Shown here: piece after piece, positions 1 through 64,000 of the stretch
Numbering within the stretch: the stretch's first letter is position 1
Layout: every line of letters starts with the position of its first letter
Source: Bradyrhizobium sp. Ghvi
GTDB taxonomy: Bacteria > Pseudomonadota > Alphaproteobacteria > Rhizobiales > Xanthobacteraceae
Reading direction: 5' to 3'
Length of the DNA stretch: 64,000 bases
Assembly: GCF_900115265.1 (NCBI RefSeq)
Contig: NZ_FOVU01000002.1
Span: 434,001 to 498,000 of the forward strand
Made by a program: the position numbers and the translations under genes
The notes under the pieces: generated by a model
The model's database searches: none
The model's input: only the letters and a program-made list of their open reading frames with translations
Told to the model about the DNA's origin: nothing

Positions 1-93
1 CTGTTCGCGCCGCCGGGGACCGATCACGCGACCGACGATCATGGTTGGAGCGGCGTCGTCTCCGAGATCAACAAAACCTCTAAGCCTCACTGA
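1..93 (+). CDS. 3' end of a phage-region gene (partial)
   Basis: An open frame enters from the left edge and stops with TGA at 91-93, giving the last 30 residues (ending TSKPH). It is 12 bases upstream of the tape-measure-like gene on the same strand, so it is probably a preceding structural or assembly gene of the same prophage. The visible tail has no motif that identifies it. The stop codon overlaps a TGAGGAG stretch that can serve as ribosome binding site for the next gene. Confidence 0.55.
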   Translation: MFAPPGTDHATDDHGWSGVVSEINKTSKPH

Positions 94-105
94 GGAGATG
101 GCTCA

Positions 106-2178
106 ATGTCGAAGATCATCGAGGCAAAGGCCGTAATCTCGGCCAAGGACAACACCGGCAACGTCTTTGACAAGATCGCTGCGAAGTTTAAGGGCATCGA
201 GAAGAACGCGAAGGCGCTCGACAGCATCAAGGCCCCGAAATTCACCGGCGATCTCTACAAGGAGCTGGAGCGCCTCAAGCTCAGCGAGAAGGAGTTGCAG
301 GGCGTCCGCAAGGAGTTTGCGGCGTTCGACAAGCAGCTCCGCTCCAGCCCGGTTCGTGCGGCGCACTACTTCCGCGCCATCGACGAGTGGAAGGGTAAGA
401 CCGTCGGCCATTGGCGCGAAGTCAAGGCCGCGGCGGAGGACGCCGACAAGGCGCACTCGAAGTTCTTCAAGCGTGCTGGTCACTTCGCGCTACATGCCGC
501 AGGCATCGGCACCGCGACCTATGCGGCAGGCCGTGCCATCCACTCGACTGCGGAGGCCTACGGCAAGCGCGGTCGAGCGCTCACCCGCTATGACCTGATG
601 GGCATGAGCGATCAGGAGGTCTCGGAGGGCGGCGCGATCGCCGACGCGATCAGCTCCAGGTTTCCGTCGATCTCGCGCACCGAAGTGCTCGACTACCTGC
701 GCAGCAACGCCGCGCGTCTCGGCAGTTGGGAGCGCTCGAAGGAGGTTGCTGAGCCCTATGCTCGCGCGCTGATCGCCAACAAGCTCTCCGGCGGCGACGA
801 GCACGAGATGGAGGGCGTTGTCCGTGCCCTCGAAGGCATGGGCAAGGCGAACACCAGCGGCCAGCTCGTCTCGGGTCTCAACGCCTTCGCGCGCGCCAAA
901 GCCGCGAACCCCGACTACACCGGCGAGCAGTTCCGAGCCGACATGGCTGCGGCGAGCAGCTCGAAATATGGCCTCTCCAAAGATTATCTGGAGAACGTCT
1001 TTCCGGTGCTGGCGTCGCACACCACCGGCTTCGGCAACAAGCTCTCCACCGGCCTCTCGGCATTGGTGGGCGGTCGCATGACGAAGCAATCGAAGGCGCG
1101 GCTCAAGGAAGCCGGCCTTCTCGGCGATGATGGCAAGCTGCTCGATGAAGAGGGCTACATCGCCAACAACTTCGAGTGGACGCAGAAGCACATCAAGCCG
1201 CTGCTCGAAAAGCGTGGCGTGCACTTCGGCGAGGACATGAGCGAGGACGACAAAGGCAAGGTCGTCTCGTTCCTAGCCAAGGCGTTCTCGGCCCGCAACG
1301 CCGCGGACCTGATCGCGACGAACCTCCTCGACGAACCTCTGGTCGAGAAGATGCGCCACCGGCAGACCCGCGGCCTGGAGGACATGGACCGGCTCCAGAA
1401 GAAGGATCCTTCGCTGGTGTGGGAAGGCATGATGAACCAGCTCAAGGATGCCGGGGTCGCCATGGCGAAACTCGGTCCGGTGGTGGATGGCCTCAACGAA
1501 GCGTCGTCTATTCTCGGTCGCTTCACCAAATTCGCGGAAACTGGGGTCCTACCGACAGACAGCCCATACGGGCGCTGGATGGCCGCCCAGCGCGAGAGCG
1601 GCTTCCTTGCGCCACACGAAGCGATCGGCGAGCAAAACCGCCGCGATCTTCTCAAGGCGCAGCTCACCGAGCTGGATCAGGAGCTCAGCCCCGGATACGG
1701 GCTGGACGAAGCCTCCGCTCGCGTGCTGCGCCTCAAGCGGTTCGACAGGCAGATCGCGCTCGACCAATCCGAGAACCTCCGGACGATGCCGCCGCTCTAC
1801 TCCCAGGAGGAGATGGATCGGTGGCAGGAGATCGCCCGCGAGCGCTCGCGCGGCGAGGCCTACTCCCGCATTGGCAAGCCAGGCGAGCCAGAAGTCCCGC
1901 TTCCGCGCGCTCGCAACGAGACCGGAGCGATGCCGCCGGTACAGCCGCTCGAAGGCGCCGAGCAGCGCGTGTCGGTGGACGGCAGGGTCGAGGGAACGGT
2001 GGATGGCACGTTCATCGTCAAGGCCGGCGATCAACTGATCTCGATCTATGAGCAGATGAAGAAGGCGATCTCCGTCGTGGGCTCGCTCAGCTCCAACGGT
2101 CCCGGCTCTACGGGCAAAAGCAGTCCCGACGCGAATGCGCCGGCGACGGGTCTCAACACGGGGATGCCGCTACCATGA
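106..2178 (+). CDS. Phage tail tape-measure-like protein
   Basis: This 690-residue protein begins with a pattern common in tail tape-measure proteins (VISAKDNTGNVFDKI, residues 10-24), followed by charged, probably coiled-coil sequence to about residue 125. A short Ala/Gly-rich, weakly hydrophobic stretch follows (about 127-150, HAAGIGTATYAAGRAI), then a long helical region. Tape-measure proteins set tail length and help DNA entry. At 690 residues it is on the short side for the family. The ribosome binding site is GAGGAG at 92-97. The stop codon overlaps the next start (ATGA), so the two are translationally coupled. The assignment rests on composition and the N-terminal pattern, not on a unique motif. 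Confidence 0.6.
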   Translation: MSKIIEAKAVISAKDNTGNVFDKIAAKFKGIEKNAKALDSIKAPKFTGDLYKELERLKLSEKELQGVRKEFAAFDKQLRSSPVRAAHYFRAIDEWKGKTVGHWREVKAAAEDADKAHSKFFKRAGHFALHAAGIGTATYAAGRAIHSTAEAYGKRGRALTRYDLMGMSDQEVSEGGAIADAISSRFPSISRTEVLDYLRSNAARLGSWERSKEVAEPYARALIANKLSGGDEHEMEGVVRALEGMGKANTSGQLVSGLNAFARAKAANPDYTGEQFRADMAAASSSKYGLSKDYLENVFPVLASHTTGFGNKLSTGLSALVGGRMTKQSKARLKEAGLLGDDGKLLDEEGYIANNFEWTQKHIKPLLEKRGVHFGEDMSEDDKGKVVSFLAKAFSARNAADLIATNLLDEPLVEKMRHRQTRGLEDMDRLQKKDPSLVWEGMMNQLKDAGVAMAKLGPVVDGLNEASSILGRFTKFAETGVLPTDSPYGRWMAAQRESGFLAPHEAIGEQNRRDLLKAQLTELDQELSPGYGLDEASARVLRLKRFDRQIALDQSENLRTMPPLYSQEEMDRWQEIARERSRGEAYSRIGKPGEPEVPLPRARNETGAMPPVQPLEGAEQRVSVDGRVEGTVDGTFIVKAGDQLISIYEQMKKAISVVGSLSSNGPGSTGKSSPDANAPATGLNTGMPLP

Positions 2179-2465
2179 CCGCCCTGCCCCCGAGCGAGCT
2201 GGAGCACCGCGTAGCCGCACTAGAGCGGCTCAACCCGGTCGCCCACGCCGTGCTCGTCGCACTGTGTGGACTGGTCCTAGGCACGGTGCCGTTGGAGAGC
2301 CAGCGGCGAATATTGGCGCTCCTGCGGGAGGGCACCACGTCTATCCTCGACGGCCTGACGGGCAGCGCGCCCGGCGAGCTGCCCGACCTCGTGGCGGAGG
2401 AGATCTTCGCCGGGCTGCTCGACAACGTCGAGCGGCTTGCGAACAGCCATCGGCGCCTCCGATGA
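2175..2465 (+). CDS. Small hypothetical phage-region protein
   Basis: A 96-residue protein whose ATG overlaps the stop of the tape-measure-like gene by four bases, which argues for co-translation. The N-terminus has a short helix (ELEHRVAALERL) and then a hydrophobic segment near residues 24-38 (VAHAVLVALCGLVLG). That segment could be one membrane pass or a buried helix. The rest is acidic and helical. A holin-like or tail-assembly role is possible from position alone. I do not recognise a family. Confidence 0.55.
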   Translation: MTALPPSELEHRVAALERLNPVAHAVLVALCGLVLGTVPLESQRRILALLREGTTSILDGLTGSAPGELPDLVAEEIFAGLLDNVERLANSHRRLR

Positions 2466-2520
2466 GTGACGTTTGATCCAGGTCAATAGTCCCCTGTCGC
2501 TCTGAGCGGATCGTCGGACC

Positions 2521-2664
2521 ATGAACCAGCCGGACAAATCAGATCGGTTAAATGAGCCGCCCTCGCCCGAGCCCTCCCGCTTGGATAAGGCGCGCCGCAT
2601 CGTCCAGGAGTACGCCGATGATCTTCGCGAGATCATCAGGAAGCTCCGGCGCAAGCTGAACTGA
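2521..2664 (+). CDS. Very small charged protein (47 aa)
   Basis: ATG at 2521 opens a 47-codon frame ending in TGA at 2662-2664. The product starts MNQPDKSDRL, has a Pro/Ser-rich middle (PPSPEPSR), and ends in a basic amphipathic helix (REIIRKLRRKLN). Similar short charged proteins are, as far as I recall, common in rhizobial genomes. The function is unknown. Support comes from the clean start and coherent composition. No strong ribosome binding site is evident. Confidence 0.45.
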   Translation: MNQPDKSDRLNEPPSPEPSRLDKARRIVQEYADDLREIIRKLRRKLN

Positions 2665-2710
2665 TGCGCAACGCCGCGAGTGGCTTGACAATACGCCTCC
2701 AAATCATGGC

Positions 2711-3229
2711 TTGCCTGTGCTCACGGGCATGGGCGCAAATCGGGACGATCTCCTCGCGGAATACTACCTCAAGGCGGCCGGCGTCGCCGCGGTCTGGATC
2801 GACCGCGACGGCCTGATCGGCTCGCAGGATGCGGCGCGCCTCCACCTCGAGGAAGGCCGCGTGGCGTACTGCTGCCCGCGCGGTGCGAATTTTGTCCTCG
2901 CCTACCGTTTGCAACTCTGGAAAGAGGATAATGAGCACGTCAGCGCGCCGAGGCAGGCTGCGATCGCTGCGCGCCTTGAGGAGCTCGCCGACGAGGGCGG
3001 CGTTGGCATTACGCCGCACTCCATTGCGATCGGCCGAGGCCGTGCAGCGGTCGCGGAGGTGAATGCTCGGCTGGCGGCGATGAAGGCAAAGGGTGAACTG
3101 CGGGAGCTGAACCATTCTTTCAAATCCGCGCGGGCGGTCGATCCGTCGCTTCGTTATGCTGAGTTCTTGGAGGCGAAGAAGGCCGCGCTGCTTGAAGCGC
3201 TGGCGCGAGCGAACGCCATCTCGCGATAG
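2711..3229 (+). CDS. Hypothetical protein of the island
   Basis: A 172-residue soluble protein, mostly helical toward the C-terminus, with an N-terminal part (AGVAAVWIDRDGLIG, VAYCCPRGANFVLAYRL) that reads like a small alpha/beta domain. The first listed start is TTG at 2711; the first ATG is at 2729. The frame stays open and protein-like back to a stop at 2657-2659 without a better initiator, so the start is uncertain. I recognise no catalytic motif. It lies between two other small island genes on the same strand. Confidence 0.5.
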   Translation: MPVLTGMGANRDDLLAEYYLKAAGVAAVWIDRDGLIGSQDAARLHLEEGRVAYCCPRGANFVLAYRLQLWKEDNEHVSAPRQAAIAARLEELADEGGVGITPHSIAIGRGRAAVAEVNARLAAMKAKGELRELNHSFKSARAVDPSLRYAEFLEAKKAALLEALARANAISR

Positions 3230-3278
3230 GATGGAACCAAAAAGCTCAACTTACGTTAAAATCTCCGAGGGAAGCACC

Positions 3279-3539
3279 ATGTCGTACAGCGTGCATCTGG
3301 AACTCGCCCTGGCGCTCTGTGAAAGGGCGAATACGCCAAGCTGCTCCCTGCAGAAAGCGTCCGATCTAATAGAGCGCTTGGCAATCTCTCGGGAGTGCAT
3401 CGAGCGATCCCGCGAGCTGCTCCGTTTCCAGGTGCCCCACACCTGTCTAACGCTGACGGCCGGAGTAGTAGCTCGCCCGATGATATCCTCAGCAGAGCGA
3501 GTTCCGGATGGCTGGTGCGCTCCAAAGTTGTTGGTTTAG
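3279..3539 (+). CDS. Small hypothetical protein (86 aa)
   Basis: ATG at 3279 follows a GAGGGAAG ribosome binding site at about 3267-3274. The first two thirds (MSYSVHLELALALCERANTP onward, then a helix with IERLAISRECIERSRELL) is coherent helical protein. The end, after about residue 62, is less protein-like. No family is recognised. It sits between two island genes on the same strand. Confidence is limited by length. Confidence 0.4.
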   Translation: MSYSVHLELALALCERANTPSCSLQKASDLIERLAISRECIERSRELLRFQVPHTCLTLTAGVVARPMISSAERVPDGWCAPKLLV

Positions 3540-3599
3540 CTGTTGGAACGGTGGCTTTTCCGTTGGCTTTGCGAGGTCAGCCGATAGTCTGATCGGGGC

Positions 3600-4022
3600 A
3601 TGAAGATAATCTCAATACGCCAGCCTTGGGCATGCCTAATCATCACCGGCGGGACCGACGTCCAGACCGGCGGCACGCTGCTCAAAGACGTCGAGAACCG
3701 CTCCTGGGCGACCGCCTACCGCGGTCCGCTCCTGGTCCACGCGAGCCAGCGCCCGGATGCGATCCGGCCAGACGAGATCGAGCGACGCTTCGGCGTGCGG
3801 CTGGAGGGCGAGCAGCAGCTCGGCGGCGTCATAGGCATGGTTGACATTGTTGATTGCGTCCGGCCGCACGCGAGCCGCTGGTACGCGCGGGATCACTTCG
3901 CGTTCGTGCTCGCCAATCCGAGACCGCTCCCGTTCGTTCGATGGAAGGGCGCGCTGTCGCTGCGCACCGCGCCGGCCGAGCTGCTCGCGCTCATTGACGA
4001 GCAGACCAAGCGAGCAGCGTGA
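3600..4022 (+). CDS. ASCH domain protein
   Basis: A 140-residue protein with the hallmark ASCH/PUA-like start (ISIRQPWACLIITGG, residues 4-18), then a VENRSW motif (31-36), a GPLLVHASQR segment (42-51), and a central GGVIGMVDIVDC strand pair (75-86). ASCH proteins bind RNA or modified nucleosides; some cleave N4-acetylcytidine or act on tRNA. The N-x-R-W/S-W element and the HAS motif are typical of phage and island ASCH proteins. The start ATG is at 3600, 60 bases after the previous gene. Which substrate it uses cannot be told from sequence. Confidence 0.8.
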   Translation: MKIISIRQPWACLIITGGTDVQTGGTLLKDVENRSWATAYRGPLLVHASQRPDAIRPDEIERRFGVRLEGEQQLGGVIGMVDIVDCVRPHASRWYARDHFAFVLANPRPLPFVRWKGALSLRTAPAELLALIDEQTKRAA

Positions 4023-4074
4023 TCGCCGCTCCGCGTCAGCGGCTCTCAACCGTTAATCTCCGCTGAACACAAAG

Positions 4075-4176
4075 CGTAGTTACTCGACTACGTTTCGTAG
4101 ATTGCTCGCTCGCGAGTGATATCAAAGGCGATTTTCGATTTTCGCTACGATTTGACTACAGATTGTAGGATTGCTC
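4075..4176. promoter_or_regulatory. Cluster of CTAC/GTAG palindromes, likely operator region
   Basis: This AT-rich stretch carries an inverted repeat CGTAGT-6-ACTACG at 4075-4092. It also has two near-copies of a 22-23 base unit: GACTACGTTTCGTAGATTGC at 4086-4105 (plus TC) and GACTACAGATTGTAGGATTG at 4154-4173 (plus CTC). Each unit has an internal CTAC-GTAG palindrome and ends ATTGCTC. The spacing between units is 68 bases. Repeated dyads upstream of a gene with a good ribosome binding site suggest binding of a dimeric regulator. No matching regulator gene is seen in the window. Confidence 0.5.
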
Positions 4177-4266
4177 CGCCCACAACTCTACGCTTGGCAA
4201 CTACAGGCAACGCCGTCACGCTTCTCTCGTGATCAAACAGCGCATCAGCGCGAGAGGAGAAACGAC

Positions 4267-4638
4267 ATGCAGCAGCAGACCTGCCCCGTTCTGACCCTTG
4301 CTCAAAAATACGATCTCGTCGCGAAGCAGTGGCTCGAAAGCGAGAGCGATGCCAATTACCAGAAGCTCGGCCATATGGTCCTCGCGGCCGATCATCTAAC
4401 CCCGCAGAGCATCACCGGCGCGACCTTCCAGATTGCGTGCGCGGTATCTGAGCTGGATGTAATTGCTCGCGGGGGCGATGCTCCGCACATCCGTTTGGCC
4501 GCTGAACGGCGGGTGTTGCGGCTGCTCCGCAATGCGCTCATCTTCCTCGAGGAATGCAGCGCGGATCTGCCGTCCGCTTGGAAGTTTGTCATTCCAGCGG
4601 GCGACGGACAGCTCAAGCGCAAGTACGGCTCGAACTGA
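4267..4638 (+). CDS. Hypothetical island protein (123 aa)
   Basis: ATG at 4267 is preceded by GAGAGGAGAAACGAC, a strong ribosome binding site, so this start is preferred over an in-frame upstream start at 4171 that lies inside the palindrome cluster. The product is helical and soluble (MQQQTCPVLTLAQKYDLVAK at the N-terminus, RRVLRLLRNALIFLEECS near 78-95). No family is recognised. It is the first gene after the likely operator region, so it is the probable target of that control. Confidence 0.55.
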   Translation: MQQQTCPVLTLAQKYDLVAKQWLESESDANYQKLGHMVLAADHLTPQSITGATFQIACAVSELDVIARGGDAPHIRLAAERRVLRLLRNALIFLEECSADLPSAWKFVIPAGDGQLKRKYGSN

Positions 4639-4711
4639 GCGAGAGGCCAAAAGGAGATCAGGCCCGAGGCGGCGGCGCTGAGCCGCCGCCTCCCTGCCGA
4701 GAGAGCAGCCC

Positions 4712-5044
4712 ATGAGAGCGAGCGACCGCCAAGCAAGATTGAAGCGAGCCAAAGAGCTCGGACGGCTGGCGTTCGATGTGCTGAGGTTCGAGGAGCTCGT
4801 CGGCAACATGACCGTCGAAGGCGAGCAGAAGCAGTTTCGCGAATTCGCGGAGCGAGGGTTATCCGGTTCGCTCCTGACGCCATTTAGACCGATGCGGCTC
4901 GATGAGTTCTCGCGCATCCAAATTCGGCACCTCGGTCACAAGGTGCTCAACATCCGTTGGTCAAAGGCCGGCGACTTCCAGCTCTTGACGTATGAGCCCG
5001 GCGAGTGGGAAGAGCTGCTCGACCAGCTCGCGAGCGTGTTTTGA
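4712..5044 (+). CDS. Hypothetical island protein (110 aa)
   Basis: A 110-residue soluble protein. It starts with a basic helix (MRASDRQARLKRAKELGRLA), which is followed by mixed alpha/beta sequence ending in an acidic helix (GEWEELLDQLASVF). It lies 73 bases after the previous gene on the same strand and converges with the DUF3037 gene 12 bases downstream. I do not recognise it. The Arg/Lys-rich N-terminus could contact nucleic acid, but no defined DNA-binding fold is visible. Confidence 0.5.
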   Translation: MRASDRQARLKRAKELGRLAFDVLRFEELVGNMTVEGEQKQFREFAERGLSGSLLTPFRPMRLDEFSRIQIRHLGHKVLNIRWSKAGDFQLLTYEPGEWEELLDQLASVF

Positions 5045-5056
5045 AATGTCCGTGAC

Positions 5057-5941
5057 CTAGATGAAGGTCGGCCCGGTCCGGCGTGATCTCTCTGCTCGCT
5101 TACTCTTTTGCTCGACTGGTGTTGCAAGGGAGGAGAGATGCTGCACAAATTTGCTTCGGTCCTGTGCGCTCGCCCAGTTTACGAGGGTTGCACCCTGATG
5201 GGCGGCCGCCTCTAAGGAGGGCATAGCTAGTCGCTCAAGGTCAGCCGAAGCTTCGTACACCAAACGAGCGCTGGTCTCGTCGCCAAATTTCATGCGAGCA
5301 CGCTCAAGAACGAGCGCAGCAACGCCGATCTCAGAGACGGCCTTGCGGAACGTGCTCTCGTCTCCTGAGGCGTCCACCGTCTCTACAACGTGATACGCGC
5401 CATTTTTAAGGACCAGATCCGCGGTCAATCCCTCGGCGACTTCATATCGAGGGACGATCCGGTGCGAAGAAAGATCCTCGTCTCTCTTCGCCAGAACTCT
5501 CTCGTCGCGGAAGATGCGCTTCATTTGAGTGAGCAGCTTCGAGCGCTTTTCCTTCGACCGCAACGGCGCCGGCTCCGCGTCGACCAGGGTCTTCAATATT
5601 GAAGCGACCCGAGCTTCATAGGTCGAAGCGCCTTCAGCCTCGAACACGCCCAACCTCGATAAGGTCAGCGGTCCAAGCTTCGACAAAAATTTGAGCCGCT
5701 CGCTTAATTCCGCTCCGGTGTCTCTGAGCTTCCCGTCCAGGGTGGACATACCATCCAACGCGCGGCGCACGTCATCCGGCTCCACCGCCCCCGAGATGGC
5801 CCGCACCTTCTCAAGTCGCTTGCCCACCCGAACGTCAAGACGATCGTCATTGAAAACGACCAGACCTACGTTCAGCCGCTCACCGCGATCCTCTTCGGTC
5901 GCTAGTTGAACTACCGAGAATTTATAGGAGGGAGCCATCAC
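5057..5941 (-). CDS. DUF3037 family protein, partner of HipA-like kinase
   Basis: A 294-residue soluble protein. The N-terminal part matches DUF3037: a YKFSVVQ strand (6-12) and the family signature ERLNVGLVVF (21-30), with a basic segment after it. Residues from about 130 to 294 form a second helical region whose family I cannot name, so the protein is longer than a minimal DUF3037 domain of roughly 120 residues. The start overlaps the end of the HipA-like gene by 20 bases on the same strand, a sign of co-expression. DUF3037 has no established biochemical role that I know of. From my knowledge of the families it often pairs with a HipA-like kinase. It may be a substrate, a regulator or a second effector. 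Confidence 0.75.
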   Translation of the reverse strand: MMAPSYKFSVVQLATEEDRGERLNVGLVVFNDDRLDVRVGKRLEKVRAISGAVEPDDVRRALDGMSTLDGKLRDTGAELSERLKFLSKLGPLTLSRLGVFEAEGASTYEARVASILKTLVDAEPAPLRSKEKRSKLLTQMKRIFRDERVLAKRDEDLSSHRIVPRYEVAEGLTADLVLKNGAYHVVETVDASGDESTFRKAVSEIGVAALVLERARMKFGDETSARLVYEASADLERLAMPSLEAAAHQGATLVNWASAQDRSKFVQHLSSLATPVEQKSKRAERSRRTGPTFI

Positions 5942-6680
5942 TCAATCCCTTCCGAACACCATCTATCCGCGAACGTCGCACACCGGTCGTCCAAACGTCC
6001 ATAAATTCCGCTCTAAGCGTCGCCGACAGCCAGTCTGCCGGCATCTGGTTGATTATCCCTTCCACCGACACAGATCCGAGCGCTGCCAGAGCATCGAGCA
6101 CGGAATTCGCAGCTACAAAGTCGAAACCATGAAGTTGTCTGAGCAGCCCACCACACAATCGCGTGTTGCAAGCCGGTGGAGGGTAGCCGTTCCAGGGCCA
6201 GTGCCAGAAGAGCGCGCGGCTGAAATCGAAGGTGTAGAGCCGCCGAACGCCGTTGTCGTTGACGGAAAGGTAGTTGTCGAGGTGTCGGTCGTCGTTGAAC
6301 AGCACCAAGTCAAGGGCATAGATCTTCGAAAGCAGTGAGCCGAGCCCCGGCAGGGTCTGTCCGATATTTCCTATGCTGGGCGAGGTCAGAAACGCCTGCG
6401 TTTCGATCCGGCTGGCGACACCAGGAACGCGCCGCGATCCGAACACCACTTCTCCGGAGAGCATTTCCATTGTCACCGCGCCCGGCGAAGTGACACCGAC
6501 AGCCTCCGCGATGTGCGTCGAAATCCACTCGCTCGCGCGCACCGGCCGGCCGTGCGCATCGCCCTTCACATAGTACCGAAACCCGTCATCGGCTTCGACG
6601 CTACCGAGACTGTCCGCGCTCTGGTCGGCGGGTGGGTACTGGATGACTGCTCGGCGGTGGAAGAATTGGAGCTGGTTCAT
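5922..6680 (-). CDS. Short HipA-like kinase (HipA_2 type)
   Basis: A 252-residue protein, much shorter than classical HipA toxin (about 440). Kinase elements are visible: an ATP-site lysine in RYYVKG (K39), the catalytic loop NDDRHLDN (129-136), which matches the HipA pattern N-x-D-x-H-x-x-N with D131 as likely base, and a magnesium-binding FDFS (D152). HipA proteins phosphorylate serine on targets such as glutamyl-tRNA synthetase and cause growth arrest. The target here is unknown. No HipB-like helix-turn-helix antitoxin is adjacent; the partner is a DUF3037 gene overlapping by 20 bases. It starts 90 bases from the 3' end of tRNA-Pro, the usual place for island cargo. Confidence 0.75.
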   Translation of the reverse strand: MNQLQFFHRRAVIQYPPADQSADSLGSVEADDGFRYYVKGDAHGRPVRASEWISTHIAEAVGVTSPGAVTMEMLSGEVVFGSRRVPGVASRIETQAFLTSPSIGNIGQTLPGLGSLLSKIYALDLVLFNDDRHLDNYLSVNDNGVRRLYTFDFSRALFWHWPWNGYPPPACNTRLCGGLLRQLHGFDFVAANSVLDALAALGSVSVEGIINQMPADWLSATLRAEFMDVWTTGVRRSRIDGVRKGLSDGSLL

Positions 6681-6769
6681 GCGGTGCCGACATGGTGCCT
6701 ACATGACCCGAGACTGTCTGCGCGCCACCCCAGCCTCCAAGTCCATCCCATTGATTTTGTTCTAAAAAA

Positions 6770-6847
6770 TGGTCGGAGCGAGAGGATTTGAACCTCCGAC
6801 CCCTAGTCTCCCAGACTAGTGCGCTAACCGGGCTGCGCCACGCTCCG
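6770..6847 (-). tRNA. tRNA-Pro (anticodon GGG)
   Basis: On the minus strand the acceptor stem CGGAGCG (5') pairs with CGCTCCG, followed by discriminator A and an encoded CCA. The anticodon stem-loop is CTAGT-CTGGGAG-ACTAG, with anticodon GGG. The T arm contains GGTTCAAATCC. All arms are intact. Its 3' end forms the boundary with the island. Confidence 0.95.
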
Positions 6848-6975
6848 AACGTCGTTCCATTAGCTAGGATCGGCGCGATGCGCAAGGCGAGCCGCACCAT
6901 TTTGGTGGCCCTCGTCGACGGACTTGGAGCCGATCGCCTTCGGAACTATCGGCAAGGCCGGGCCCGAATCCGGCC

Positions 6976-7554
6976 CTAGCCGTCCTTCAGCGCCTGATCC
7001 AGCATCTCCCGGCAGGCGACGAGGTCGGCGAGCGCCCGCCCGAGCCGTTCCCGGTCCAGCGCGCTGGGTCCGGCCGGTGCGGCGGCAGCGCCGCCCTTGC
7101 GGAACGTGGTGAGGATCTCCTCGTCGTCGACCTCCGTGAAGCGGAAGTCGATGCCCTCTTCTTCATCGCCCTGGTAGTCGTCATCGTCGGTATCGGCGAT
7201 ACCCTTGATCGGGGCTTCGTCGTCGGGCTCCATCAGGCTCGCCCCGATGGCGTCCTCGATCGCACCGAACGAGACCGCGGCCGCGCTGTCGGCCAGGCCC
7301 TGAACCGATTTGACGCCGTGCTCCTTCAGGATCCGCTGCACCCCGCGGATCGTGTAGCCCTCCCCGTAGAGCAGCCTGCGGATGCCCTTGAGCAGGTCAA
7401 CGTCGTCGGGCCGGTAATAGCGGCGGCCGCCGCTGCGCTTCATCGGCTTGATCTGGGAGAAACGGGTCTCCCAGAACCGCAGCACGTGCTGCGGGATGTC
7501 GAGCTCCTGCGCTACTTCGCTGATGGTTCGGAACGCATCCGGCGCCTTGTCCAA
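6976..7554 (-). CDS. MerR family transcriptional regulator
   Basis: A 192-residue protein with an N-terminal MerR winged-helix domain (residues 8-75): [25 protein letters not shown] is the helix-turn-helix and wing start, and [12 protein letters not shown] the second wing. After a short helical region comes an acidic linker ([12 protein letters not shown]) and a C-terminal helix. The effector-binding Cys of metal-sensing MerR proteins is absent. It follows ihfA by 27 bases, as in other alphaproteobacteria, where this regulator is a constant neighbour of ihfA. The target genes are not known. Confidence 0.85.
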
Positions 7555-7581
7555 ATGCCAAATCCTTCGCGTAGGCGCGAC

Positions 7582-7923
7582 TTACGCCTCTTGTGGAGCC
7601 TTGGTGGCGTCGCCGTTGGTGCGGTGCTGGGCGTTGATCCGCTGCTTCAGGATCGCCGACGGCTTGAAAACCATCACCCGACGCGGCGAAATCGGCACTT
7701 CGGTGCCGGTCTTCGGATTGCGGCCGATGCGCTGGCCCTTCTTCCGGACCATGAAGGACCCGAACGAGGACAGCTTCACCGTCTCGCCCTTCTCCAGGCA
7801 GTCGGTGATCTCCTTGAGCACGAGTTCCACGAAGGCGGACGATTCCGTGCGCGACAGGCCCACCTTTTGGTAGACGGCTTCGCACAGATCAACTCGCGTT
7901 ACGGTTTTGCTGGTCTCGGTCAT
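7582..7923 (-). CDS. ihfA: Integration host factor subunit alpha
   Basis: A 113-residue HU/IHF-fold protein. It begins [20 protein letters not shown] and carries the DNA-contacting arm RRVMVFKPS with the family motif [12 protein letters not shown] (proline that intercalates DNA). It bends DNA sharply as a heterodimer with IhfB. The ATG at 7923 is chosen over an upstream in-frame ATG at 7950 because the protein then starts at the usual place. The C-terminus is extended by about 15 residues ([14 protein letters not shown]) compared with the enteric protein, which is usual for this group. Confidence 0.93.
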
Positions 7924-8057
7924 CGCCCTGCCCCACATCACGGCGAACAATTGTTGTCTGAAATTATGAGGTTACGATACGGCGGTCAACAGCGCTCATC
8001 AATGCAGACGCATCGATATCAGCGGCTGAATCCGGCAAAATTTTATCGGATGTGGCT

Positions 8058-9038
8058 TTACCAGCGCACCAGCGCGGAGCCCCAGGTGAAGCCGCCGCCC
8101 ATGGCTTCCAGCAAAACCATGTCGCCGCGCTTGATCCGGCCGTCCTTGCGCGCCACTGCCAGCGCCAGCGGGATCGAGGCCGCCGAGGTGTTGCCGTGAC
8201 GGTCGACCGTCAGCACAACCTTCTCCGGCGCGATGTGCAGCTTGTGGGCGGATGCGTCGATGATTCGCTTGTTGGCCTGGTGCGGCACGAACCAGTCGAT
8301 GCTGTCGGCATTGAGCCCGGTCGCCTGGAAGGCGTCGACAATGACGTCGGTGATCATGCCGACCGCATGCTTGAAGACCTCGCGGCCCTCCATGCGCAGA
8401 TGGCCGACGGTTTGCGTCGAGGACGGCCCGCCGTCGACGAACAGTTTCGCCTTGTGGCGACCGTCGGAGCGCAGATGCGTGGTCACGACGCCGCGGTCGG
8501 TCGCGGCATTCCCCGGCTGCGCCTGCGCCTCCAGCACCACCGCGCCCGCGCCGTCACCGAACAGCACGCAGGTGCCGCGGTCGTTCCAGTCGAGGATGCG
8601 CGAGAAGGTCTCGGCGCCGATCACCAGCGCGCGCTTGTAGGCGCCGGTGCGCAGGAAATTGTCAGCGGTCGCGAGCGCGAACACGAAGCCCGAGCACACC
8701 GCCTGGAGATCGAATGCCGCGCCGTGGTTGATGCCGAGCGCGTGCTGCACGGCAACCGCGGTCGCCGGAAACGTGTTGTCGGGCGTCGAGGTCGCAAGCA
8801 CGATCAGTTCGATGGACTGCGCGTCCACGCCGGCGTCCGAGAGCGCGGCCTGCGCCGCCTTGATCGCGAGATGCGAGGTGAATTCGCCCTCGGCCGCAAT
8901 GTGCCGTTCGCGAATTCCGGTTCGCTGCACGATCCACTCGTCGGACGTGTCGATACGCGCCGCCAATTGGGCGTTGGTCACCACCTGCTCCGGCAAGTAA
9001 GAGCCGCAGCCGAGCACGACCGAACGAATTTGAGTCAC
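8058..9038 (-). CDS. fabH: Beta-ketoacyl-ACP synthase III
   Basis: A 326-residue thiolase-fold enzyme that condenses acetyl-CoA with malonyl-ACP to start type II fatty acid synthesis. The active-site triad is visible: Cys115 in LQAVCSGF, His253 in VPHQANKR and Asn283 in HGNTSAAS. Full length for the family. Its ATG overlaps the plsX stop by four bases, so phospholipid and fatty acid initiation are translationally coupled. ihfA follows after about 130 bases. Confidence 0.96.
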
Positions 9039-10096
9039 GAAACATCCTCCGGCGCGGTCTGCACGGAACTAAGTGCACCACCCTCGCGGTTGAGCATCTG
9101 ATTGATCTTGTTCAGGAGATCGTAGTGAGCCATCTCATAGCCAACATCGATCGCATAGGCAAAGCCTTCGGCGTTGATCCCGCCATGGCTCTTGACCACC
9201 AGTCCGTTGAGCCCCAGCAACACGCCGCCATTGGATTTGTTGGGGTCCATCTTGTCGCGCAGGGCCTGGAAGGCCTTGCGGGCAAAAACATAACCGATTT
9301 TGGAGAACCAGCTCCGCTGAATCTCGTTGCGGAGTAAGTCCGCCATCTGGCGCGCGGTTCCCTCGGCAGCCTTGAGCGCGATGTTGCCGCTGTACCCTTC
9401 GGTCACGATCACATCGGCCATCCCCTTGCCGATGCCGTCGCCTTCGACGAAGCCGATATATTCGAGTTCCGGCAGGTTCATCGCGCGCAGCATTTCGCCG
9501 GCCTCGCGGATCTCCTCATGTCCCTTGATTTCCTCGGTCCCGATATTGAGCAGGCCGACCGTGGGGCGCTTCTTGTCGAACACCACGCTCACCATGGCTG
9601 CGCCCATGATCGCAAGCGCCACCAGGTGGCGTGCATCGCCACCGATCGTGGCGCCGAGATCGAGCACGACAGACTCGCCGCGCCGGGTGGGCCAGATCGC
9701 GCTGATGGCTGGGCGGTCAATGCCCGGCAGCGTGCGCAGATGGAACCGGGCCATCGCCATCAGCGCGCCGGTATTGCCGGCGGAGACTGCGACATCGGCC
9801 TCGCCCTTCTTCACCGCATCGATGGCAAGCCACATCGAGGAAGTCTTGCGGCCACGCCGGAGCGCCTGGCTCGGCTTGTCCGAGCCGCTGACGGCGACCT
9901 CGGTATGAACGATCTTCGAAGCGGCTTTGAGCTCGGGGTGCCGGTCGAGCTCGGGCTCGATCTTGGCGCGGTCCCCGACCAGCAGGAATTCGGTGTCGCG
10001 ATGCTTTCGAAGCGAGATGGCCGCGCCTGGAATGACCACGGCAGCGCCGTCATCGCCCCCCATGGCGTCCAGCGCGATGCGAACCTTGCTTGGCAT
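9035..10096 (-). CDS. plsX: Phosphate acyltransferase PlsX
   Basis: A 353-residue protein that makes acyl-phosphate from acyl-ACP, the first step of phosphatidic acid synthesis with PlsY. It starts [18 protein letters not shown], the typical PlsX opening, and contains [19 protein letters not shown] and the C-terminal [17 protein letters not shown] family signature. The ATG at 10096 is preferred because it begins directly at this conserved opening. It overlaps fabH by four bases. Confidence 0.95.
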
Positions 10097-10393
10097 AGAA
10101 GTCCCGGAAACCTGGTCTGGTGCGGTCGTCAAAGAGCGGGGCCGCAAAATGGGTTCGCCATGGACATGGCGACCGGCCAAGCGCCACGCCGCACCCGGAC
10201 CGGGGCGGACAATAGCGTTTTGTTATCCCGAAACAACCTCTTGCCCCCAGCCTTTTGGACTAAGGGCGACCCGCCAGCAGAGCGTAGAAATTCATAATAA
10301 TATAGAAAAATCAATTAGATCAACCAATTTCTGAAACCGGTCCCGCAAACACTTCGCCTGCCTTGGCAAAGCGGTCTTGCGGGGAATGCCCAG
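10097..10393. other. Intergenic region upstream of plsX
   Basis: No gene is seen in these 297 bases. There is an AT-rich stretch near 10290-10325 that could hold the plsX promoter. An imperfect dyad, CCCGCAA (10342-10348) with TTGCGGG (10377-10383), is a weak terminator candidate for the DUF177 gene transcribed leftward into it. Confidence 0.4.
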
Positions 10394-10975
10394 CTATTTG
10401 CCCTTCTTCTTACCCTGCTTGTTGTCCTGAAGCGCCTTCAGCACCGCAAATGGATGGTCCTCGGGGTCGGGCGCGACGACCTCGGCCTCGAACACGGCCC
10501 CCGGCTTGCGAGGATATGGATCGATCGCCAGGAACAGCGCATCGGTCGCGATCCGTCCAAGGTCGATGGTCCCGTTGACGATGGCCTCCGGCGGATCGGC
10601 GACCTCCGGCGGCTCCTGGTCATCGCGCCCTTCCTCGATGAGGTCCTCCAGCCGCCTCGTTTCGGCCTCGGGCGCAAATGTCAGGTCAACCTCCTCGTCG
10701 ATCTCGCTCTCGATCGGATCGAGCGTGACCACACAGGTTTGGCCGATCCGGGCCCGAACCCGGCCGGTGACCTGGATCCGGCCGCCGCTCTTCGGCACGA
10801 TGTCGAAGTCGGCACGGGCCGACAGGATGTCGCGCAAGCCCGCGACATCGGCCATGGCCTGACGCTCGGCCGCTGATGCTTCGAGCGCGCGATGCAGGCC
10901 GGTATCGGGAATCTGCGCCACCGTGACGGGCGAGCGCCAGGGATCGGATTGGGAGCCGGTCATCGGTCGATTCAT
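10394..10975 (-). CDS. DUF177/YceD family protein
   Basis: A 193-residue acidic protein of the YceD family. The conserved region (about 60-150) includes GRVRARIGQTCVVTLDPIE and FAPEAE, followed by an acidic segment. The C-terminus is Lys-rich (NKQGKKKGK). In many bacteria this gene precedes rpmF and plsX and has been linked to 23S rRNA maturation. Here rpmF is absent from the position. Its start overlaps the stop of the cytochrome bc1 chaperone gene by four bases. Confidence 0.85.
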   Translation of the reverse strand: MNRPMTGSQSDPWRSPVTVAQIPDTGLHRALEASAAERQAMADVAGLRDILSARADFDIVPKSGGRIQVTGRVRARIGQTCVVTLDPIESEIDEEVDLTFAPEAETRRLEDLIEEGRDDQEPPEVADPPEAIVNGTIDLGRIATDALFLAIDPYPRKPGAVFEAEVVAPDPEDHPFAVLKALQDNKQGKKKGK

Positions 10976-11526
10976 GGCGTCTCAGCCTCCCGGAGCGGTG
11001 CAGGAAATTTGAAAGATCCGGCCAGCAGCGCCGGATCTCCGGTCTGGCCGAGATGCGCATTCGCGGCTTCTGCATAGGCAGCCAGCCGTTGTGCGTGATC
11101 CGGCCCGGCGCCACTCAAGATATTCTTGCAGATCGCCTGTGCCAGCGCCTCGCCGCCCTTATCAATGGCCTGGTCGTAGGCCTGGACGCGGCCGTAAAAG
11201 GCCTCGCCGAACGCCCGCATCCGCTTCGGGACGCTCTGGTCGCCCACGCCCATCTCGCGGAGATTATCGTCCATGTCCTCGCAAAAGCGGTCGAACAGGG
11301 CTTGCGACAGCCCCACCCCGTCTTGGGCGACCGTCCGCAGACGCCGCAACAACAGCCAGAGGTGAAGGAGCAACAGGTCGAAACGGCCATTAACCGTATC
11401 CGGCACGCCCAAGTCCCGGTAAAATATGGGTTCTCGCGCCTGCGTCACGATCATGCCATAGATGGCTTCAATGGTGCCGGCCGGGGCTAGCCGGGGTTTC
11501 CTGAAGTGATTGAACGGCCAAAGCAT
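10972..11526 (-). CDS. Ubiquinol-cytochrome c chaperone (CBP3-like)
   Basis: A 184-residue protein of the CBP3/UQCC1 family. Recognisable elements are IYGMIVTQAREPIFYRDLGV (24-43), FDLLLLHLWLLLRRL and the helix AFGEAFYGRVQAYDQAI. In mitochondria the homologue assists cytochrome b synthesis and assembly of complex III; the alphaproteobacterial protein probably does the same at the inner membrane. It is upstream of, and overlaps, the DUF177 gene. The bamE gene is divergent. Confidence 0.88.
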   Translation of the reverse strand: MLWPFNHFRKPRLAPAGTIEAIYGMIVTQAREPIFYRDLGVPDTVNGRFDLLLLHLWLLLRRLRTVAQDGVGLSQALFDRFCEDMDDNLREMGVGDQSVPKRMRAFGEAFYGRVQAYDQAIDKGGEALAQAICKNILSGAGPDHAQRLAAYAEAANAHLGQTGDPALLAGSFKFPAPLREAETP

Positions 11527-11624
11527 TGTGGTTTCCGCAAGCGGGCGCGCGCGAGTTGCATTCAGAGCTTCCGCCCGGTACTTCAGCGCCTCGCGCGACG
11601 CAAGGGGACGGAATCAGTTCCGCT

Positions 11625-12110
11625 ATGACGATAACGAACCAGACCAGCCCCCGCGCAACTCGGCGGCGCGGCCTTCATGCACGCTGGCGCGGCTTGCGCA
11701 TGCTCGCAGCCGTGACCCTGGTCGGGGCTGCGCTTGCCGGCTGCACCGGCGAGCAATTCCAGAAGGGCTATATCCTGCCGCCCGGCGCGCTCGAGCAGAT
11801 TCCGATCGGCGCAAGCCAGGATCAGGTGCTGATCGTGATGGGCACGCCCTCCACCGTCGCGACGCTGGACGGCGAGGTGTTCTACTACATCTCGCAGCGC
11901 TCGGAGCGCCCCGTCGCCTTCATGAACCAGAAGGTGGTCGACCAGCGCGTGATCGCGGTCTATTTCGACAAGAACCGGCGCGTGCGCCGGCTTGCGAATT
12001 ACGGCCTCCAGGACGGCAAGATCTTCGACTCGATCAGCCGCACCACGCCGACGTCGGGTCAGGAGATGAGCTACCTCACGCCGCTGTTCAAGCTGCTCAG
12101 CTTTAACTGA
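11625..12110 (+). CDS. bamE: Outer membrane assembly lipoprotein BamE
   Basis: A 161-residue lipoprotein of the SmpA/OmlA family. After a basic N-terminus comes a hydrophobic helix ending in a lipobox LAGC (Cys40). The conserved fold follows: IPIGASQDQVLIVMGTPS and GEVFYYISQ. BamE stabilises the BamACD complex that inserts beta-barrel proteins. ATG 11625 is chosen because it gives a normal lipoprotein signal; an earlier in-frame ATG at 11526 would add an unlikely 33 residues. It is divergent from the bc1 chaperone gene. Confidence 0.9.
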   Translation: MTITNQTSPRATRRRGLHARWRGLRMLAAVTLVGAALAGCTGEQFQKGYILPPGALEQIPIGASQDQVLIVMGTPSTVATLDGEVFYYISQRSERPVAFMNQKVVDQRVIAVYFDKNRRVRRLANYGLQDGKIFDSISRTTPTSGQEMSYLTPLFKLLSFN

Positions 12111-12225
12111 GTCTTCAGCCTGCGGCGTCGTGCCGCTCTTCGCGCAACACTTGCGGGCGTGTGCGACTTGCCGTTGCACGCTCGGTTCCCTACGCTCTCT
12201 GCAAAATAAAGCAGGGAGTGGATTC

Positions 12226-13239
12226 GTGTCCAAGAGACTTCAGAGCAAGCTGCTGTCCCGCCGTCGCCTGCTCGCCGGGGCCGCTGGTCTGTCGGCTGCA
12301 GCCATCCTGCCACGATCGAGCCTTGCGGACTGGAAGCCGACCGAGAACATTCGCATCATCGTGCCGGCCGCGGCTGGCGGCTCAACCGACGTGATGGGCC
12401 GGCTGCTCGCCGCCCATCTCCAGTCCGCCTGGGGCCAGACAGCGGTCGTGGAGAATCGTTCGGGCGGCGGCGGCACGATCGGCACCGCCGAAGTTGTTCG
12501 CTCCAAGGCCGATGGCCACACCATCCTGATCGGCAATCCCGGGCCGAACGCGATCGCCTACAGCATCTTCAAGAACCTCACCTACAAGCCGGACCAGCTC
12601 CAGCCTGTGACCAACATGATCCGGATCCCGAACATTGTGTCCGCGCATCCGAAGACCGGCATCAAGTCGGTCGCCGAGCTGATCGCCTATCTGAAAGCCA
12701 ATCCGGACAAGTTGAGCTACGCCTCATCAGGCGTCGGCCAGAGCCCGCACCTCACCGGCGCCTGGTTCCTCCAGCTCACGGGGCTGAAGATGACGCATAT
12801 CCCGTTCCGCGGCGCCGGCCCCGCGCTCCAGGCCGCGCTCGCCGGCGACATCCAGATCCTGTTCGACAATCTCTATCCGAGCCTGCCGCAGGTGCAGAAC
12901 GGCACGCTCAACGGCCTTTGCGTCACCACCACCGAGCGCAGCGAGCTCGCACCGAACCTGCCGACGATGCGCGAGAGCGCGTCGGAGCTTGCGAATTTCG
13001 ACGTGTCGTCCTGGTTCTCGGTGTTTCTGCCGAAGGGCGTCCCCGCCCCCGTGCTCGAGGCACTCAACCTCCAGGTCAAGGCGATGCTGGAGCGCGACGT
13101 CATCAAGAAGCAGATTGCCGCCATGGGCGCCCGCGCCGACTACGGCACGCCGCAGCAATTCGCCGAGTTCGTCGAGGCCGAGACGAAGAAATTCGCCGGC
13201 ATCATCGAGAAGGAAGGCTTGCAGATGGATGTGCAGTAG
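12226..13239 (+). CDS. Bug/TctC-type periplasmic solute-binding protein
   Basis: A 337-residue tripartite tricarboxylate transporter receptor. The GTG start at 12226 follows GCAGGGAG at 12211-12218. A signal peptide with a twin-arginine-like SRRRLLAG (12-19) and cut near SSLA-DWKP precedes the fold. Family elements include IRIIVPAAAGGSTDVMGRLL and the ligand loop YASSGVGQSPHLTG. Such proteins bind carboxylates or amides. No TctA/TctB permease genes are near, so it may serve a distant transporter or sensor, as is common for Bug proteins. Confidence 0.88.
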   Translation: MSKRLQSKLLSRRRLLAGAAGLSAAAILPRSSLADWKPTENIRIIVPAAAGGSTDVMGRLLAAHLQSAWGQTAVVENRSGGGGTIGTAEVVRSKADGHTILIGNPGPNAIAYSIFKNLTYKPDQLQPVTNMIRIPNIVSAHPKTGIKSVAELIAYLKANPDKLSYASSGVGQSPHLTGAWFLQLTGLKMTHIPFRGAGPALQAALAGDIQILFDNLYPSLPQVQNGTLNGLCVTTTERSELAPNLPTMRESASELANFDVSSWFSVFLPKGVPAPVLEALNLQVKAMLERDVIKKQIAAMGARADYGTPQQFAEFVEAETKKFAGIIEKEGLQMDVQ

Positions 13240-13244
13240 CGCAC

Positions 13245-14396
13245 CTACGTCGCACGGGTCGAGCCGATCGCCACACCGGTGAGCGTTCCGTTGATGTGCA
13301 TCGGACCATACAGCTCACCATAGGTATTGCACCCAAACACACGATGGGCCCTGTATAGTTCCGACATGTCGCGGTCGCATTGGTGCTCGACACCCATACG
13401 CCTCTGAACGGACTCGAACCCGATATAGAGGGAGACCTCCCCGATCTCTTCCTGGATCTGCGCGAAAAGATCGCTGGTTGGATGGACCGGGTCACGCAAT
13501 GTGGCCACCGTGAACACGAGGCCCTTGTCAATGGCAGAGGCAAAATGCAACGTGCCGTCCGCATCGACGCGGCGTATCGAGCGTGTGTAATACGTATCGC
13601 CGATCCGCACGAGCACAGGATGGGATGCAAACGCCGTCACGTCGAGTTCACCGCCGGCGATGCCCGCCATGCGTGAATACTCGGCTGCTGCGGGCTCGGC
13701 ATTCAACTCGCTGACAGTACGCCGATCCGGATCGGCCTCCGTCACGACCATTTTTTCCGTGCAGGGTTCGCAAGTGTCGCAAGAAAAGATGAGGAACGGC
13801 AACGACGTCTTGAACACAAGGAGCACCGCTGCATCGGTATGGGCGCGGCCCCCGAAATAGACCCAGCTGCGCTCAAATCGCAAACCATCTGCGGCCGAGC
13901 CGCCGACCAGCGGCATGGGACCAAGCGCGGCATGAATCGCGGCCAAAACGACCTCTTCCCGCTGGCACATGCCATCTATGAGCAACAACCCGAAACAGCG
14001 CTCGCCATCGGCATTGCCGCCGTGTCGGAAGAAGCCTTGGCGAATCTCTGCGCCAATCGTGCGATGGTCTTCGATGCGAAAATTCGAGAGCCCGGAGATG
14101 GAGTGAGCCGTCACCTCGAAGTCGGCAGCGCTAAAGGCCAGTGCGACGACGCTGTTTTCATCCCATCCGTTGAGCGCAATCTCGCCGGCGGTCGTGCAGC
14201 CGAAGACGGGCGTGCCCGTGAAGCGCGCCGTCATTTCGGCCGCAAACGGTTGCGGATCGTAACAAGGTGAAACAAACACGAGCACCGCCGCAAGCCCGCT
14301 GGCCGGGAGAACGCTTGCCAGCTCCGCCGCCGCAGCCGCGGCGGTAGACGCTTTCGTCTCGACGGCTAGAACGCCGGATAGACATCGATCGAGCAT
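13245..14396 (-). CDS. FIST domain sensor protein
   Basis: A 383-residue protein with FIST-N (about 25-215: AAVLVFVSPCYD, FGCTTAGEIALNG, PLVGGSAADGL) and FIST-C (about 220-370: MAGI, VLVRIGDTYYTRSI, LVFTVATLRDP, CNTYGELYG). FIST modules sense small ligands, probably amino acids, and usually feed histidine kinases or diguanylate cyclases. Here the domain pair stands alone with no output domain. Many cysteines are present (CDTCEPC near 205-211). It converges on the Bug gene and is followed upstream by an accessory metabolic cassette. Confidence 0.85.
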   Translation of the reverse strand: MLDRCLSGVLAVETKASTAAAAAAELASVLPASGLAAVLVFVSPCYDPQPFAAEMTARFTGTPVFGCTTAGEIALNGWDENSVVALAFSAADFEVTAHSISGLSNFRIEDHRTIGAEIRQGFFRHGGNADGERCFGLLLIDGMCQREEVVLAAIHAALGPMPLVGGSAADGLRFERSWVYFGGRAHTDAAVLLVFKTSLPFLIFSCDTCEPCTEKMVVTEADPDRRTVSELNAEPAAAEYSRMAGIAGGELDVTAFASHPVLVRIGDTYYTRSIRRVDADGTLHFASAIDKGLVFTVATLRDPVHPTSDLFAQIQEEIGEVSLYIGFESVQRRMGVEHQCDRDMSELYRAHRVFGCNTYGELYGPMHINGTLTGVAIGSTRAT

Positions 14397-14462
14397 CGGC
14401 GGTCAGAAACCTGATTGAGGCGCGACGAATTCCGATTGAGCCATCGTCGCGCCTTAGCTGGT

Positions 14463-15518
14463 TCAGTTGACCCGTGTGGCGAGCAACTCGGAAAGATTAG
14501 CGTCGAGCTGTGCGAGCATCTGCGGATCGGTGCCGAACAGACCCAGGTGCCCGTCGATGCTGGCCAGCGGGCGAAACTCGCTCCCCGGAATGAGCCGTTG
14601 CTCGACCTCGCAATCGGCCGGCGGGAAGAACATGTCGTGACTGATCGGCATCACGAATGTCTTCGCCTTGATACGCCCGAGAGCGGCAGCAAGGTCGCCA
14701 TCGGCGTTGCGGCTGACGTCGCCGCGCTGCCACTTCCACGCCATGGACAGAAGGTTATTCGGGTCCATCGGCGCGAAGTAACCGGTCATGAAGGTGTCGA
14801 CAAAGGCCTGCACGGTTTCGAAACCCAGCGCCTTGTGCCTGTTGGCGCGGAAGAAGTCGGTGCTCCAACCCATCACGGTCCAGAGCTTGGCCTGTCGCTT
14901 GAGGCCCGCGGCGACATCGGCCGGCGAGCCGTAGCGTCCTTCGCGGAAGCCCGGATCGGTCGTGATTGCCTCATTCAGCGTCTCCGCGAAGAGGAAGTCG
15001 TGCTCGGTATTCCTCGCCGTTCCGGCGATCGGCGCCGCGCGTTTGACGAAATCCGGATAGCGCACGGCCCATTCGTAGGTCTGTTGCGCGCCCATCGAGC
15101 CCCCGACCACGAGCGCCAGGCTCCTGAGCCCGAAATGTTCGGTCAACAGCCGATGCTGGGCGCGAACGTCGTCGCCGATGCGGACCTTTGGGAAATTCGG
15201 TCCGGCCATCGCGCTACTAGCGTTGTGCGGCGATGTCGACAATCCACTGCCGATTTGGTTGACCACGATGATGAAGTATTTCGTGGGATCGAGCGCCCGG
15301 CCCGTGCCGATATAGACCTGCTCCATGATCTTGCTCGTGCCCGAATACCAGGTGGGGACGAGAATGGCGTTGTCCTTCGCCGCGTTGAGCGCGCCGTGTG
15401 TGGCGACGGCCAGCTTGCAGCCGGGAATGGTGCCGCCATCCTCGAGCGCCAGGTCGCCGATGTCGATCATCTCGTAGGGGCCGTGACCTTCAGGCCCGTA
15501 ATAGGGATTGTTGCTCAT
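14463..15518 (-). CDS. Alpha/beta hydrolase, MetX-like
   Basis: A 351-residue alpha/beta-fold enzyme of the homoserine acetyltransferase/esterase superfamily. The nucleophile elbow is GGSMGAQQ (Ser141), with likely acid Asp295 in PISHDMFF and His324 in DGHLGLFG. The ATG at 15518 is 23 bases after the stop of the monooxygenase gene, so the two are probably co-transcribed. MetX proper acts in methionine synthesis, but the position suggests an esterase or acyltransferase acting on the monooxygenase product. An in-frame upstream start would run back into the monooxygenase gene and is rejected. Confidence 0.85.
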   Translation of the reverse strand: MSNNPYYGPEGHGPYEMIDIGDLALEDGGTIPGCKLAVATHGALNAAKDNAILVPTWYSGTSKIMEQVYIGTGRALDPTKYFIIVVNQIGSGLSTSPHNASSAMAGPNFPKVRIGDDVRAQHRLLTEHFGLRSLALVVGGSMGAQQTYEWAVRYPDFVKRAAPIAGTARNTEHDFLFAETLNEAITTDPGFREGRYGSPADVAAGLKRQAKLWTVMGWSTDFFRANRHKALGFETVQAFVDTFMTGYFAPMDPNNLLSMAWKWQRGDVSRNADGDLAAALGRIKAKTFVMPISHDMFFPPADCEVEQRLIPGSEFRPLASIDGHLGLFGTDPQMLAQLDANLSELLATRVN

Positions 15519-15541
15519 CTGAATTTTCCTTCGGACCAGAG

Positions 15542-17239
15542 TCAGTTCATCGCGAGACCGGGATAGCCGCTGGCGGCGAGTTCGTCGCATTGTCTGTTGT
15601 AGTTGCCGACGCCGCCGATATAGGACAACAGCCGGCGCGGCTTGCCGTCGACGTTGGAGCCCATGTACCAAGAGTCGGTTTTGACCACGAGCGTCGCCGC
15701 AGCGGTGTCGTCATGGTGCTTCACCCAGGTATCCTCGAACTCCCGCGTGGCCTCGATCGTTCGCTTGCCTTGCGTCCGCGCGTAGCCGATGCAGTCGGTG
15801 ATCCAGTCGACTTGCTGCTGCAGACAGGTGGTCATGTTGCAGAGCGCGGCCGAAGGTGCGAGTGGCGCGCCGGTCGTGAACAGATTCGGATAGCCATGGA
15901 CCTGCAGGCCCATTGCGGTGCGGATCTCCTGCTTCCATTGTTCTTTCAGCGAACGACCGTCGCGGCCGCGGAAGTCGATCCGGCTCAGCGCACCGGACCC
16001 GGCGTCGAAGCCGACAGCGAGGATAATGACGTCGACCTCGTGAACCTTGCCGTCGGAGGTCTGGATGCCGTCGGGCACGATGCGCTCTATCGGGGTTGTC
16101 AGGCAGTCGATCGCTTCGACATTGTCCTGCAGATAGACTTCAAGATACCCGTTCTCGAGCGGCACGCGGTGCGTGCCGAAGCCATAATCGGACGGGATCA
16201 GGAGGCTGCACAGTTTCGGATCGTTGCGCAGGCGCTCGCGCATCTTGCCGCGCACGAAGTCGGACACGACGGCGCTGACCGATTCGTCGAAGAACATTTC
16301 CGGGAAGGTCGCCAGCCACATCGACAGCGAGCCTTCGTTCCAGAACTTTTCCAGCACTTCCGTGCGCTCTCCGGGCGTCAGCTCCGCCCAGGGACGGTTC
16401 TCGAAATCGTAATGGAAGCCGGCGAAGGTCGAACGGACGCGCTTCTTCAGGTCGTGGAACTGGCTCGCCCATCGGTCCCATTCGGCCTGGCTGTATTGCG
16501 GATTTTTCATCGGCACCACGTATTGCGGCGTGCGGACGAAGATCTTCATTTCGGCGACGTCGGGAGCGATGGTCTGGATGACCTGGATGCCGGTCGCCCC
16601 GGTGCCGACCACCGCGACGCGCTTGCCTTTGAGATCGACGCCGGTCTTCGGCCATCGTCCGGTATGGTGGATCTCGCCTCGGAACGTCGACTGGCCGGGA
16701 AAGCGGTCGACGAGCGGGGCCGACAGCATGCCGCAACAGGCGAGGACGTATTGCGTGTCGATCTTCTCGCCGGCGTCCGTCGTGACCGTCCAGCGGCCGT
16801 CCTTTTCGCGATAGTGGGCCGAGGCGATGCGGCTGTTGAATTGAATGTCCTTCTTCAGGTCGAGGTGATCCGCGACGAAGTTGAGCCAGCGCTCGGTCTC
16901 CGGCTGCGCGGGAAATCGCTCGCTCGGCTTCCAGGCCTTGTACAGCTCTTCGGAGAACCAATACTGGTAGACCTCGACCTGGGAGTCGAAGCGCGCACCC
17001 GGATAGCGATTCCAGTACCAGGTGCCCCCCACCCCAGATGCCGTATCATAGGCGCGGACGTTCAGTCCCATTTCGCGCAGGCGATACAGCTGATAGAGAC
17101 CGGCGATCCCGGCGCCGATGACCAGCGCATCCAACCGTGTTGTCGGTGCATCCGCACGCGACGTGTGTGTCGGCTCCAACAAGGTGCCCAAAACGTTTCC
17201 CCTCTTTTGTAGCGGCCGCTTGAGCGACCGAATGGCCAT
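15542..17239 (-). CDS. Baeyer-Villiger-type flavin monooxygenase
   Basis: A 565-residue FAD/NADPH enzyme. It has two Rossmann motifs (GAGIAG at 42-47; GTGATG at 212-217) and the Baeyer-Villiger fingerprint F-x-G-x-x-x-H-x-x-x-W as FRGEIHHTGRW (186-196). GVGGTWYWNRYPGAR (69-83) is the usual FAD-side loop. It inserts oxygen next to a carbonyl, turning ketones into esters or lactones. Closest in style to cyclohexanone/phenylacetone monooxygenases. A hydrolase gene follows and an AraC regulator gene precedes it on the same strand. Confidence 0.92.
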   Translation of the reverse strand: MAIRSLKRPLQKRGNVLGTLLEPTHTSRADAPTTRLDALVIGAGIAGLYQLYRLREMGLNVRAYDTASGVGGTWYWNRYPGARFDSQVEVYQYWFSEELYKAWKPSERFPAQPETERWLNFVADHLDLKKDIQFNSRIASAHYREKDGRWTVTTDAGEKIDTQYVLACCGMLSAPLVDRFPGQSTFRGEIHHTGRWPKTGVDLKGKRVAVVGTGATGIQVIQTIAPDVAEMKIFVRTPQYVVPMKNPQYSQAEWDRWASQFHDLKKRVRSTFAGFHYDFENRPWAELTPGERTEVLEKFWNEGSLSMWLATFPEMFFDESVSAVVSDFVRGKMRERLRNDPKLCSLLIPSDYGFGTHRVPLENGYLEVYLQDNVEAIDCLTTPIERIVPDGIQTSDGKVHEVDVIILAVGFDAGSGALSRIDFRGRDGRSLKEQWKQEIRTAMGLQVHGYPNLFTTGAPLAPSAALCNMTTCLQQQVDWITDCIGYARTQGKRTIEATREFEDTWVKHHDDTAAATLVVKTDSWYMGSNVDGKPRRLLSYIGGVGNYNRQCDELAASGYPGLAMN

Positions 17240-17325
17240 TCGGCCGTGGGAGGAACGTTAGAAGCGACGTGCAGCGCCGTCTTGAATGAACCAGTGAGCG
17301 TGTTGAAGGATCAGGTGAAGAAGCG

Positions 17326-18213
17326 CTAGCGAGAGCCATCGTCCCTGATGGCGGCCGGTGTCCGACCCAAGCGCGCGCGCATGATGCGCGTCAGATGGGC
17401 CTGATCCGCGAAGCCGCATTCCGCCGCGATCGCCTTCACCGGCAAACGACCAAGAGCAAGCATTTGCAGCGCTTTTTCGAGCCTGCGGTCGAGGACGTAC
17501 TGGTGGGGGCTGGTCCGAAACGAAGCGCGAAAGCGCTTCCCGAAAGTCCAGACGCCCATGGAGGCGACTTCGGCGAGTTCTTCAAGCGAGAGCGCCTGAT
17601 CGATCCGGGCTTCGATGTACTCGACAACGCGTTTGCGTATTGCCGGAGGCAGTTCGCCCCTTCCGGACTTGTCGACAAACTGAACGGATGCAAAGTTGCG
17701 AAGCAGATTGACGACGAGCTGTGTGCTCAACGCGTCGACGTACAACGCGCCGCCGATGCCGTTCCCGCCGGCTTCGCGAGATATCGCCTCGACGGTTTCG
17801 GTCACGATCGGACTTTGCGTGCGCAAGATGTCGTGCAGCCGCACCGCGGCGATCGGCCGTTCGAGGACGTCGGCAGCCACGCGGGAGACCACAGCGTCCG
17901 AAAGATAGACATGCGAGACGTCGATCTGCTCGGTCCAATGCCAGTGCGAAGCCTGCGAGCGGGTCAATAGCGAAACATCGCCCGGATGACACTCGGTCCG
18001 GGTCCAGCGCCCCTCGAAACGCCGCTCCATCATGGTGCTGCCGCGCTTATAGGAGACGATCATGAAATCGGCCATCGCGGGCACTGGGACGTCGAGACCG
18101 CTATAGCGGTAGGTCCGCAGCTCAACGCCCTTCCAGCCTTGACCGGCACTGCAGCGCAGCAACTCACCCGGTACAAAGCGCGGCAGTTCTTCTGGTCGAA
18201 TGAGCAGTGCCAT
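17326..18213 (-). CDS. AraC family transcriptional regulator
   Basis: A 295-residue protein. The N-terminal 190 residues form an effector domain, and the C-terminal AraC domain has two helix-turn-helix units: LEELAEVASMGVWTFGKRFR and KAIAAECGFADQAHLTRIMR. The ATG at 18213 fits the domain start (MALLIRPEELPRF); a longer frame to 18378 has no support. It is upstream of the monooxygenase-hydrolase pair on the same strand, 86 bases from the monooxygenase start, and most likely activates it. Confidence 0.88.
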   Translation of the reverse strand: MALLIRPEELPRFVPGELLRCSAGQGWKGVELRTYRYSGLDVPVPAMADFMIVSYKRGSTMMERRFEGRWTRTECHPGDVSLLTRSQASHWHWTEQIDVSHVYLSDAVVSRVAADVLERPIAAVRLHDILRTQSPIVTETVEAISREAGGNGIGGALYVDALSTQLVVNLLRNFASVQFVDKSGRGELPPAIRKRVVEYIEARIDQALSLEELAEVASMGVWTFGKRFRASFRTSPHQYVLDRRLEKALQMLALGRLPVKAIAAECGFADQAHLTRIMRARLGRTPAAIRDDGSR

Positions 18214-18485
18214 GGGATTTTTCCAACGTCGCGGACGGACGGCACCTGTGCGAACTATTGTCAACAGCAGGTTTGTACGTGTCAAGCCGAGCTGAACGGG
18301 AGTGGCGTGCGCTCGCTGTATCCCGGCGCCGGGCGAGTCGACTTCGTGGATGCCGTGAAAGAAGTTCGCCGGCATCATCCGGAAGAAATCATCGCAGGTG
18401 GACGTGCATTAGCCCCCACGGATCTGCAGCACTTCGTGCTGCGCAGCGTCGGGGGAACGCGAGTAGAGCGAGATCCACCAAACAA

Positions 18486-18515
18486 AAAACCCCACGGCTC
18501 GCGCCGCGGGGTTTT
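18486..18515 (-). terminator. Rho-independent terminator after hppA
   Basis: On the minus strand AAAACCCCGCGGC and GCCGTGGGGTTTT form a 13-bp stem with one mismatch and a four-base loop, and a T-run continues. It lies 22 bases after the hppA stop. The rest of 18214-18537 holds no gene; it includes the region upstream of the AraC gene. Confidence 0.85.
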
Positions 18516-18537
18516 GTCGTGCATCACTTAGCGTCGT

Positions 18538-20658
<2,121 letters not shown>

Positions 20659-20894
20659 GTGATTTTTTGCCTCAGATCCTTGATGTACCCCCGGCGCCTT
20701 TGTTGTCCGTCTTGCGACGCAGCGCCTTGATTTTGAACAAAGCCGCCCCTTTCCCGAAGGGGCGGCTCCAGTCATTCGCAAGCTTGCCAAAATCAAATTG
20801 AGGGTGCAACGCCGGATCAGCCGAAAAAGCCGATCTCGGCAGGTATTTGGACCTAATCACGAGACCCCGGCCGAGGCCTGGCCTCGGCTGCGCC

Positions 20895-21503
20895 TCAAGC
20901 CGCCGCCCTCACGCGATGCCGGGACGAAGAGGCCAATTCCAGGGTCTGCCCGCCGGCCGATGTGCGCCGGTTGAAGATCCTGACCTCGTAGACGCTGCCG
21001 CTCGCGCCGGTCTCCAGCGACACCGAAACAACCTGGTCGAGCGTGAGCACGCCGAGGGGAACGTCCTGGTCAGGCAGGATCAGCGTCGCCAGTTCGCCAA
21101 CGAACACGATCACCAGATGGCCTCTAGCCATGTTGCTTTTGGATAACAAGCGCAACTGGCCGTGATAAGGCTGCCGGGTCCACGCCGATGGCAGCCCGGG
21201 ATCGACGACGACCTGGATGTTGTTGGTCTGAGGATGCAGGGTAAGCACCATCTTCGACAGATCGGGCTTCCAGTGCATGGGCAACGCCGGCATGGTTTTC
21301 CAGAGGCAATCGAACGCCGCGCACTCGCTGGGCAGGTCATCATGGATCGTGCAGCCCTGGCCGGGCTTGCAATGCGAGCACCATTTGCCGGCGGGTTTGC
21401 CGAACGCGACTACGTTGTAGACTTTGCAGCAGAGCGTGCAGCCTCCACATTCCCGCCCGGCCGCCGCCGGCGCCTCGCTCGAACCTGCGACGGTGGCCGT
21501 CAT
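20895..21503 (-). CDS. Cysteine-cluster protein (YkgJ-like N-terminus)
   Basis: A 202-residue protein with a cysteine-rich N-terminal domain: CGGCTLCC (Cys19, 22, 25, 26), WCSHC (42, 45), GCTIH (51) and later Cys61 and Cys66. The CxxCxxCC spacing matches the YkgJ family of putative metal- or Fe-S-chelating proteins. Residues 80-202 are a mixed domain of unknown role. It lies upstream of hppA on the same strand with 236 bases between, in which no gene is seen. The metal and partner are unknown. Confidence 0.75.
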   Translation of the reverse strand: MTATVAGSSEAPAAAGRECGGCTLCCKVYNVVAFGKPAGKWCSHCKPGQGCTIHDDLPSECAAFDCLWKTMPALPMHWKPDLSKMVLTLHPQTNNIQVVVDPGLPSAWTRQPYHGQLRLLSKSNMARGHLVIVFVGELATLILPDQDVPLGVLTLDQVVSVSLETGASGSVYEVRIFNRRTSAGGQTLELASSSRHRVRAAA

Positions 21504-21617
21504 CGAATCAAACCCATTGGCTGCTTTTGCATCAATGGATGCGGATAGAGCATTTGGCTGTCGCGAGGGTTGCGCCGTCTCGTGCCATGGATAGTCGGAA
21601 CGAAGGTGAGGCTGGCG

Positions 21618-22643
21618 TCAGAAGTGGCTGTAGGACAGCCGCTTCAAGGCGAGTTCCTGGCCCTGCCCGTCCAGGAATCGTGGCCGCTCACTGCCGGCGA
21701 CGATCGTGCCGATCGCCGTGACGGCGAGGCCCACCGCTCGCCCCGCGGCGATCAGCGCGTCGCTCTGTGCCGGCGGCACGGTGCACAGGATTTCGTAATC
21801 GTCCCCCCCGGCAAGCAGCGTCTCAACACAAGTGGCGTTGCGAGCGACCAGGCCCGCCGCCGCAGCGGAGAGTGGCACGCGCTCCACATTGACCATGGCC
21901 GAGACACCGGATGCTGCACAGAGTTTGGTCAGATCGCCGGCGAGCCCATCGGAGACGTCCATCGCAGCCGTCGCATGGTCGCGTACGGCCTGCGCCAGCA
22001 GGTTGCGCGGCTGCGGGATCCGATAACGCGAGACCAGCGCCTCCCTGGCAGCCGGATCGGACGCGAGCGCCGCAGCCGCGGCTCCGCCGGTAAGCACGTC
22101 GAGACCAAGCGCGGCATCGCCGATCGTTCCCGTCACCAGAATGCGGTCGCCCGGCCGCGCGCCGGTGCGGCCAATCATCCTCCCCTTCGGCACGCGACCG
22201 AAGACCGTGATCGAAATCATCTGCGGCCCCGGCGTCGACACCGTGTCGCCGCCGAGCAGCGGACAGGCGAAAGTCTTGGCGTCCTCGCCGAGCGCGTCCG
22301 CGAACGGCCTGAGCCAGGCATCCTCCTTGCTGCGCAGCGCCAGCGTCAGCACAAAGCCGGCGGGCGCAGCTCCCTTGGCAGCCAGATCGGACAGATTCAC
22401 CCGCAGCGCCTTGCGCGCGATGGTGTCGGGGGGATCGCTGGCAAGATAATGCACGCCCTCGACCACGGCGTCGGTCGTGACGACGATGTCCTCGCCGGAC
22501 GAAGACAGGATCGCGGCGTCGTCGACCAGCCCGAGCGCACCCGGATCAGTCGCCAGCGGCTTGAAGTAGCGCGCAATGAGGGAGTCTTCGCCGGACGCGT
22601 CTTGCGGGTTTGCCACGTGCCTAGCCCCACTCTCCACTGTCAT
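21618..22643 (-). CDS. thiL: Thiamine-monophosphate kinase
   Basis: A 341-residue enzyme that phosphorylates thiamine phosphate to the active pyrophosphate. PurM-like fold with DDAAIL (41-46), TDAVVEGVH (57-65) and LLGGDTVSTPG. The ATG at 22643 is preferred; the frame continues upstream to 22781 but that part is the translation of an interspersed repeat (22641-22758), in which the start codon itself lies. It closes the rib-nusB-thiL block as in other alphaproteobacteria. Confidence 0.93.
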   Translation of the reverse strand: MTVESGARHVANPQDASGEDSLIARYFKPLATDPGALGLVDDAAILSSSGEDIVVTTDAVVEGVHYLASDPPDTIARKALRVNLSDLAAKGAAPAGFVLTLALRSKEDAWLRPFADALGEDAKTFACPLLGGDTVSTPGPQMISITVFGRVPKGRMIGRTGARPGDRILVTGTIGDAALGLDVLTGGAAAAALASDPAAREALVSRYRIPQPRNLLAQAVRDHATAAMDVSDGLAGDLTKLCAASGVSAMVNVERVPLSAAAAGLVARNATCVETLLAGGDDYEILCTVPPAQSDALIAAGRAVGLAVTAIGTIVAGSERPRFLDGQGQELALKRLSYSHF

Positions 22644-22758
22644 CGCCCGGCCAGTGCGCAATTGCGCACTAGGATCGGGCGATCCAGTATGCCAGAGACG
22701 TGCATGTGAAATCGATAGACCGCAGGGTACTGGATCACCCGCTTTCGCGGGTGATGAC
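22641..22758. repeat. Interspersed palindromic repeat, copy 1 (type A)
   Basis: About 118 bases bounded by a left dyad with CGCCCGG and CGGGCGATCCAGTAT, and a right dyad CACCCGC-TTTC-GCGGGTG ending ATGAC. The core TGCGCA-ATTGCGCA is also palindromic. The element at 33566-33685 shares the CCAGTAT, TACTGGATC and AGTGCGCA segments in inverted order. The thiL start codon sits at its left edge. Confidence 0.7.
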
Positions 22759-22809
22759 AACGGAGCATGGGGCAGCAGCATTGCATGACTTCACCGCCCT
22801 TGCGGATGT

Positions 22810-23304
22810 CTACCCCCGCCCGAACTCGTCGCCGCGAAACTGGCGGCCGATCTGGTCGAGCACGGCGTTGACCATGCCGGTCTCCTCGCGGTCGACGAAG
22901 GCATTGGCGACATCGACATATTCGGACACGACGACGCGGCCCGGCACGTCCTTGCGATGCTGGAGCTCATAGGCCCCTGCCCTCAGCACGGCGCGCAGGA
23001 TCGCTTCGATCCGCTTCAACGGCCAGCCCTTCGACAGCGCCTCGTCGATCAGAGGATCGAGCTTTTTCTGGTCACGCACGACACCGGAGACGATGTCGCG
23101 GAAGAACGCGGCTTCCGCCGGCAGATAAGTGTCGCCCTCGACCTCGTTGCCGAGCCAGTGGCTTTCGAACTCGGCAAAGATGTCGTTGATGCCGGCGCCC
23201 GCGATATCCATCTGGTACAGCGCCTGCACGGCTGCGAGCCGCGCCGCACCACGGCGGTTCGCCTTCTTCTCGGGAGCGCCCGCCGATTTCTTGGGGTCAG
23301 CCAT
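22810..23304 (-). CDS. nusB: Transcription antitermination factor NusB
   Basis: A 164-residue all-helical RNA-binding protein. RRGAARLAAVQALYQMD (17-33) is the conserved basic start and LRAVLRAGAYEL a later family segment, with VVVSEYVDVANAF near the end. With NusE it binds boxA RNA to allow antitermination in rRNA operons. Its start is four bases downstream of the ribH stop. The conserved ribH-nusB-thiL order is kept. Confidence 0.94.
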   Translation of the reverse strand: MADPKKSAGAPEKKANRRGAARLAAVQALYQMDIAGAGINDIFAEFESHWLGNEVEGDTYLPAEAAFFRDIVSGVVRDQKKLDPLIDEALSKGWPLKRIEAILRAVLRAGAYELQHRKDVPGRVVVSEYVDVANAFVDREETGMVNAVLDQIGRQFRGDEFGRG

Positions 23305-23307
23305 GGC

Positions 23308-23799
23308 TCAGGCCCGCGCCAGGCGGCGCTTGATGCGCAGCATCGCAAGCGCGGCGCGCGCGGCATCGCCGCCCTTGTTGAGCTCGCTGGCGCGTGCCCG
23401 CGCCCAGGCTTGGTCCTCGTTGTTGACGGTGAGGATGCCGTTGCCGAGCGGCAGCTTGCGCGCCACGGCGAGGTCCATCAGGGCGCGGGAGGATTCCTGC
23501 GAGACGATCTCGAAATGAATGGTGTCGCCGCGGATGACGCAGCCGAGCGCGATCACCGCATCATAGGGCTTGCCGTTTGCCGCAGCCGCGTCGACCGCGA
23601 TCGCCACCGCCGCCGGAATCTCCAGCGCGCCGGGAACCGTGATGACGTCGTGGGTCAGCCCGGCCGCCTTCAGCTCCGCGACCGCACCGTCCAGAAGCGC
23701 GTCCTGGAGATCGTCATAGAACCGTGCCTCGACGACAAGCGCCCGCGCGCCGGAAATGTCGGTCTGGTCCTTCAGGGGTGCGCGCCGCGCGTCTGCCAT
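23308..23799 (-). CDS. ribH: 6,7-Dimethyl-8-ribityllumazine synthase
   Basis: A 163-residue enzyme for the penultimate step of riboflavin synthesis. Family motifs: [25 protein letters not shown] (binding of the pyrimidine substrate and phosphate, catalytic His in the last part) and [16 protein letters not shown]. It assembles as pentamers or icosahedra. nusB follows within four bases. Between it and ribE lies a palindromic repeat, so the rib genes are interrupted by a 158-base spacer. Confidence 0.94.
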
Positions 23800-23881
23800 C
23801 GTTCAATCCGTTTCAGCAACTCGTCTCTAGGGTCGGCGTTATGTAGTCGCCGCAGACGTGTAAGCCAAGTTCAAAGAGACT

Positions 23882-23955
23882 GTCATTCCGGGACGATGCG
23901 AAGCATCGAACCCGGAATCTCGAGATTCCGGGTTCGCTTCGCGCCCCGGAATGAC
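23882..23955. repeat. Palindromic repeat in the ribH-ribE spacer (type C)
   Basis: A 74-base element with an outer dyad GTCATTCCGGG / CCCCGGAATGAC and an inner dyad AACCCGGAATC-TCGA-GATTCCGGGTT. It folds into a long cruciform. It begins 82 bases upstream of the ribH start and ends two bases after the ribE stop, so it could attenuate or stabilise the transcript. Confidence 0.75.
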
Positions 23956-23957
23956 GG

Positions 23958-24569
23958 CTACTCCGTCATTTCCGTCAGCCGCGCCGCATAGCGCGCCATC
24001 AGATCGACCTCGATATTAACCTCAGCGCCCGCCTTCCAGCCGCCGATCGTTGTGACACCAAGCGTATGCGGGATGATCAACACCGAAAAGCTCACGTCAT
24101 CAACCGTATTGATGGTCAGCGAGACGCCGTCGAGCGTGATCGATCCTTTGGTGGCAATGAACCTCGCCAACTCGCGCGTGGTCGAGAGCTTGAACCGCGC
24201 CATGTCGGGCAGGTCCTCGCGGCTGATGATGGTGGCGATGCCGTCGGCATGGCCGGCGACGATGTGGCCGCCGAGCTCGTCGCCGATCTTGAGCGCACGC
24301 TCGAGATTGAGCCGCGTGCCCAGCTTCCAGTGCCTGGCCGTCGTCAGTGCCAGCGTCTCGGCGGCGGTATCGACCTCGAACCAGGTCTTGCCATCGGCGA
24401 CGCCCGAAGCGACCACGGTGAGGCAGACGCCGTTGCAGGCAATCGAAGCACCATCGGCGATGGTGGTCTGATCGTAGCTGCAAGCGATCCGCAGCCGGTG
24501 CAATTGCCCCTGCGCCACAGGGTTGAAACTGACGATCTCGCCGATATCGGTGACAATGCCGGTGAACAT
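23958..24569 (-). CDS. ribE: Riboflavin synthase alpha subunit
   Basis: A 203-residue enzyme with two repeated lumazine-binding domains. It starts MFTGIVTDIGEI, the standard opening, and has CNGVCLTV (first domain) and SITLDGVSLTIN (second domain). It converts two lumazine molecules into riboflavin. The ATG at 24569 is one base after the ribD stop region, so the two genes are co-translated. An upstream frame to 24680 lies inside ribD and is rejected. Confidence 0.95.
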   Translation of the reverse strand: MFTGIVTDIGEIVSFNPVAQGQLHRLRIACSYDQTTIADGASIACNGVCLTVVASGVADGKTWFEVDTAAETLALTTARHWKLGTRLNLERALKIGDELGGHIVAGHADGIATIISREDLPDMARFKLSTTRELARFIATKGSITLDGVSLTINTVDDVSFSVLIIPHTLGVTTIGGWKAGAEVNIEVDLMARYAARLTEMTE

Positions 24570-24570
24570 G

Positions 24571-25719
24571 TTAGGCGCGCTCGTAGATGGTGAGAATATC
24601 GGGGCCGAATGTCTCGCTAGCATGAACCTTGTAGGCCGGCGACTGCGTGATTTTCGACAGGGGCAATGCATCGAGCGCATCGACCCCGCCAGCGCCCACC
24701 TCTTCCGCTCCGCGGAACAGCCAGATCTCGTCGACTAGGTCGGCGGCCACGAAAGAGGCCGCGACATGGCTGCCGCCCTCGACCATCAGCCGCGTGATGC
24801 CCTTCTCTGCCAACGCATGCAGCACGGCCGGAAGATCGAGCCCGACTGCACCGTTCGGCGGCATGCGCATGATTTGCGCACCGGCCGCGCCCAGCCGGGT
24901 GGCTGCGGCTGCTTCCGCAAGCTCGGACGCCATCACCCAAAGCGGCGTCTCGCGCGCAGAACGAACGAGCTGGCTGGACGCGGGAATCCGCAAATTCTGG
25001 TCGAGGACAATGCGCACTGGAGAACGCGCTTCCATGCCAGGCAGGCGGCAGTTGAGCTGCGGGTCATCCGCCAGCACCGTGCCAATGCCGACCAGAACGG
25101 CATCGCTTTTCGCGCGCAGCAGATGCACCCGATCGCGCACGGCTTCGCCGGTGATCGCGATCGGCTTGCCACCTTCAGCGCCGATCTTGCCGTCGGGCGA
25201 GATCGCCAGCTTCAGGATGACATGCGGACGCTTGTCCCTGACACGACGGAAATGCCCCGCGTGGTCGAAGGCAGCCTCCGCCGCGCACAAGCCCACATCC
25301 ACCGTGATGCCGGCAGCACGAAGGCGTGCATGACCCTGCCCGGCAACTTCCGGGTTGGGATCCTCGATCGCCGCAACCACGCGCTTGATGCCGGCTGCAA
25401 TCACCGCATCGGCGCAGGGCGGCGACTTGCCGAAATGCGAGCAGGGTTCGAGCGTGACGTAGAGCGTCGCGCCGCGCGCCGCCTCGCCGGCGCGCCGCAA
25501 CGCTTCAGGCTCGGCGTGAGGTCGTCCGCCGGCTTGCGTCCAGCCACGACCGACGATGACAGCGTCGTTGACGATGACGGCGCCCACGGCCGGATTGGGC
25601 CAGGTGCGCCCCTGCCCGCGCCGGCCCAGCGCGAGCGCCAGCTGCATGAAGCGGCGATCGGCGTCCTTGGACTCGCGGATCCTCGCGGCGAACTGATCCT
25701 CCAGGATGCGGAAGATCAT
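24571..25719 (-). CDS. ribD: Riboflavin bifunctional deaminase-reductase
   Basis: A 382-residue enzyme with an N-terminal deaminase domain (about 20-160) carrying zinc ligands in PHAEPEAL (His68, Glu70 nearby), EPCSH (Cys93) and PPCADAV (Cys102). The C-terminal reductase domain (about 160-382) contains [15 protein letters not shown] and [13 protein letters not shown]. Its start overlaps nrdR by four bases. There is no sign of an FMN riboswitch in front of it, as nrdR runs directly into it. Confidence 0.95.
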
Positions 25720-26198
25720 TTGCGGATCGCGGCGAGCCGCGCTTCCTCCTCACCGGAGAGCTCGCCGAGCACGTCGGCGAAATCCTTGGCCTCTCGGAAA
25801 TTGCGATAGACCGAGGCGAAGCGCACATAGGCGACGTCGTCGAGCGTGCGCAGATGCTCCATCACGGTCTCGCCGATCACCTCGGAAGAGATCTCGGCCT
25901 CGCCCCCGGTCTCCAGCTCGCGCACGATGGTGGAGACCATCTTCTCGACCCTTTCAGGTTCGACCTGGCGCTTGCGAAGCGAGATCTGCACCGAGCGCAT
26001 CAGCTTGTCGCGGTCGAACGGCACACGGCGGCCGTTACGCTTGATCACCGTGAGCTCACGCAGCTGCACGCGCTCGAAAGTGGTGAAGCGGAAATTGCAG
26101 GCGACACACACGCGTCGCCTGCGGATCACGGACGAGTCCTCGGTCGGACGCGAGTCCTTTACCTGCGTATCGAGACTGTTGCAGTTCGGGCAGCGCAT
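25716..26198 (-). CDS. nrdR: Transcriptional repressor NrdR
   Basis: A 160-residue regulator of ribonucleotide reductase genes. The N-terminal zinc ribbon has Cys3, Cys6, Cys31 and Cys34 (MRCPNC, RVCVAC); an ATP-cone domain follows ([16 protein letters not shown] and later). It senses ATP/dATP and blocks nrd promoters at NrdR boxes. Its stop overlaps the ribD start by four bases, a conserved linkage in this group. glyA precedes it by 28 bases. Confidence 0.95.
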
Positions 26199-26226
26199 CC
26201 GTTGACCTTAACCAGTTTTCTTGGCC

Positions 26227-27525
26227 TTACTGATAGATCGGGAACCGCTCGGTGAGCGCCTTGACCCGTTCCTTGATCGCGGCTTCCACCAGCGGCGCCT
26301 TGCCGTCAGAGGACTGCGCGATCGCGTTGAGGACCTCGGCGATCATGCCGCCGACCTGCTGGAATTCAGCGACGCCGAAGCCGCGGGTCGTCGCCGCCGG
26401 CGTGCCGAGACGAATACCGGAGGTGACAAACGGGGACTCGGGGTCGAAGGGAATACCATTCTTGTTGCAGGTGATGGCCGCGCGGACCAGCGCCTTCTCC
26501 GAGGCGTTGCCCTTCAGGCCCTTCGGCCGAAGGTCAACGAGCATCAGATGGTTATCAGTGCCGCCGGAGACAATGTCGAAGCCGTGGCCCTTCATCGCCT
26601 CGGCCAGCGCCTTGGCGTTCTCGACGACGTTCTTCGCATAGACCTTGAAGTCCGGACGCAGCGCCTCGCCGAAGGCGACCGCCTTCGCCGCGATCACATG
26701 CATCAAGGGGCCACCCTGCAGGCCCGGGAAGATCGCCGAGTTGAACTTCTTGGTCAGCGCCTCGTCATTCCACAGCATCAGGCCACCACGCGGTCCACGC
26801 AGCGACTTGTGGGTGGTGGTGGTGGTGACGTGAGCGTACGGCACGGGCGAAGCATGCACCCCGCCGGCGACGAGGCCCGCGAAATGCGCCATATCGACCA
26901 AGAGGTAAGCGCCGACGCTATCGGCGATCTCGCGGAAGCGCTTGAAATCCCAGGCGCGCGAATAGGCCGAGCCGCCCGCGACGATCAGCTTCGGCTTGAC
27001 CTCTTCGGCCTGCCTGGCGACCGCGTCCATGTCGATGATCTGATCCTCGCGGCGCACGGTGTAGTGCGCAGCCTTGAACCACTTGCCGCTCATGTTGACG
27101 GGCGAGCCGTGGGTGAGATGGCCGCCGGCCGCAAGGTCGAGACCCATGAAGGTGTCACCGGGCTGCAGCAGTGCCAGGAACACCGCCTGGTTCATCTGGC
27201 TGCCGGAGTTCGGCTGCACATTGGCGAAGTTGGCGCCGAACAGCTTCTTGGCGCGGTCGATCGCGAGGTTCTCGGCGACGTCGACCCACTCACAACCGCC
27301 ATAGTAGCGCGCGCCCGGATAACCCTCCGCGTATTTGTTGGTCATCACCGACCCCTGCGCTTCCAGCACGGCCCGGCTGACGATGTTCTCGGAAGCGATC
27401 AGCTCCACCTCGTGGCGCTGACGGCCGAGTTCGCCCTTGATGGCAGCAGCGATTTCCGGGTCGGCCTGCTCGAGCGAGGCCGTAAAAAACGAATCGGGCG
27501 CGTTGGCGGTCTTGGCTGACGTCAT
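26227..27525 (-). CDS. glyA: Serine hydroxymethyltransferase
   Basis: A 432-residue PLP enzyme that interconverts serine and glycine, supplying one-carbon units to folate. LIASENIVS (43-51), NKYAEGYPG and YYGGCEWVD are family motifs. The PLP lysine is Lys240 in [21 protein letters not shown] ribosome binding site lies about 9 bases before the ATG. The upstream 292 bases hold a hairpin near the next gene but no recognised riboswitch. Confidence 0.96.
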
Positions 27526-27763
27526 CGTGGAATATCTCCACCGCCGCAGCCTCTTGGCGGGCTACGGGGGTCTTGGTGTGGCGATCGGAAGCGGCGAGCG
27601 CGATCTACCACATCCCCCCGCCCGGGCCAAGCATTTGCGGGTCGGGTGGGCGAATTATGCCAGATATGGTGGAGATCGCCGGGACTTCGGGGGCCCGCAA
27701 GCTTACGGGACTGCCCGGCGTTGGGATGCGGATTGGCCGGTCAGGCCGCCCAATCTTTAAGGA

Positions 27764-27792
27764 CGGGGCGGATGCCGCCAAATTTCGCCCCG
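27764..27792 (-). terminator. Weak terminator candidate
   Basis: On the minus strand CGGGGCG and CGCCCCG pair across a 15-base loop, followed by TCCTTAAAG. It lies about 25 bases after the stop of the 73-residue gene at 27818. The loop is long and the T-run is poor, so the call is tentative. Confidence 0.35.
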
Positions 27793-27817
27793 ACCGCCAA
27801 CCTTCGGGCCATCCCGT

Positions 27818-28039
27818 CTACAGCCCGGTGTACCCCGCCTTCACAGGGTCCACGCTGCCGTCGAGCTGGCGCAGATAGGTCAGACCGCAGACCGTCAATC
27901 TATGGGTGTCCTTTTCACCGGCTTCCATCAGGGTGTTGATGTACTGCGTCACCTTTTCCCGCGCCTCCTCGCTCGCCGCCGCCGTGCGATTGGCGAGCAG
28001 GTCGTAGGTCTTCATGATGCGGTCGATGGCAGCTTCCAT
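27818..28039 (-). CDS. Small conserved hypothetical protein (73 aa)
   Basis: A 73-residue helical protein starting MEAAIDRIMKTYDLLANRT and ending with CGLTYLRQLDGSVDPVKAGYTGL. The ATG at 28039 follows an AGAGGGTGCC-type ribosome binding site. A second small gene lies 37 bases upstream on the same strand and an LdtR-like regulator upstream of that. No known family is recognised. The coherent composition and gene order make it likely real. Confidence 0.6.
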   Translation of the reverse strand: MEAAIDRIMKTYDLLANRTAAASEEAREKVTQYINTLMEAGEKDTHRLTVCGLTYLRQLDGSVDPVKAGYTGL

Positions 28040-28076
28040 GGCACCCTCTGGTTCTCTTGAATTCTGGGAGTCGTGA

Positions 28077-28313
28077 TCAGGCAACTGCTCTGGCCTCGGC
28101 CTGCGCTTCAAAGCGCGCGATCGCCTTGTTGGCGAGCCTGATCCTGTTGAATTCGCCGTGCTGGAGCAGCTTGATGATGATCTCGAGCAGGCGTTCGTTG
28201 GTGACGAGTGTGTCGGAGATCGCACCGGAGCGGCGCAGATAATTCGCGGCGATGGCATAGGCATCGCTCACGAGTTCGACGTTCATTGCCTGCATCCCGC
28301 GCTCGACCAGCAT
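28077..28313 (-). CDS. Small conserved hypothetical protein (78 aa)
   Basis: A 78-residue helical protein. MLVERGMQAMNVELVSDAYA at the N-terminus and RRSGAISDTLVTNERLLEI in the middle look like a small helical bundle. The ATG at 28313 has a GGAGG ribosome binding site about six bases upstream; a longer frame to 28454 is rejected because it crosses a hairpin. It may form an operon with the 73-residue gene downstream. The function is unknown. Confidence 0.6.
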   Translation of the reverse strand: MLVERGMQAMNVELVSDAYAIAANYLRRSGAISDTLVTNERLLEIIIKLLQHGEFNRIRLANKAIARFEAQAEARAVA

Positions 28314-28403
28314 CGCATCCTCCGATCCGGGACGACAACTACGACGCGATGGACTGGTTCCACCTCTCAGGCCGTTTTTTCGCAAGTGCGAACAGATGCA
28401 AAA

Positions 28404-28436
28404 CGCGCCGGTCCCGGAACAAGCCGGGCCAGCGCG
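28404..28436 (-). terminator. Probable terminator after the LdtR-like gene
   Basis: On the minus strand CGCGCTGGCCCGGC and CCGGGACCGGCGCG form a stem with two non-Watson-Crick positions and a short loop, followed by TTTTGCATC. It lies 73 bases beyond the stop of the regulator gene and ahead of the small genes, separating them transcriptionally. Confidence 0.55.
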
Positions 28437-28508
28437 CTCGGGGAAGTCAGGCACGTCAGGGAGGCCTGCCGGTCTTATTGGGCCGGCTTGGCCTTGATCG
28501 CCTGGAAC

Positions 28509-29027
28509 TCAGAGCCGGTACAGGATCTGGTCGGTCCAGAACCGCTCGAGGCGGTGCAGCGACTTGTTGAGGGTCGAGAACTCCTCGCCGGAGATGCCGC
28601 CAACCTGCTCCACCGTCTTGACGTGCTTCTGGTAGAGCGAGTCGACGATGCGCCGGACTTCCTGGCCCTGCGGCGTCAGGCGGATGCGCACCGAGCGGCG
28701 GTCAACGCGTGAGCGCTGATGGTCGAGGAAGCCGAGCTCGACAAGCTTCTTCAGATTGTAGGAGACGTTGGAGCCGAGATAGTAACCGCGCGTGCGCAGC
28801 TCGCCTGCGGTCAGCTCCTTGTCGCCGATGTTATAGAGCAGGAGCGCCTGCACGGAATTGATGTCGGCGCGACCACGACGATCGAACTCGTCCTTGATCA
28901 CGTCGAGGAGCCGGCGATGCAGCCGCTCCACCAGAGTCAATGCTTCCAGATAGAGCGACTGCACCGAACCTTGCGGGCCCGAAACGCGCTCTGCGGTATC
29001 TGCCGCAGTTGCGACGGCTTTCATCAT
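28509..29027 (-). CDS. MarR-type regulator of the LdtR family
   Basis: A 172-residue winged-helix protein. RADINSVQALLLYNIGDKELTA (53-74) and the recognition helix region RTRGYYLGSNVSYNLKKLVE match LdtR, the Rhizobiales MarR protein that in Liberibacter controls an L,D-transpeptidase and osmotic stress tolerance. The wing contains RSRVDRRSVRIRLT. The start MMKAVATAADTAERVSG is a low-complexity leader. No transpeptidase gene is adjacent here. Confidence 0.85.
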   Translation of the reverse strand: MMKAVATAADTAERVSGPQGSVQSLYLEALTLVERLHRRLLDVIKDEFDRRGRADINSVQALLLYNIGDKELTAGELRTRGYYLGSNVSYNLKKLVELGFLDHQRSRVDRRSVRIRLTPQGQEVRRIVDSLYQKHVKTVEQVGGISGEEFSTLNKSLHRLERFWTDQILYRL

Positions 29028-29443
29028 GACACTTCCCCTGTTGTCGTTTTTATCGACACTTATTCGACGAAACTTGTGTCCCGTCTGATAGGTGCAACTT
29101 AAGGGGGGCGTTTGAAGATCGGCTTAAATAAGAGAATAAAGAGATCATGAATTTAAGACAGTGAATTGCGGATTAAGCCTGTGCCACAAGCACTTTTCGC
29201 AACCGTCTGTTGACCGTCGCAAGGTCTTGTTCACCCTCCGTCCGCCCCTGCTGTCACATTCCAGAACAGCCGCGCCCCGTTTCGAAACGTACGCGTAAGA
29301 GCTGTGGCTGAAATCGCTAGGTCAACGAAAACTTACCTCGAATTTTATGAAACCAGCGGTCAACCAAACGCACACTCTCGTGTCCGTGCGGCGCGCTGCA
29401 TCGCGTCCGGCACGAGAGTATTCCTTGATAACGAAGAGGTGGG
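29028..29443. other. Intergenic region upstream of the LdtR-like gene
   Basis: A 416-base stretch without a convincing gene. It is AT-richer than its surroundings near 29120-29160 and likely contains the regulator's promoter. Short frames inside it lack protein-like composition or ribosome binding sites. No strong hairpin is seen. Confidence 0.5.
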
Positions 29444-31134
<1,691 letters not shown>

Positions 31135-31136
31135 GG

Positions 31137-31260
31137 TCGTGCCCCGGACGCAAGGCAGCACGGCGCACTTGCGATGTGATGCGTTGCAGAGCCGGGGCCC
31201 ATCTCACCGTTACCGCGATCTCGCTTGTGGCCTTCTTTGCGGCGCTTATCCGGGACACGA
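31137..31260. repeat. Interspersed palindromic repeat (type B), copy 1
   Basis: The element is bounded by TCGTGCCCCGGACGC and ATCCGGGACACGA and contains GCCGGGGCCC in the middle. The same boundaries and core occur at 46020-46144. It lies directly after the hemB stop and may serve as its transcript end. Confidence 0.7.
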
Positions 31261-31287
31261 GCGCAGAGTTGCCTACCGCTGTAACAC

Positions 31288-31923
31288 TCACCCCGTTGCT
31301 TGTGCGTTTGGCTGGGGCCCACATAGCGGGCGCAGCGCCTCGCGTTGCTCGCGCGACAGCACGGTGATTGGATAGATCGGCTCGCGCGGCTCTCGCTTGA
31401 AGAACGGATGCGGCCACGCCTTGCCCCCCATTTTCCAGGCAAGCACCTTGCCGATGGCGCGCAGGATGAGGGAAAGATTAAGTCCCGTTGAGCCCGCCGG
31501 TGGCTCGCCAATCGCGTACTTGCCGAGAATGGCGCCGATCGGCGGACCGGTGGCTTCGTCGACCGCCGGCGCGCCGCCCTCGAACGCCTGCGCGAGGATC
31601 CCCACAAAGGGAACGCTCGGCGAAAGCGTGTTGCCAACAGGGGTGTTGCAGCAGTTCGCATACCACCGGTAGAGACCTTTCGGGCTCAGTCGCACCCCCA
31701 CGATCCGGTTCTGCCCCTGCACGAAGGTGAGCGTCGATGGCGCGACCTGGACAATGTCGCTGCCGCCGTTCGCATTCAGCAGATCGGCGCGCCCGAGATG
31801 ATATGCAAAAGCCTGGCAGTCGTCGCAGTAGCAGACCACGCGATTGACGCTCCGTGGCGACACGCCCCCGACTACGGCACGGACCCCACCACAACGGCAA
31901 TGTAGTTCGACCTGACGATCCAT
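31288..31923 (-). CDS. DUF6151 (GFA-like) zinc-binding protein
   Basis: A 211-residue protein with a cysteine pattern like glutathione-dependent formaldehyde-activating (GFA) folds: HCRCGG (Cys9, Cys11), CYCDDCQAFA (Cys31, 33, 36) and ANCCNTP (Cys91, 92). The CRCG...CYCDDC...CC layout fits the DUF6151 group, thought to bind zinc. No enzymatic activity is established. It converges toward hemB and is divergent from the RDD gene. Confidence 0.75.
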   Translation of the reverse strand: MDRQVELHCRCGGVRAVVGGVSPRSVNRVVCYCDDCQAFAYHLGRADLLNANGGSDIVQVAPSTLTFVQGQNRIVGVRLSPKGLYRWYANCCNTPVGNTLSPSVPFVGILAQAFEGGAPAVDEATGPPIGAILGKYAIGEPPAGSTGLNLSLILRAIGKVLAWKMGGKAWPHPFFKREPREPIYPITVLSREQREALRPLCGPQPNAQATG

Positions 31924-32104
31924 CGTATGTGTCCCTGTGCGGGCTCAGCCCGCCCCAGCATGGTGCAAATCGCGGACCGTGCAAGCGTCCGCGGCCGCCG
32001 AATCGCCGGAATATTTTGCGCTCCTAAAGCGCTAACAGCCTTGGCGTGTGGCTGGACTGTTACCATGTGCAGCGGTGACAGTTCCGAAAGTGGAAGGGAA
32101 GCCA

Positions 32105-32653
32105 ATGTCTTATTCGGGTTCACCAAATGACGACAGCGTCTGGCGCAATGGCGGTGCCGCAGAGCCGCACGCCTATGATCCCTACCTGCATCCGGAACTG
32201 TTCCGGGGCGTTGCGACGCGGCGGGTGTTCGCGTTCCTGATCGACATGGTCGTGATCTCCGTGCCCGTCGTCCTCGGCTACATCTTCATCGCCTTATTCG
32301 GCGTGGTGACGCTCGGCATCGGCTGGGCGCTGTTCTGGCTGGCCTGGCCGGCCTCCGTGATCTGGGCCATCGTCTACTACGGCGCCTGCATCGGCGGTCC
32401 CTCATCGGCGACGGTCGGGATGCGGATCATGGACCTTGAGCTGCGCACCTGGTACGGCGCGCCGGGCTACTTTGTCCTCGGCGCCACCCATGCCGTGCTG
32501 TTCTGGGTGACGGTTTCCTTCCTGTCGCCCTTCGTGGTGCTGGTCGGCCTGTTCAATGGTCGTCGGCGACTGCTGCACGATTTCGTGCTGGGAACGGTCG
32601 TGATCAATAATTCCGTCCGGGCGCCCGTGGCTCAGACCGCCAGAACCTGGTGA
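32105..32653 (+). CDS. RDD family membrane protein
   Basis: A 182-residue protein. RRVFAFLIDMVVISVPVVL contains the R..D signature of the first RDD helix. Three further hydrophobic segments follow (IALFGVVTLGIGWALFWLAW, VIWAIVYYGACIG, YFVLGATHAVLFWVTVSFL), and RRRLLHDFVLGTVV ends the domain. RDD proteins have been linked to ion transport or stress. The ATG at 32105 follows a GGAAGGGAAGCC ribosome binding site. Confidence 0.82.
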   Translation: MSYSGSPNDDSVWRNGGAAEPHAYDPYLHPELFRGVATRRVFAFLIDMVVISVPVVLGYIFIALFGVVTLGIGWALFWLAWPASVIWAIVYYGACIGGPSSATVGMRIMDLELRTWYGAPGYFVLGATHAVLFWVTVSFLSPFVVLVGLFNGRRRLLHDFVLGTVVINNSVRAPVAQTARTW

Positions 32654-32772
32654 TCAAGAGCCTATCAACCAGGATCGACTAAGCTGACTGATCTGCCCCG
32701 CCGAGCAGACCGATTGACCAAGGGCTTCCGTAGCGCGATGCTGATATCCAATTTGGAGGCCCACGACGTCCC

Positions 32773-33549
32773 TTGACCCAGCACTCGCGCGATACTCCTC
32801 AGTTTTACCTCACGGCGCCCTCCCCCTGCCCGTATCTGCCGGGCCGGCATGAGCGCAAGGTGTTTACGCACCTCGTGGGTGACCGCGCCGGCGACCTCAA
32901 CGACCTCCTGACCCATGGCGGGTTCCGCCGCAGCCAGTCGATCGCCTACCGGCCGGCCTGCGACCAGTGCCGGGCCTGCGTCTCGGTCCGGGTCGTCGCC
33001 AACGAGTTCCGCCCGTCCCGCAACTTCCGCAAGGTGATGGCACGCAATGCGGACATCATCGGCGAGCAGCGTAGCGCGGTGCCGACCTCCGAACAATATT
33101 CCATCTTCCGCGCCTATCTCGATGCTCGTCACCGCCACGGCGGCATGGCCGACATGACGGTGCTCGATTACGCCATGATGGTGGAGGACAGCCACGTCGA
33201 GACCCGCATCATCGAGTACCGCAAGCGCGGTCCCGACAGCGGCCTCACCGGCCGCGGCGAGGAGCTGATCGCGGTCGCACTGACCGACGTGCTCAGCGAC
33301 GGCCTGTCCATGGTGTATTCGTTCTTCGATCCGAACCAGGTCAGCCGCTCGATGGGCACCTTCATGATCCTCGACCACATCGCGCGGGCGCGGCGGCAAG
33401 GCTTGCCTTACGTCTATCTCGGCTACTGGATCGAGGGCTCCAAGAAGATGGACTACAAGGCCCGCTTCCTGCCGCAACAGCGCCTGGCCCCCTCAGGCTG
33501 GCTGCGCATCGACGCGCAGGGCGATACGGCGTCCGAGCCGCAGGATTGA
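32773..33549 (+). CDS. bpt: Aspartate/glutamate leucyltransferase
   Basis: A 258-residue N-degron enzyme that attaches leucine to proteins with N-terminal Asp or Glu so that ClpAPS degrades them. The N-terminal zinc or redox Cys region [16 protein letters not shown] and [13 protein letters not shown] (61-73) is the family hallmark, with [19 protein letters not shown] and [15 protein letters not shown] in the acyltransferase domain. The start is TTG at 32773, which puts the conserved [16 protein letters not shown] at the N-terminus. Confidence 0.92.
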
Positions 33550-33565
33550 TCTAGACACTGTCGTC

Positions 33566-33685
33566 GTCATGCCCCGCACAGGCGGGGCATCCAGTATGCT
33601 GCGGCTTCTCGGCTCAAGAACTACTGTCTCTGGAATACTGGATCGCCCGCCCCAGTGCGCAAGCGCGCACAAGGCGGGCGATGAC
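33566..33685. repeat. Interspersed palindromic repeat, copy 2 (type A)
   Basis: About 120 bases between bpt and mntH. It begins GTCATGCCCCGC-ACA-GGCGGGGCATCCAGTAT and ends TACTGGATCGCCCGCC, AGTGCGCAAGCGCGCAC and GGCGGGCGATGAC. It shares its arms with 22641-22758 in inverse order. The element lies at the convergent ends of the two genes. Confidence 0.75.
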
Positions 33686-33697
33686 AGCCGTGGTGGA

Positions 33698-35050
33698 TCA
33701 GCTAAACAGCGCATCCGCCAGCAGCTTCACATTTAAAATCACGATCACGCCTGAGACGATCCACGCGATCGCAGCGACATAAGGTGCGATCGCGAATTGC
33801 CCCATCTTGCGGCGATCGGAGACGAAGCGCACCAGCGGAATGACGGCGAAGGGCAGCTGCATCGACAGCACGACCTGGCTGAACACCAGCAAATCCGCCG
33901 TGCCGCGCTCACCATAGATTGCGGTGATGGCGATCACGGGAATGATCGCGATGCCGCGCGTGAGCAGACGTCGCGCCCAGCTCGGCAGGCGCAGGTCGAG
34001 AAAGCCTTCCATCACGATCTGGCCCGCGAGTGTCGCGGTCACGGTTGAATTCAGGCCGGAGGCGAGCAGCGCGACCGCGAACAGCGTCGAGGCAATGCCG
34101 AGGCCGAGCAGCGGCGACAGCAACTCGAAGGCCTGGCCGATCTCGACAACGTCGGAATGGCCGCTCGTGTGGAAGGTCGCGGCCGCGAGGACAAGGATCG
34201 CGGCGTTGATGAACAGCGCCAACATCAACGCGATGGTGGAATCCGTGGTTGCCCATTTGATCGCCTCGCGGCGGCCCTCGTCGTTGCGCGCATAGGCGCG
34301 CGTCTGCACGATCGACGAGTGCAGGTAAAGGTTATGTGGCATCACGGTCGCGCCGATGATGCCGATCGCGATGTAGAGCATCTCGGAGTTGGTGATGATC
34401 TCGCTGTTGGGCGCGAAGCCGCGCAGCACCTCGGCGACCGGCGGCGCAGCGGCGACGATCTGGACCGCGAAGCACACCGCGATCACCGCAAGCAGCGCCA
34501 TGACGAAGGCTTCGAGGAAGCGGAAACCGCGGTTCATCAGGACCAGCAGCAGGAACGCATCGAGCGCGGCGATCAGCGCGCCGCCGACCAGGGGAATGCC
34601 CAACAGAAGTTTCAGCGCGATCGCGGTGCCGATCACCTCGGCAAGATCGCAGGCGATGATCGCCGCCTCGCAGGCGAGCCAGAGCAGCAAGTTGACGGCG
34701 GGCGAATAAGTCGCGCGGCAGGCCTGCGCGAGGTCGCGGTCGGTGACGATGCCGAGCCGCGCAGCCAAGGACTGCAGCAGGATCGCCATCAGATTCGAGA
34801 GCAGGATGACCGAAAGCAGCGTGTAACCGAACCGCGATCCGCCGGCGAGATCGGTCGCCCAATTGCCGGGATCCATGTAGCCGACTGAGACCATGTAGCC
34901 CGGGCCGACGAAGGCCAGCAGCCGCCGCCACCACGTCCCAGCCATCGGCACGACCACCGTGGCGTTCACCTCGGCCAGGCTCTTGGTGGTCGGCGCGTCG
35001 GCGCGCCAGCCGGCAGCGTCAGGGGACAGATCGGGCGATCGGGCATCCAT
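33698..35050 (-). CDS. mntH: Nramp-family manganese transporter
   Basis: A 450-residue inner-membrane transporter with about 11 helices. The metal-site motifs are DPGN (60-63) in helix 1 and MPHNLYLH in helix 6. It imports Mn2+ with protons; in Bradyrhizobium it is the main manganese importer and is repressed by Fur with manganese. ATG 35050 is preferred over an upstream start at 35101. A Fur/Mur-like site lies just upstream (35078-35100). Confidence 0.94.
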
Positions 35051-35077
35051 ACGGCGAGAATACCGAATTCGGCTCTT

Positions 35078-35100
35078 ATTGCAACTCATTTGCAACTGCA
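35078..35100 (-). promoter_or_regulatory. Putative Fur/Mur (Mn) operator upstream of mntH
   Basis: The minus strand reads TGCAGTTGCAAATGAGTTGC (then AAT), with TTGCAA repeated at a 10-base spacing and TGCA flanking. Fur/Mur proteins of Rhizobiales bind TGCAA-rich dyads at mntH promoters. The site ends 28 bases upstream of the mntH start, where it could block transcription. Assigned by motif and position only. Confidence 0.45.
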
Positions 35101-35217
35101 TCTAGCCGCATCGGTTCCCGCCGCCGTGTCATGGCCGGCTCCTATCGGGAAGCGGGTGGGTTTGCCCGGCCCAGGCCGCCGATATTGGCGCCATCAAGAC
35201 TTTGCAGGAAATGCGTC

Positions 35218-36462
35218 ATGTCAAATGCATCCCGTCTCCCGGAGACTTTCAACCGCCTCGCCTGGTCCAATCTCGCGGCGCAGTCGGCCGAGCAGATCGC
35301 CCTCGCCGCAGCTCCCATCGTCGCGGTGCTGACGCTGGGCGTGGCCGAGGGCCAGACCGGCCTGCTCCAGACCGCCCTCACCTTGCCCTTCGTCCTGTTC
35401 GCCATCCCCGCCGGCCTGCTCGCCGACCGCATCTCGCGCCGCGCGCTGATGGCAAGCGCCGAGGCTCTGCGGGCCGTAGCACTGGCTGCCGTCGTGCTCC
35501 TGCTCGCGCTCGGCGCGCTCAATCTGCCGCTGCTGGCGCTGCTCGGCTTTGCCGCCGTGTGCGGCACCGTCGTCTACAGCGTGGCCGCGCCGGCCCTGGT
35601 GCCCTCGCTGGTGCACGCGGAGCTGCTGCCGGCTGCGAATGCACGGATCGAGCTTGCCCGCACCATCGCCTTCGCAAGCGGTCCTGCTCTCGGCGGCGCG
35701 CTGGTGGGATGGTGGGGCGCGAGCCCTGCCTTCGGCTTTGCCGCCGCGCTCTCGGCGATCGCCGTGGTGCTGCTCTCCGGCCTCTATGAGCCGGCGCGTG
35801 CGCCGATGCCGCGCCGTCATCCGTTTCAGGACATTCGCGAAGGCGCGGGTTTCGTCTTCCACCATCCGCTGCTGCGGCCGGTGTTCATCACCCAGTTCAT
35901 CTTCAACACCGGCTGGTTCCTGCAGATCGCCGTGTTCGTACCCTATGCCGTGCGCCATCTCGGTCTGACCGCCGCCGGGGTCGGCACCGTGCTGACGATG
36001 TACGGTGTCGGCATGGTGATCGGCGCGCTGTTCGCCACGCGCGTGATGCAACGCATCGCCTTCGGCACCGTGGTCGGCCTCGGCCCGATTATCGGCTTCG
36101 TCGCCGCTGTCGTGATGGCGCTAACCGTACTGGTCCCCTCGCCGTGGCTGGCGGCCTTGAGCTTCTTCCTGCTCGGCGTCGGGCCGATCCTGTGGGTGAT
36201 CTCGACGACGACCTTGCGCCAGTCGGTGACGCCGCCACGTCTGCTCGGCCGTGTCTCCGCCATCAACATCATGAGCTACGGCGCCCGTCCGCTCGGCTCG
36301 GCGCTCGGCGCGATCGTCGGCGGCCTCTGGAGCGCGGAAGCGTGCCTCTATCTGGCGGCCGCCGTGTTCGGCGTGCAGGCGCTGGTGATCTGGCTGTCGC
36401 CGGCGGTGGCGCTGGACCGACAGCCGGCCATGGTGGGGGATGAAGCGACGGCGCGGTGTTAA
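35218..36462 (+). CDS. MFS transporter (multidrug-type, 12 helices)
   Basis: A 414-residue membrane protein. The loop LLADRISRRALM (about 73-84) after helix 2 is the MFS motif A. Twelve hydrophobic segments are visible. Similar to the MFS_3/enterobactin-exporter type of efflux protein. A GGAAA ribosome binding site precedes the ATG at 35218. Its stop overlaps the stop of the convergent cyclase gene by four bases. The substrate cannot be deduced. Confidence 0.82.
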   Translation: MSNASRLPETFNRLAWSNLAAQSAEQIALAAAPIVAVLTLGVAEGQTGLLQTALTLPFVLFAIPAGLLADRISRRALMASAEALRAVALAAVVLLLALGALNLPLLALLGFAAVCGTVVYSVAAPALVPSLVHAELLPAANARIELARTIAFASGPALGGALVGWWGASPAFGFAAALSAIAVVLLSGLYEPARAPMPRRHPFQDIREGAGFVFHHPLLRPVFITQFIFNTGWFLQIAVFVPYAVRHLGLTAAGVGTVLTMYGVGMVIGALFATRVMQRIAFGTVVGLGPIIGFVAAVVMALTVLVPSPWLAALSFFLLGVGPILWVISTTTLRQSVTPPRLLGRVSAINIMSYGARPLGSALGAIVGGLWSAEACLYLAAAVFGVQALVIWLSPAVALDRQPAMVGDEATARC

Positions 36463-37718
36463 TTCGCCAGATAGCGCTCGTAGCTTCCGGTCACCGGCTC
36501 GCTCGCGTCGACATCGGGATCGAGCGTGTAGAGATCCTGCGCGCGGCCTATGCCGCGCAGCGCGTAACGGCCGGTGGAGACGAGATAACGGCGGCCGGCG
36601 GCGTCCAGACCCTTGTAGAATTCGGATGACGCCAACAGCTCGCGATCGACCGAACGGCTCATCGAGGCGATGCGGCTGACCTCGTTCACAGTCGGCCCCA
36701 CCACGGTGAAATCGAGCCTGTCCTCGCTGCCGATGTTGCCGTAAAGGACCTCGCCGACATGCAGTCCGATATAGGCCGATGTGGTCGGACGGCCCTCCGC
36801 CGCCCGGCGTGCATTCAGCGCCGCGACGTTCTGGCGGAACAGGTGCTCGGCGCGCAGCGCGGCGCGCCGTGCATCCGCCATGTCCGCAGCCGTGAACATC
36901 GCAAGGACGCCGTCGCCGATCAGCTTCAGCACGTCGCCGCCGGCCTCGTGGATCGCGTCGATCACGGCTTGCGCATAATCGTTGAGGAACGGGATGATCT
37001 CGTCCGGCCCGATGCTCTCGCTGATCCGCGTCGAGCCGCGCAGATCCGAATACCACAGCACGGCGTTGATGCGCTCGGTGACGCCGCGCGAGATGCGCCC
37101 GCGCAGCACCTGCTCGGAGGCGTCGCGCCCGAGATAGACCCGCCCCAGCGTCCGCACGATGTCGACCTGCTGCGCCGATTTGATCGCGAGTCCCAGCACC
37201 GGCACGAGATCGCGCAGCGCGGCGAGCTCGGCTTCGGCAAAGCCATCGTTACGGCGCGTCGTCCAGTAGGAGTAGAGGCAGTCCATCTGCCCGAGCGCTC
37301 CGGTCTCGCCGAAGCGGTGCACGAAAGCCAGGAAGTGGCGGTGACCGTTTTCGGCGAGGTCGCCGATTTGCGAGAAATCGAGCGAGGACGCGTCGGCAAG
37401 GTCCAGCACCATCTCGTCGTGGCCATGCTCGAGCAGATGATAGAACACCGAGCGGCGCCAGTTCTTGGCCGCATCGCCCTCAGCCGTTGAGCCGTACTCG
37501 ACAACGTCGCTCTCGTTGGTCGGCGTATCGCTCCAGCGGAAAGCGCGACCCTCATAGATCGGATGCAGCGTATCGATGACCACAAGCCCGCGCGAGAGTT
37601 CCAGTCCCTCGGCGCGGCAGCGCTCGCAGAATCCGCGGAGCAGTTCGGGTTCAGGCAGGCCGGTGAGTCCCTGGCCGGCCAGCCAGTTCATCAGCGCGAG
37701 GCGCGAGGTCAATTGCAT
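36459..37718 (-). CDS. Class III adenylate cyclase
   Basis: A 419-residue protein. The C-terminal catalytic domain (about 210-400) has both metal Asp residues: Asp225 in WYSDLRGST and Asp269 in LIGDGVLAMF. Lys265 in DVLKLIGDG and Asp336 in LDFTVVG are the adenine-specifying residues, and VNEVSRI (Asn345, Arg349) completes the site. It should therefore make cAMP. The first 200 residues are a soluble domain I do not recognise, likely sensory. Divergent from the second MFS gene. Confidence 0.88.
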   Translation of the reverse strand: MQLTSRLALMNWLAGQGLTGLPEPELLRGFCERCRAEGLELSRGLVVIDTLHPIYEGRAFRWSDTPTNESDVVEYGSTAEGDAAKNWRRSVFYHLLEHGHDEMVLDLADASSLDFSQIGDLAENGHRHFLAFVHRFGETGALGQMDCLYSYWTTRRNDGFAEAELAALRDLVPVLGLAIKSAQQVDIVRTLGRVYLGRDASEQVLRGRISRGVTERINAVLWYSDLRGSTRISESIGPDEIIPFLNDYAQAVIDAIHEAGGDVLKLIGDGVLAMFTAADMADARRAALRAEHLFRQNVAALNARRAAEGRPTTSAYIGLHVGEVLYGNIGSEDRLDFTVVGPTVNEVSRIASMSRSVDRELLASSEFYKGLDAAGRRYLVSTGRYALRGIGRAQDLYTLDPDVDASEPVTGSYERYLAN

Positions 37719-37870
37719 ACGCCATTATGGCGTGCATTCGTGACGAGCGGAAGGCCGCAGACCAGGCTTCGCTCCGCAAGCAGATCGAACATGTGCCGGA
37801 CGCTGTTGACGCGCCGGCAGTGCCGGCTGCAAATGGAACCGATGACACTGCCGACCAGAAACATTGGGAT

Positions 37871-39028
37871 ATGACCCAGCGCCAGCTTCCGATCATCCTG
37901 GCGCTCGGCACGACGCAGACCCTGGCCTGGGCCTCCAGCTACTATCTGCCGGCCCTGCTCGCCGATCCCATGGCGCATGACCTCGGCGTCTCCTCGAACT
38001 GGATCTTTGGCGCGTTCTCGGCCTCGCTCGTGATCTCCGCGATGCTGGGGCCGCGCATCGGCCGGCAGATCGACCTCGTCGGCGGACGGCAGGTGCTGTC
38101 GGCTTCGAACCTGACCATCGCGGCGGGCCTCGTGCTCCTTGGGTTCTCGCAATCGGTCGTGGTGATGGCGCTCGCCTGGCTCGTGCTCGGCATCGGCATG
38201 GCGATGGGGCTCTATGATGCCGCCTTCGCCGCGCTCGGCCGCATCTACGGCACGGAGGCGCGGGGCTCGATCACCGGCATCACGCTGATGGCGGGCTTTG
38301 CCTCGACCGTGGGTTGGCCGCTCACCGCCTGGGGCCTTGCCCATATCGGCTGGCGCGAGACGTGTTTCGCCTGGGCCGCGGCCAACATCCTGATCGGCCT
38401 GCCCCTGAATTTCTTCATGCTGCCGGCGATCAAGGGCGCCAAGCAGGCCGCTGCTGCGGCCGAGAAGCCGCATTTGCCGCTCGACCGCACCATGGTGCTG
38501 CTCGCCTTCGTCTTCGCGGCGGTCTGGACCGTCACCGGCGCCATGGCCGTGCATTTCCCGCGCATCCTCGAGGCAACAGGGGCAACGCATGTCGAGGCGA
38601 TCGCCGCTGGCGCCCTGATCGGCCCGGCGCAGGTGATCGCGCGCATTCTCGAAGCCAGCGTTCTCAGCCGCTTTCATCCGCTCTGGTCGACCCGGCTCGC
38701 CTGCCTCACCCACCCGATCGGAGCTGCCGTCGTCGCCATCTTCGGCGCTCCCGCCGCAAGCGCCTTTGCGCTGCTGCACGGCTCCGGCAACGGCATCCTG
38801 ACCATTGCCCGCGGAACGCTGCCGCTTTCGATCTTCGGCCCGAAGGATTTCGGCTATCGCCTCGGCATCATCGGCGCGCCGGCACGAATGGCACAAGCCG
38901 TGGCGCCCTTGGCTTTCGGTCTGCTGATCGACGTCATGGGCGCCAAGGTGCTGATGGTCTCGTCCGCGCTGAGCCTGTCGGCGCTGGCGGCGCTGTTTCT
39001 GATCCGCGCCAAGCCGCGGCCGGATTGA
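37871..39028 (+). CDS. MFS transporter
   Basis: A 385-residue membrane protein of the major facilitator family with roughly 12 helices, starting MTQRQLPIILALGTTQTLAW. GRQIDLVGGRQVL (residues 63-75) follows helix 2, as expected. It resembles oxalate/formate- or monocarboxylate-type MFS proteins only in general form. An in-frame upstream ATG at 37727 would add 48 hydrophilic residues of poor protein quality; no clear ribosome binding site favours either, so the start is uncertain. Confidence 0.8.
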   Translation: MTQRQLPIILALGTTQTLAWASSYYLPALLADPMAHDLGVSSNWIFGAFSASLVISAMLGPRIGRQIDLVGGRQVLSASNLTIAAGLVLLGFSQSVVVMALAWLVLGIGMAMGLYDAAFAALGRIYGTEARGSITGITLMAGFASTVGWPLTAWGLAHIGWRETCFAWAAANILIGLPLNFFMLPAIKGAKQAAAAAEKPHLPLDRTMVLLAFVFAAVWTVTGAMAVHFPRILEATGATHVEAIAAGALIGPAQVIARILEASVLSRFHPLWSTRLACLTHPIGAAVVAIFGAPAASAFALLHGSGNGILTIARGTLPLSIFGPKDFGYRLGIIGAPARMAQAVAPLAFGLLIDVMGAKVLMVSSALSLSALAALFLIRAKPRPD

Positions 39029-39059
39029 CCGGCCCGCCGCTTTCGCGCACAAGCGCAGC

Positions 39060-39248
39060 ATGACCGACAACAGTCCGCCCCGCACCTTCAAAGGCCTGCT
39101 GCGCTGGGCCATGACGCCACCACAAGCCTGGGGCGTCTATCTCCTCGCCGTGCTGCTGGTGTGGCTGGTCTCGTTCTATGTTGGCACGCTGAAGCCGAAG
39201 AAGACACCGGACCCGAGCCCACCGGCGGTCACCGCACCGAAGAGCTAA
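39060..39248 (+). CDS. Small single-pass membrane protein (62 aa)
   Basis: A 62-residue protein with one membrane helix (WGVYLLAVLLVWLVSFYVG, residues 24-42), a basic N-terminal segment and a Pro/Lys-rich tail. It starts 31 bases after the MFS gene on the same strand, possibly co-transcribed. No known family. It converges on the lactonase-like gene. Confidence 0.6.
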   Translation: MTDNSPPRTFKGLLRWAMTPPQAWGVYLLAVLLVWLVSFYVGTLKPKKTPDPSPPAVTAPKS

Positions 39249-39252
39249 GCCT

Positions 39253-40098
39253 TCAGTCGTAAAACTCCGGCGACATCTTCTGGGTGTCGCGCTGCGCCTT
39301 GTCGTGGTTGATCCAGAGCTGCCCCTTTTCCTTCGAAAGGGTGTCGGCGATCTTCTGCATTGAGGCGAGTGACTGGTCTTTGCTGACGTTCATCGTGGGG
39401 ACGCGGCGGTTGTCGTAATTATCCCTGAAATGGGCGGCATCGCCCGACAACACCACCACGCCGGTTTTCGGCAGCCTCACCATCAACGACTGATGTCCCG
39501 GCGTGTGGCCGGGCGTCGAGAGGATGGTGATGCTGCCGTCGCCGAACACGTCCTTGTCGCCCGCGAGCAGCTCGACCGGATGCGAGGGCTTGAAGCGCGG
39601 CTCGTTGTTGGCGCCCGGCCAGTCATATTCGGCCTTCTGCACATAGAGCGTTGCCTGCGGGAACATCTCGACATTGCCGATGTGATCGGGATGCGTATGC
39701 GAGACGCCCATCGCCTTGACGTCGGCGGGTTTCACGCCGATCTGCTCGAGCTGCGCGGCCAACGTTTTCGGACGTCGCCAGGTGACGGCCTTGGGATCGG
39801 CCGGCACGAGCCCGTTCGGCATCGCTGCGACGGCGTCGGGAATGCCGGTGTCCCACAGGAACCAGCCCTGGCTGTGCTTGATGAGATAGCAAGTGTCGAC
39901 GAAGTCCATCGACTTGCCTTCATTCACTCCGGGCGACCAGCGCGAGATGTCGCCGGCGACGCCCTCTCCGCAATTGAGGATGTAGAGCTTTTCGACCCCC
40001 GTCTGCGCGAATGCAGAAGGGGTGGACAGCGCGAGTGCGGCAAGGGTCAGCGCGAACGCGATCTTCCGCATGATCCTGGACATGATTTTGGATGTCAT
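39253..40098 (-). CDS. Secreted metallo-beta-lactamase-fold hydrolase, AHL lactonase-like
   Basis: A 281-residue protein with a signal peptide (hydrophobic IAFALTLAALALSTPSAFAQ, cut near residue 31). The zinc motif is SHTHPDHIG (His134, His136, Asp138, His139), with His198 in TPGHTPGH, Asp220 in LSGDAAH and a late NHD near 264. The layout matches quorum-quenching lactonases of the AiiA type. The mature protein should be periplasmic. The substrate is not shown by sequence. The alternative start MSRIMRK at residue 6 is possible. Confidence 0.85.
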   Translation of the reverse strand: MTSKIMSRIMRKIAFALTLAALALSTPSAFAQTGVEKLYILNCGEGVAGDISRWSPGVNEGKSMDFVDTCYLIKHSQGWFLWDTGIPDAVAAMPNGLVPADPKAVTWRRPKTLAAQLEQIGVKPADVKAMGVSHTHPDHIGNVEMFPQATLYVQKAEYDWPGANNEPRFKPSHPVELLAGDKDVFGDGSITILSTPGHTPGHQSLMVRLPKTGVVVLSGDAAHFRDNYDNRRVPTMNVSKDQSLASMQKIADTLSKEKGQLWINHDKAQRDTQKMSPEFYD

Positions 40099-40292
40099 CC
40101 CTGATCCCTCCTTGCAGCGCTTTCTTAATGCGATCGAGGATCAACCCCGACCTTCCCGTAAAATTCCACTTAGGCGACCGTCGCAACGCCACGGCTTGGC
40201 TGACCCGATCAATACCTTGATGCAAATCAAAGGTAATCCAGGTGCCTCAAGGTGAACTGCCATGACGCCCTTCATCTTCACGGGAGACCAAC

Positions 40293-40649
40293 ATGCGGTC
40301 ACTGGCATTTGCAACTGTTTTGAGCCTGACGCCGGTTGCGGCTTTCGCCGCCTCCGACTGCCGGGTCACCGGTCATCCGTCCGTGTTTGGCGTCGACATG
40401 ACGGCCTATTTCGCGATCAGGTCCGGGCAAACGTGCAATTTCCCGATGCGACTTCCGGGAGCGATGCATCGCTCGGGCATTTCCGACAATCCTGCGCACG
40501 GGACGCTCAGGCAGATCAATGTAACGACGTTCAGGTACACGGCGGCGTCCGGCTACAAGGGCAACGACACGTTTGCGATCTACGGCGAAGGAGTAGGTCC
40601 ATACGGCTCAGGCAGATCGGTCATGACGGTGAACGCGACGATAGAATAA
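40293..40649 (+). CDS. Small secreted protein with Ig-like repeat feature
   Basis: A 118-residue protein starting MRSLAFATVLSLTPVAAFA, a clear signal peptide cut near AFA-AS. The mature part has a pair of cysteines (CRVTG, TCNFPM) and ASGYKGNDTFAIYG, a segment typical of cadherin/Ig-like beta-sandwich repeats. Probably periplasmic or extracellular. GGAG lies 8 bases before the ATG. The role is unknown; lone single-domain versions are common in this genus. Confidence 0.7.
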   Translation: MRSLAFATVLSLTPVAAFAASDCRVTGHPSVFGVDMTAYFAIRSGQTCNFPMRLPGAMHRSGISDNPAHGTLRQINVTTFRYTAASGYKGNDTFAIYGEGVGPYGSGRSVMTVNATIE

Positions 40650-40845
40650 GACCTCAAGCCCGATAACCGTACATCGTCGCCGTCGGACAAAACAGCAACG
40701 ATCGGCAAGATCCCACGCGTCAAGCTTCCCGCGCAAAATATGGTGGCGGCCTTCGTCGGCAATATCCTGGGAACACATCCCCGACCCCTGTTCGGCTTGG
40801 CGGTCGAAAGATAAAGGCCCGTCACCCGCTGCGTCCGAACGACAG

Positions 40846-42390
40846 TTACCGCATCATCATCCGCGCGATCGCTTCCCCAATCACCACGGTCGTGAAGTGG
40901 GTGTTGGCCCGGCAGTCGGACGGCATGATCGAGGCATCGGCGACGCGCAGGCCCGAGATACCTTTCACCGTGCCATCAGGATTGACCACGCCATCGGCAT
41001 CGTTGACGCCGGACATCCGGCAGCTGCCGGCGGCGTGCTGGATATCGCCGGTCTCACGGCGCAGCAGCGCGTCGAGCTCGTGATCCGGCAGGCGAGCGGC
41101 CTGCGGCAATGTCAGATCGGTGTCGGCGAGCCGGATCCAGTCGGCGATGCCTGACAGCGCCGGCTGCGAGGTTATCACGGCGAGGCGCTTCACCGCATCC
41201 ATCATGCGCAGCATGTCGCGGGGGTCGGCGAGCATGTTCTCCTCGACGATGGGATCGACAGACGGATCGGTCGAAGCCAGCTTCAGCGTCCCGCGCGAAA
41301 AGGCGTTGAAGAGGCCGGCGCCGATCGCGCCGGGCATGCCGATGCCGCGGTGATTGAACGCGATCAGGATCATGTCGCGCTTGCCGCCGTCGGCGAGACC
41401 GGAGGAATAGGTCACGCAGCAATTGGTGTGGCGGGTGTCCGGATCGGTGGGGCGCAGATGTTCGTGCAGCTGGATCGTGGCACGAAACAGCGGATGGTCG
41501 AAGTAGTGGCGGCCGACCGGCAGGTCGCGCTCGACCGCAATCCCCATCGCCTTCAGCTCTTCCGCCGGCCCAATGCCCGAGCGCAGCAGGATCGCCGGGC
41601 TGTGAATGGCGCCTGCGCACAGCACGATCTGGCGGGCGCTGATCTCGCTGGTGCCCTGCCCCTCCGTGTGAACGCGGACGCCGGTGGCGCGGCCGTCGCT
41701 GATCAGCACGTGGTCGACCAACGTCCTGCCCCGGATCTCCAGATTGGCGCGGCCGCGCGCGGGCTCGAGGTAACCCTCATTGGTGCTGATACGGCGGCTA
41801 TCGCGGCTGTTGATGGGATAGCAGGCGACGCCCTCGCCATCAGGACCGTTGAGGTCAGCGCACCAAGGATAGCCGCTCGCGAGTGCCGCATCACGCAGGC
41901 CGCGATCGATCGGGCCCCACGTCTCCCGCGGCGCGCGGAAAACCGGCAGCGGACCGCCGCGGCCATGGCCGTCGGCGTCGCCAAACTCGAGATCGTCCTC
42001 GATCACCGAGAACAGCGGCATCACCTCGCTGGCCGACCAACCGGTGCAGCCATTGGCCGCCCATTCGTCGAACGCTTCGGCGACGCCGCGGATGGCGATC
42101 TGGCCGTTCATCATGGACGAGCCGCCGAGCCCCTTGCCGCGCCAGTAGAAACGCGGCTCCTGCCCGGCCACGCGGCGCGCCAGGAGATCGGGCCATTGCC
42201 ATTTCTCCTGATACTCGCGCTTGTGGATGATCGGGATCGGGTTCGGCGTCCTGACTTCCCAGGGCGCTTCGTCGGCGCGCCAGTCCAGACCCGCTTCGAG
42301 AAGCAGGACGCGCCGTGCCGGATCCTCGGAGAGCCTTCCCGCAACCGCGGCGCCGGCGGAGCCGCCGCCGACAACAATAACATCGTACAT
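40846..42390 (-). CDS. GMC-family oxidoreductase
   Basis: A 514-residue FAD enzyme of the glucose-methanol-choline family. GGGSAGAAVAGRL (8-20) is the FAD site, GKGLGGSSMMNGQIAIRG the family signature 1, and GAIHSPAILLRSGIGP the second. The C-terminal active-site region has HAAGSCRM and NTHFTTVVIGEA. It oxidises an alcohol group; the substrate could be choline-like or a polyol. No cluster partner is seen. Upstream of parC, both on the same strand. Confidence 0.9.
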   Translation of the reverse strand: MYDVIVVGGGSAGAAVAGRLSEDPARRVLLLEAGLDWRADEAPWEVRTPNPIPIIHKREYQEKWQWPDLLARRVAGQEPRFYWRGKGLGGSSMMNGQIAIRGVAEAFDEWAANGCTGWSASEVMPLFSVIEDDLEFGDADGHGRGGPLPVFRAPRETWGPIDRGLRDAALASGYPWCADLNGPDGEGVACYPINSRDSRRISTNEGYLEPARGRANLEIRGRTLVDHVLISDGRATGVRVHTEGQGTSEISARQIVLCAGAIHSPAILLRSGIGPAEELKAMGIAVERDLPVGRHYFDHPLFRATIQLHEHLRPTDPDTRHTNCCVTYSSGLADGGKRDMILIAFNHRGIGMPGAIGAGLFNAFSRGTLKLASTDPSVDPIVEENMLADPRDMLRMMDAVKRLAVITSQPALSGIADWIRLADTDLTLPQAARLPDHELDALLRRETGDIQHAAGSCRMSGVNDADGVVNPDGTVKGISGLRVADASIMPSDCRANTHFTTVVIGEAIARMMMR

Positions 42391-42502
42391 CGCGCTAGTT
42401 CTCGACGTTCCCCAAAACCGGCATGGCGGACGGTATCAGACCGCTCGGACCGATCCAGCCATGCAAGCGCATTGCTGCACGTCAGGCCGACGAGGGCCGC
42501 CC

Positions 42503-44761
42503 CTACCCAATCACCTTGCCGAACTTGTTCGACTTCGGGAAGCCCTTCGGCGGCAGGCGACCGGCGTCGGCGCGGTTGCCTTGCCATTCCGCGAGCTCCT
42601 TCATGGTCGCCGAGAACTCGCGCCCGGCGGAGTCCTTCCAGGTGAGGCCCGCCTTGGCGTCGAAGACCGCGACGTCGGAAAGACCGCCGTCCTTGTATTT
42701 CTGCAAGCGCACACCGCGGCCGCGCGCCATCTCCGGCACCTGCTCGAGCGGGAAGATCAGCATCTTGCGGTTCTCACCGATCACAGCGACGGTGTCGCCG
42801 ACCACCTCAGTGACCGCGCGCGCCTCGTTCGGCATGTCGACGTTGAGAACCTGCTTGCCCTTCTTGGTGGTGCCGACGCAATCGTCCTCGTTGACGACGA
42901 AACCCTGGCCTTCGTGGCTGGCGACCAGGAATTTGCGACCGCCCTTGTGGACGAACAGCGCAACGGGCGCCGCCTCCTGCTCGAGGTCGATGAAAAGGCG
43001 GATCGGCTCGCCGTGGCCGCGGCCGCCCGGCAGCTTCGCAACATCCAGCGAATAGAACTTGCCGTTGGTGGCGAACAGCAGGAGCTTCGAGGTCGTCTCG
43101 GCAAAGAAGGCGAAACCGAGCTTGTCGTCCTGCTTGAAGGCGAGGCCCGAGAGATCCTCGACGTGACCCTTCATGGTGCGGATCCAGCCCTTGTCGGAGA
43201 CGACGACCGTCACCGGCTCGCGCTCGACCAGGGCCTCCTCCATTGCGGCGAGATCGTGCTCGGGCGCATCGGCAAAGGTGGTGCGGCGCTTGCCGAGCGG
43301 CGTCTTCGGCCCGAACATGTCGCGGACCTTGCCGACCTGCTCGCCGACCTTCTTCCATTGCTCGGCTTCCGAGGCGAGCACGCCTTCAATGCCCTTCAGC
43401 TCCTTGCGGAGATCCCTGTCCTCGTTGCGGATCTCCATTTCCTCGAGCCTGCGCAGATTGCGCAAACGCATGTTGAGGATGGCTTCCGCCTGGATCTCGG
43501 TGAGCTTGAACGCCTTGATCAGCGCCGGCTTCGGCTCGTCCTCGGTGCGGATGATCTTGATCACCTTGTCGAGGTTCAGATAGGCGACCAGATGACCGCC
43601 GAGGACTTCCAGGCGGTGCTCGATCTGCGCCTTGCGGTAGTTGCTGCGGCGGATCAGCACGTCACGCAGATGGTCGAGCCATTCGCGCAAGCACTCCGCG
43701 AGCCCCACCACTTTGGGAATGCGGCCCTTGATCAGCACGTTGAGGTTCAGCGGAATCTTGTTTTCGAGCTCGGTCAGCCGGAACAGCGATTCCATCATCA
43801 GCGCGGGATCGACGTTCTTCGACTTCGGCTCGATGACGATGCGAACGTCTTCGGCCGACTCGTCCCTGATGTCGCCGACCAGCGGCAGCTTCTTCTGGTC
43901 CAGCAGCTCGGCGACCTTCTCGATCAGGCGCGACTTCTGCACCAGGAAGGGAATCTCAGTGACGACGACGACCCAGGTGCCGCGAGCGCCCTCTTCCTGT
44001 GACCACCTGGCGCGGACACGGAACGAGCCGCGGCCGGTCGTATAGGCTTCTGCAATCGCCTGCTTGGAATCGACGATGATGCCGCCGGTCGGGAAATCCG
44101 GGCCCTTCACCCACTTCAGGAGCGCCTTGGACTTCGCGTCGGGCTTCTCGATCAGATGCAGCGCGGCGTCGCACAGTTCGGCGGCGTTGTGCGGCGGGAT
44201 CGAGGTCGCCATGCCGACCGCGATGCCCTGCGCGCCGTTGGCGAGCAGGTTCGGGAAGCCGCCGGGCAGCACCACCGGCTCCTTGGACTGGCCGTCGTAA
44301 TTGGCGCGGAACTCGACTCCGTCCTCGTCGATACCCTCGAGCAGAAGCCGCGCGACGTCGGTCATGCGCGCTTCGGTGTAGCGGTAGGCGGCGGGGTTAT
44401 CGCCGTCGATATTGCCGAAATTGCCCTGGCCATCGACCAGCGGATAACGCGAGGAGAAATCCTGGGCGAGGCGCACCATGGCGTCGTAGATGGCCTGATC
44501 GCCGTGCGGATGGAACGAGCCCATCACGTCGCCGACGATCTTGGCGGATTTCTTGAAGGCCGTGCCGGGGTCGAGGCGGAGCAGGCGCATGCCGTAGAGA
44601 ATGCGCCGGTGGACTGGCTTCAGGCCGTCGCGCGCATCGGGCAGCGCGCGGTGCATGATGGTGGAGAGCGCATAGGCGAGATAGCGCTCTTCCAGCGCAT
44701 CACGCAGCGGCACCTCGTGAATTTCGGCCGGTTCTTCCGGCGGAACGATTCGTTTTCCCAT
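42503..44761 (-). CDS. parC: DNA topoisomerase IV subunit A
   Basis: A 752-residue type II topoisomerase subunit that unlinks daughter chromosomes. The catalytic tyrosine is Tyr128 in [10 protein letters not shown], preceded by GSFHPHGD (81-88) and the GNFGNIDGD loop. The C-terminal beta-pinwheel runs from about 500 to 730. Length and N-terminus ([11 protein letters not shown]) suit alphaproteobacterial ParC and not GyrA, whose GyrA box is lacking. recO lies upstream with a small secreted protein between. Confidence 0.92.
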
Positions 44762-44821
44762 GCCGCCCGGTTAAACCGTGGAAGCGAATCGGGCAAGGAT
44801 GGATTGGTTCCCTGTGGGCTT

Positions 44822-45100
44822 CTACTGCCCTGCCCAGCCGGCCGTCACGGTGGGCTGGACCTTGGCCGGAGATGTCGCCGGCGCGTTGGCCACGCAGCGG
44901 CGGGCCGCCTCGATCTCGGCATCGGTTGCGCCGTGAGACCGCGCCCATGTCTCTGCGGCCGCAGCGGAATATTTCGCAACATAATACCGGACGACGGTGC
45001 AGGAGGCACGACGGAAGACGCTGGGTTGCGCCTCGCCGGCCATAGTGTCAGGCGCAAAAGCGAGCAGCGCCGCGGTCAGCGCAAAACCCCTGATCAACAT
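44822..45100 (-). CDS. Small secreted protein (92 aa)
   Basis: A 92-residue protein with a signal peptide (FALTAALLAFAPDTMA) and a mature helical part containing CTVVRYYVAKYSAAAAETWAR and RRCVANAP, two cysteines that may pair. ATG 45100 is preferred because a signal peptide starts there; an upstream frame to 45193 has no support. It lies between recO and parC on the same strand. Unknown function. Confidence 0.6.
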   Translation of the reverse strand: MLIRGFALTAALLAFAPDTMAGEAQPSVFRRASCTVVRYYVAKYSAAAAETWARSHGATDAEIEAARRCVANAPATSPAKVQPTVTAGWAGQ

Positions 45101-45227
45101 GTGGGCTGTCCCCGTTATGGAACCTGCCCGCGCCAACGCGAACAGCCCCATTTCGTTCCGGGGGGAACCGCATGTCCTCAAGCAATGCAGCACCGCGATC
45201 TGCTCATGGCGGCGGTATCGTCGCCAT

Positions 45228-45980
45228 TCACGGTGCGGGAAGTGCCGCCTTGGCCTGCTGCCGGATTAGGGCATTGATGAAGCCAGCGCGGGCGTCGGAA
45301 TGGCCCTGGCCTCGCGGCTCCAGCACGTGGCGCAGCAGGAATAGGCCGGTCAGCCGGAAACCGTCCTGGAGATCCTCGTCCGTGAGGTCGTCGTGCATCT
45401 CGCCCTGACGCAGGAACGGGGGCAGCCGCAGCAGCCGGTCGCGCCACGGCTCACCCGCGCCGCGCGATACCGCACCGCCGGATTTGGGCGAGACATAAAT
45501 CAAGTCGGTGGTCTCCCCGGTCACCGCGCAGTTGTCGAGCGCGAGTCCAAAGCCGAGCTCGGAGAGCATCGCCAGCTCGAAATGGATGAGATGCACGGCG
45601 GCGCTGCCGATGTCGTCGAAATCGTCGAGCGAATGTTCGAGCAACCCAAAGATCTCTTCGTGCGGATCGCGCTCGGGAAGCAGCCGCGCAATCGAAGCCA
45701 GATGGGTGACGCCGTAGACCCCATGAGAGGATCCCAGCAGCGTCGCGGCGCGCAGCTTCAGCCCCTCGATGGCGTAGGTGCCGAGGTGTTCGTCGAGCCG
45801 TGCCCGCCACACCGCGCTGACGCTGTTACCGGGCTGTAAGAGCGGCCGCAGCCGCGAGCTGGCGCCGCCACGCACGAGACCGAGATGCCGGCCGTGCTGG
45901 CGCGTCAGCAGCTCGACGATGGCGCTGCTCTCGCCATGCCGCCGCACGCCCAGCACGATGCCATCGTCGGTCCATTCCAT
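45228..45980 (-). CDS. recO: DNA repair protein RecO
   Basis: A 250-residue protein of the RecFOR pathway that loads RecA on single-stranded gaps. The N-terminal OB-fold opens [18 protein letters not shown] and has a helical C-terminal domain with [10 protein letters not shown] near the end. Zinc cysteines found in some RecO proteins are not apparent. ATG 45980 is the accepted start, since an in-frame ATG at 46016 adds a short leader. Linked to era and rnc as usual. Confidence 0.92.
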
Positions 45981-46019
45981 GGGGGAGAGTTTACAGGATT
46001 CCGGCGCCTCTCGCACGCA

Positions 46020-46144
46020 CTCGTGCCCCGGACGAAACGCGGCGCGCTAGCGCCGCGTTGCCGAGCCGGGGCCCGTTCTCCGCGCGCACCTGGGCCGGCT
46101 CTGCGGCGCAGCGCTGACGCGCCGCCCCTTGTCCGGGACACGAG
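46020..46144. repeat. Interspersed palindromic repeat (type B), copy 2
   Basis: The element begins CTCGTGCCCCGGAC and ends GTCCGGGACACGAG, a near-perfect outer dyad. Inner parts include a palindrome GCGGCGCG-CTAG-CGCCGC and GAGCCGGGGCCC. It occupies the whole gap between the small membrane protein gene and recO. The copy at 31137-31260 shares the borders and GCCGGGGCCC. Confidence 0.75.
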
Positions 46145-46148
46145 GCCG

Positions 46149-46529
46149 TCACGCGTTGAACCAGCCCTGCGCGTCGCCGGTAAACGAGAAATACAGCCCG
46201 AACGCCGTCAGCGCGCAGGAGACGATCTCGATGGCGCTGTCGAGCTCGAGGCCCCGCTCGCCGAGGATCTGGCCGAGCGAGATCACCGACAGCACCAACG
46301 CCGCCGCCAGCACCCAGCGCGGCCAGTTCTTGCGCCAATGCGCGGCCAGCCAGACGAAATAGACCAGCAGCAAAATCATGCCGCCGGCGAGCAAGGTCCC
46401 CGTCATGATCATCTGCTCGGTCATCTCGATCGTGGGCGTGCGGTCCTGCACCGCCACCGACAGCGCATCCAGCATCAGCGAGGCATAGAGCAGCGCTTCG
46501 AAACGCTGGACGTTGCGGGGCACACTCAT
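46149..46529 (-). CDS. Small integral membrane protein (126 aa)
   Basis: A 126-residue protein with about three or four membrane segments (FEALLYASLMLDALSVAV partly, GGMILLLVYFVWLAAHW, WVLAAALVLSVISLGQIL, IEIVSCALTAFGLYFSF). No family name is known to me. It is placed after era on the same strand, 21 bases away. The start MSVPRNVQ is the first ATG and plausible. Confidence 0.6.
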   Translation of the reverse strand: MSVPRNVQRFEALLYASLMLDALSVAVQDRTPTIEMTEQMIMTGTLLAGGMILLLVYFVWLAAHWRKNWPRWVLAAALVLSVISLGQILGERGLELDSAIEIVSCALTAFGLYFSFTGDAQGWFNA

Positions 46530-46550
46530 CGGCGACTGATCTTTTCTTGG

Positions 46551-47477
46551 TTATTCCCTGGGAAATTCCAGGCCCATCTCGCGGTAGCGATCGGGGTCGT
46601 CGCCCCAGTTCTCGCGCACCTTGACGAACAGGAACAGATGAACCGGCACGTCCAGGATCTGCATCAGCTCTTTGCGCGAATCCGCGCCGATCGACTTGAT
46701 GGTGGCGCCGCCCTTGCCGAGCACGATCTTGCGCTGGCTCTCGCGCTCGACGAAGATCGTCTGCTCGATGCGCACCGACTTGTCCTTGCGCTCCTCCCAC
46801 TTGTCGGTCTCGACCGTCGACTGGTAGGGCAATTCCTGGTGCAGCTTCTGATAGATCTTTTCGCGCGTGATCTCGGCCGCCAGCTGCCGCATCGGCGCGT
46901 CCGACATCTGGTCCTCGGGATAGAGGTACGGGCCCGGCGGCACCATCTGGGCAAGCGTCGTGCGGATGTCGTCGACGCCGTCGCCCGAGATCGCGGAGAT
47001 CATGAAAGTCCTTGCGAACTTCATGCGCTCGTTGGCGGCTTGCGCCAGCGCCAGGAGCTTCTCGCGCTGGACCAGGTCGACCTTGTTGATGACCAGGATC
47101 TTGTCGTGATTGACGCTGGCGGCCTTGGCCAGGATCGCCTCGGCCTCGTCGTCGATTCCGGTCTTGGCATCGAGCAGCACGCAGACGAGATCGGCGTCAT
47201 GCGCCCCGCTCCAGGCGGTCGAAACCATGGCACGGTCGAGCCGGCGCTTGGGCAGGAAAATACCGGGCGTGTCGACCAGGATGATTTGCGCGTTGTTCTC
47301 GATCACGATGCCGCGGATCAGCGCGCGCGTGGTCTGCACCTTGCGCGAGACGATCGTGACCTTGGCCCCGACGAGCGCATTGACCAGTGTGGACTTGCCG
47401 ACATTCGGCGCGCCGATCAGCGCAACGAAGCCGCAGCGCGTCGCGGCAGGCGCCTCGCCGCCTGTTTCAACCGTCAT
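46551..47477 (-). CDS. era: GTPase Era
   Basis: A 308-residue ribosome-assembly GTPase. The P-loop is GAPNVGKS, with G2/G3 elements LVDTPGIF and G4 NKVD; the C-terminal KH domain contains VLGKGGATIKSIG. It binds the 3' end of 16S rRNA. The ATG at 47477 is chosen; an in-frame GTG at 47498 would add seven residues. Either start overlaps the 3' end of rnc by 11 or 32 bases, and the two are co-expressed. Confidence 0.94.
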   Translation of the reverse strand: MTVETGGEAPAATRCGFVALIGAPNVGKSTLVNALVGAKVTIVSRKVQTTRALIRGIVIENNAQIILVDTPGIFLPKRRLDRAMVSTAWSGAHDADLVCVLLDAKTGIDDEAEAILAKAASVNHDKILVINKVDLVQREKLLALAQAANERMKFARTFMISAISGDGVDDIRTTLAQMVPPGPYLYPEDQMSDAPMRQLAAEITREKIYQKLHQELPYQSTVETDKWEERKDKSVRIEQTIFVERESQRKIVLGKGGATIKSIGADSRKELMQILDVPVHLFLFVKVRENWGDDPDRYREMGLEFPRE

Positions 47478-48363
47478 TGCCGCCGCCAACGCCTTCACGT
47501 TCGATCATCACCGAGGCCGCCACCTTCTCCGCCGCGCGCTTGCTGCCGCCGATGCCTTCGGCCGGCTCCAATCCCGGCAGGTCCACCGCGACGCGGAACT
47601 GCGGATCATGATGCGGGCCGGTGCGTTCGACCTCGCGATAGACTGGCGTCGGCAGTCCCTTCCCCTGCGCCCATTCCTGCAACACCGTCTTGGGATCGCG
47701 TAAGGGACGCCGCGGCTTGTGCATGCGCTCGGTCCAGTTGCGCTTGACGAACTCGTCCGCAGCTGCGTGACCGCCGTCGAGGAAGATCGCGCCGATCACG
47801 GCCTCACAGATGTCGCCGAGGATGGACTTGCGCAGACGGGCATCGGCGCTGGAGCCGACCGAGCCGAGCTTGATGTCCTCGAGCAGACCGAGCGACTTGG
47901 CGACGTCGGCGCAGCTCTCCTTGCGCACGAGTTCGGCAAGCCGCTTGGACAGCTCGCCCTCGTCGGCGTTCGGAAAGGCGTGATAAAGCATGTCGGAGAC
48001 GACGAGCCCGAGCACGTGGTCGCCGAGGAACTCCAGCCGCTGATAGCTGTCGCCGCGCTTGCGCCCGGACTTCAGCGCCGAGACGTGGGTGATCGCCTGC
48101 ATCAGAAGATTCGGGTCAGCGAAGCGGTGACCGATGCGCGCCTCGAGCGCCGCGTTGGCCTCGGCGGCCGCCTTGGCCTTGTCCTTGGCCTTACTACTCC
48201 GCGTCCGCTTCTTCCTCGCGGGAGCCTTGGCATCAGCAGCCTTGGTATCAGACGTCTTGGCCTCAGCGCTCTTGGGCGCAAGCGTCTTGGTTGCAGCTTC
48301 GCCCTCAGGAGCGGCTTGCGCTTCGATCGGTTCGGTCGTGATGTCCTTGGCTTCGTCTTTCAT
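47467..48363 (-). CDS. rnc: Ribonuclease III with long N-terminal extension
   Basis: A 298-residue double-strand RNA nuclease. The catalytic signature is QRLEFLGDHVLG (Glu111, Asp115), with the second pair in GDICEAVIGAIF (Asp184, Glu187). The dsRNA-binding domain occupies about 227-298. Residues 1-72 are a low-complexity Lys/Ala/Glu/Thr-rich tail (for example AKTSDTKAADAKAPARKKRT) not part of the enzyme fold; ordinary RNase III begins near residue 73. The ATG overlaps the lepB stop by four bases. Confidence 0.93.
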   Translation of the reverse strand: MKDEAKDITTEPIEAQAAPEGEAATKTLAPKSAEAKTSDTKAADAKAPARKKRTRSSKAKDKAKAAAEANAALEARIGHRFADPNLLMQAITHVSALKSGRKRGDSYQRLEFLGDHVLGLVVSDMLYHAFPNADEGELSKRLAELVRKESCADVAKSLGLLEDIKLGSVGSSADARLRKSILGDICEAVIGAIFLDGGHAAADEFVKRNWTERMHKPRRPLRDPKTVLQEWAQGKGLPTPVYREVERTGPHHDPQFRVAVDLPGLEPAEGIGGSKRAAEKVAASVMIEREGVGGGNDG

Positions 48364-49124
48364 CGGACGATTTTGAAGAAGCGATTCCAGCGCACCGACC
48401 ACGGCCAGCGCCAGAACATCCAGGCATGCTCGCCTTCGCCGATGGAAAAGAAGATCATCTGCGCGCGGCCGATCAAATTCTCGCGCGGCACGTAGCCGAC
48501 CTGACCGAGGAAGCGGCTGTCGGTGGAGTTGTCGCGGTTGTCACCCATCATGAAGAAATGGCCAGGCGGCACGGTGTAGACGTTGGTGTTGTCCATGTAG
48601 CCGTTGTCCGCGCAATCGAGCGTCTCGTAGGAGACGCCGTTCGGCAGCGTTTCCTTCCAGCGCTTCACGCGCGAGATGCCGCCGCCCTCGGAGCCGCACG
48701 GATCTTCGCCGACATACTCGCTCATGCGCTGGCGCTCGACCGGGGTGTCGTTGATGTAGAGCAGACCGTCCTTCATCTGGATGTGGTCGCCGGGAAGGCC
48801 GATCACACGCTTGATGTAGTCGGTGGTGTCATCCTTGGGCAGGCGGAACACGACGATATCGCCACGGTTCGGATCCGAGCCCCAGATTCGTCCCGAGAAA
48901 AGCGGCGGCGAGAACGGGATCGAATAGTGGCTATAGCCGTACGAATATTTCGAGACGAACAGATAGTCCCCGACCAGCAGCGTGGCCTTCATCGAGCCGG
49001 AGGGGATGTTGAACGGCTGGAACAGGAAGGTGCGGATCACCAGGGCGATCAGGAGAGCGTGGATCACGACCCGGACTGTTTCGCCGACGCCGCTTTCAGT
49101 TTTCGTTCCCGAAGTCACGCTCAT
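48360..49124 (-). CDS. lepB: Signal peptidase I
   Basis: A 254-residue membrane protease that removes signal peptides. Catalytic Ser44 lies in PSGSMKATL and Lys105 in TDYIKRVIGLPGD; the N-terminal helix (about 18-33) anchors it. GDNRDNSTDSRFLG is the later signature. Its stop overlaps rnc. The region upstream (49125-49383) contains no gene and likely its promoter; acpS ends on the far side. Confidence 0.94.
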   Translation of the reverse strand: MSVTSGTKTESGVGETVRVVIHALLIALVIRTFLFQPFNIPSGSMKATLLVGDYLFVSKYSYGYSHYSIPFSPPLFSGRIWGSDPNRGDIVVFRLPKDDTTDYIKRVIGLPGDHIQMKDGLLYINDTPVERQRMSEYVGEDPCGSEGGGISRVKRWKETLPNGVSYETLDCADNGYMDNTNVYTVPPGHFFMMGDNRDNSTDSRFLGQVGYVPRENLIGRAQMIFFSIGEGEHAWMFWRWPWSVRWNRFFKIVR

Positions 49125-49383
49125 TGCTCTCTCAATTCCGGCCGGCGATCACAGAACGCCCTCCTCCCGCGTCCAGCCCACCCGTTCGCGGCCCAAGGAG
49201 ATTGTCCTGATTCTGATAGTGGGGCCAATTCCGGCGTAAAGCCGAATTCGCCCAGCCTGATTTGCGTCCGCGGACTTTTAGACGGTTGTCGCAGGTCACG
49301 CAATCAAGGATCGCATCAAAACTGCACAAAGCATTGATTCTTAACGCAAATTATATAGCAAACGGCAGTCCGTCAGAACTTGG

Positions 49384-49803
49384 TCAGGGTTTGGCCCGCG
49401 GGACGGCGGAAATGATCACGAAGGCCTGCGCGAGTGGCCAGTCGTCGGTGATGGAAAGGTCGATCTGCGGCTCGAACCCCTCCGGGGTCAGGACTTGGAG
49501 CCGGGCCAGCGCCCCCCCGGTCAGCCGCATGGATGGCCGGCCCCCAGGCAGATTGACCACCCCCATGTCGCGCCACCACACGCCCTGCCGGATGCCGGTG
49601 CCGAGCGCCTTCGAGCAGGCCTCCTTGGCGGCAAACCGCTTGGCGTAAGTCGCAACCACCATCTTCTCGTTCTTGGCACGCCGCTCGGCCTTGGCCCGTT
49701 CGGTCGCGGTGAAGATGCGATCGAGGAAGCGCTCGCCGTGACGCTCGATCACCTTGGCGACGCGCGTGATGTCGATCAGGTCGGAGCCGATGCCGATGAT
49801 CAT
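49384..49803 (-). CDS. acpS: Holo-ACP synthase
   Basis: A 139-residue phosphopantetheinyl transferase. It starts [15 protein letters not shown] with Asp8 as the magnesium ligand, and [16 protein letters not shown] (56-70) holds the catalytic glutamate. It charges acyl carrier protein for fatty acid synthesis. The ATG at 49803 overlaps the pdxJ stop by four bases. A much longer frame upstream is the shadow of pdxJ. Confidence 0.94.
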
Positions 49804-50552
49804 GCCCGGCTCCGCCCGCGATCCATCGCGGCGCGCATTTTGCGCACCGTCTCGGCGAGACCGACGAACAGCGCCTCGCCGATCATGTAGTAGCCGATGT
49901 TGAGCTCCATGATCTCCGGCAGCGCTGCAATCTTCTCGGCCGTCGCATAATCGAGCCCATGGCCGGCGTGAACTTCGAGCCCGGCCGCCTTGGCTAGCTT
50001 CACCCCGGCAAGGATCCGCTGCCACTCCGCCTCGGCCTTGTCGGTGTGGCCGTCCGTCACGGCGTCGCACCAGGCGCCGGTGTGGATCTCGATCACCGGC
50101 GCGCGCAGTTGCGCGGCCATCGCGATTTGCGCAGGGTCTGCCGCGATGAACAGCGAGACGCGGATGCCGGCGTCCGTGAGCCGCGCGATATAGGGCGCCA
50201 GCGCGTTGTGTTGGCCGACGACGTCGAGGCCGCCCTCGGTCGTCACCTCCTGGCGCCGCTCCGGCACCAGGCACACCGCGTGCGGCTTTGTCGCGAGCGA
50301 GATCCGCATCATGTCGTCGGTCGCGGCCATCTCGAAATTCAACGGTTTGGAGATTTCCGCCTTCAACCGCGCCATGTCCTCGTCGCGGATGTGCCGGCGG
50401 TCTTCGCGCAAATGCGCCGTGATGCCGTCGGCGCCCGCCTCGATCGCGAGCAGCGCGGCCCGGACGGGATCGGGATGGCGGCCCCCGCGGGCATTTCGGA
50501 CGGTGGCGACATGGTCGATATTGACGCCGAGGCGGAGCGGAGATGCGGGCAT
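49800..50552 (-). CDS. pdxJ: Pyridoxine 5'-phosphate synthase
   Basis: A 250-residue TIM-barrel enzyme that makes vitamin B6 with Pdx[20 protein letters not shown] (6-24) is the family signature, and [12 protein letters not shown] and [10 protein letters not shown] are later active-site elements. It overlaps acpS as in many proteobacteria. A short palindromic repeat lies between it and the (p)ppGpp enzyme gene. Confidence 0.95.
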
Positions 50553-50584
50553 TTCAGGAACTCACGAAGTGACGGTTCTCAACT

Positions 50585-50658
50585 CGTCATGCGCGGGCAC
50601 GCCCCGCGCATCCATCTTCTTTGAAGAGATGGGTTGCCGGGTCAAGCCCGGCAACGAC
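50585..50658. repeat. Palindromic repeat between rsh and pdxJ (type D)
   Basis: About 74 bases: GCGCGGGC-ACGCCCCGCGC forms one dyad and TTGCCGGG-TCAA-GCCCGGCAA another, joined by TTCTTTGAAGA, itself a small palindrome. It is flanked by CGTCATG and GACG, like the other repeats of this window. It lies six bases from the rsh stop. Confidence 0.65.
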
Positions 50659-50663
50659 GCGCT

Positions 50664-52949
50664 TCATCCATTAACACGTTCGACACGAGCAACGACCGCC
50701 TTGGCGCGCAGCTGAGCCAGGATCGCGCTCAAATGCTTGAGATCGTAGACTTCGAGATCGATCGTCGTCTCCGTGAAGTCGGGCGAACGGCGCTGCATGC
50801 TGATATTGTCGATGTTGCCGTCGTGCTCGGCGATCACGGTCGCGATCTGCGCCAGCGCGCCGGGCTCGTTGACGTTCTCGACCTTGATGCGCGCCGGGAA
50901 GCGCTGCGGCGCGGAGTCCTCGATGTCCCAGCGGACGTCGAGCCAGCGCTCCGGCTCCTCTTCGAAATCCTTCAGCGCCGGCGACTGGATGGGATAGATC
51001 GTGATCCCCTCGCCCGGCGTGACGATGCCGACGATGCGATCGCCGGGCACGGCGCCGCCGTTCGGCGCGAACTTCACCGGCAGGTCGGAATTGATGCCGC
51101 GGATCGGGATCGCGACCGGACTGCGCGACGGCTCCGACGACTTCTCCTTGAGCTTGGCGGCGAGTCCCTTCTTGACGCCGTAACGCGCGACGCGCTCCTC
51201 CTTGTAATCAGGATACATCGCGCGCGCGACGTGGGAGGCCTTGATCTCGCCGCGCCCGACCGCCGCCATGACGTCCTCGATCGAGGTGCGCGCAAGGCGC
51301 GGCAGCGCGCCCTTGAGCTTGTCGTCGGCGTATTCGATCTTGGCGCGCTCGAACAGGCGCTCGACGATGCGCCGGCCGAGACCCGCATATTGATCGCGCA
51401 CCGCAGTGCGGGTGGCACGCCGGATCGCGGCGCGCGCCTTGCCGGTGACGGCGAGCGTCTCCCAAGCCGAGGGCGGCGCCGATTGCGCCTCCGACGTCAG
51501 CACCTCGACCTCGTCGCCGTTCTGAAGCTCCGATGACAGCGGCGCGAACTGGCCGTTGATCTTGCAGCCGACTGCGCTGTTGCCGACGTCGGTATGCACG
51601 GCGTAGGCGAAGTCGATCACGTTGGCATGACGCGGCAAAGCGATCAGCTTGCCTTTCGGGGTGAAGCAGAACACCTGGTCGTGGAACAGCTCGAGCTTGG
51701 TGTGCTCGAGGAATTCCTCGGGATTGGCGCTCTCCGAGAGAATGCCGATGGTGTGGCGCAGCCAGGCGAACGCGTTGGACTCGCGCTTGAGGAATTCGGT
51801 CGGCGACCCGACTCCTTCCTTGTAGAAGACGTGCGCGGCGATGCCGCGCTCGGCGATCTGGTCCATTGCCTCGGTTCGGATCTGCAGCTCGACGCGCTGG
51901 TTGCCGGGGCCGATCACCGTAGTGTGGATCGAGCGGTAATCGTTCTGCTTCGGCGTCGAGATGTAGTCCTTGAAACGCCCCGGCACGACCGGCCAGGTGG
52001 TGTGGACGATGCCGAGCGCGCGATAGCAGGCCTCGATGTCGTTGACGACGAGACGGAAGCCGAAGATGTCGGACAATTGCTCGAAGCCGACCGACTTGCG
52101 CTCCATCTTGGTCCAGATCGAGAACGGCTTCTTGCGGCGGCCATAGACCCGCGCGCCGAGCCCCCGGTGGCGCAGATTGTTGGAGAGCTGGTCCTCGATC
52201 TCGCCGATCAGGTTGCGGTTGCGCTCGGCCAGCGCATCGAGCCGCTGCATCACCACCGCATAGGCTTCCGGATCGAGGGTGCGGAAGGACAGATCCTCCA
52301 GCTCCTCGCGCATTTCCTGCATGCCCATGCGTCCGGCCAGGGGCGCGTAGATGTCGAGTGTCTCCTCGGCGATGCGCCGGCGCGATTCTGTCGGCACGAA
52401 GTCGAGCGTGCGCATGTTGTGCAGGCGGTCGGCGAGCTTGACCAGGAGCACGCGGACATCGTCTGCGATGGCCAGCAACAATTTGCGCAGATTCTCGGCC
52501 TGCTTCGCTTCGCGCGACACCAACTCCAGCCGCTTCAGCTTGGTCAGGCCCTCGACCAATGCTCCGATCTCGGGACCAAAGATCTGATCGATTTCGGCGC
52601 GTGTCGCTTCGGTGTCCTCGATCGTGTCGTGCAGCAGCGCGGCGACGATGGTGGCGTCGTCCAGCTTCAAGTCGGTGAGAATCGCCGCCACTTCGAGCGG
52701 GTGCGAAAAATACGGGTCGCCCGAGGCACGGGTCTGCGAGCCGTGCGCCTTCATGGCGTAGACATAGGCCCGGTTCAGCAGATCTTCGTTGGTGTTCGGA
52801 TTATAGGACCGGACGCGCTCGACGAGGTCATATTGACGCATCATGCGCGCGCGCGGCTTCGCTGGCCGTGCCACCGGCGCAGTCGGGGCCACGGCAACCG
52901 ATTCGGTTGCGGCCTGCATCTGCGTGGGTCTGCGGCGTCGATACACCAT
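50664..52949 (-). CDS. rsh: Bifunctional (p)ppGpp synthetase/hydrolase
   Basis: A 761-residue RelA/SpoT homologue, the only one visible here. The HD hydrolase domain has FSHPLEV (His83) and LLHDTIED (His107, Asp108); the synthetase region contains GRRKKPFSIWTKM and GRFKDYISTPKQNDYRSIHT; TGS (FTPKGKLIALP) and ACT domains follow. It sets alarmone levels during starvation. A start at the internal MMRQYDL (residue 36) is possible; the first 35 residues are basic and low-complexity. rpoZ is upstream, as usual. Confidence 0.95.
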   Translation of the reverse strand: MVYRRRRPTQMQAATESVAVAPTAPVARPAKPRARMMRQYDLVERVRSYNPNTNEDLLNRAYVYAMKAHGSQTRASGDPYFSHPLEVAAILTDLKLDDATIVAALLHDTIEDTEATRAEIDQIFGPEIGALVEGLTKLKRLELVSREAKQAENLRKLLLAIADDVRVLLVKLADRLHNMRTLDFVPTESRRRIAEETLDIYAPLAGRMGMQEMREELEDLSFRTLDPEAYAVVMQRLDALAERNRNLIGEIEDQLSNNLRHRGLGARVYGRRKKPFSIWTKMERKSVGFEQLSDIFGFRLVVNDIEACYRALGIVHTTWPVVPGRFKDYISTPKQNDYRSIHTTVIGPGNQRVELQIRTEAMDQIAERGIAAHVFYKEGVGSPTEFLKRESNAFAWLRHTIGILSESANPEEFLEHTKLELFHDQVFCFTPKGKLIALPRHANVIDFAYAVHTDVGNSAVGCKINGQFAPLSSELQNGDEVEVLTSEAQSAPPSAWETLAVTGKARAAIRRATRTAVRDQYAGLGRRIVERLFERAKIEYADDKLKGALPRLARTSIEDVMAAVGRGEIKASHVARAMYPDYKEERVARYGVKKGLAAKLKEKSSEPSRSPVAIPIRGINSDLPVKFAPNGGAVPGDRIVGIVTPGEGITIYPIQSPALKDFEEEPERWLDVRWDIEDSAPQRFPARIKVENVNEPGALAQIATVIAEHDGNIDNISMQRRSPDFTETTIDLEVYDLKHLSAILAQLRAKAVVARVERVNG

Positions 52950-53090
52950 ACGGTCCTGCCTTCAAACGGACCGCGAAACGGCCCGTTGTATACATCTTAA
53001 GCTCCGATCGCGGACGCCGCCGATCAATTCAGTGACAGGCGCGCGGCGCAACCGGCAACGCTATGGTAACCACGAAAAGGTCAACAAAAG

Positions 53091-53120
53091 CAAAGGCCCG
53101 AACGCGGGTTCGGGCCTTTG
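53091..53120 (-). terminator. Rho-independent terminator after rpoZ
   Basis: CAAAGGCCCGAAC and GTTCGGGCCTTTG form a perfect 13-bp stem around a four-base loop. It lies 38 bases after the rpoZ stop and 142 bases before the rsh start. The stem is symmetric, and CTTTTG follows on the minus strand. It separates rpoZ from rsh transcription. Confidence 0.85.
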
Positions 53121-53158
53121 ATAAGATCACAAGAAGTCGACGATCGCGAGCAAGACGA

Positions 53159-53551
53159 TTACTCGTCCTCCTCGGGCTGCTCTTCCGGCGGCGCGAGCCC
53201 TTCGAGGCCCTTCAGGAGCTCCTCTTCGGTCATGCGCTCCACAGCCACTTCAGTATCGTCCGCATCGACGCTGGCTCCGGCGGAACCGATCAGCGGCACG
53301 GTGTCGGGTTCGGGCTCGTCCACCTCGACGAACTTCTGGAGGGAGTGCACCAGCTCCTCGCGGAGATCTTCCGGCGAGATGGTCGTGTCGGCAATTTCGC
53401 GCAGAGATACAACAGGGTTCTTGTCGTTATCGCGGTCAACCGTTAGTTGTGAACCGGACGAAATCATGCGGGCGCGGTGGGCAGCCAGCAGGACCAGGTC
53501 AAACCGGTTGTCGACCTTGTCGATACAATCTTCTACGGTGACGCGAGCCAT
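53159..53551 (-). CDS. rpoZ: RNA polymerase omega subunit
   Basis: A 130-residue protein. [20 protein letters not shown] is the classic omega start and [13 protein letters not shown] follows. Omega assists assembly of the beta-prime subunit and ppGpp binding. The C-terminal half is an acidic extension usual in alphaproteobacteria. It heads the rpoZ-rsh-pdxJ-acpS-lepB series, though a terminator separates it from rsh. Confidence 0.95.
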
Positions 53552-53629
53552 GGACTGTCGCTCCGCTTTGGGTGGGACGAAATATGTGGATGATCGGGGT
53601 TAGTTATAGGGGACGGGACGATTTCGCAA

Positions 53630-53727
53630 GGCCAATTTGTGATTTGGCCTCGCCAAATGGCTCTGCTACCCCCACATTGGGGCTGGGATGGGTGGTTTTC
53701 CGGGCTGCCATTGTGGGCAGCGCCGGA
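53630..53727. other. Three consecutive hairpins of unknown role
   Basis: In the 329-base gap between rpoZ and the NYN gene lie three stem-loops: AGGCCAA/TTGGCCT (53630-53651), CCCCC/GGGG (53670-53683) and CCGG-g-CTGCC/GGCAG-cg-CCGG (53701-53727). No gene is visible in the gap. It could be a structured leader or a small RNA in either direction. The rest of the gap likely holds divergent promoters. Confidence 0.4.
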
Positions 53728-53880
53728 TGTAGACAGAACCGCCATAACTATACCTTGTTTGCCCCGACTTCTCCGGATTTGCGGTTTCGACGGGCTTCGG
53801 CGGCAATTTAGAACTGCGCGGCTGACTGTGGCCGTGCCAACAATAAACGATCAATCACGACCACTACGCGAGCAAACTGA

Positions 53881-54525
53881 ATGTCACCTTCTCCTACCAA
53901 CAAGATCGCGCTCTTTATCGACGGCGCCAATCTTTACGCGACGGCGAAAACTCTTGGCTTCGATATCGATTACAAGCGCCTTCTGAAGGAGTTTCAGAGC
54001 CGCGGGACGCTGCTGCGGGCGTTCTACTACACGGCGATCATCGAGGATCAGGAATATTCCTCGATACGTCCCCTGATCGACTGGCTCGACTACAACGGCT
54101 ACACCGTCGTCACCAAGGCGACCAAGGAATTCATCGACGCCTCCGGCCGGCGCAAGGTCAAGGGCAACATGGACATCGAGCTCGCCGTGGACGCCATGGA
54201 GCTTGCCGAGCATATCGACCAGATGGTGCTGTTCTCGGGTGACGGCGACTTCCGCTCGCTGGTCGAAGCGGTGCAGCGCCGCGGCGTGCGGGTCACCGTG
54301 GTCTCCACCATTGCCAGCCAGCCGCCGATGATCGCCGACGAGCTGCGCCGCCAGGCCGACGTCTTCACCGATCTCGTCGAGCTGCAGTCCAAGCTTGGCC
54401 GCGACCCTTCCGAGCGCCCGGCCCCGCGTGATCGCGGCGAACGCGAGGCGCGCCACCATGCCCCGCAGTTCCTCCAGCGCGCGACCACGATGGCGCCGAG
54501 GGGCGATGACGATTTCGAGGAGTGA
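53881..54525 (+). CDS. NYN-domain (LabA/DUF88-like) putative nuclease
   Basis: A 214-residue protein of the PIN/NYN nuclease class. Acidic active-site residues are Asp14 in LFIDGANLYA, Asp98 in GNMDIELAVDAM and Asp121/Asp123 in FSGDGDFRSL. The first 165 residues are the domain; the tail is charged and disordered (PAPRDRGEREARHH). LabA-like proteins are thought to cut or bind RNA. It overlaps the following glycosylase gene by 20 bases. Confidence 0.88.
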   Translation: MSPSPTNKIALFIDGANLYATAKTLGFDIDYKRLLKEFQSRGTLLRAFYYTAIIEDQEYSSIRPLIDWLDYNGYTVVTKATKEFIDASGRRKVKGNMDIELAVDAMELAEHIDQMVLFSGDGDFRSLVEAVQRRGVRVTVVSTIASQPPMIADELRRQADVFTDLVELQSKLGRDPSERPAPRDRGEREARHHAPQFLQRATTMAPRGDDDFEE

Positions 54526-55180
54526 GGCGGCCCGGCCAAGCCGCCAGGCCTCCGCCCTCGTCCCCGACCGTGACTGTCCGCTCTGTCCGCGCCTGGTCGC
54601 CTTTCGCGAGGCGAACCGCGCGCGCGAGCCGTCCTGGCACAACGCTCCGGTTGCACCTTTTGGGGACATCACGGCCCGCCTTCTGATCGTCGGGCTCGCG
54701 CCGGGGATGCAGGGCGCCAACCGCACGGGGCGGCCGTTCACCGGCGACTATGCCGGCGACCTGCTCTACGCCACGCTACTGGAATATGGTTTTGCCAAGG
54801 GCAGCTATCAGGCGCGGCCGGATGACGGTTTGAAGCTGGTCGACTGCCGGATCGCCAATGCCGTGCATTGCGTTCCGCCGCAGAACAAGCCGCTCCCGAT
54901 CGAGATCAACACCTGCCGCCAGTTTCTCGTCGCGAACCTCGAGACGATGCCGAAGCTGCGCGCCATCATCGCGCTCGGGCGGATTGCGCACGATAGCGTG
55001 CTCAAGCCGCTGAAGCTGAAGGCCTCGCAAGCGCCGTTCGGCCACGGCGCGGTGCACCAGGCCGGCGCCTTCAGGCTGTACGACAGCTATCACTGCTCGC
55101 GCTACAACACGAACACCGGCGTGCTGACGCCCGACATGTTCCGCAGCGTGTTCGCGAAAGTGAAGGCCGACCTGGATTAG
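54506..55180 (+). CDS. Type-5 uracil-DNA glycosylase
   Basis: A 224-residue Fe-S DNA repair enzyme that removes uracil and other deaminated bases. Family 5 motifs: GLAPGMQGANRTGRPFTGD (63-81) and HCSRYNTNTG near the end. The Fe-S cysteines are probably Cys24, Cys27, Cys122 and Cys137 (DCPLCPRL, AVHCVPP, NTCRQF). ATG 54506 overlaps the upstream NYN gene by 20 bases; an earlier ATG at 54395 lies inside that gene. Its stop overlaps the convergent peroxiredoxin stop. Confidence 0.9.
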   Translation: MTISRSEAARPSRQASALVPDRDCPLCPRLVAFREANRAREPSWHNAPVAPFGDITARLLIVGLAPGMQGANRTGRPFTGDYAGDLLYATLLEYGFAKGSYQARPDDGLKLVDCRIANAVHCVPPQNKPLPIEINTCRQFLVANLETMPKLRAIIALGRIAHDSVLKPLKLKASQAPFGHGAVHQAGAFRLYDSYHCSRYNTNTGVLTPDMFRSVFAKVKADLD

Positions 55181-55758
55181 GCTTTCGCGGGATTGGCCTT
55201 CAGCCAATCCAGGACGTCGCCGGCGTTGCGATCGGGCGGGAACACCGGATAGAACACATGCGTGATCTTGGCATCGTCGATCACAAGCGCGAGGCGCTTG
55301 ATCAGCGTGAGGCCCGCGACTTCCATGGTGGGCAGATTGAGCGCGCGCGTGAGCGCCAGCTTCTCATCCGAGAGCACCGGGAATGGCAGATGTAGCCGCG
55401 AGGCCATCTCGGTCTGGTATTCGTTGCTCTGGGTCGAGAGGCCGAACACCTGCGCCGCGCCGGCGGCTTTCAACTCCGCGAACAGATCGCGGAAGGCGCA
55501 CGTCTGCGGCGTGCAGCCGCGCGCGCCCGGAATCATGTCCCAATCGTCGACCAGCGAGATCTTGCCGGGCTCGCCGGTGCGCGGATAGGCAAATACCACC
55601 GTGCGGCCCCGAAGCGCCGACAGATCAACCGAAGTGTCATCGGTCGCGAGCAGGCTGATCGCGGGCAGCACCAGGCCTTTCAGATGCGCCGCGCCACCAT
55701 CGTCGGCAGGTGCCGGGATCTGGCTCCAGTCGACCTCGAGCAAGTTCCGCTGGTTCAT
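55177..55758 (-). CDS. Peroxiredoxin (AhpC/TSA, BCP-like)
   Basis: A 193-residue thioredoxin-fold peroxidase. The redox site is GARGCTPQTCAFRD (Cys82 peroxidatic and Cys87 probably resolving), as in BCP/PrxQ enzymes with a C-x4-C pair, and TVVFAYPRTGEPG precedes it. It would reduce peroxides with thioredoxin. Its stop overlaps the glycosylase stop by four bases, convergent. smpB lies just upstream on the same strand. Confidence 0.88.
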   Translation of the reverse strand: MNQRNLLEVDWSQIPAPADDGGAAHLKGLVLPAISLLATDDTSVDLSALRGRTVVFAYPRTGEPGKISLVDDWDMIPGARGCTPQTCAFRDLFAELKAAGAAQVFGLSTQSNEYQTEMASRLHLPFPVLSDEKLALTRALNLPTMEVAGLTLIKRLALVIDDAKITHVFYPVFPPDRNAGDVLDWLKANPAKA

Positions 55759-55762
55759 CGCA

Positions 55763-56236
55763 CTATCCCCTCGCCCGCATCAAGCGGCCCTTCTCCCGGC
55801 TCCAGTCGCGCTTCTTCTCGCTCTCGCGCTTGTCGTGCAGCTTCTTGCCCTTTGCAACCGCGAGCTGCAATTTGGCCCGACCGCGCTCGTTGAAATAGAG
55901 CTTGAGCGGAATCAGCGTCATGCCTTCGCGATCGACCGCGCCCATCAGCTTGTTGATCTGGCGGCGGTGCAGCAGCAACTTTCGCGGTCTCTTGGGCTCG
56001 TGGTTGAAGCGATTGCCCTGGAGGTATTCGGGAATGGTGGCGTTGATCAGCCAGATCTCGCCGTTCTTGGAGTCGGCATAGGATTCCGCGATCGTGCTCT
56101 TGCCGTTACGGATCGACTTCACTTCGGTTCCGGTCAGCGCAATCCCCGCCTCGATCGTATCCTCGATGGCGTAGTTGAAGCGGGCCTTGCGATTTTCCGC
56201 CATGACCTTGATGGGTCGTTCGTTCTTGTCGGCCAT
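55763..56236 (-). CDS. smpB: SsrA-binding protein SmpB
   Basis: A 157-residue RNA-binding protein for trans-translation. [19 protein letters not shown] (10-28) and the basic C-terminal tail ([15 protein letters not shown] region) are typical. It carries tmRNA to stalled ribosomes. It starts 60 bases from the mscL stop. tmRNA itself was not found in the window. Confidence 0.95.
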
Positions 56237-56296
56237 GGTAGCAAAAACCTAATCGAGATGCGCGCGTACGCTAACAAATTGGATGAAGCGCGCGCG

Positions 56297-56737
56297 TCAC
56301 TTCTTCAGGAGATCGCGGATCTCGGTCAGCAGCACGACCTCGGCCGACGGCTTCGGCGGCTCCGCGGGCTTGACCTCTTCCTTGCGCTTGAACCGGTTCA
56401 TGGTGCGAACGACCATGAAAAGCACGAAGGCGATGATGAGGAAGTTGATCGTCAGCGTCAGGAAGTTGCCGTAAGCGAGCACCGCACCTTGCTTTTTCGC
56501 ATCCGCCAGGTTGGTGGCGGTCACTGCCTTCGACAAGGGCACGAAGTAGTTCGAAAAGTCGAGGCCGCCGGTCGCGGCGCCGATGATCGGCATGATGATG
56601 TCACTGACCAGCGACGTGACGATGGCGCCAAAGGCCGCGCCGATGATGACGGCGACCGCGAGGTCGACGACATTGCCCTTCATCGCGAACTCGCGGAACT
56701 CCCTGAGCATCCGCGTGCCTCTTTCCTCGACGCTCAT
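56297..56737 (-). CDS. mscL: Large-conductance mechanosensitive channel
   Basis: A 146-residue membrane protein. [21 protein letters not shown] is the pore-lining first helix, and a second helix follows about residue 85-105 ([19 protein letters not shown]). The C-terminus is a cytoplasmic helical bundle. It opens on osmotic downshock. Located between smpB and dapA on the same strand. Confidence 0.95.
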
Positions 56738-56763
56738 CGACGGCTCCCAGATTGGCTAGTCCA

Positions 56764-57654
56764 TCAGTTGATGAGGCCAGCGTGCACCATGGCGCTGCGC
56801 ACGGCCACCCGCGTCGGCTCGGAGACCGGCACCATCGGCAGGCGCAGCGTCTCGTCGAATTTGCCGAGCAGCGACATCGCGTACTTGATGGGCGCCGGAT
56901 TGCTCTCGATGAACAGGTTGTTATGCAGCGGCATCAGCTTGTCGTGGATCGCAAGCGCGGCCTTGGTGTCGCCCTTCTGCCAGGCGGCGTGGAATTCGGC
57001 GCACAGGCGCGGTGCGACATTCGAGGTCACCGAGATGCAGCCATGGCCGCCATGCGCCATGTAGCCGATGATGGTGGCGTCTTCGCCCGAGAGCTGGTTG
57101 AAATCCTCGCCCATCGCCGCGCGCTGTTGCGACACACGCACCATGCTGGCGGTGGCGTCCTTGACGCCGGCGATGTTCTTCAACTCCCACAGGCGCTTCA
57201 TGGTGTCGACCGACATGTCGATCACCGAGCGCGGGGGGATGTTGTAAATGATGATCGGTATGCCGATCGCATCGTTGACCGCCTTGAAGTGCTGGTACAT
57301 GCCTTCCTGGGTCGGCTTGTTGTAGTAGGGCGTCACCACCAGCACGGCGTTAGCGCCCGCCGTCTCGGCGTGCTGGGCCAGTTCGATCGCTTCCTTGGTC
57401 GAATTGGAGCCGGCGCCGGCGATCACGGGCACACGGCCCTTGGCCTCCTCGATGCACCATTCGACCACCTTCTTGTGCTCGTCATGGCTGAGCGTCGGGC
57501 TCTCGCCGGTGGTGCCGACCGGGACCAGGCCGTTGGTGCCCTCCGAGATTTGCCAGTTGACCAGCGACCGGAACGCCGCCTCGTCCAGCGAGCCGTTCTT
57601 GAACGGCGTGACCAAGGCGGTGAACGATCCCCGGAATTTCGTCTTGGCTGCCAT
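56764..57654 (-). CDS. dapA: 4-Hydroxy-tetrahydrodipicolinate synthase
   Basis: A 296-residue TIM-barrel aldolase for lysine and diaminopimelate. GTTGESPTL (47-55), YNIPPRS (Tyr137) and the Schiff-base Lys165 in [10 protein letters not shown] define the family. It condenses pyruvate with aspartate semialdehyde. The upstream gap (57655-57896) contains the divergent promoters of this gene and of the lytic transglycosylase. Confidence 0.95.
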
Positions 57655-57896
57655 GGACTTCCCTCCGTACGCGGCTATCTCTCGAGCAAGCCACCTTCAT
57701 ATCGGGTCTATCCGGCCCGTAAAAGACCCGCTTCCGTGTGACGCACCGTTTAAGCCGCGATTTTGCCGCGGTGATGGTGCAAACCCGGCGAAGGTAAGCG
57801 GTTGTTGGTATTTTGTCCGCATATTCAATCAAATACAGCCAGATCTTGTACAGATAGGTCTTGAGCCAATTGACTGATTCGGGGCGACGAACCGCC

Positions 57897-60335
57897 GTGA
57901 CCTCCTTTCCCCGTGCCGCATGGCGATCCACCGGTCTGGCCCTGTGCCTGATGGCCGGGCTGTCGATCGGCTGCGTCGCCTTGGCCAAGTCCAGCGAAAC
58001 GGCCGAGGACGCAGCAAAGGACCCCACCAAGCAAGCGAACAAGGGAACCGCGAAGCCGGCTGCCAAGCCGGCCGCGAAGGATACGACAAAAGGATCGCAC
58101 GAGGAGACCACCAAGGGTCCGGCCAAGGAAACCACCAAAGGCACGAGCAAGGGACCCGCCCCGGTTACAGCCAAGGATGCGGCGAAGAAGCCTGCCGGCA
58201 AGGATGCCTCGAAGGACAAGCCAAAGCCCGCGGCTGCGGCCGCTCCTCCAAAGTCCCGGCCGGCCGCCAATGGTCCGTCCTCCCACCCCGCGCCAGCGGT
58301 GACGGCCACCGTGAGACCTTCCGCGCCGGCCCCTGCGAGGCCCGTCGCAACGCCCGTGCTGGCGCCTGCGACCCGCCAGCACGCCGCGCCGCGCAAGCCC
58401 GTCACACCGGCCGCGATCGCTGCGACGTCCTCGACGTCGCAAGCCGACAAGGACACGCTCGAAAACGTCATCGAGCTCGTACGCAAGCACAAGCCGGCCG
58501 ATGCCACCAGCTACGCGGATTCGATTTCCGATCCGGTCGCGCGAAAACTCGCGGAATGGATCATCCTGCGCAGCGAGGATAACGGCGCGAGCGTCGAGCG
58601 CTACCGCGCCTTCCTCTCCGCCAATCCGAGCTGGCCGTCGCAGACTTTCCTGCGCCGGCGGCTTGAAGCCGCGATGTGGGATGACAGGCGCGACGATTCC
58701 GTCGCCTGGTCGTGGTTCGAGAACGAATCCCCGGTTTCGGCCAAGGGCCGCTTCGCGCTCGCCAAGGCAATGCTGGCGCGTGGCGACCGCGCCAATGCCG
58801 AACGGCTGGTGCGTGAAGCATGGCGCAGCGATCCGATGTCGGAGGAGACCGAGAACAACGCGCTCGATCAGTTCGGTGCGCTGCTCACCCCGGGCGACCA
58901 GAAGGCGCGGATGGACACGCTGCTCTATGGCAGCGAGCACGAGGCGGCGCTACGCGCGGCAAAGCGGCTCGGCGCGGGCTATGTCGCGCTCGCCAAGGCC
59001 CGTATTGCCTCCTTCAGGAAGGCGCCCAACACGCGCGCGCTGCTCGAAGAAGTGCCGCGCGAGCTGCACGGCGATCCCGGCTTCATCTTCAGCAAGATCC
59101 AGCTTCTGCGCCGCGAAGAGAAGTTTCCCGAGGCGGCTCAGCTCATGCTGGCGGCGCCGAAGGATCCGAACCGGCTCTACAATCTCGACGAATGGTGGAT
59201 CGAGCGGCGGCTCCTTGCGCGCAAGATGATCGACACCGAGGATTTCCGCAGCGCCTATCTGATCGCGCGCGACGCCGCGCTGCCCTCGCGCGACATCTAC
59301 AAGACCGAGCAGGAGTTCACGGCGGGCTGGATCGCGCTACGCTTCCTGAACGATCCCGCGGCGGCCGCCCAGCATTTTGCTCGCATCGGCGTCGGCAGTG
59401 TCAATCCGACCACGCTGGCACGCGCGGGTTACTGGCAGGGCCGCGCGGCCGAGGCTGCCGGTCGCCAGCAGGAGGCGCGCAATGCCTATGCTCGCGCCGC
59501 CGAGCAGTCGACCAGCTATTACGGCCAGCTCGCACGCGCCAAGCTCGGCCTGCCGCAGATCGATCTGAACAACCAGCCCCGCAGCCGCGGCGCCGAGCGG
59601 CTCGAGATCGTGCGCGCCGCGCATTTGCTCTACGAGCTCGACGAGCGCGAACTGGCGGTCCCGATGCTCGCCGACATGGGCGAGAACGGCGATCCCGAGG
59701 CCCTGGCCGGCCTCGGCGAGCTGACCCAGCGCTACAGCGACGCGCGCGGCATGCTGCTGGTCGGCAAGGCCGCGCTCAATCGCGGCCTGCCGTTCGATTT
59801 CTACGCCTATCCCGTCAACGGCATCCCGCAATTCAGCCAGATCGGCCCCGAGGTCGAACGCAGCATTGTCTATGCCATCGCGCGCCAGGAAAGCGCGTTC
59901 AATCCGGCTGTGGTCTCTCCCGCGCAGGCCTATGGCCTGATGCAGGTGACGCCGGATGCCGCGCGCTACGTCTGCAAGCGGCACGGTGCCACCTATGACC
60001 TGTCGCGGCTGAAGAACGATTCGTCCTACAACGCCACGCTCGGCGCAGCCGAGCTCGGCGGTCTGCTCGAGGATTATCGCGGTTCCTACATCATGACGTT
60101 TGCCGCCTACAATGCCGGCCGCGGCAGCGTGAAGAAGTGGATCGACCGCTACGGCGATCCACGCGATCCAAAAGTCGACGCGGTCGACTGGGTGGAGCTG
60201 ATCCCGTTCTCCGAGACGCGCAACTACGTGCAGCGGATCATGGAGAACCTTCAGGTCTACCGCGCCCGCTTCGGCGGCGGCACGCGGCTACAGATCGAGG
60301 CCGATCTGCGCCGCGGCGCCGGCAGCGTGGAGTAG
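57897..60335 (+). CDS. slt: Soluble lytic murein transglycosylase
   Basis: An 812-residue periplasmic enzyme. A signal peptide (STGLALCLMAGLSIGCVALA) is followed by a long Lys/Pro/Ala/Thr-rich linker to about residue 205, an alpha-helical superhelical region, and a C-terminal SLT domain with catalytic Glu665 in ARQESAFNP and the following GLMQVTPDAA and FAAYNAGRG motifs. It cleaves peptidoglycan glycan strands. GTG at 57897 is preferred because it directly precedes the signal peptide; TTG at 57861 is an alternative. Confidence 0.9.
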   Translation: MTSFPRAAWRSTGLALCLMAGLSIGCVALAKSSETAEDAAKDPTKQANKGTAKPAAKPAAKDTTKGSHEETTKGPAKETTKGTSKGPAPVTAKDAAKKPAGKDASKDKPKPAAAAAPPKSRPAANGPSSHPAPAVTATVRPSAPAPARPVATPVLAPATRQHAAPRKPVTPAAIAATSSTSQADKDTLENVIELVRKHKPADATSYADSISDPVARKLAEWIILRSEDNGASVERYRAFLSANPSWPSQTFLRRRLEAAMWDDRRDDSVAWSWFENESPVSAKGRFALAKAMLARGDRANAERLVREAWRSDPMSEETENNALDQFGALLTPGDQKARMDTLLYGSEHEAALRAAKRLGAGYVALAKARIASFRKAPNTRALLEEVPRELHGDPGFIFSKIQLLRREEKFPEAAQLMLAAPKDPNRLYNLDEWWIERRLLARKMIDTEDFRSAYLIARDAALPSRDIYKTEQEFTAGWIALRFLNDPAAAAQHFARIGVGSVNPTTLARAGYWQGRAAEAAGRQQEARNAYARAAEQSTSYYGQLARAKLGLPQIDLNNQPRSRGAERLEIVRAAHLLYELDERELAVPMLADMGENGDPEALAGLGELTQRYSDARGMLLVGKAALNRGLPFDFYAYPVNGIPQFSQIGPEVERSIVYAIARQESAFNPAVVSPAQAYGLMQVTPDAARYVCKRHGATYDLSRLKNDSSYNATLGAAELGGLLEDYRGSYIMTFAAYNAGRGSVKKWIDRYGDPRDPKVDAVDWVELIPFSETRNYVQRIMENLQVYRARFGGGTRLQIEADLRRGAGSVE

Positions 60336-60585
60336 AGCAGCTCTCTGCCGAATGGAACACGTTCAGGTCATTTTGTAACAGAAACCGGCGCTGCCCCCTC
60401 ATGACGGGGATTCGCTGAGATTCACTCTGCAGGGCCGCGCCACTGCCGGCACCAACGTCGTCATGATCTGGGATCCCTCAGCATCCTTCGATGCCGGGGA
60501 TGTGAGCAATCGTGTAGGGGTGGCACACTGGTGCGGCACGGGCCGAAGCACACGTAAGCATCTCGATTCAACAGGAGCAATTGCG

Positions 60586-60804
60586 ATGCGAGCGATTTTG
60601 GCCTTGGGCATCCTCGTCGCCCTGGCTGCCTCCGCCAGTGCCGGTACGGCAAGTCATAAGCGACATCTAGCGCCTTCCACCAAAGCTTTCGTCCCCCACC
60701 TGACGCCGCGTGCGGCTGCAGGATTTGGGTACGCCCCCGCGGCCCCCTACTCGGCACCGGTCGGGTACAGCGATCCCTACCAAAGCCAACACTGGGGCGG
60801 GTGA
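60586..60804 (+). CDS. Small secreted protein (72 aa)
   Basis: A 72-residue protein starting MRAILALGILVALAASASAG, a good signal peptide, followed by a Pro/Tyr/Ala-rich mature part (GFGYAPAAPYSAPVGYSDPY). AGGAG lies 9 bases before the ATG. Such short Tyr/Pro-rich secreted proteins are frequent in Bradyrhizobium. Unknown role. Confidence 0.55.
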   Translation: MRAILALGILVALAASASAGTASHKRHLAPSTKAFVPHLTPRAAAGFGYAPAAPYSAPVGYSDPYQSQHWGG

Positions 60805-60896
60805 ACTAGAACTAGCGCACCCAAAAATCAGCGACGACGTTTCGGTCAAATACGGACAGAACCAGAATCCGACCGCACCCGCTGCAAGCAAAGGAA

Positions 60897-60924
60897 AACC
60901 CCCGGCAGTTTCCCGCCGGGGGTT
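60897..60924 (-). terminator. Terminator after the porin gene
   Basis: AACCCCCGGC and GCCGGGGGTT form a perfect 10-bp stem with an eight-base loop, followed by TTCC on the minus strand. It lies 23 bases after the porin stop. Confidence 0.8.
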
Positions 60925-60947
60925 CAGAGATGGTCGATGCGTCGATA

Positions 60948-62555
60948 TTAGAAGACGCGGTTGGCACGGAGCATCAGGGTCAGCGAGTTCTGATCCTTCA
61001 GCTCGTACACAGCGGCCGGCTTTGCATTGGTATTGAAGCCGTTCGCGCCCGGAGTGCCCGGCACAGTGATCGTGCCCGAGTACTTCTGGTCCAGCCGCGA
61101 CCAGCTGAGGTCCGCCGTGAACGAGAGGTTCTTGACCGGGGTCCAGACCGTGTTGACACCGACGACGCCGAAGTTGAAGTCGGGGTTACACGTCGCAGTG
61201 GCGCCGAACCCAGCCGCGGTAAAGTTGGCGCAGATCAGCGCCTTGGCGTTGCTGGAGTAGCTCAACCCAGCATAACCACCGTAGATGGCGCTGGCCCAGT
61301 AGGGGTTCCAGTTGTGGGTGTAGCCACCGCGAACGCCCCAGGTCTTCGTGGTCTCGATGCTTCCGTTGGTGCCGAAGACACCGTCAGAGATACCAGCGAA
61401 ACCAACGCTCTGGTACGCACCAGCCACACCAGTGCCGCTGAAAATATAGAAGGTCTGCGGGAACAGAACCTGGAAGTTTTCGCGTGAGTCGCCATCCGTG
61501 TAGACGGCGTTCAAGTTGAGCGAGTCACCCGCACCAGTCGGGATGTTCTTGATGGACAACGAGCCCATCACAGCCCAGCCCCACTTGTCCGCCGGATGGT
61601 TCGAGGGCTCCGACGAGCCGTAGTAACCAGCGTGGAGGTCATGTGCAGCGACCGAGATCTGGCCCAGACCCCAGGCCTGGTCAACACGCAGGGCACCGAC
61701 GATGTCGGGAATGCGCGTTCCACCCCAATCGTTCACGCCGTACTGACCCTGGATGAGGGCAGCGCCGGCGGCAGCCGCAGACGTGGTAACGAAGGTAGTA
61801 CCGGCCGCGCCGAGCGCACTGGTCGAGCCAAGCACAGCACCAGAAGCCGAGAAGCCGTTGACGTTCCAGAGGTTGCCCTGGCCGTTCGACTGAGTGGTGG
61901 GTTCTTCCAAAGCGATCGAACCGGTGATGCCCTGGCCGAAGTCAGCGGTGTAAGCCAGCTGATTGATACCGGTCACGTGGTTGGAACCGCCCGGAATGGT
62001 ATCGGGACCACCCGAGTTGTAGGACTGCCACGGAGCGTCGAAGATCGAGACCGTGCGACCCATGGTGAAGCCGGCGAACTGGATGAACGCATGGTAGAGG
62101 CCGAGCGTAGCACCGCCAGCACCGAACGACGTGCCACCAGTGGGCGCCGAGGTGTTTTGCGCGCCGGTGATCGTGTCATAGCTGAAGATCATGTCAGCGT
62201 AGGTGCGAACAACGCCGTACTCGGTTGCCGTGCGGGTATCGACGTTCAGGTCCATACGAGCGCGGGTGTAGTAATAGTTGGTCAGGCGGTTGTTCGAACC
62301 ACCGTTAACCGCAGCCCCGTTACCGTTGAAATTGTAGTCGCCAGCGCCACCGAAAATGGCGTCAGCGCGGACGTAACCACCCAGCTTGATGCAGGTGTCC
62401 GTGCCAGGCATGTAGTAGAAACCCGCACCGTACAGGGAGCAGATCTTCACGTATTCGACCGCCTTGGCCTTCACGGGCAGATCGGCTGCCTGCGCTCCGC
62501 CCACGGCGATGAGACCCGCCGCTGAGCCGAGCAAAAGGCTCTTAACCAACTTCAT
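60948..62555 (-). CDS. Outer membrane porin (Omp2b-like)
   Basis: A 535-residue beta-barrel porin. Signal peptide MKLVKSLLLGSAAGLIAVGG, cut after AQA; the mature start ADLPVKAKAVEYVKICSLYG and the conserved GTDTCIKLGGYVRAD match Rhizobiales porins. A terminal Phe-ending strand (LMLRANRVF) is the sorting signal for the BAM complex. GGAGG lies six bases before the ATG. A general diffusion channel; strong expression is likely. Confidence 0.93.
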   Translation of the reverse strand: MKLVKSLLLGSAAGLIAVGGAQAADLPVKAKAVEYVKICSLYGAGFYYMPGTDTCIKLGGYVRADAIFGGAGDYNFNGNGAAVNGGSNNRLTNYYYTRARMDLNVDTRTATEYGVVRTYADMIFSYDTITGAQNTSAPTGGTSFGAGGATLGLYHAFIQFAGFTMGRTVSIFDAPWQSYNSGGPDTIPGGSNHVTGINQLAYTADFGQGITGSIALEEPTTQSNGQGNLWNVNGFSASGAVLGSTSALGAAGTTFVTTSAAAAGAALIQGQYGVNDWGGTRIPDIVGALRVDQAWGLGQISVAAHDLHAGYYGSSEPSNHPADKWGWAVMGSLSIKNIPTGAGDSLNLNAVYTDGDSRENFQVLFPQTFYIFSGTGVAGAYQSVGFAGISDGVFGTNGSIETTKTWGVRGGYTHNWNPYWASAIYGGYAGLSYSSNAKALICANFTAAGFGATATCNPDFNFGVVGVNTVWTPVKNLSFTADLSWSRLDQKYSGTITVPGTPGANGFNTNAKPAAVYELKDQNSLTLMLRANRVF

Positions 62556-63369
62556 GTTAAACCTCCAAGTTGCTCTTCAGGGAAGGTCACTGACCCGAAT
62601 GGCCAATTCCCCAACCCCCTCTAAATCACCGCTTTGGCCACCTTCGCGTCTTCGGACACACCCGCATGAACGCGAGGGACTTAAGCGAAAGACCTAAACG
62701 GGACGACCTTGGGATGCCCCCCTCCGTCGCCTGATCACAATTACCGAACGTCCTTGCACACACAACAAGAGAACGCTCCAAAACGGGCCTACGAAGCGTG
62801 TTTCCCGAAGAGTGTTGCACAAATAACACGCAGATGTGATCAGACGACGCTCGTAACACATTGTTTTTATTAGCATTTTCTGGACGACTCCATCTGCGGT
62901 CAAAGTTCCCCCCTCCGACGCGCGGGGCGGCTTTGCCACACAGCCCGCGGTCCCAGGCGCTCGAATCGTGGAATCAGCACGGAGACTCAGCGGGAGTATG
63001 TAACCGTCCGTAACGCGTGGTGATCTCTGGCTGGACACAGATGAATCGTTGACCGCGCAGACACTCTATATCCCTGCTGGCGGAGCGCCTCTGATCGCGC
63101 CGCGAACGATGATCGTACCCGCGAAGCAAGGAACAGCTGGAAACAGCTAATGAATTCAGTTACTTGACGCAGAAGGAATGATTCTGTCTGCGTCCCCCGC
63201 CCGTCACTTGCGCCAGGCGACGTCGGGGTTTCCGCGTGCTATTGCTCCGCGCGAGAGCGAACCGTGCTTGTCCACGCCTTGAGCTGTGGAATTCGTTGGG
63301 AATATTTGAGCGAAAACACACGCTTCCAAATTGACCGGCCCAAGCAATTGGATGCATAAGGCTCGCACC
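62556..63369. other. Long gene-free region upstream of the porin
   Basis: These 814 bases contain no convincing gene on either strand. An AT-rich stretch at about 62810-62880, including TTGTTTTTATTAGCATTTTC, may hold porin promoter elements. The length before the porin ATG suggests a long leader or a regulatory RNA, but no clear structure is seen. Confidence 0.45.
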
Positions 63370-63462
63370 GGAGAGGTGGCCGAGTGGCTGAAGGCAACGC
63401 TTTGCTAAAGCGTCATACGGTCTCAAGCTGTATCGAGGGTTCGAATCCCTCTCTCTCCGCCA
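63370..63462 (+). tRNA. tRNA-Ser (anticodon GCT)
   Basis: Acceptor GGAGAGG pairs with TCTCTCC and is followed by G and an encoded CCA. The anticodon stem-loop ACGCT-TTGCTAA-AGCGT gives anticodon GCT. A long variable arm follows (CATACGGTCTCAAGCTGTATC), as expected for tRNA-Ser, and then the T arm GGTTCGAATCC. Confidence 0.95.
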
Positions 63463-63762
63463 CCCCGCTCAAAATCAAGGTCTGCGCATTCGTTCCCGCG
63501 GAAGGCGCTCGTGGCACGGCTGAGAAAGCCTGACGCAAGGATCTGCGCGGCTGAATTCAGCTTGATTCGCGCTCTTCTATATATGCGTGCGCGCACCTGG
63601 ACGCGGGAGCGCGGGATCCCTCAGTCGAGGGCGATATCAGAACGGCCTCGTCCGCCCGTCCGAGTTCCAAACCGCCTCGTCCGGCGCGATCCGAATCGGC
63701 AGCCGTTGGCTCGGCCCTGAGACGTTGTTGTCGGGATCACGCGGGCTCGGTACTTTCGCAGC
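63463..63762. other. Gene-free region after tRNA-Ser
   Basis: No convincing gene is seen. Short frames in it lack ribosome binding sites and protein-like composition. It ends at the stop of the leftward gene that runs off the window. No clear att-type repeat of the tRNA end is visible. Confidence 0.5.
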
Positions 63763-64000
63763 TCAATGCGCGGACACCCACGCCCTCGCATCACGCTGCG
63801 CGACCGAGATCTCGGCATCCGACATCTGAGCGGCCACTTCCTGGCGCAGCGCGATGGCATCCTTGCGGCCCTTCAGCGCTGCGAGGTTGAACCATTTGTG
63901 CGCGGCGACGAGGTCGACCAGCCCCGAGCGGCCGCTCGCCCAGTAGATTCCGCGCTCGAACAGAACGTCCGACAGCGCGTTCGAATCGATTGGCGTTGCC
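63763..64000 (-). CDS. 3' end of a Sel1/TPR-like protein (partial)
   Basis: A minus-strand frame entering from the right edge ends with TGA at 63763-63765. It includes ALSDVLFERGIYWASGRSG, then VAAHKWFNLAALKGRKDA, which is the A-x-K-W-x-x-x-A-A-x-x-G pattern of Sel1-like repeats. The tail is helical (SVAQRDARAWVSAH). Sel1 repeats mediate protein contacts. The start is outside the window. Confidence 0.65.
   Translation of the reverse strand, partial: ATPIDSNALSDVLFERGIYWASGRSGLVDLVAAHKWFNLAALKGRKDAIALRQEVAAQMSDAEISVAQRDARAWVSAH

Follow-up and report, generated by a model that had tools for sequence, protein, structure and literature searches.

A repeated, conserved palindrome as a putative operator in a family of phage-related Bradyrhizobium islands

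The DNA analyzed here is a window of 64,000 nucleotides of Bradyrhizobium sp. Ghvi (contig C23:434001-498000), which contains the right end of an island of ~14.9 kb bounded by a 50-bp direct repeat within tRNA-Pro. The island starts with an integrase gene, from C23:426031, beside the direct repeat at the tRNA end, and its genes include those for an excisionase-like HTH protein, a primase/helicase-like protein and a head-maturation-protease-like protein. The element is a phage-like island integrated at tRNA-Pro. Its DNA gave no match in phage records for positions 3600-5044 and none in plasmid records for positions 4023-4700. At the right end of the island, a HipA_2-like kinase gene (5057-6680, minus strand) lies beside a DUF3037 gene; the two weakly match the PADLOC candidate pair PDC-M66A/B and are possibly defence cargo. 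A further island gene (106-2178) encodes a 690-aa protein with no PHROG match and only a sub-threshold Pfam row, to which a protein of the island at G445:C92 (genome:contig) is 42% identical and proteins of other islands are weakly similar.

Three small genes surround the region of interest: an ASCH-like (PUA-like) gene, gene X and gene Y (Table 1). The name of the first rests on a phmmer match of its protein to the ASCH domain of human ASC-1 (E 3e-5). The same protein corresponds to phrog_3193, a PHROG of unknown function, and it had no match in Pfam or NCBIfam and nothing in PADLOC. The proteins of X and Y did not match PHROG, Pfam, PADLOC or NCBIfam at the limits used, and that of Y had no match in phage records. 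The AlphaFold2 model of X (pLDDT 74.5) is made of helices only, and no row reached Z 8 in a structure search with it.

Table 1. Features of the locus, in positions of the window
Feature	Position	Strand	Remark
ASCH-like (PUA-like) gene	3600..4022	+	adjoins array
Decayed third palindrome, ACACAAAGCGTAG	4067..4079	.	2 mismatches to CTACRNNNYGTAG
Palindrome site 1, CTACGTTTCGTAG	4088..4100	.	identical copy at G377:C46
Palindrome site 2, CTACAGATTGTAG	4156..4168	.	identical copy at G377:C46
Promoter-like block TTGGCA-N17-CACGCT	4194..4222	+	alignment A3 of 7 loci, positions at 9 loci
Predicted mRNA leader hairpin over purine-rich stretch GAGAGGAG, before X	4221..4259	+	from folding
Gene X, 123-aa helical protein	4267..4638	+	first gene of probable X-Y operon
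Gene Y, 110-aa protein	4712..5044	+	second gene of probable X-Y operon
att direct repeat in tRNA-Pro(GGG)	6766..6815	.	right island end; identical to C23:425834-425883

An array of palindromes lies between the ASCH-like gene and X. Sites 1 and 2 are perfect 5-3-5 inverted repeats, 68 bp apart. The first-pass annotation had described them as near-identical CTAC/GTAG units with a common TTGCTC end, followed by mention of a third dyad, all in an AT-rich strip. The strip is indeed poor in G+C (44%; the genes on either side have 67% and 60%, the window as a whole 64%). The near identity holds for the cores of the two units, but the two units are unlike in their inner bases, and the first has a tail shorter by one base; a pattern built on the second unit, tail included, misses the first even at three mismatches allowed. 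The TTGCTC end is common to both units in the window, but relatives carry the palindrome without TTGCTC after it, which indicates that this tail is no element in its own right. Likewise, the third dyad (CGTAGT-TACTCG-ACTACG, 4075-4092) exists, but comparison with relatives shows that it is not a separate element: a third copy of the palindrome has decayed, and its right half, still sound, faces the left half of site 1. At the position equivalent to this decayed copy, the locus G377:C1 holds the exact site CTACGAAGCGTAG.

Within the window, CTAC-N5-GTAG is found at sites 1 and 2 only, whereas shuffled sequences contained 0.16 matches on average and reached two in 3 of 100 cases. The palindromes were absent from the list of a repeat finder run at default lengths. 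The fuller word CTACR-N3-YGTAG occurs at four distinct places of the 7.9-Mb genome, sites 1 and 2 among these, and it can be called rare because the same word read backwards, our control, matches 195 times. When one mismatch is allowed, the window contains nine matches for 1.85 expected, seven of which are scattered single-mismatch sites. One of the other exact genomic sites (C40:134305) sits in apparent coding DNA. The other, CTACAAAACGTAG, is embedded in GCTAC...GTAGC at G000:C31:539446-539458 (L006:1501-1513), an off-island, intergenic-looking place that precedes other reading frames.

We further analyzed the distribution of the array across the genus. Homologues of gene X were identified in 6 of 265 genomes, the source genome included, at a total of eight loci, and two or three exact palindromes lie just upstream of X at seven of these. 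The exception (G382) is a copy of X with two internal stops and zero sites, whereas G377:C1, where the match to X is split over two frames, retains three sites. Homologues of gene Y, some of them partial, are present in 12 of the 265 genomes, again including the source genome, and this search brought in G248, where a degenerate copy accompanies two exact ones. Y-like genes without the array also exist, the closest being that of G319 (74% identity). Ten Y rows outside the known loci were scanned for sites, L044 being left out: L034 has two exact sites, L043 has one and the remaining eight, G319 among them, have zero; a 20-kb stretch of G319 (L047) contains no exact site either. Finally, the profile of a winged-helix protein discussed below added G355, where two copies and the promoter-like block precede a different small gene, to which gene X shows no similarity, and where the ASCH-like gene is divergent.

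The set was completed by a search with the ASCH-like protein, which matches 14 of 257 genomes of the genus. Two or three exact palindromes are present at all nine ASCH-like loci of at least 59% identity (seven Bradyrhizobium genomes), in contrast to none of the nine more distant loci, for which 1.5 kb was scanned on each side (the rows L257 and L259, which adjoin fragments already covered as L248 and L256, were left out of the count). Spacing and flanks vary between loci while the array is retained. Outside the sites, 82 of 107 aligned columns are identical between the source locus and G377:C46, and 37 of 102 between the source locus and G445:C92, the 100% identity of the cores in this comparison being so by construction. 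From 15 sites of seven loci we derived the consensus (A)CTACRnWnYGTAG(T), in which the centre base is A or T in every site.

The perfect 17-mer TACTACRNWNYGTAGTA was detected in 2 of 257 genus genomes, at one place each, both of them array loci. Pairs of sites 5-35 bp apart were detected in four of these genomes, one place each and always at an array locus; the spacing at the source locus, G445, G355 and G377:C46 is too wide for this search, which misses them. The backwards patterns, counted from listings, matched more often than the true ones (28 of 257 genomes for the 17-mer and 13 of 257 for the paired sites) because GATG/CATC words are commoner than CTAC/GTAG words. We therefore place weight on where the few true matches lie and not on their number. 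The first-pass annotation would have regarded its operator as refuted by a lack of conservation in related islands together with the lack of a nearby transcription start; conservation is found at all nine close relatives. Since the palindromes recur in two or three copies at the same place on related islands of other strains, it is very probable that a protein binds them and would thereby switch the small gene behind them on or off.

Downstream of the palindromes lies the promoter-like block, which several relatives carry as TTGGC(A/T)-N16-TACGCT. Eight loci fit TTGGC(A/T)-N16/17-(T/C)AC(G/T)-like, and the block is altered in G248. Measured from start to start, site 2, the closest exact copy in the window, precedes the block by 38 bp. 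Across nine loci this distance is 25-48 bp for the nearest exact site and 128 bp for the farthest one listed, the start of the block being the presumed -35. A search of viral contigs with a pattern that would have missed the window's own block gave one match (L235), which is devoid of palindromes. Between the block and the ATG, a leader hairpin is predicted at all seven X loci (z -1.2 to -3.9), that of G445:C113 having a different sequence and a similar layout. The purine-rich stretch that the hairpin covers is likely the ribosome site of X, although this reading is weaker at G445:C92 because the stretch is further from the start codon there than elsewhere. An upstream start for X (TTG at 4171) was set aside, as a single-base indel relative to G377:C46 breaks the frame.

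Taken together, the palindromes are, in our view, likely to constitute a multi-copy operator that serves the probable X-Y operon in this integrated, phage-related island of ~14.9 kb. The array consists of repeated, conserved dyads upstream of a gene, as expected of a phage-type operator, and the comparison with relatives supports the initial suggestion of an operator for a DNA-binding regulator. Several observations speak against this interpretation: the backwards controls match more often than the true patterns; one exact site lies off-island before another gene and one in coding-like DNA; and a strict scan for sigma-70 consensus promoters found no site, the presumed -10 in G445 reading TACTTA or TACTTC.

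Under the operator interpretation, a dimeric DNA-binding protein would read the half-site (A)CTACR, inverted around an A/T centre, with one dimer per palindrome. X and Y would form one operon with the block as its promoter, and since the copies stand upstream of this block, two or three bound dimers would set the amount of X-Y transcript. Binding ahead of the presumed -35 would suit an activator, which would aid RNA polymerase from upstream, or a repressor that would block it cooperatively or through a loop; the control of X-Y would be positive in the first case and negative in the second. The leader hairpin may act as a second control that holds translation of X low until it is opened. Should such two-level control be confirmed, it would suggest that expression of the product is costly, and the motif would be a marker of regulated cargo in this group of islands. 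Two palindromes spotted by eye have in this way become a defined regulatory signature of a Bradyrhizobium island family, for which a few candidate binders can be named and to which two uncharacterised cargo genes belong.

The most likely binder of the array, although only tentatively so, is the island's own winged-helix protein. Its gene (C23:431104-431424) ends 2.6 kb before the start of the window. The first-pass annotation had supposed a phage-type regulator not visible in the window: the island is phage-like, and a candidate regulator does lie just outside the window. All six of the carrier genomes examined gave a match to the gene, and the non-carriers G319 and G382 gave none, though G319 has a weak match (E 4e-4) to a more sensitive winged-helix profile; when G355 is included, all seven carrier genomes possess it. 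By island, it is present in eight of the nine with palindromes. G445:C113 does not have one, though the other island of G445 does. The gene families compared across the islands were defined by clustering ORFs of at least 50 aa that pass a GC3 filter; the winged-helix gene of G214, hidden by this filter, was detected by other searches.

The predicted structure of the candidate is a winged helix. When it was searched with Foldseek, the best E was 7e-3 and many winged-helix families were tied, MecI and BlaI among the rows, so that these rows are uninformative on the family of the modelled protein; against the sequences of solved structures, its profile gave only rows for ribosomal eS25 and S4. 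The motif cannot be predicted from the family: of the 39 of 257 genomes that match the profile, the majority lack the array as far as could be seen, and the 11 stretches with distant members (L121-L131, ten genomes) contain no exact site. Differences in the recognition helix were rejected as a discriminator, since its core does not change between islands that carry the array and islands that do not. Moreover, identity of the protein is as low as 41-44% at G377:C46 and G248, although the sites of G377:C46 are identical to those of the window, and no palindrome lies ahead of the winged-helix gene itself. One of the stretches with a distant relative (L131, from G415) presents two TTGATAC-N-GTATCAA palindromes at 9660-9742; they are 68 bp apart, the same spacing as that of sites 1 and 2, and their motif is different.

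Three other binders share the operator interpretation and differ from the winged-helix candidate on the protein alone, and the chances that we give them are not exclusive. The first, which we regard as unlikely, is the ASCH-like protein, either as a site-specific binder or as part of the regulator. In the ORF clustering no other gene family is present at every one of the nine palindrome loci, and its clade of at least 59% identity tracks the palindromes (9/9 versus 0/9 for more distant loci). It is related in sequence to the ASCH domain of human ASC-1. However, its adjacency to the array may be plain linkage, and ASCH proteins have been described, in the accessible text of the two sources, as an amidohydrolase (PMC6972931) and as a single-stranded-RNA ribonuclease (PMC5615036), and among the ten papers listed of 42 no title concerned a site-specific binder of duplex DNA. 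A more elaborate version, in which the ASCH-like protein, or a pair formed by this protein and the winged-helix protein, would sense nucleic acid of invading phage and release X-Y via the array and the hairpin, seems to us quite improbable.

A second and less probable binder is a host repressor of the BlaI family, whose operators the island would have co-opted, such that cell-wall stress would release X-Y. The format of the sites agrees with this idea: 22 of 23 assessable BlaI genes of the genus have a CTACR-N3-YGTAG-like site upstream with zero to two mismatches (2 exact, 18 with one mismatch and 2 with two; e.g., CTACGATGCGTAG in L055). This count covers genes of at least 95 bits, with L064 dropped since its upstream region is not placeable and PF03965 matches of 22-25 bits excluded, and the 23 are related genes rather than independent cases. 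The source genome itself possesses such a BlaI gene, followed by an M56-like gene as judged by eye. The sites upstream of Bradyrhizobium BlaI genes are probably autoregulatory operators, and in L055 and L057, for example, the CTACR/CGACR-N3-YGTAG site lies over the apparent -10. Yet most of these sites have CGACR in the left arm and are flanked by G and C. The format also does not single out BlaI, because viral contigs present it beside Arc-like or XRE-type-looking regulators; for the same reason we rejected the format as a marker of a regulator family. Finally, G445 and G377, two genomes that are listed as 100% complete and have two palindrome islands each, have no PF03965 match at E 0.001. 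Host BlaI as the sole regulator fits by format but is contradicted by these two carriers.

About as improbable as BlaI is the possibility that X or Y regulates itself through its own promoter region. The sites stand directly upstream of X, which is wholly helical in its model, the interrupted copy of X in G382 has no sites, and G319, where Y lacks the array, is also without a recognised X. This is opposed by G355, where the array and the block precede an unrelated gene, by G248, which keeps its sites though Y is cut short and X was not found, and by G377:C1, which keeps them in spite of its split X. The mixed evidence on the winged-helix, ASCH-like, BlaI and Arc/XRE proteins makes the winged-helix protein a leading candidate only. 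Lastly, we rejected the idea that the palindromes function in RNA, as hairpins or as a terminator separating the ASCH-like gene from X. This is very improbable even though the minus strand has a terminator-like match over 4075-4092: the RNA folds of the two window sites are weak (z about -1), spacings vary between loci, the G355 copies lie beside a divergent ASCH-like gene, and the fifth pair is broken in 5 of the 15 sites, where A stands opposite C, so that two half-sites read in duplex DNA are indicated instead of an RNA stem.

Operators of BlaI, MecI and CopY are composed of inverted TACR/YGTA half-sites, as is the array. The accessible text of PMC7253601 gives TACANNTGTA for CopY and TACA/TGTA for BlaI and MecI. 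The CopY site has a two-base centre, in contrast to the three-base centre of the array sites, whereas Bradyrhizobium BlaI genes present the same 5-3-5 format upstream. The latter site overlaps an apparent -10, while the array lies upstream of its presumed promoter, and BlaI systems contain a BlaI, for which the array carriers G445 and G377 have no match. The accessible literature on BlaI operators, ASCH proteins and Bradyrhizobium phage satellites yielded no account of the array, and a term search of the accessible text of PMC8457756 found nothing.

Phage DNA offers another parallel. Searches of viral contigs with the format returned 71 and 43 stretches, and among the 14 loci at which flanking genes were viewed, L175, L203 and L136 were seen by eye to carry two or three copies of CTACR-N3-YGTAG, spaced by 22-36 bp, beside Arc-like or XRE-like genes. 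There the copies adjoin a regulator-like gene, whereas the array adjoins the ASCH-like gene, X and Y and no recognised regulator; among the ORF families present in at least six of the nine islands (ORFs of at least 50 aa, GC3-filtered), no Arc-like or XRE-like protein was recognised. The island itself resembles tRNA-inserted satellites and integrative elements, with its integrase by the 50-bp tRNA-Pro att repeat and its excisionase-like HTH, primase/helicase-like and head-protease-like genes. Read as an operator, the array is another multi-copy operator of a phage-related island, a kind that is already known.
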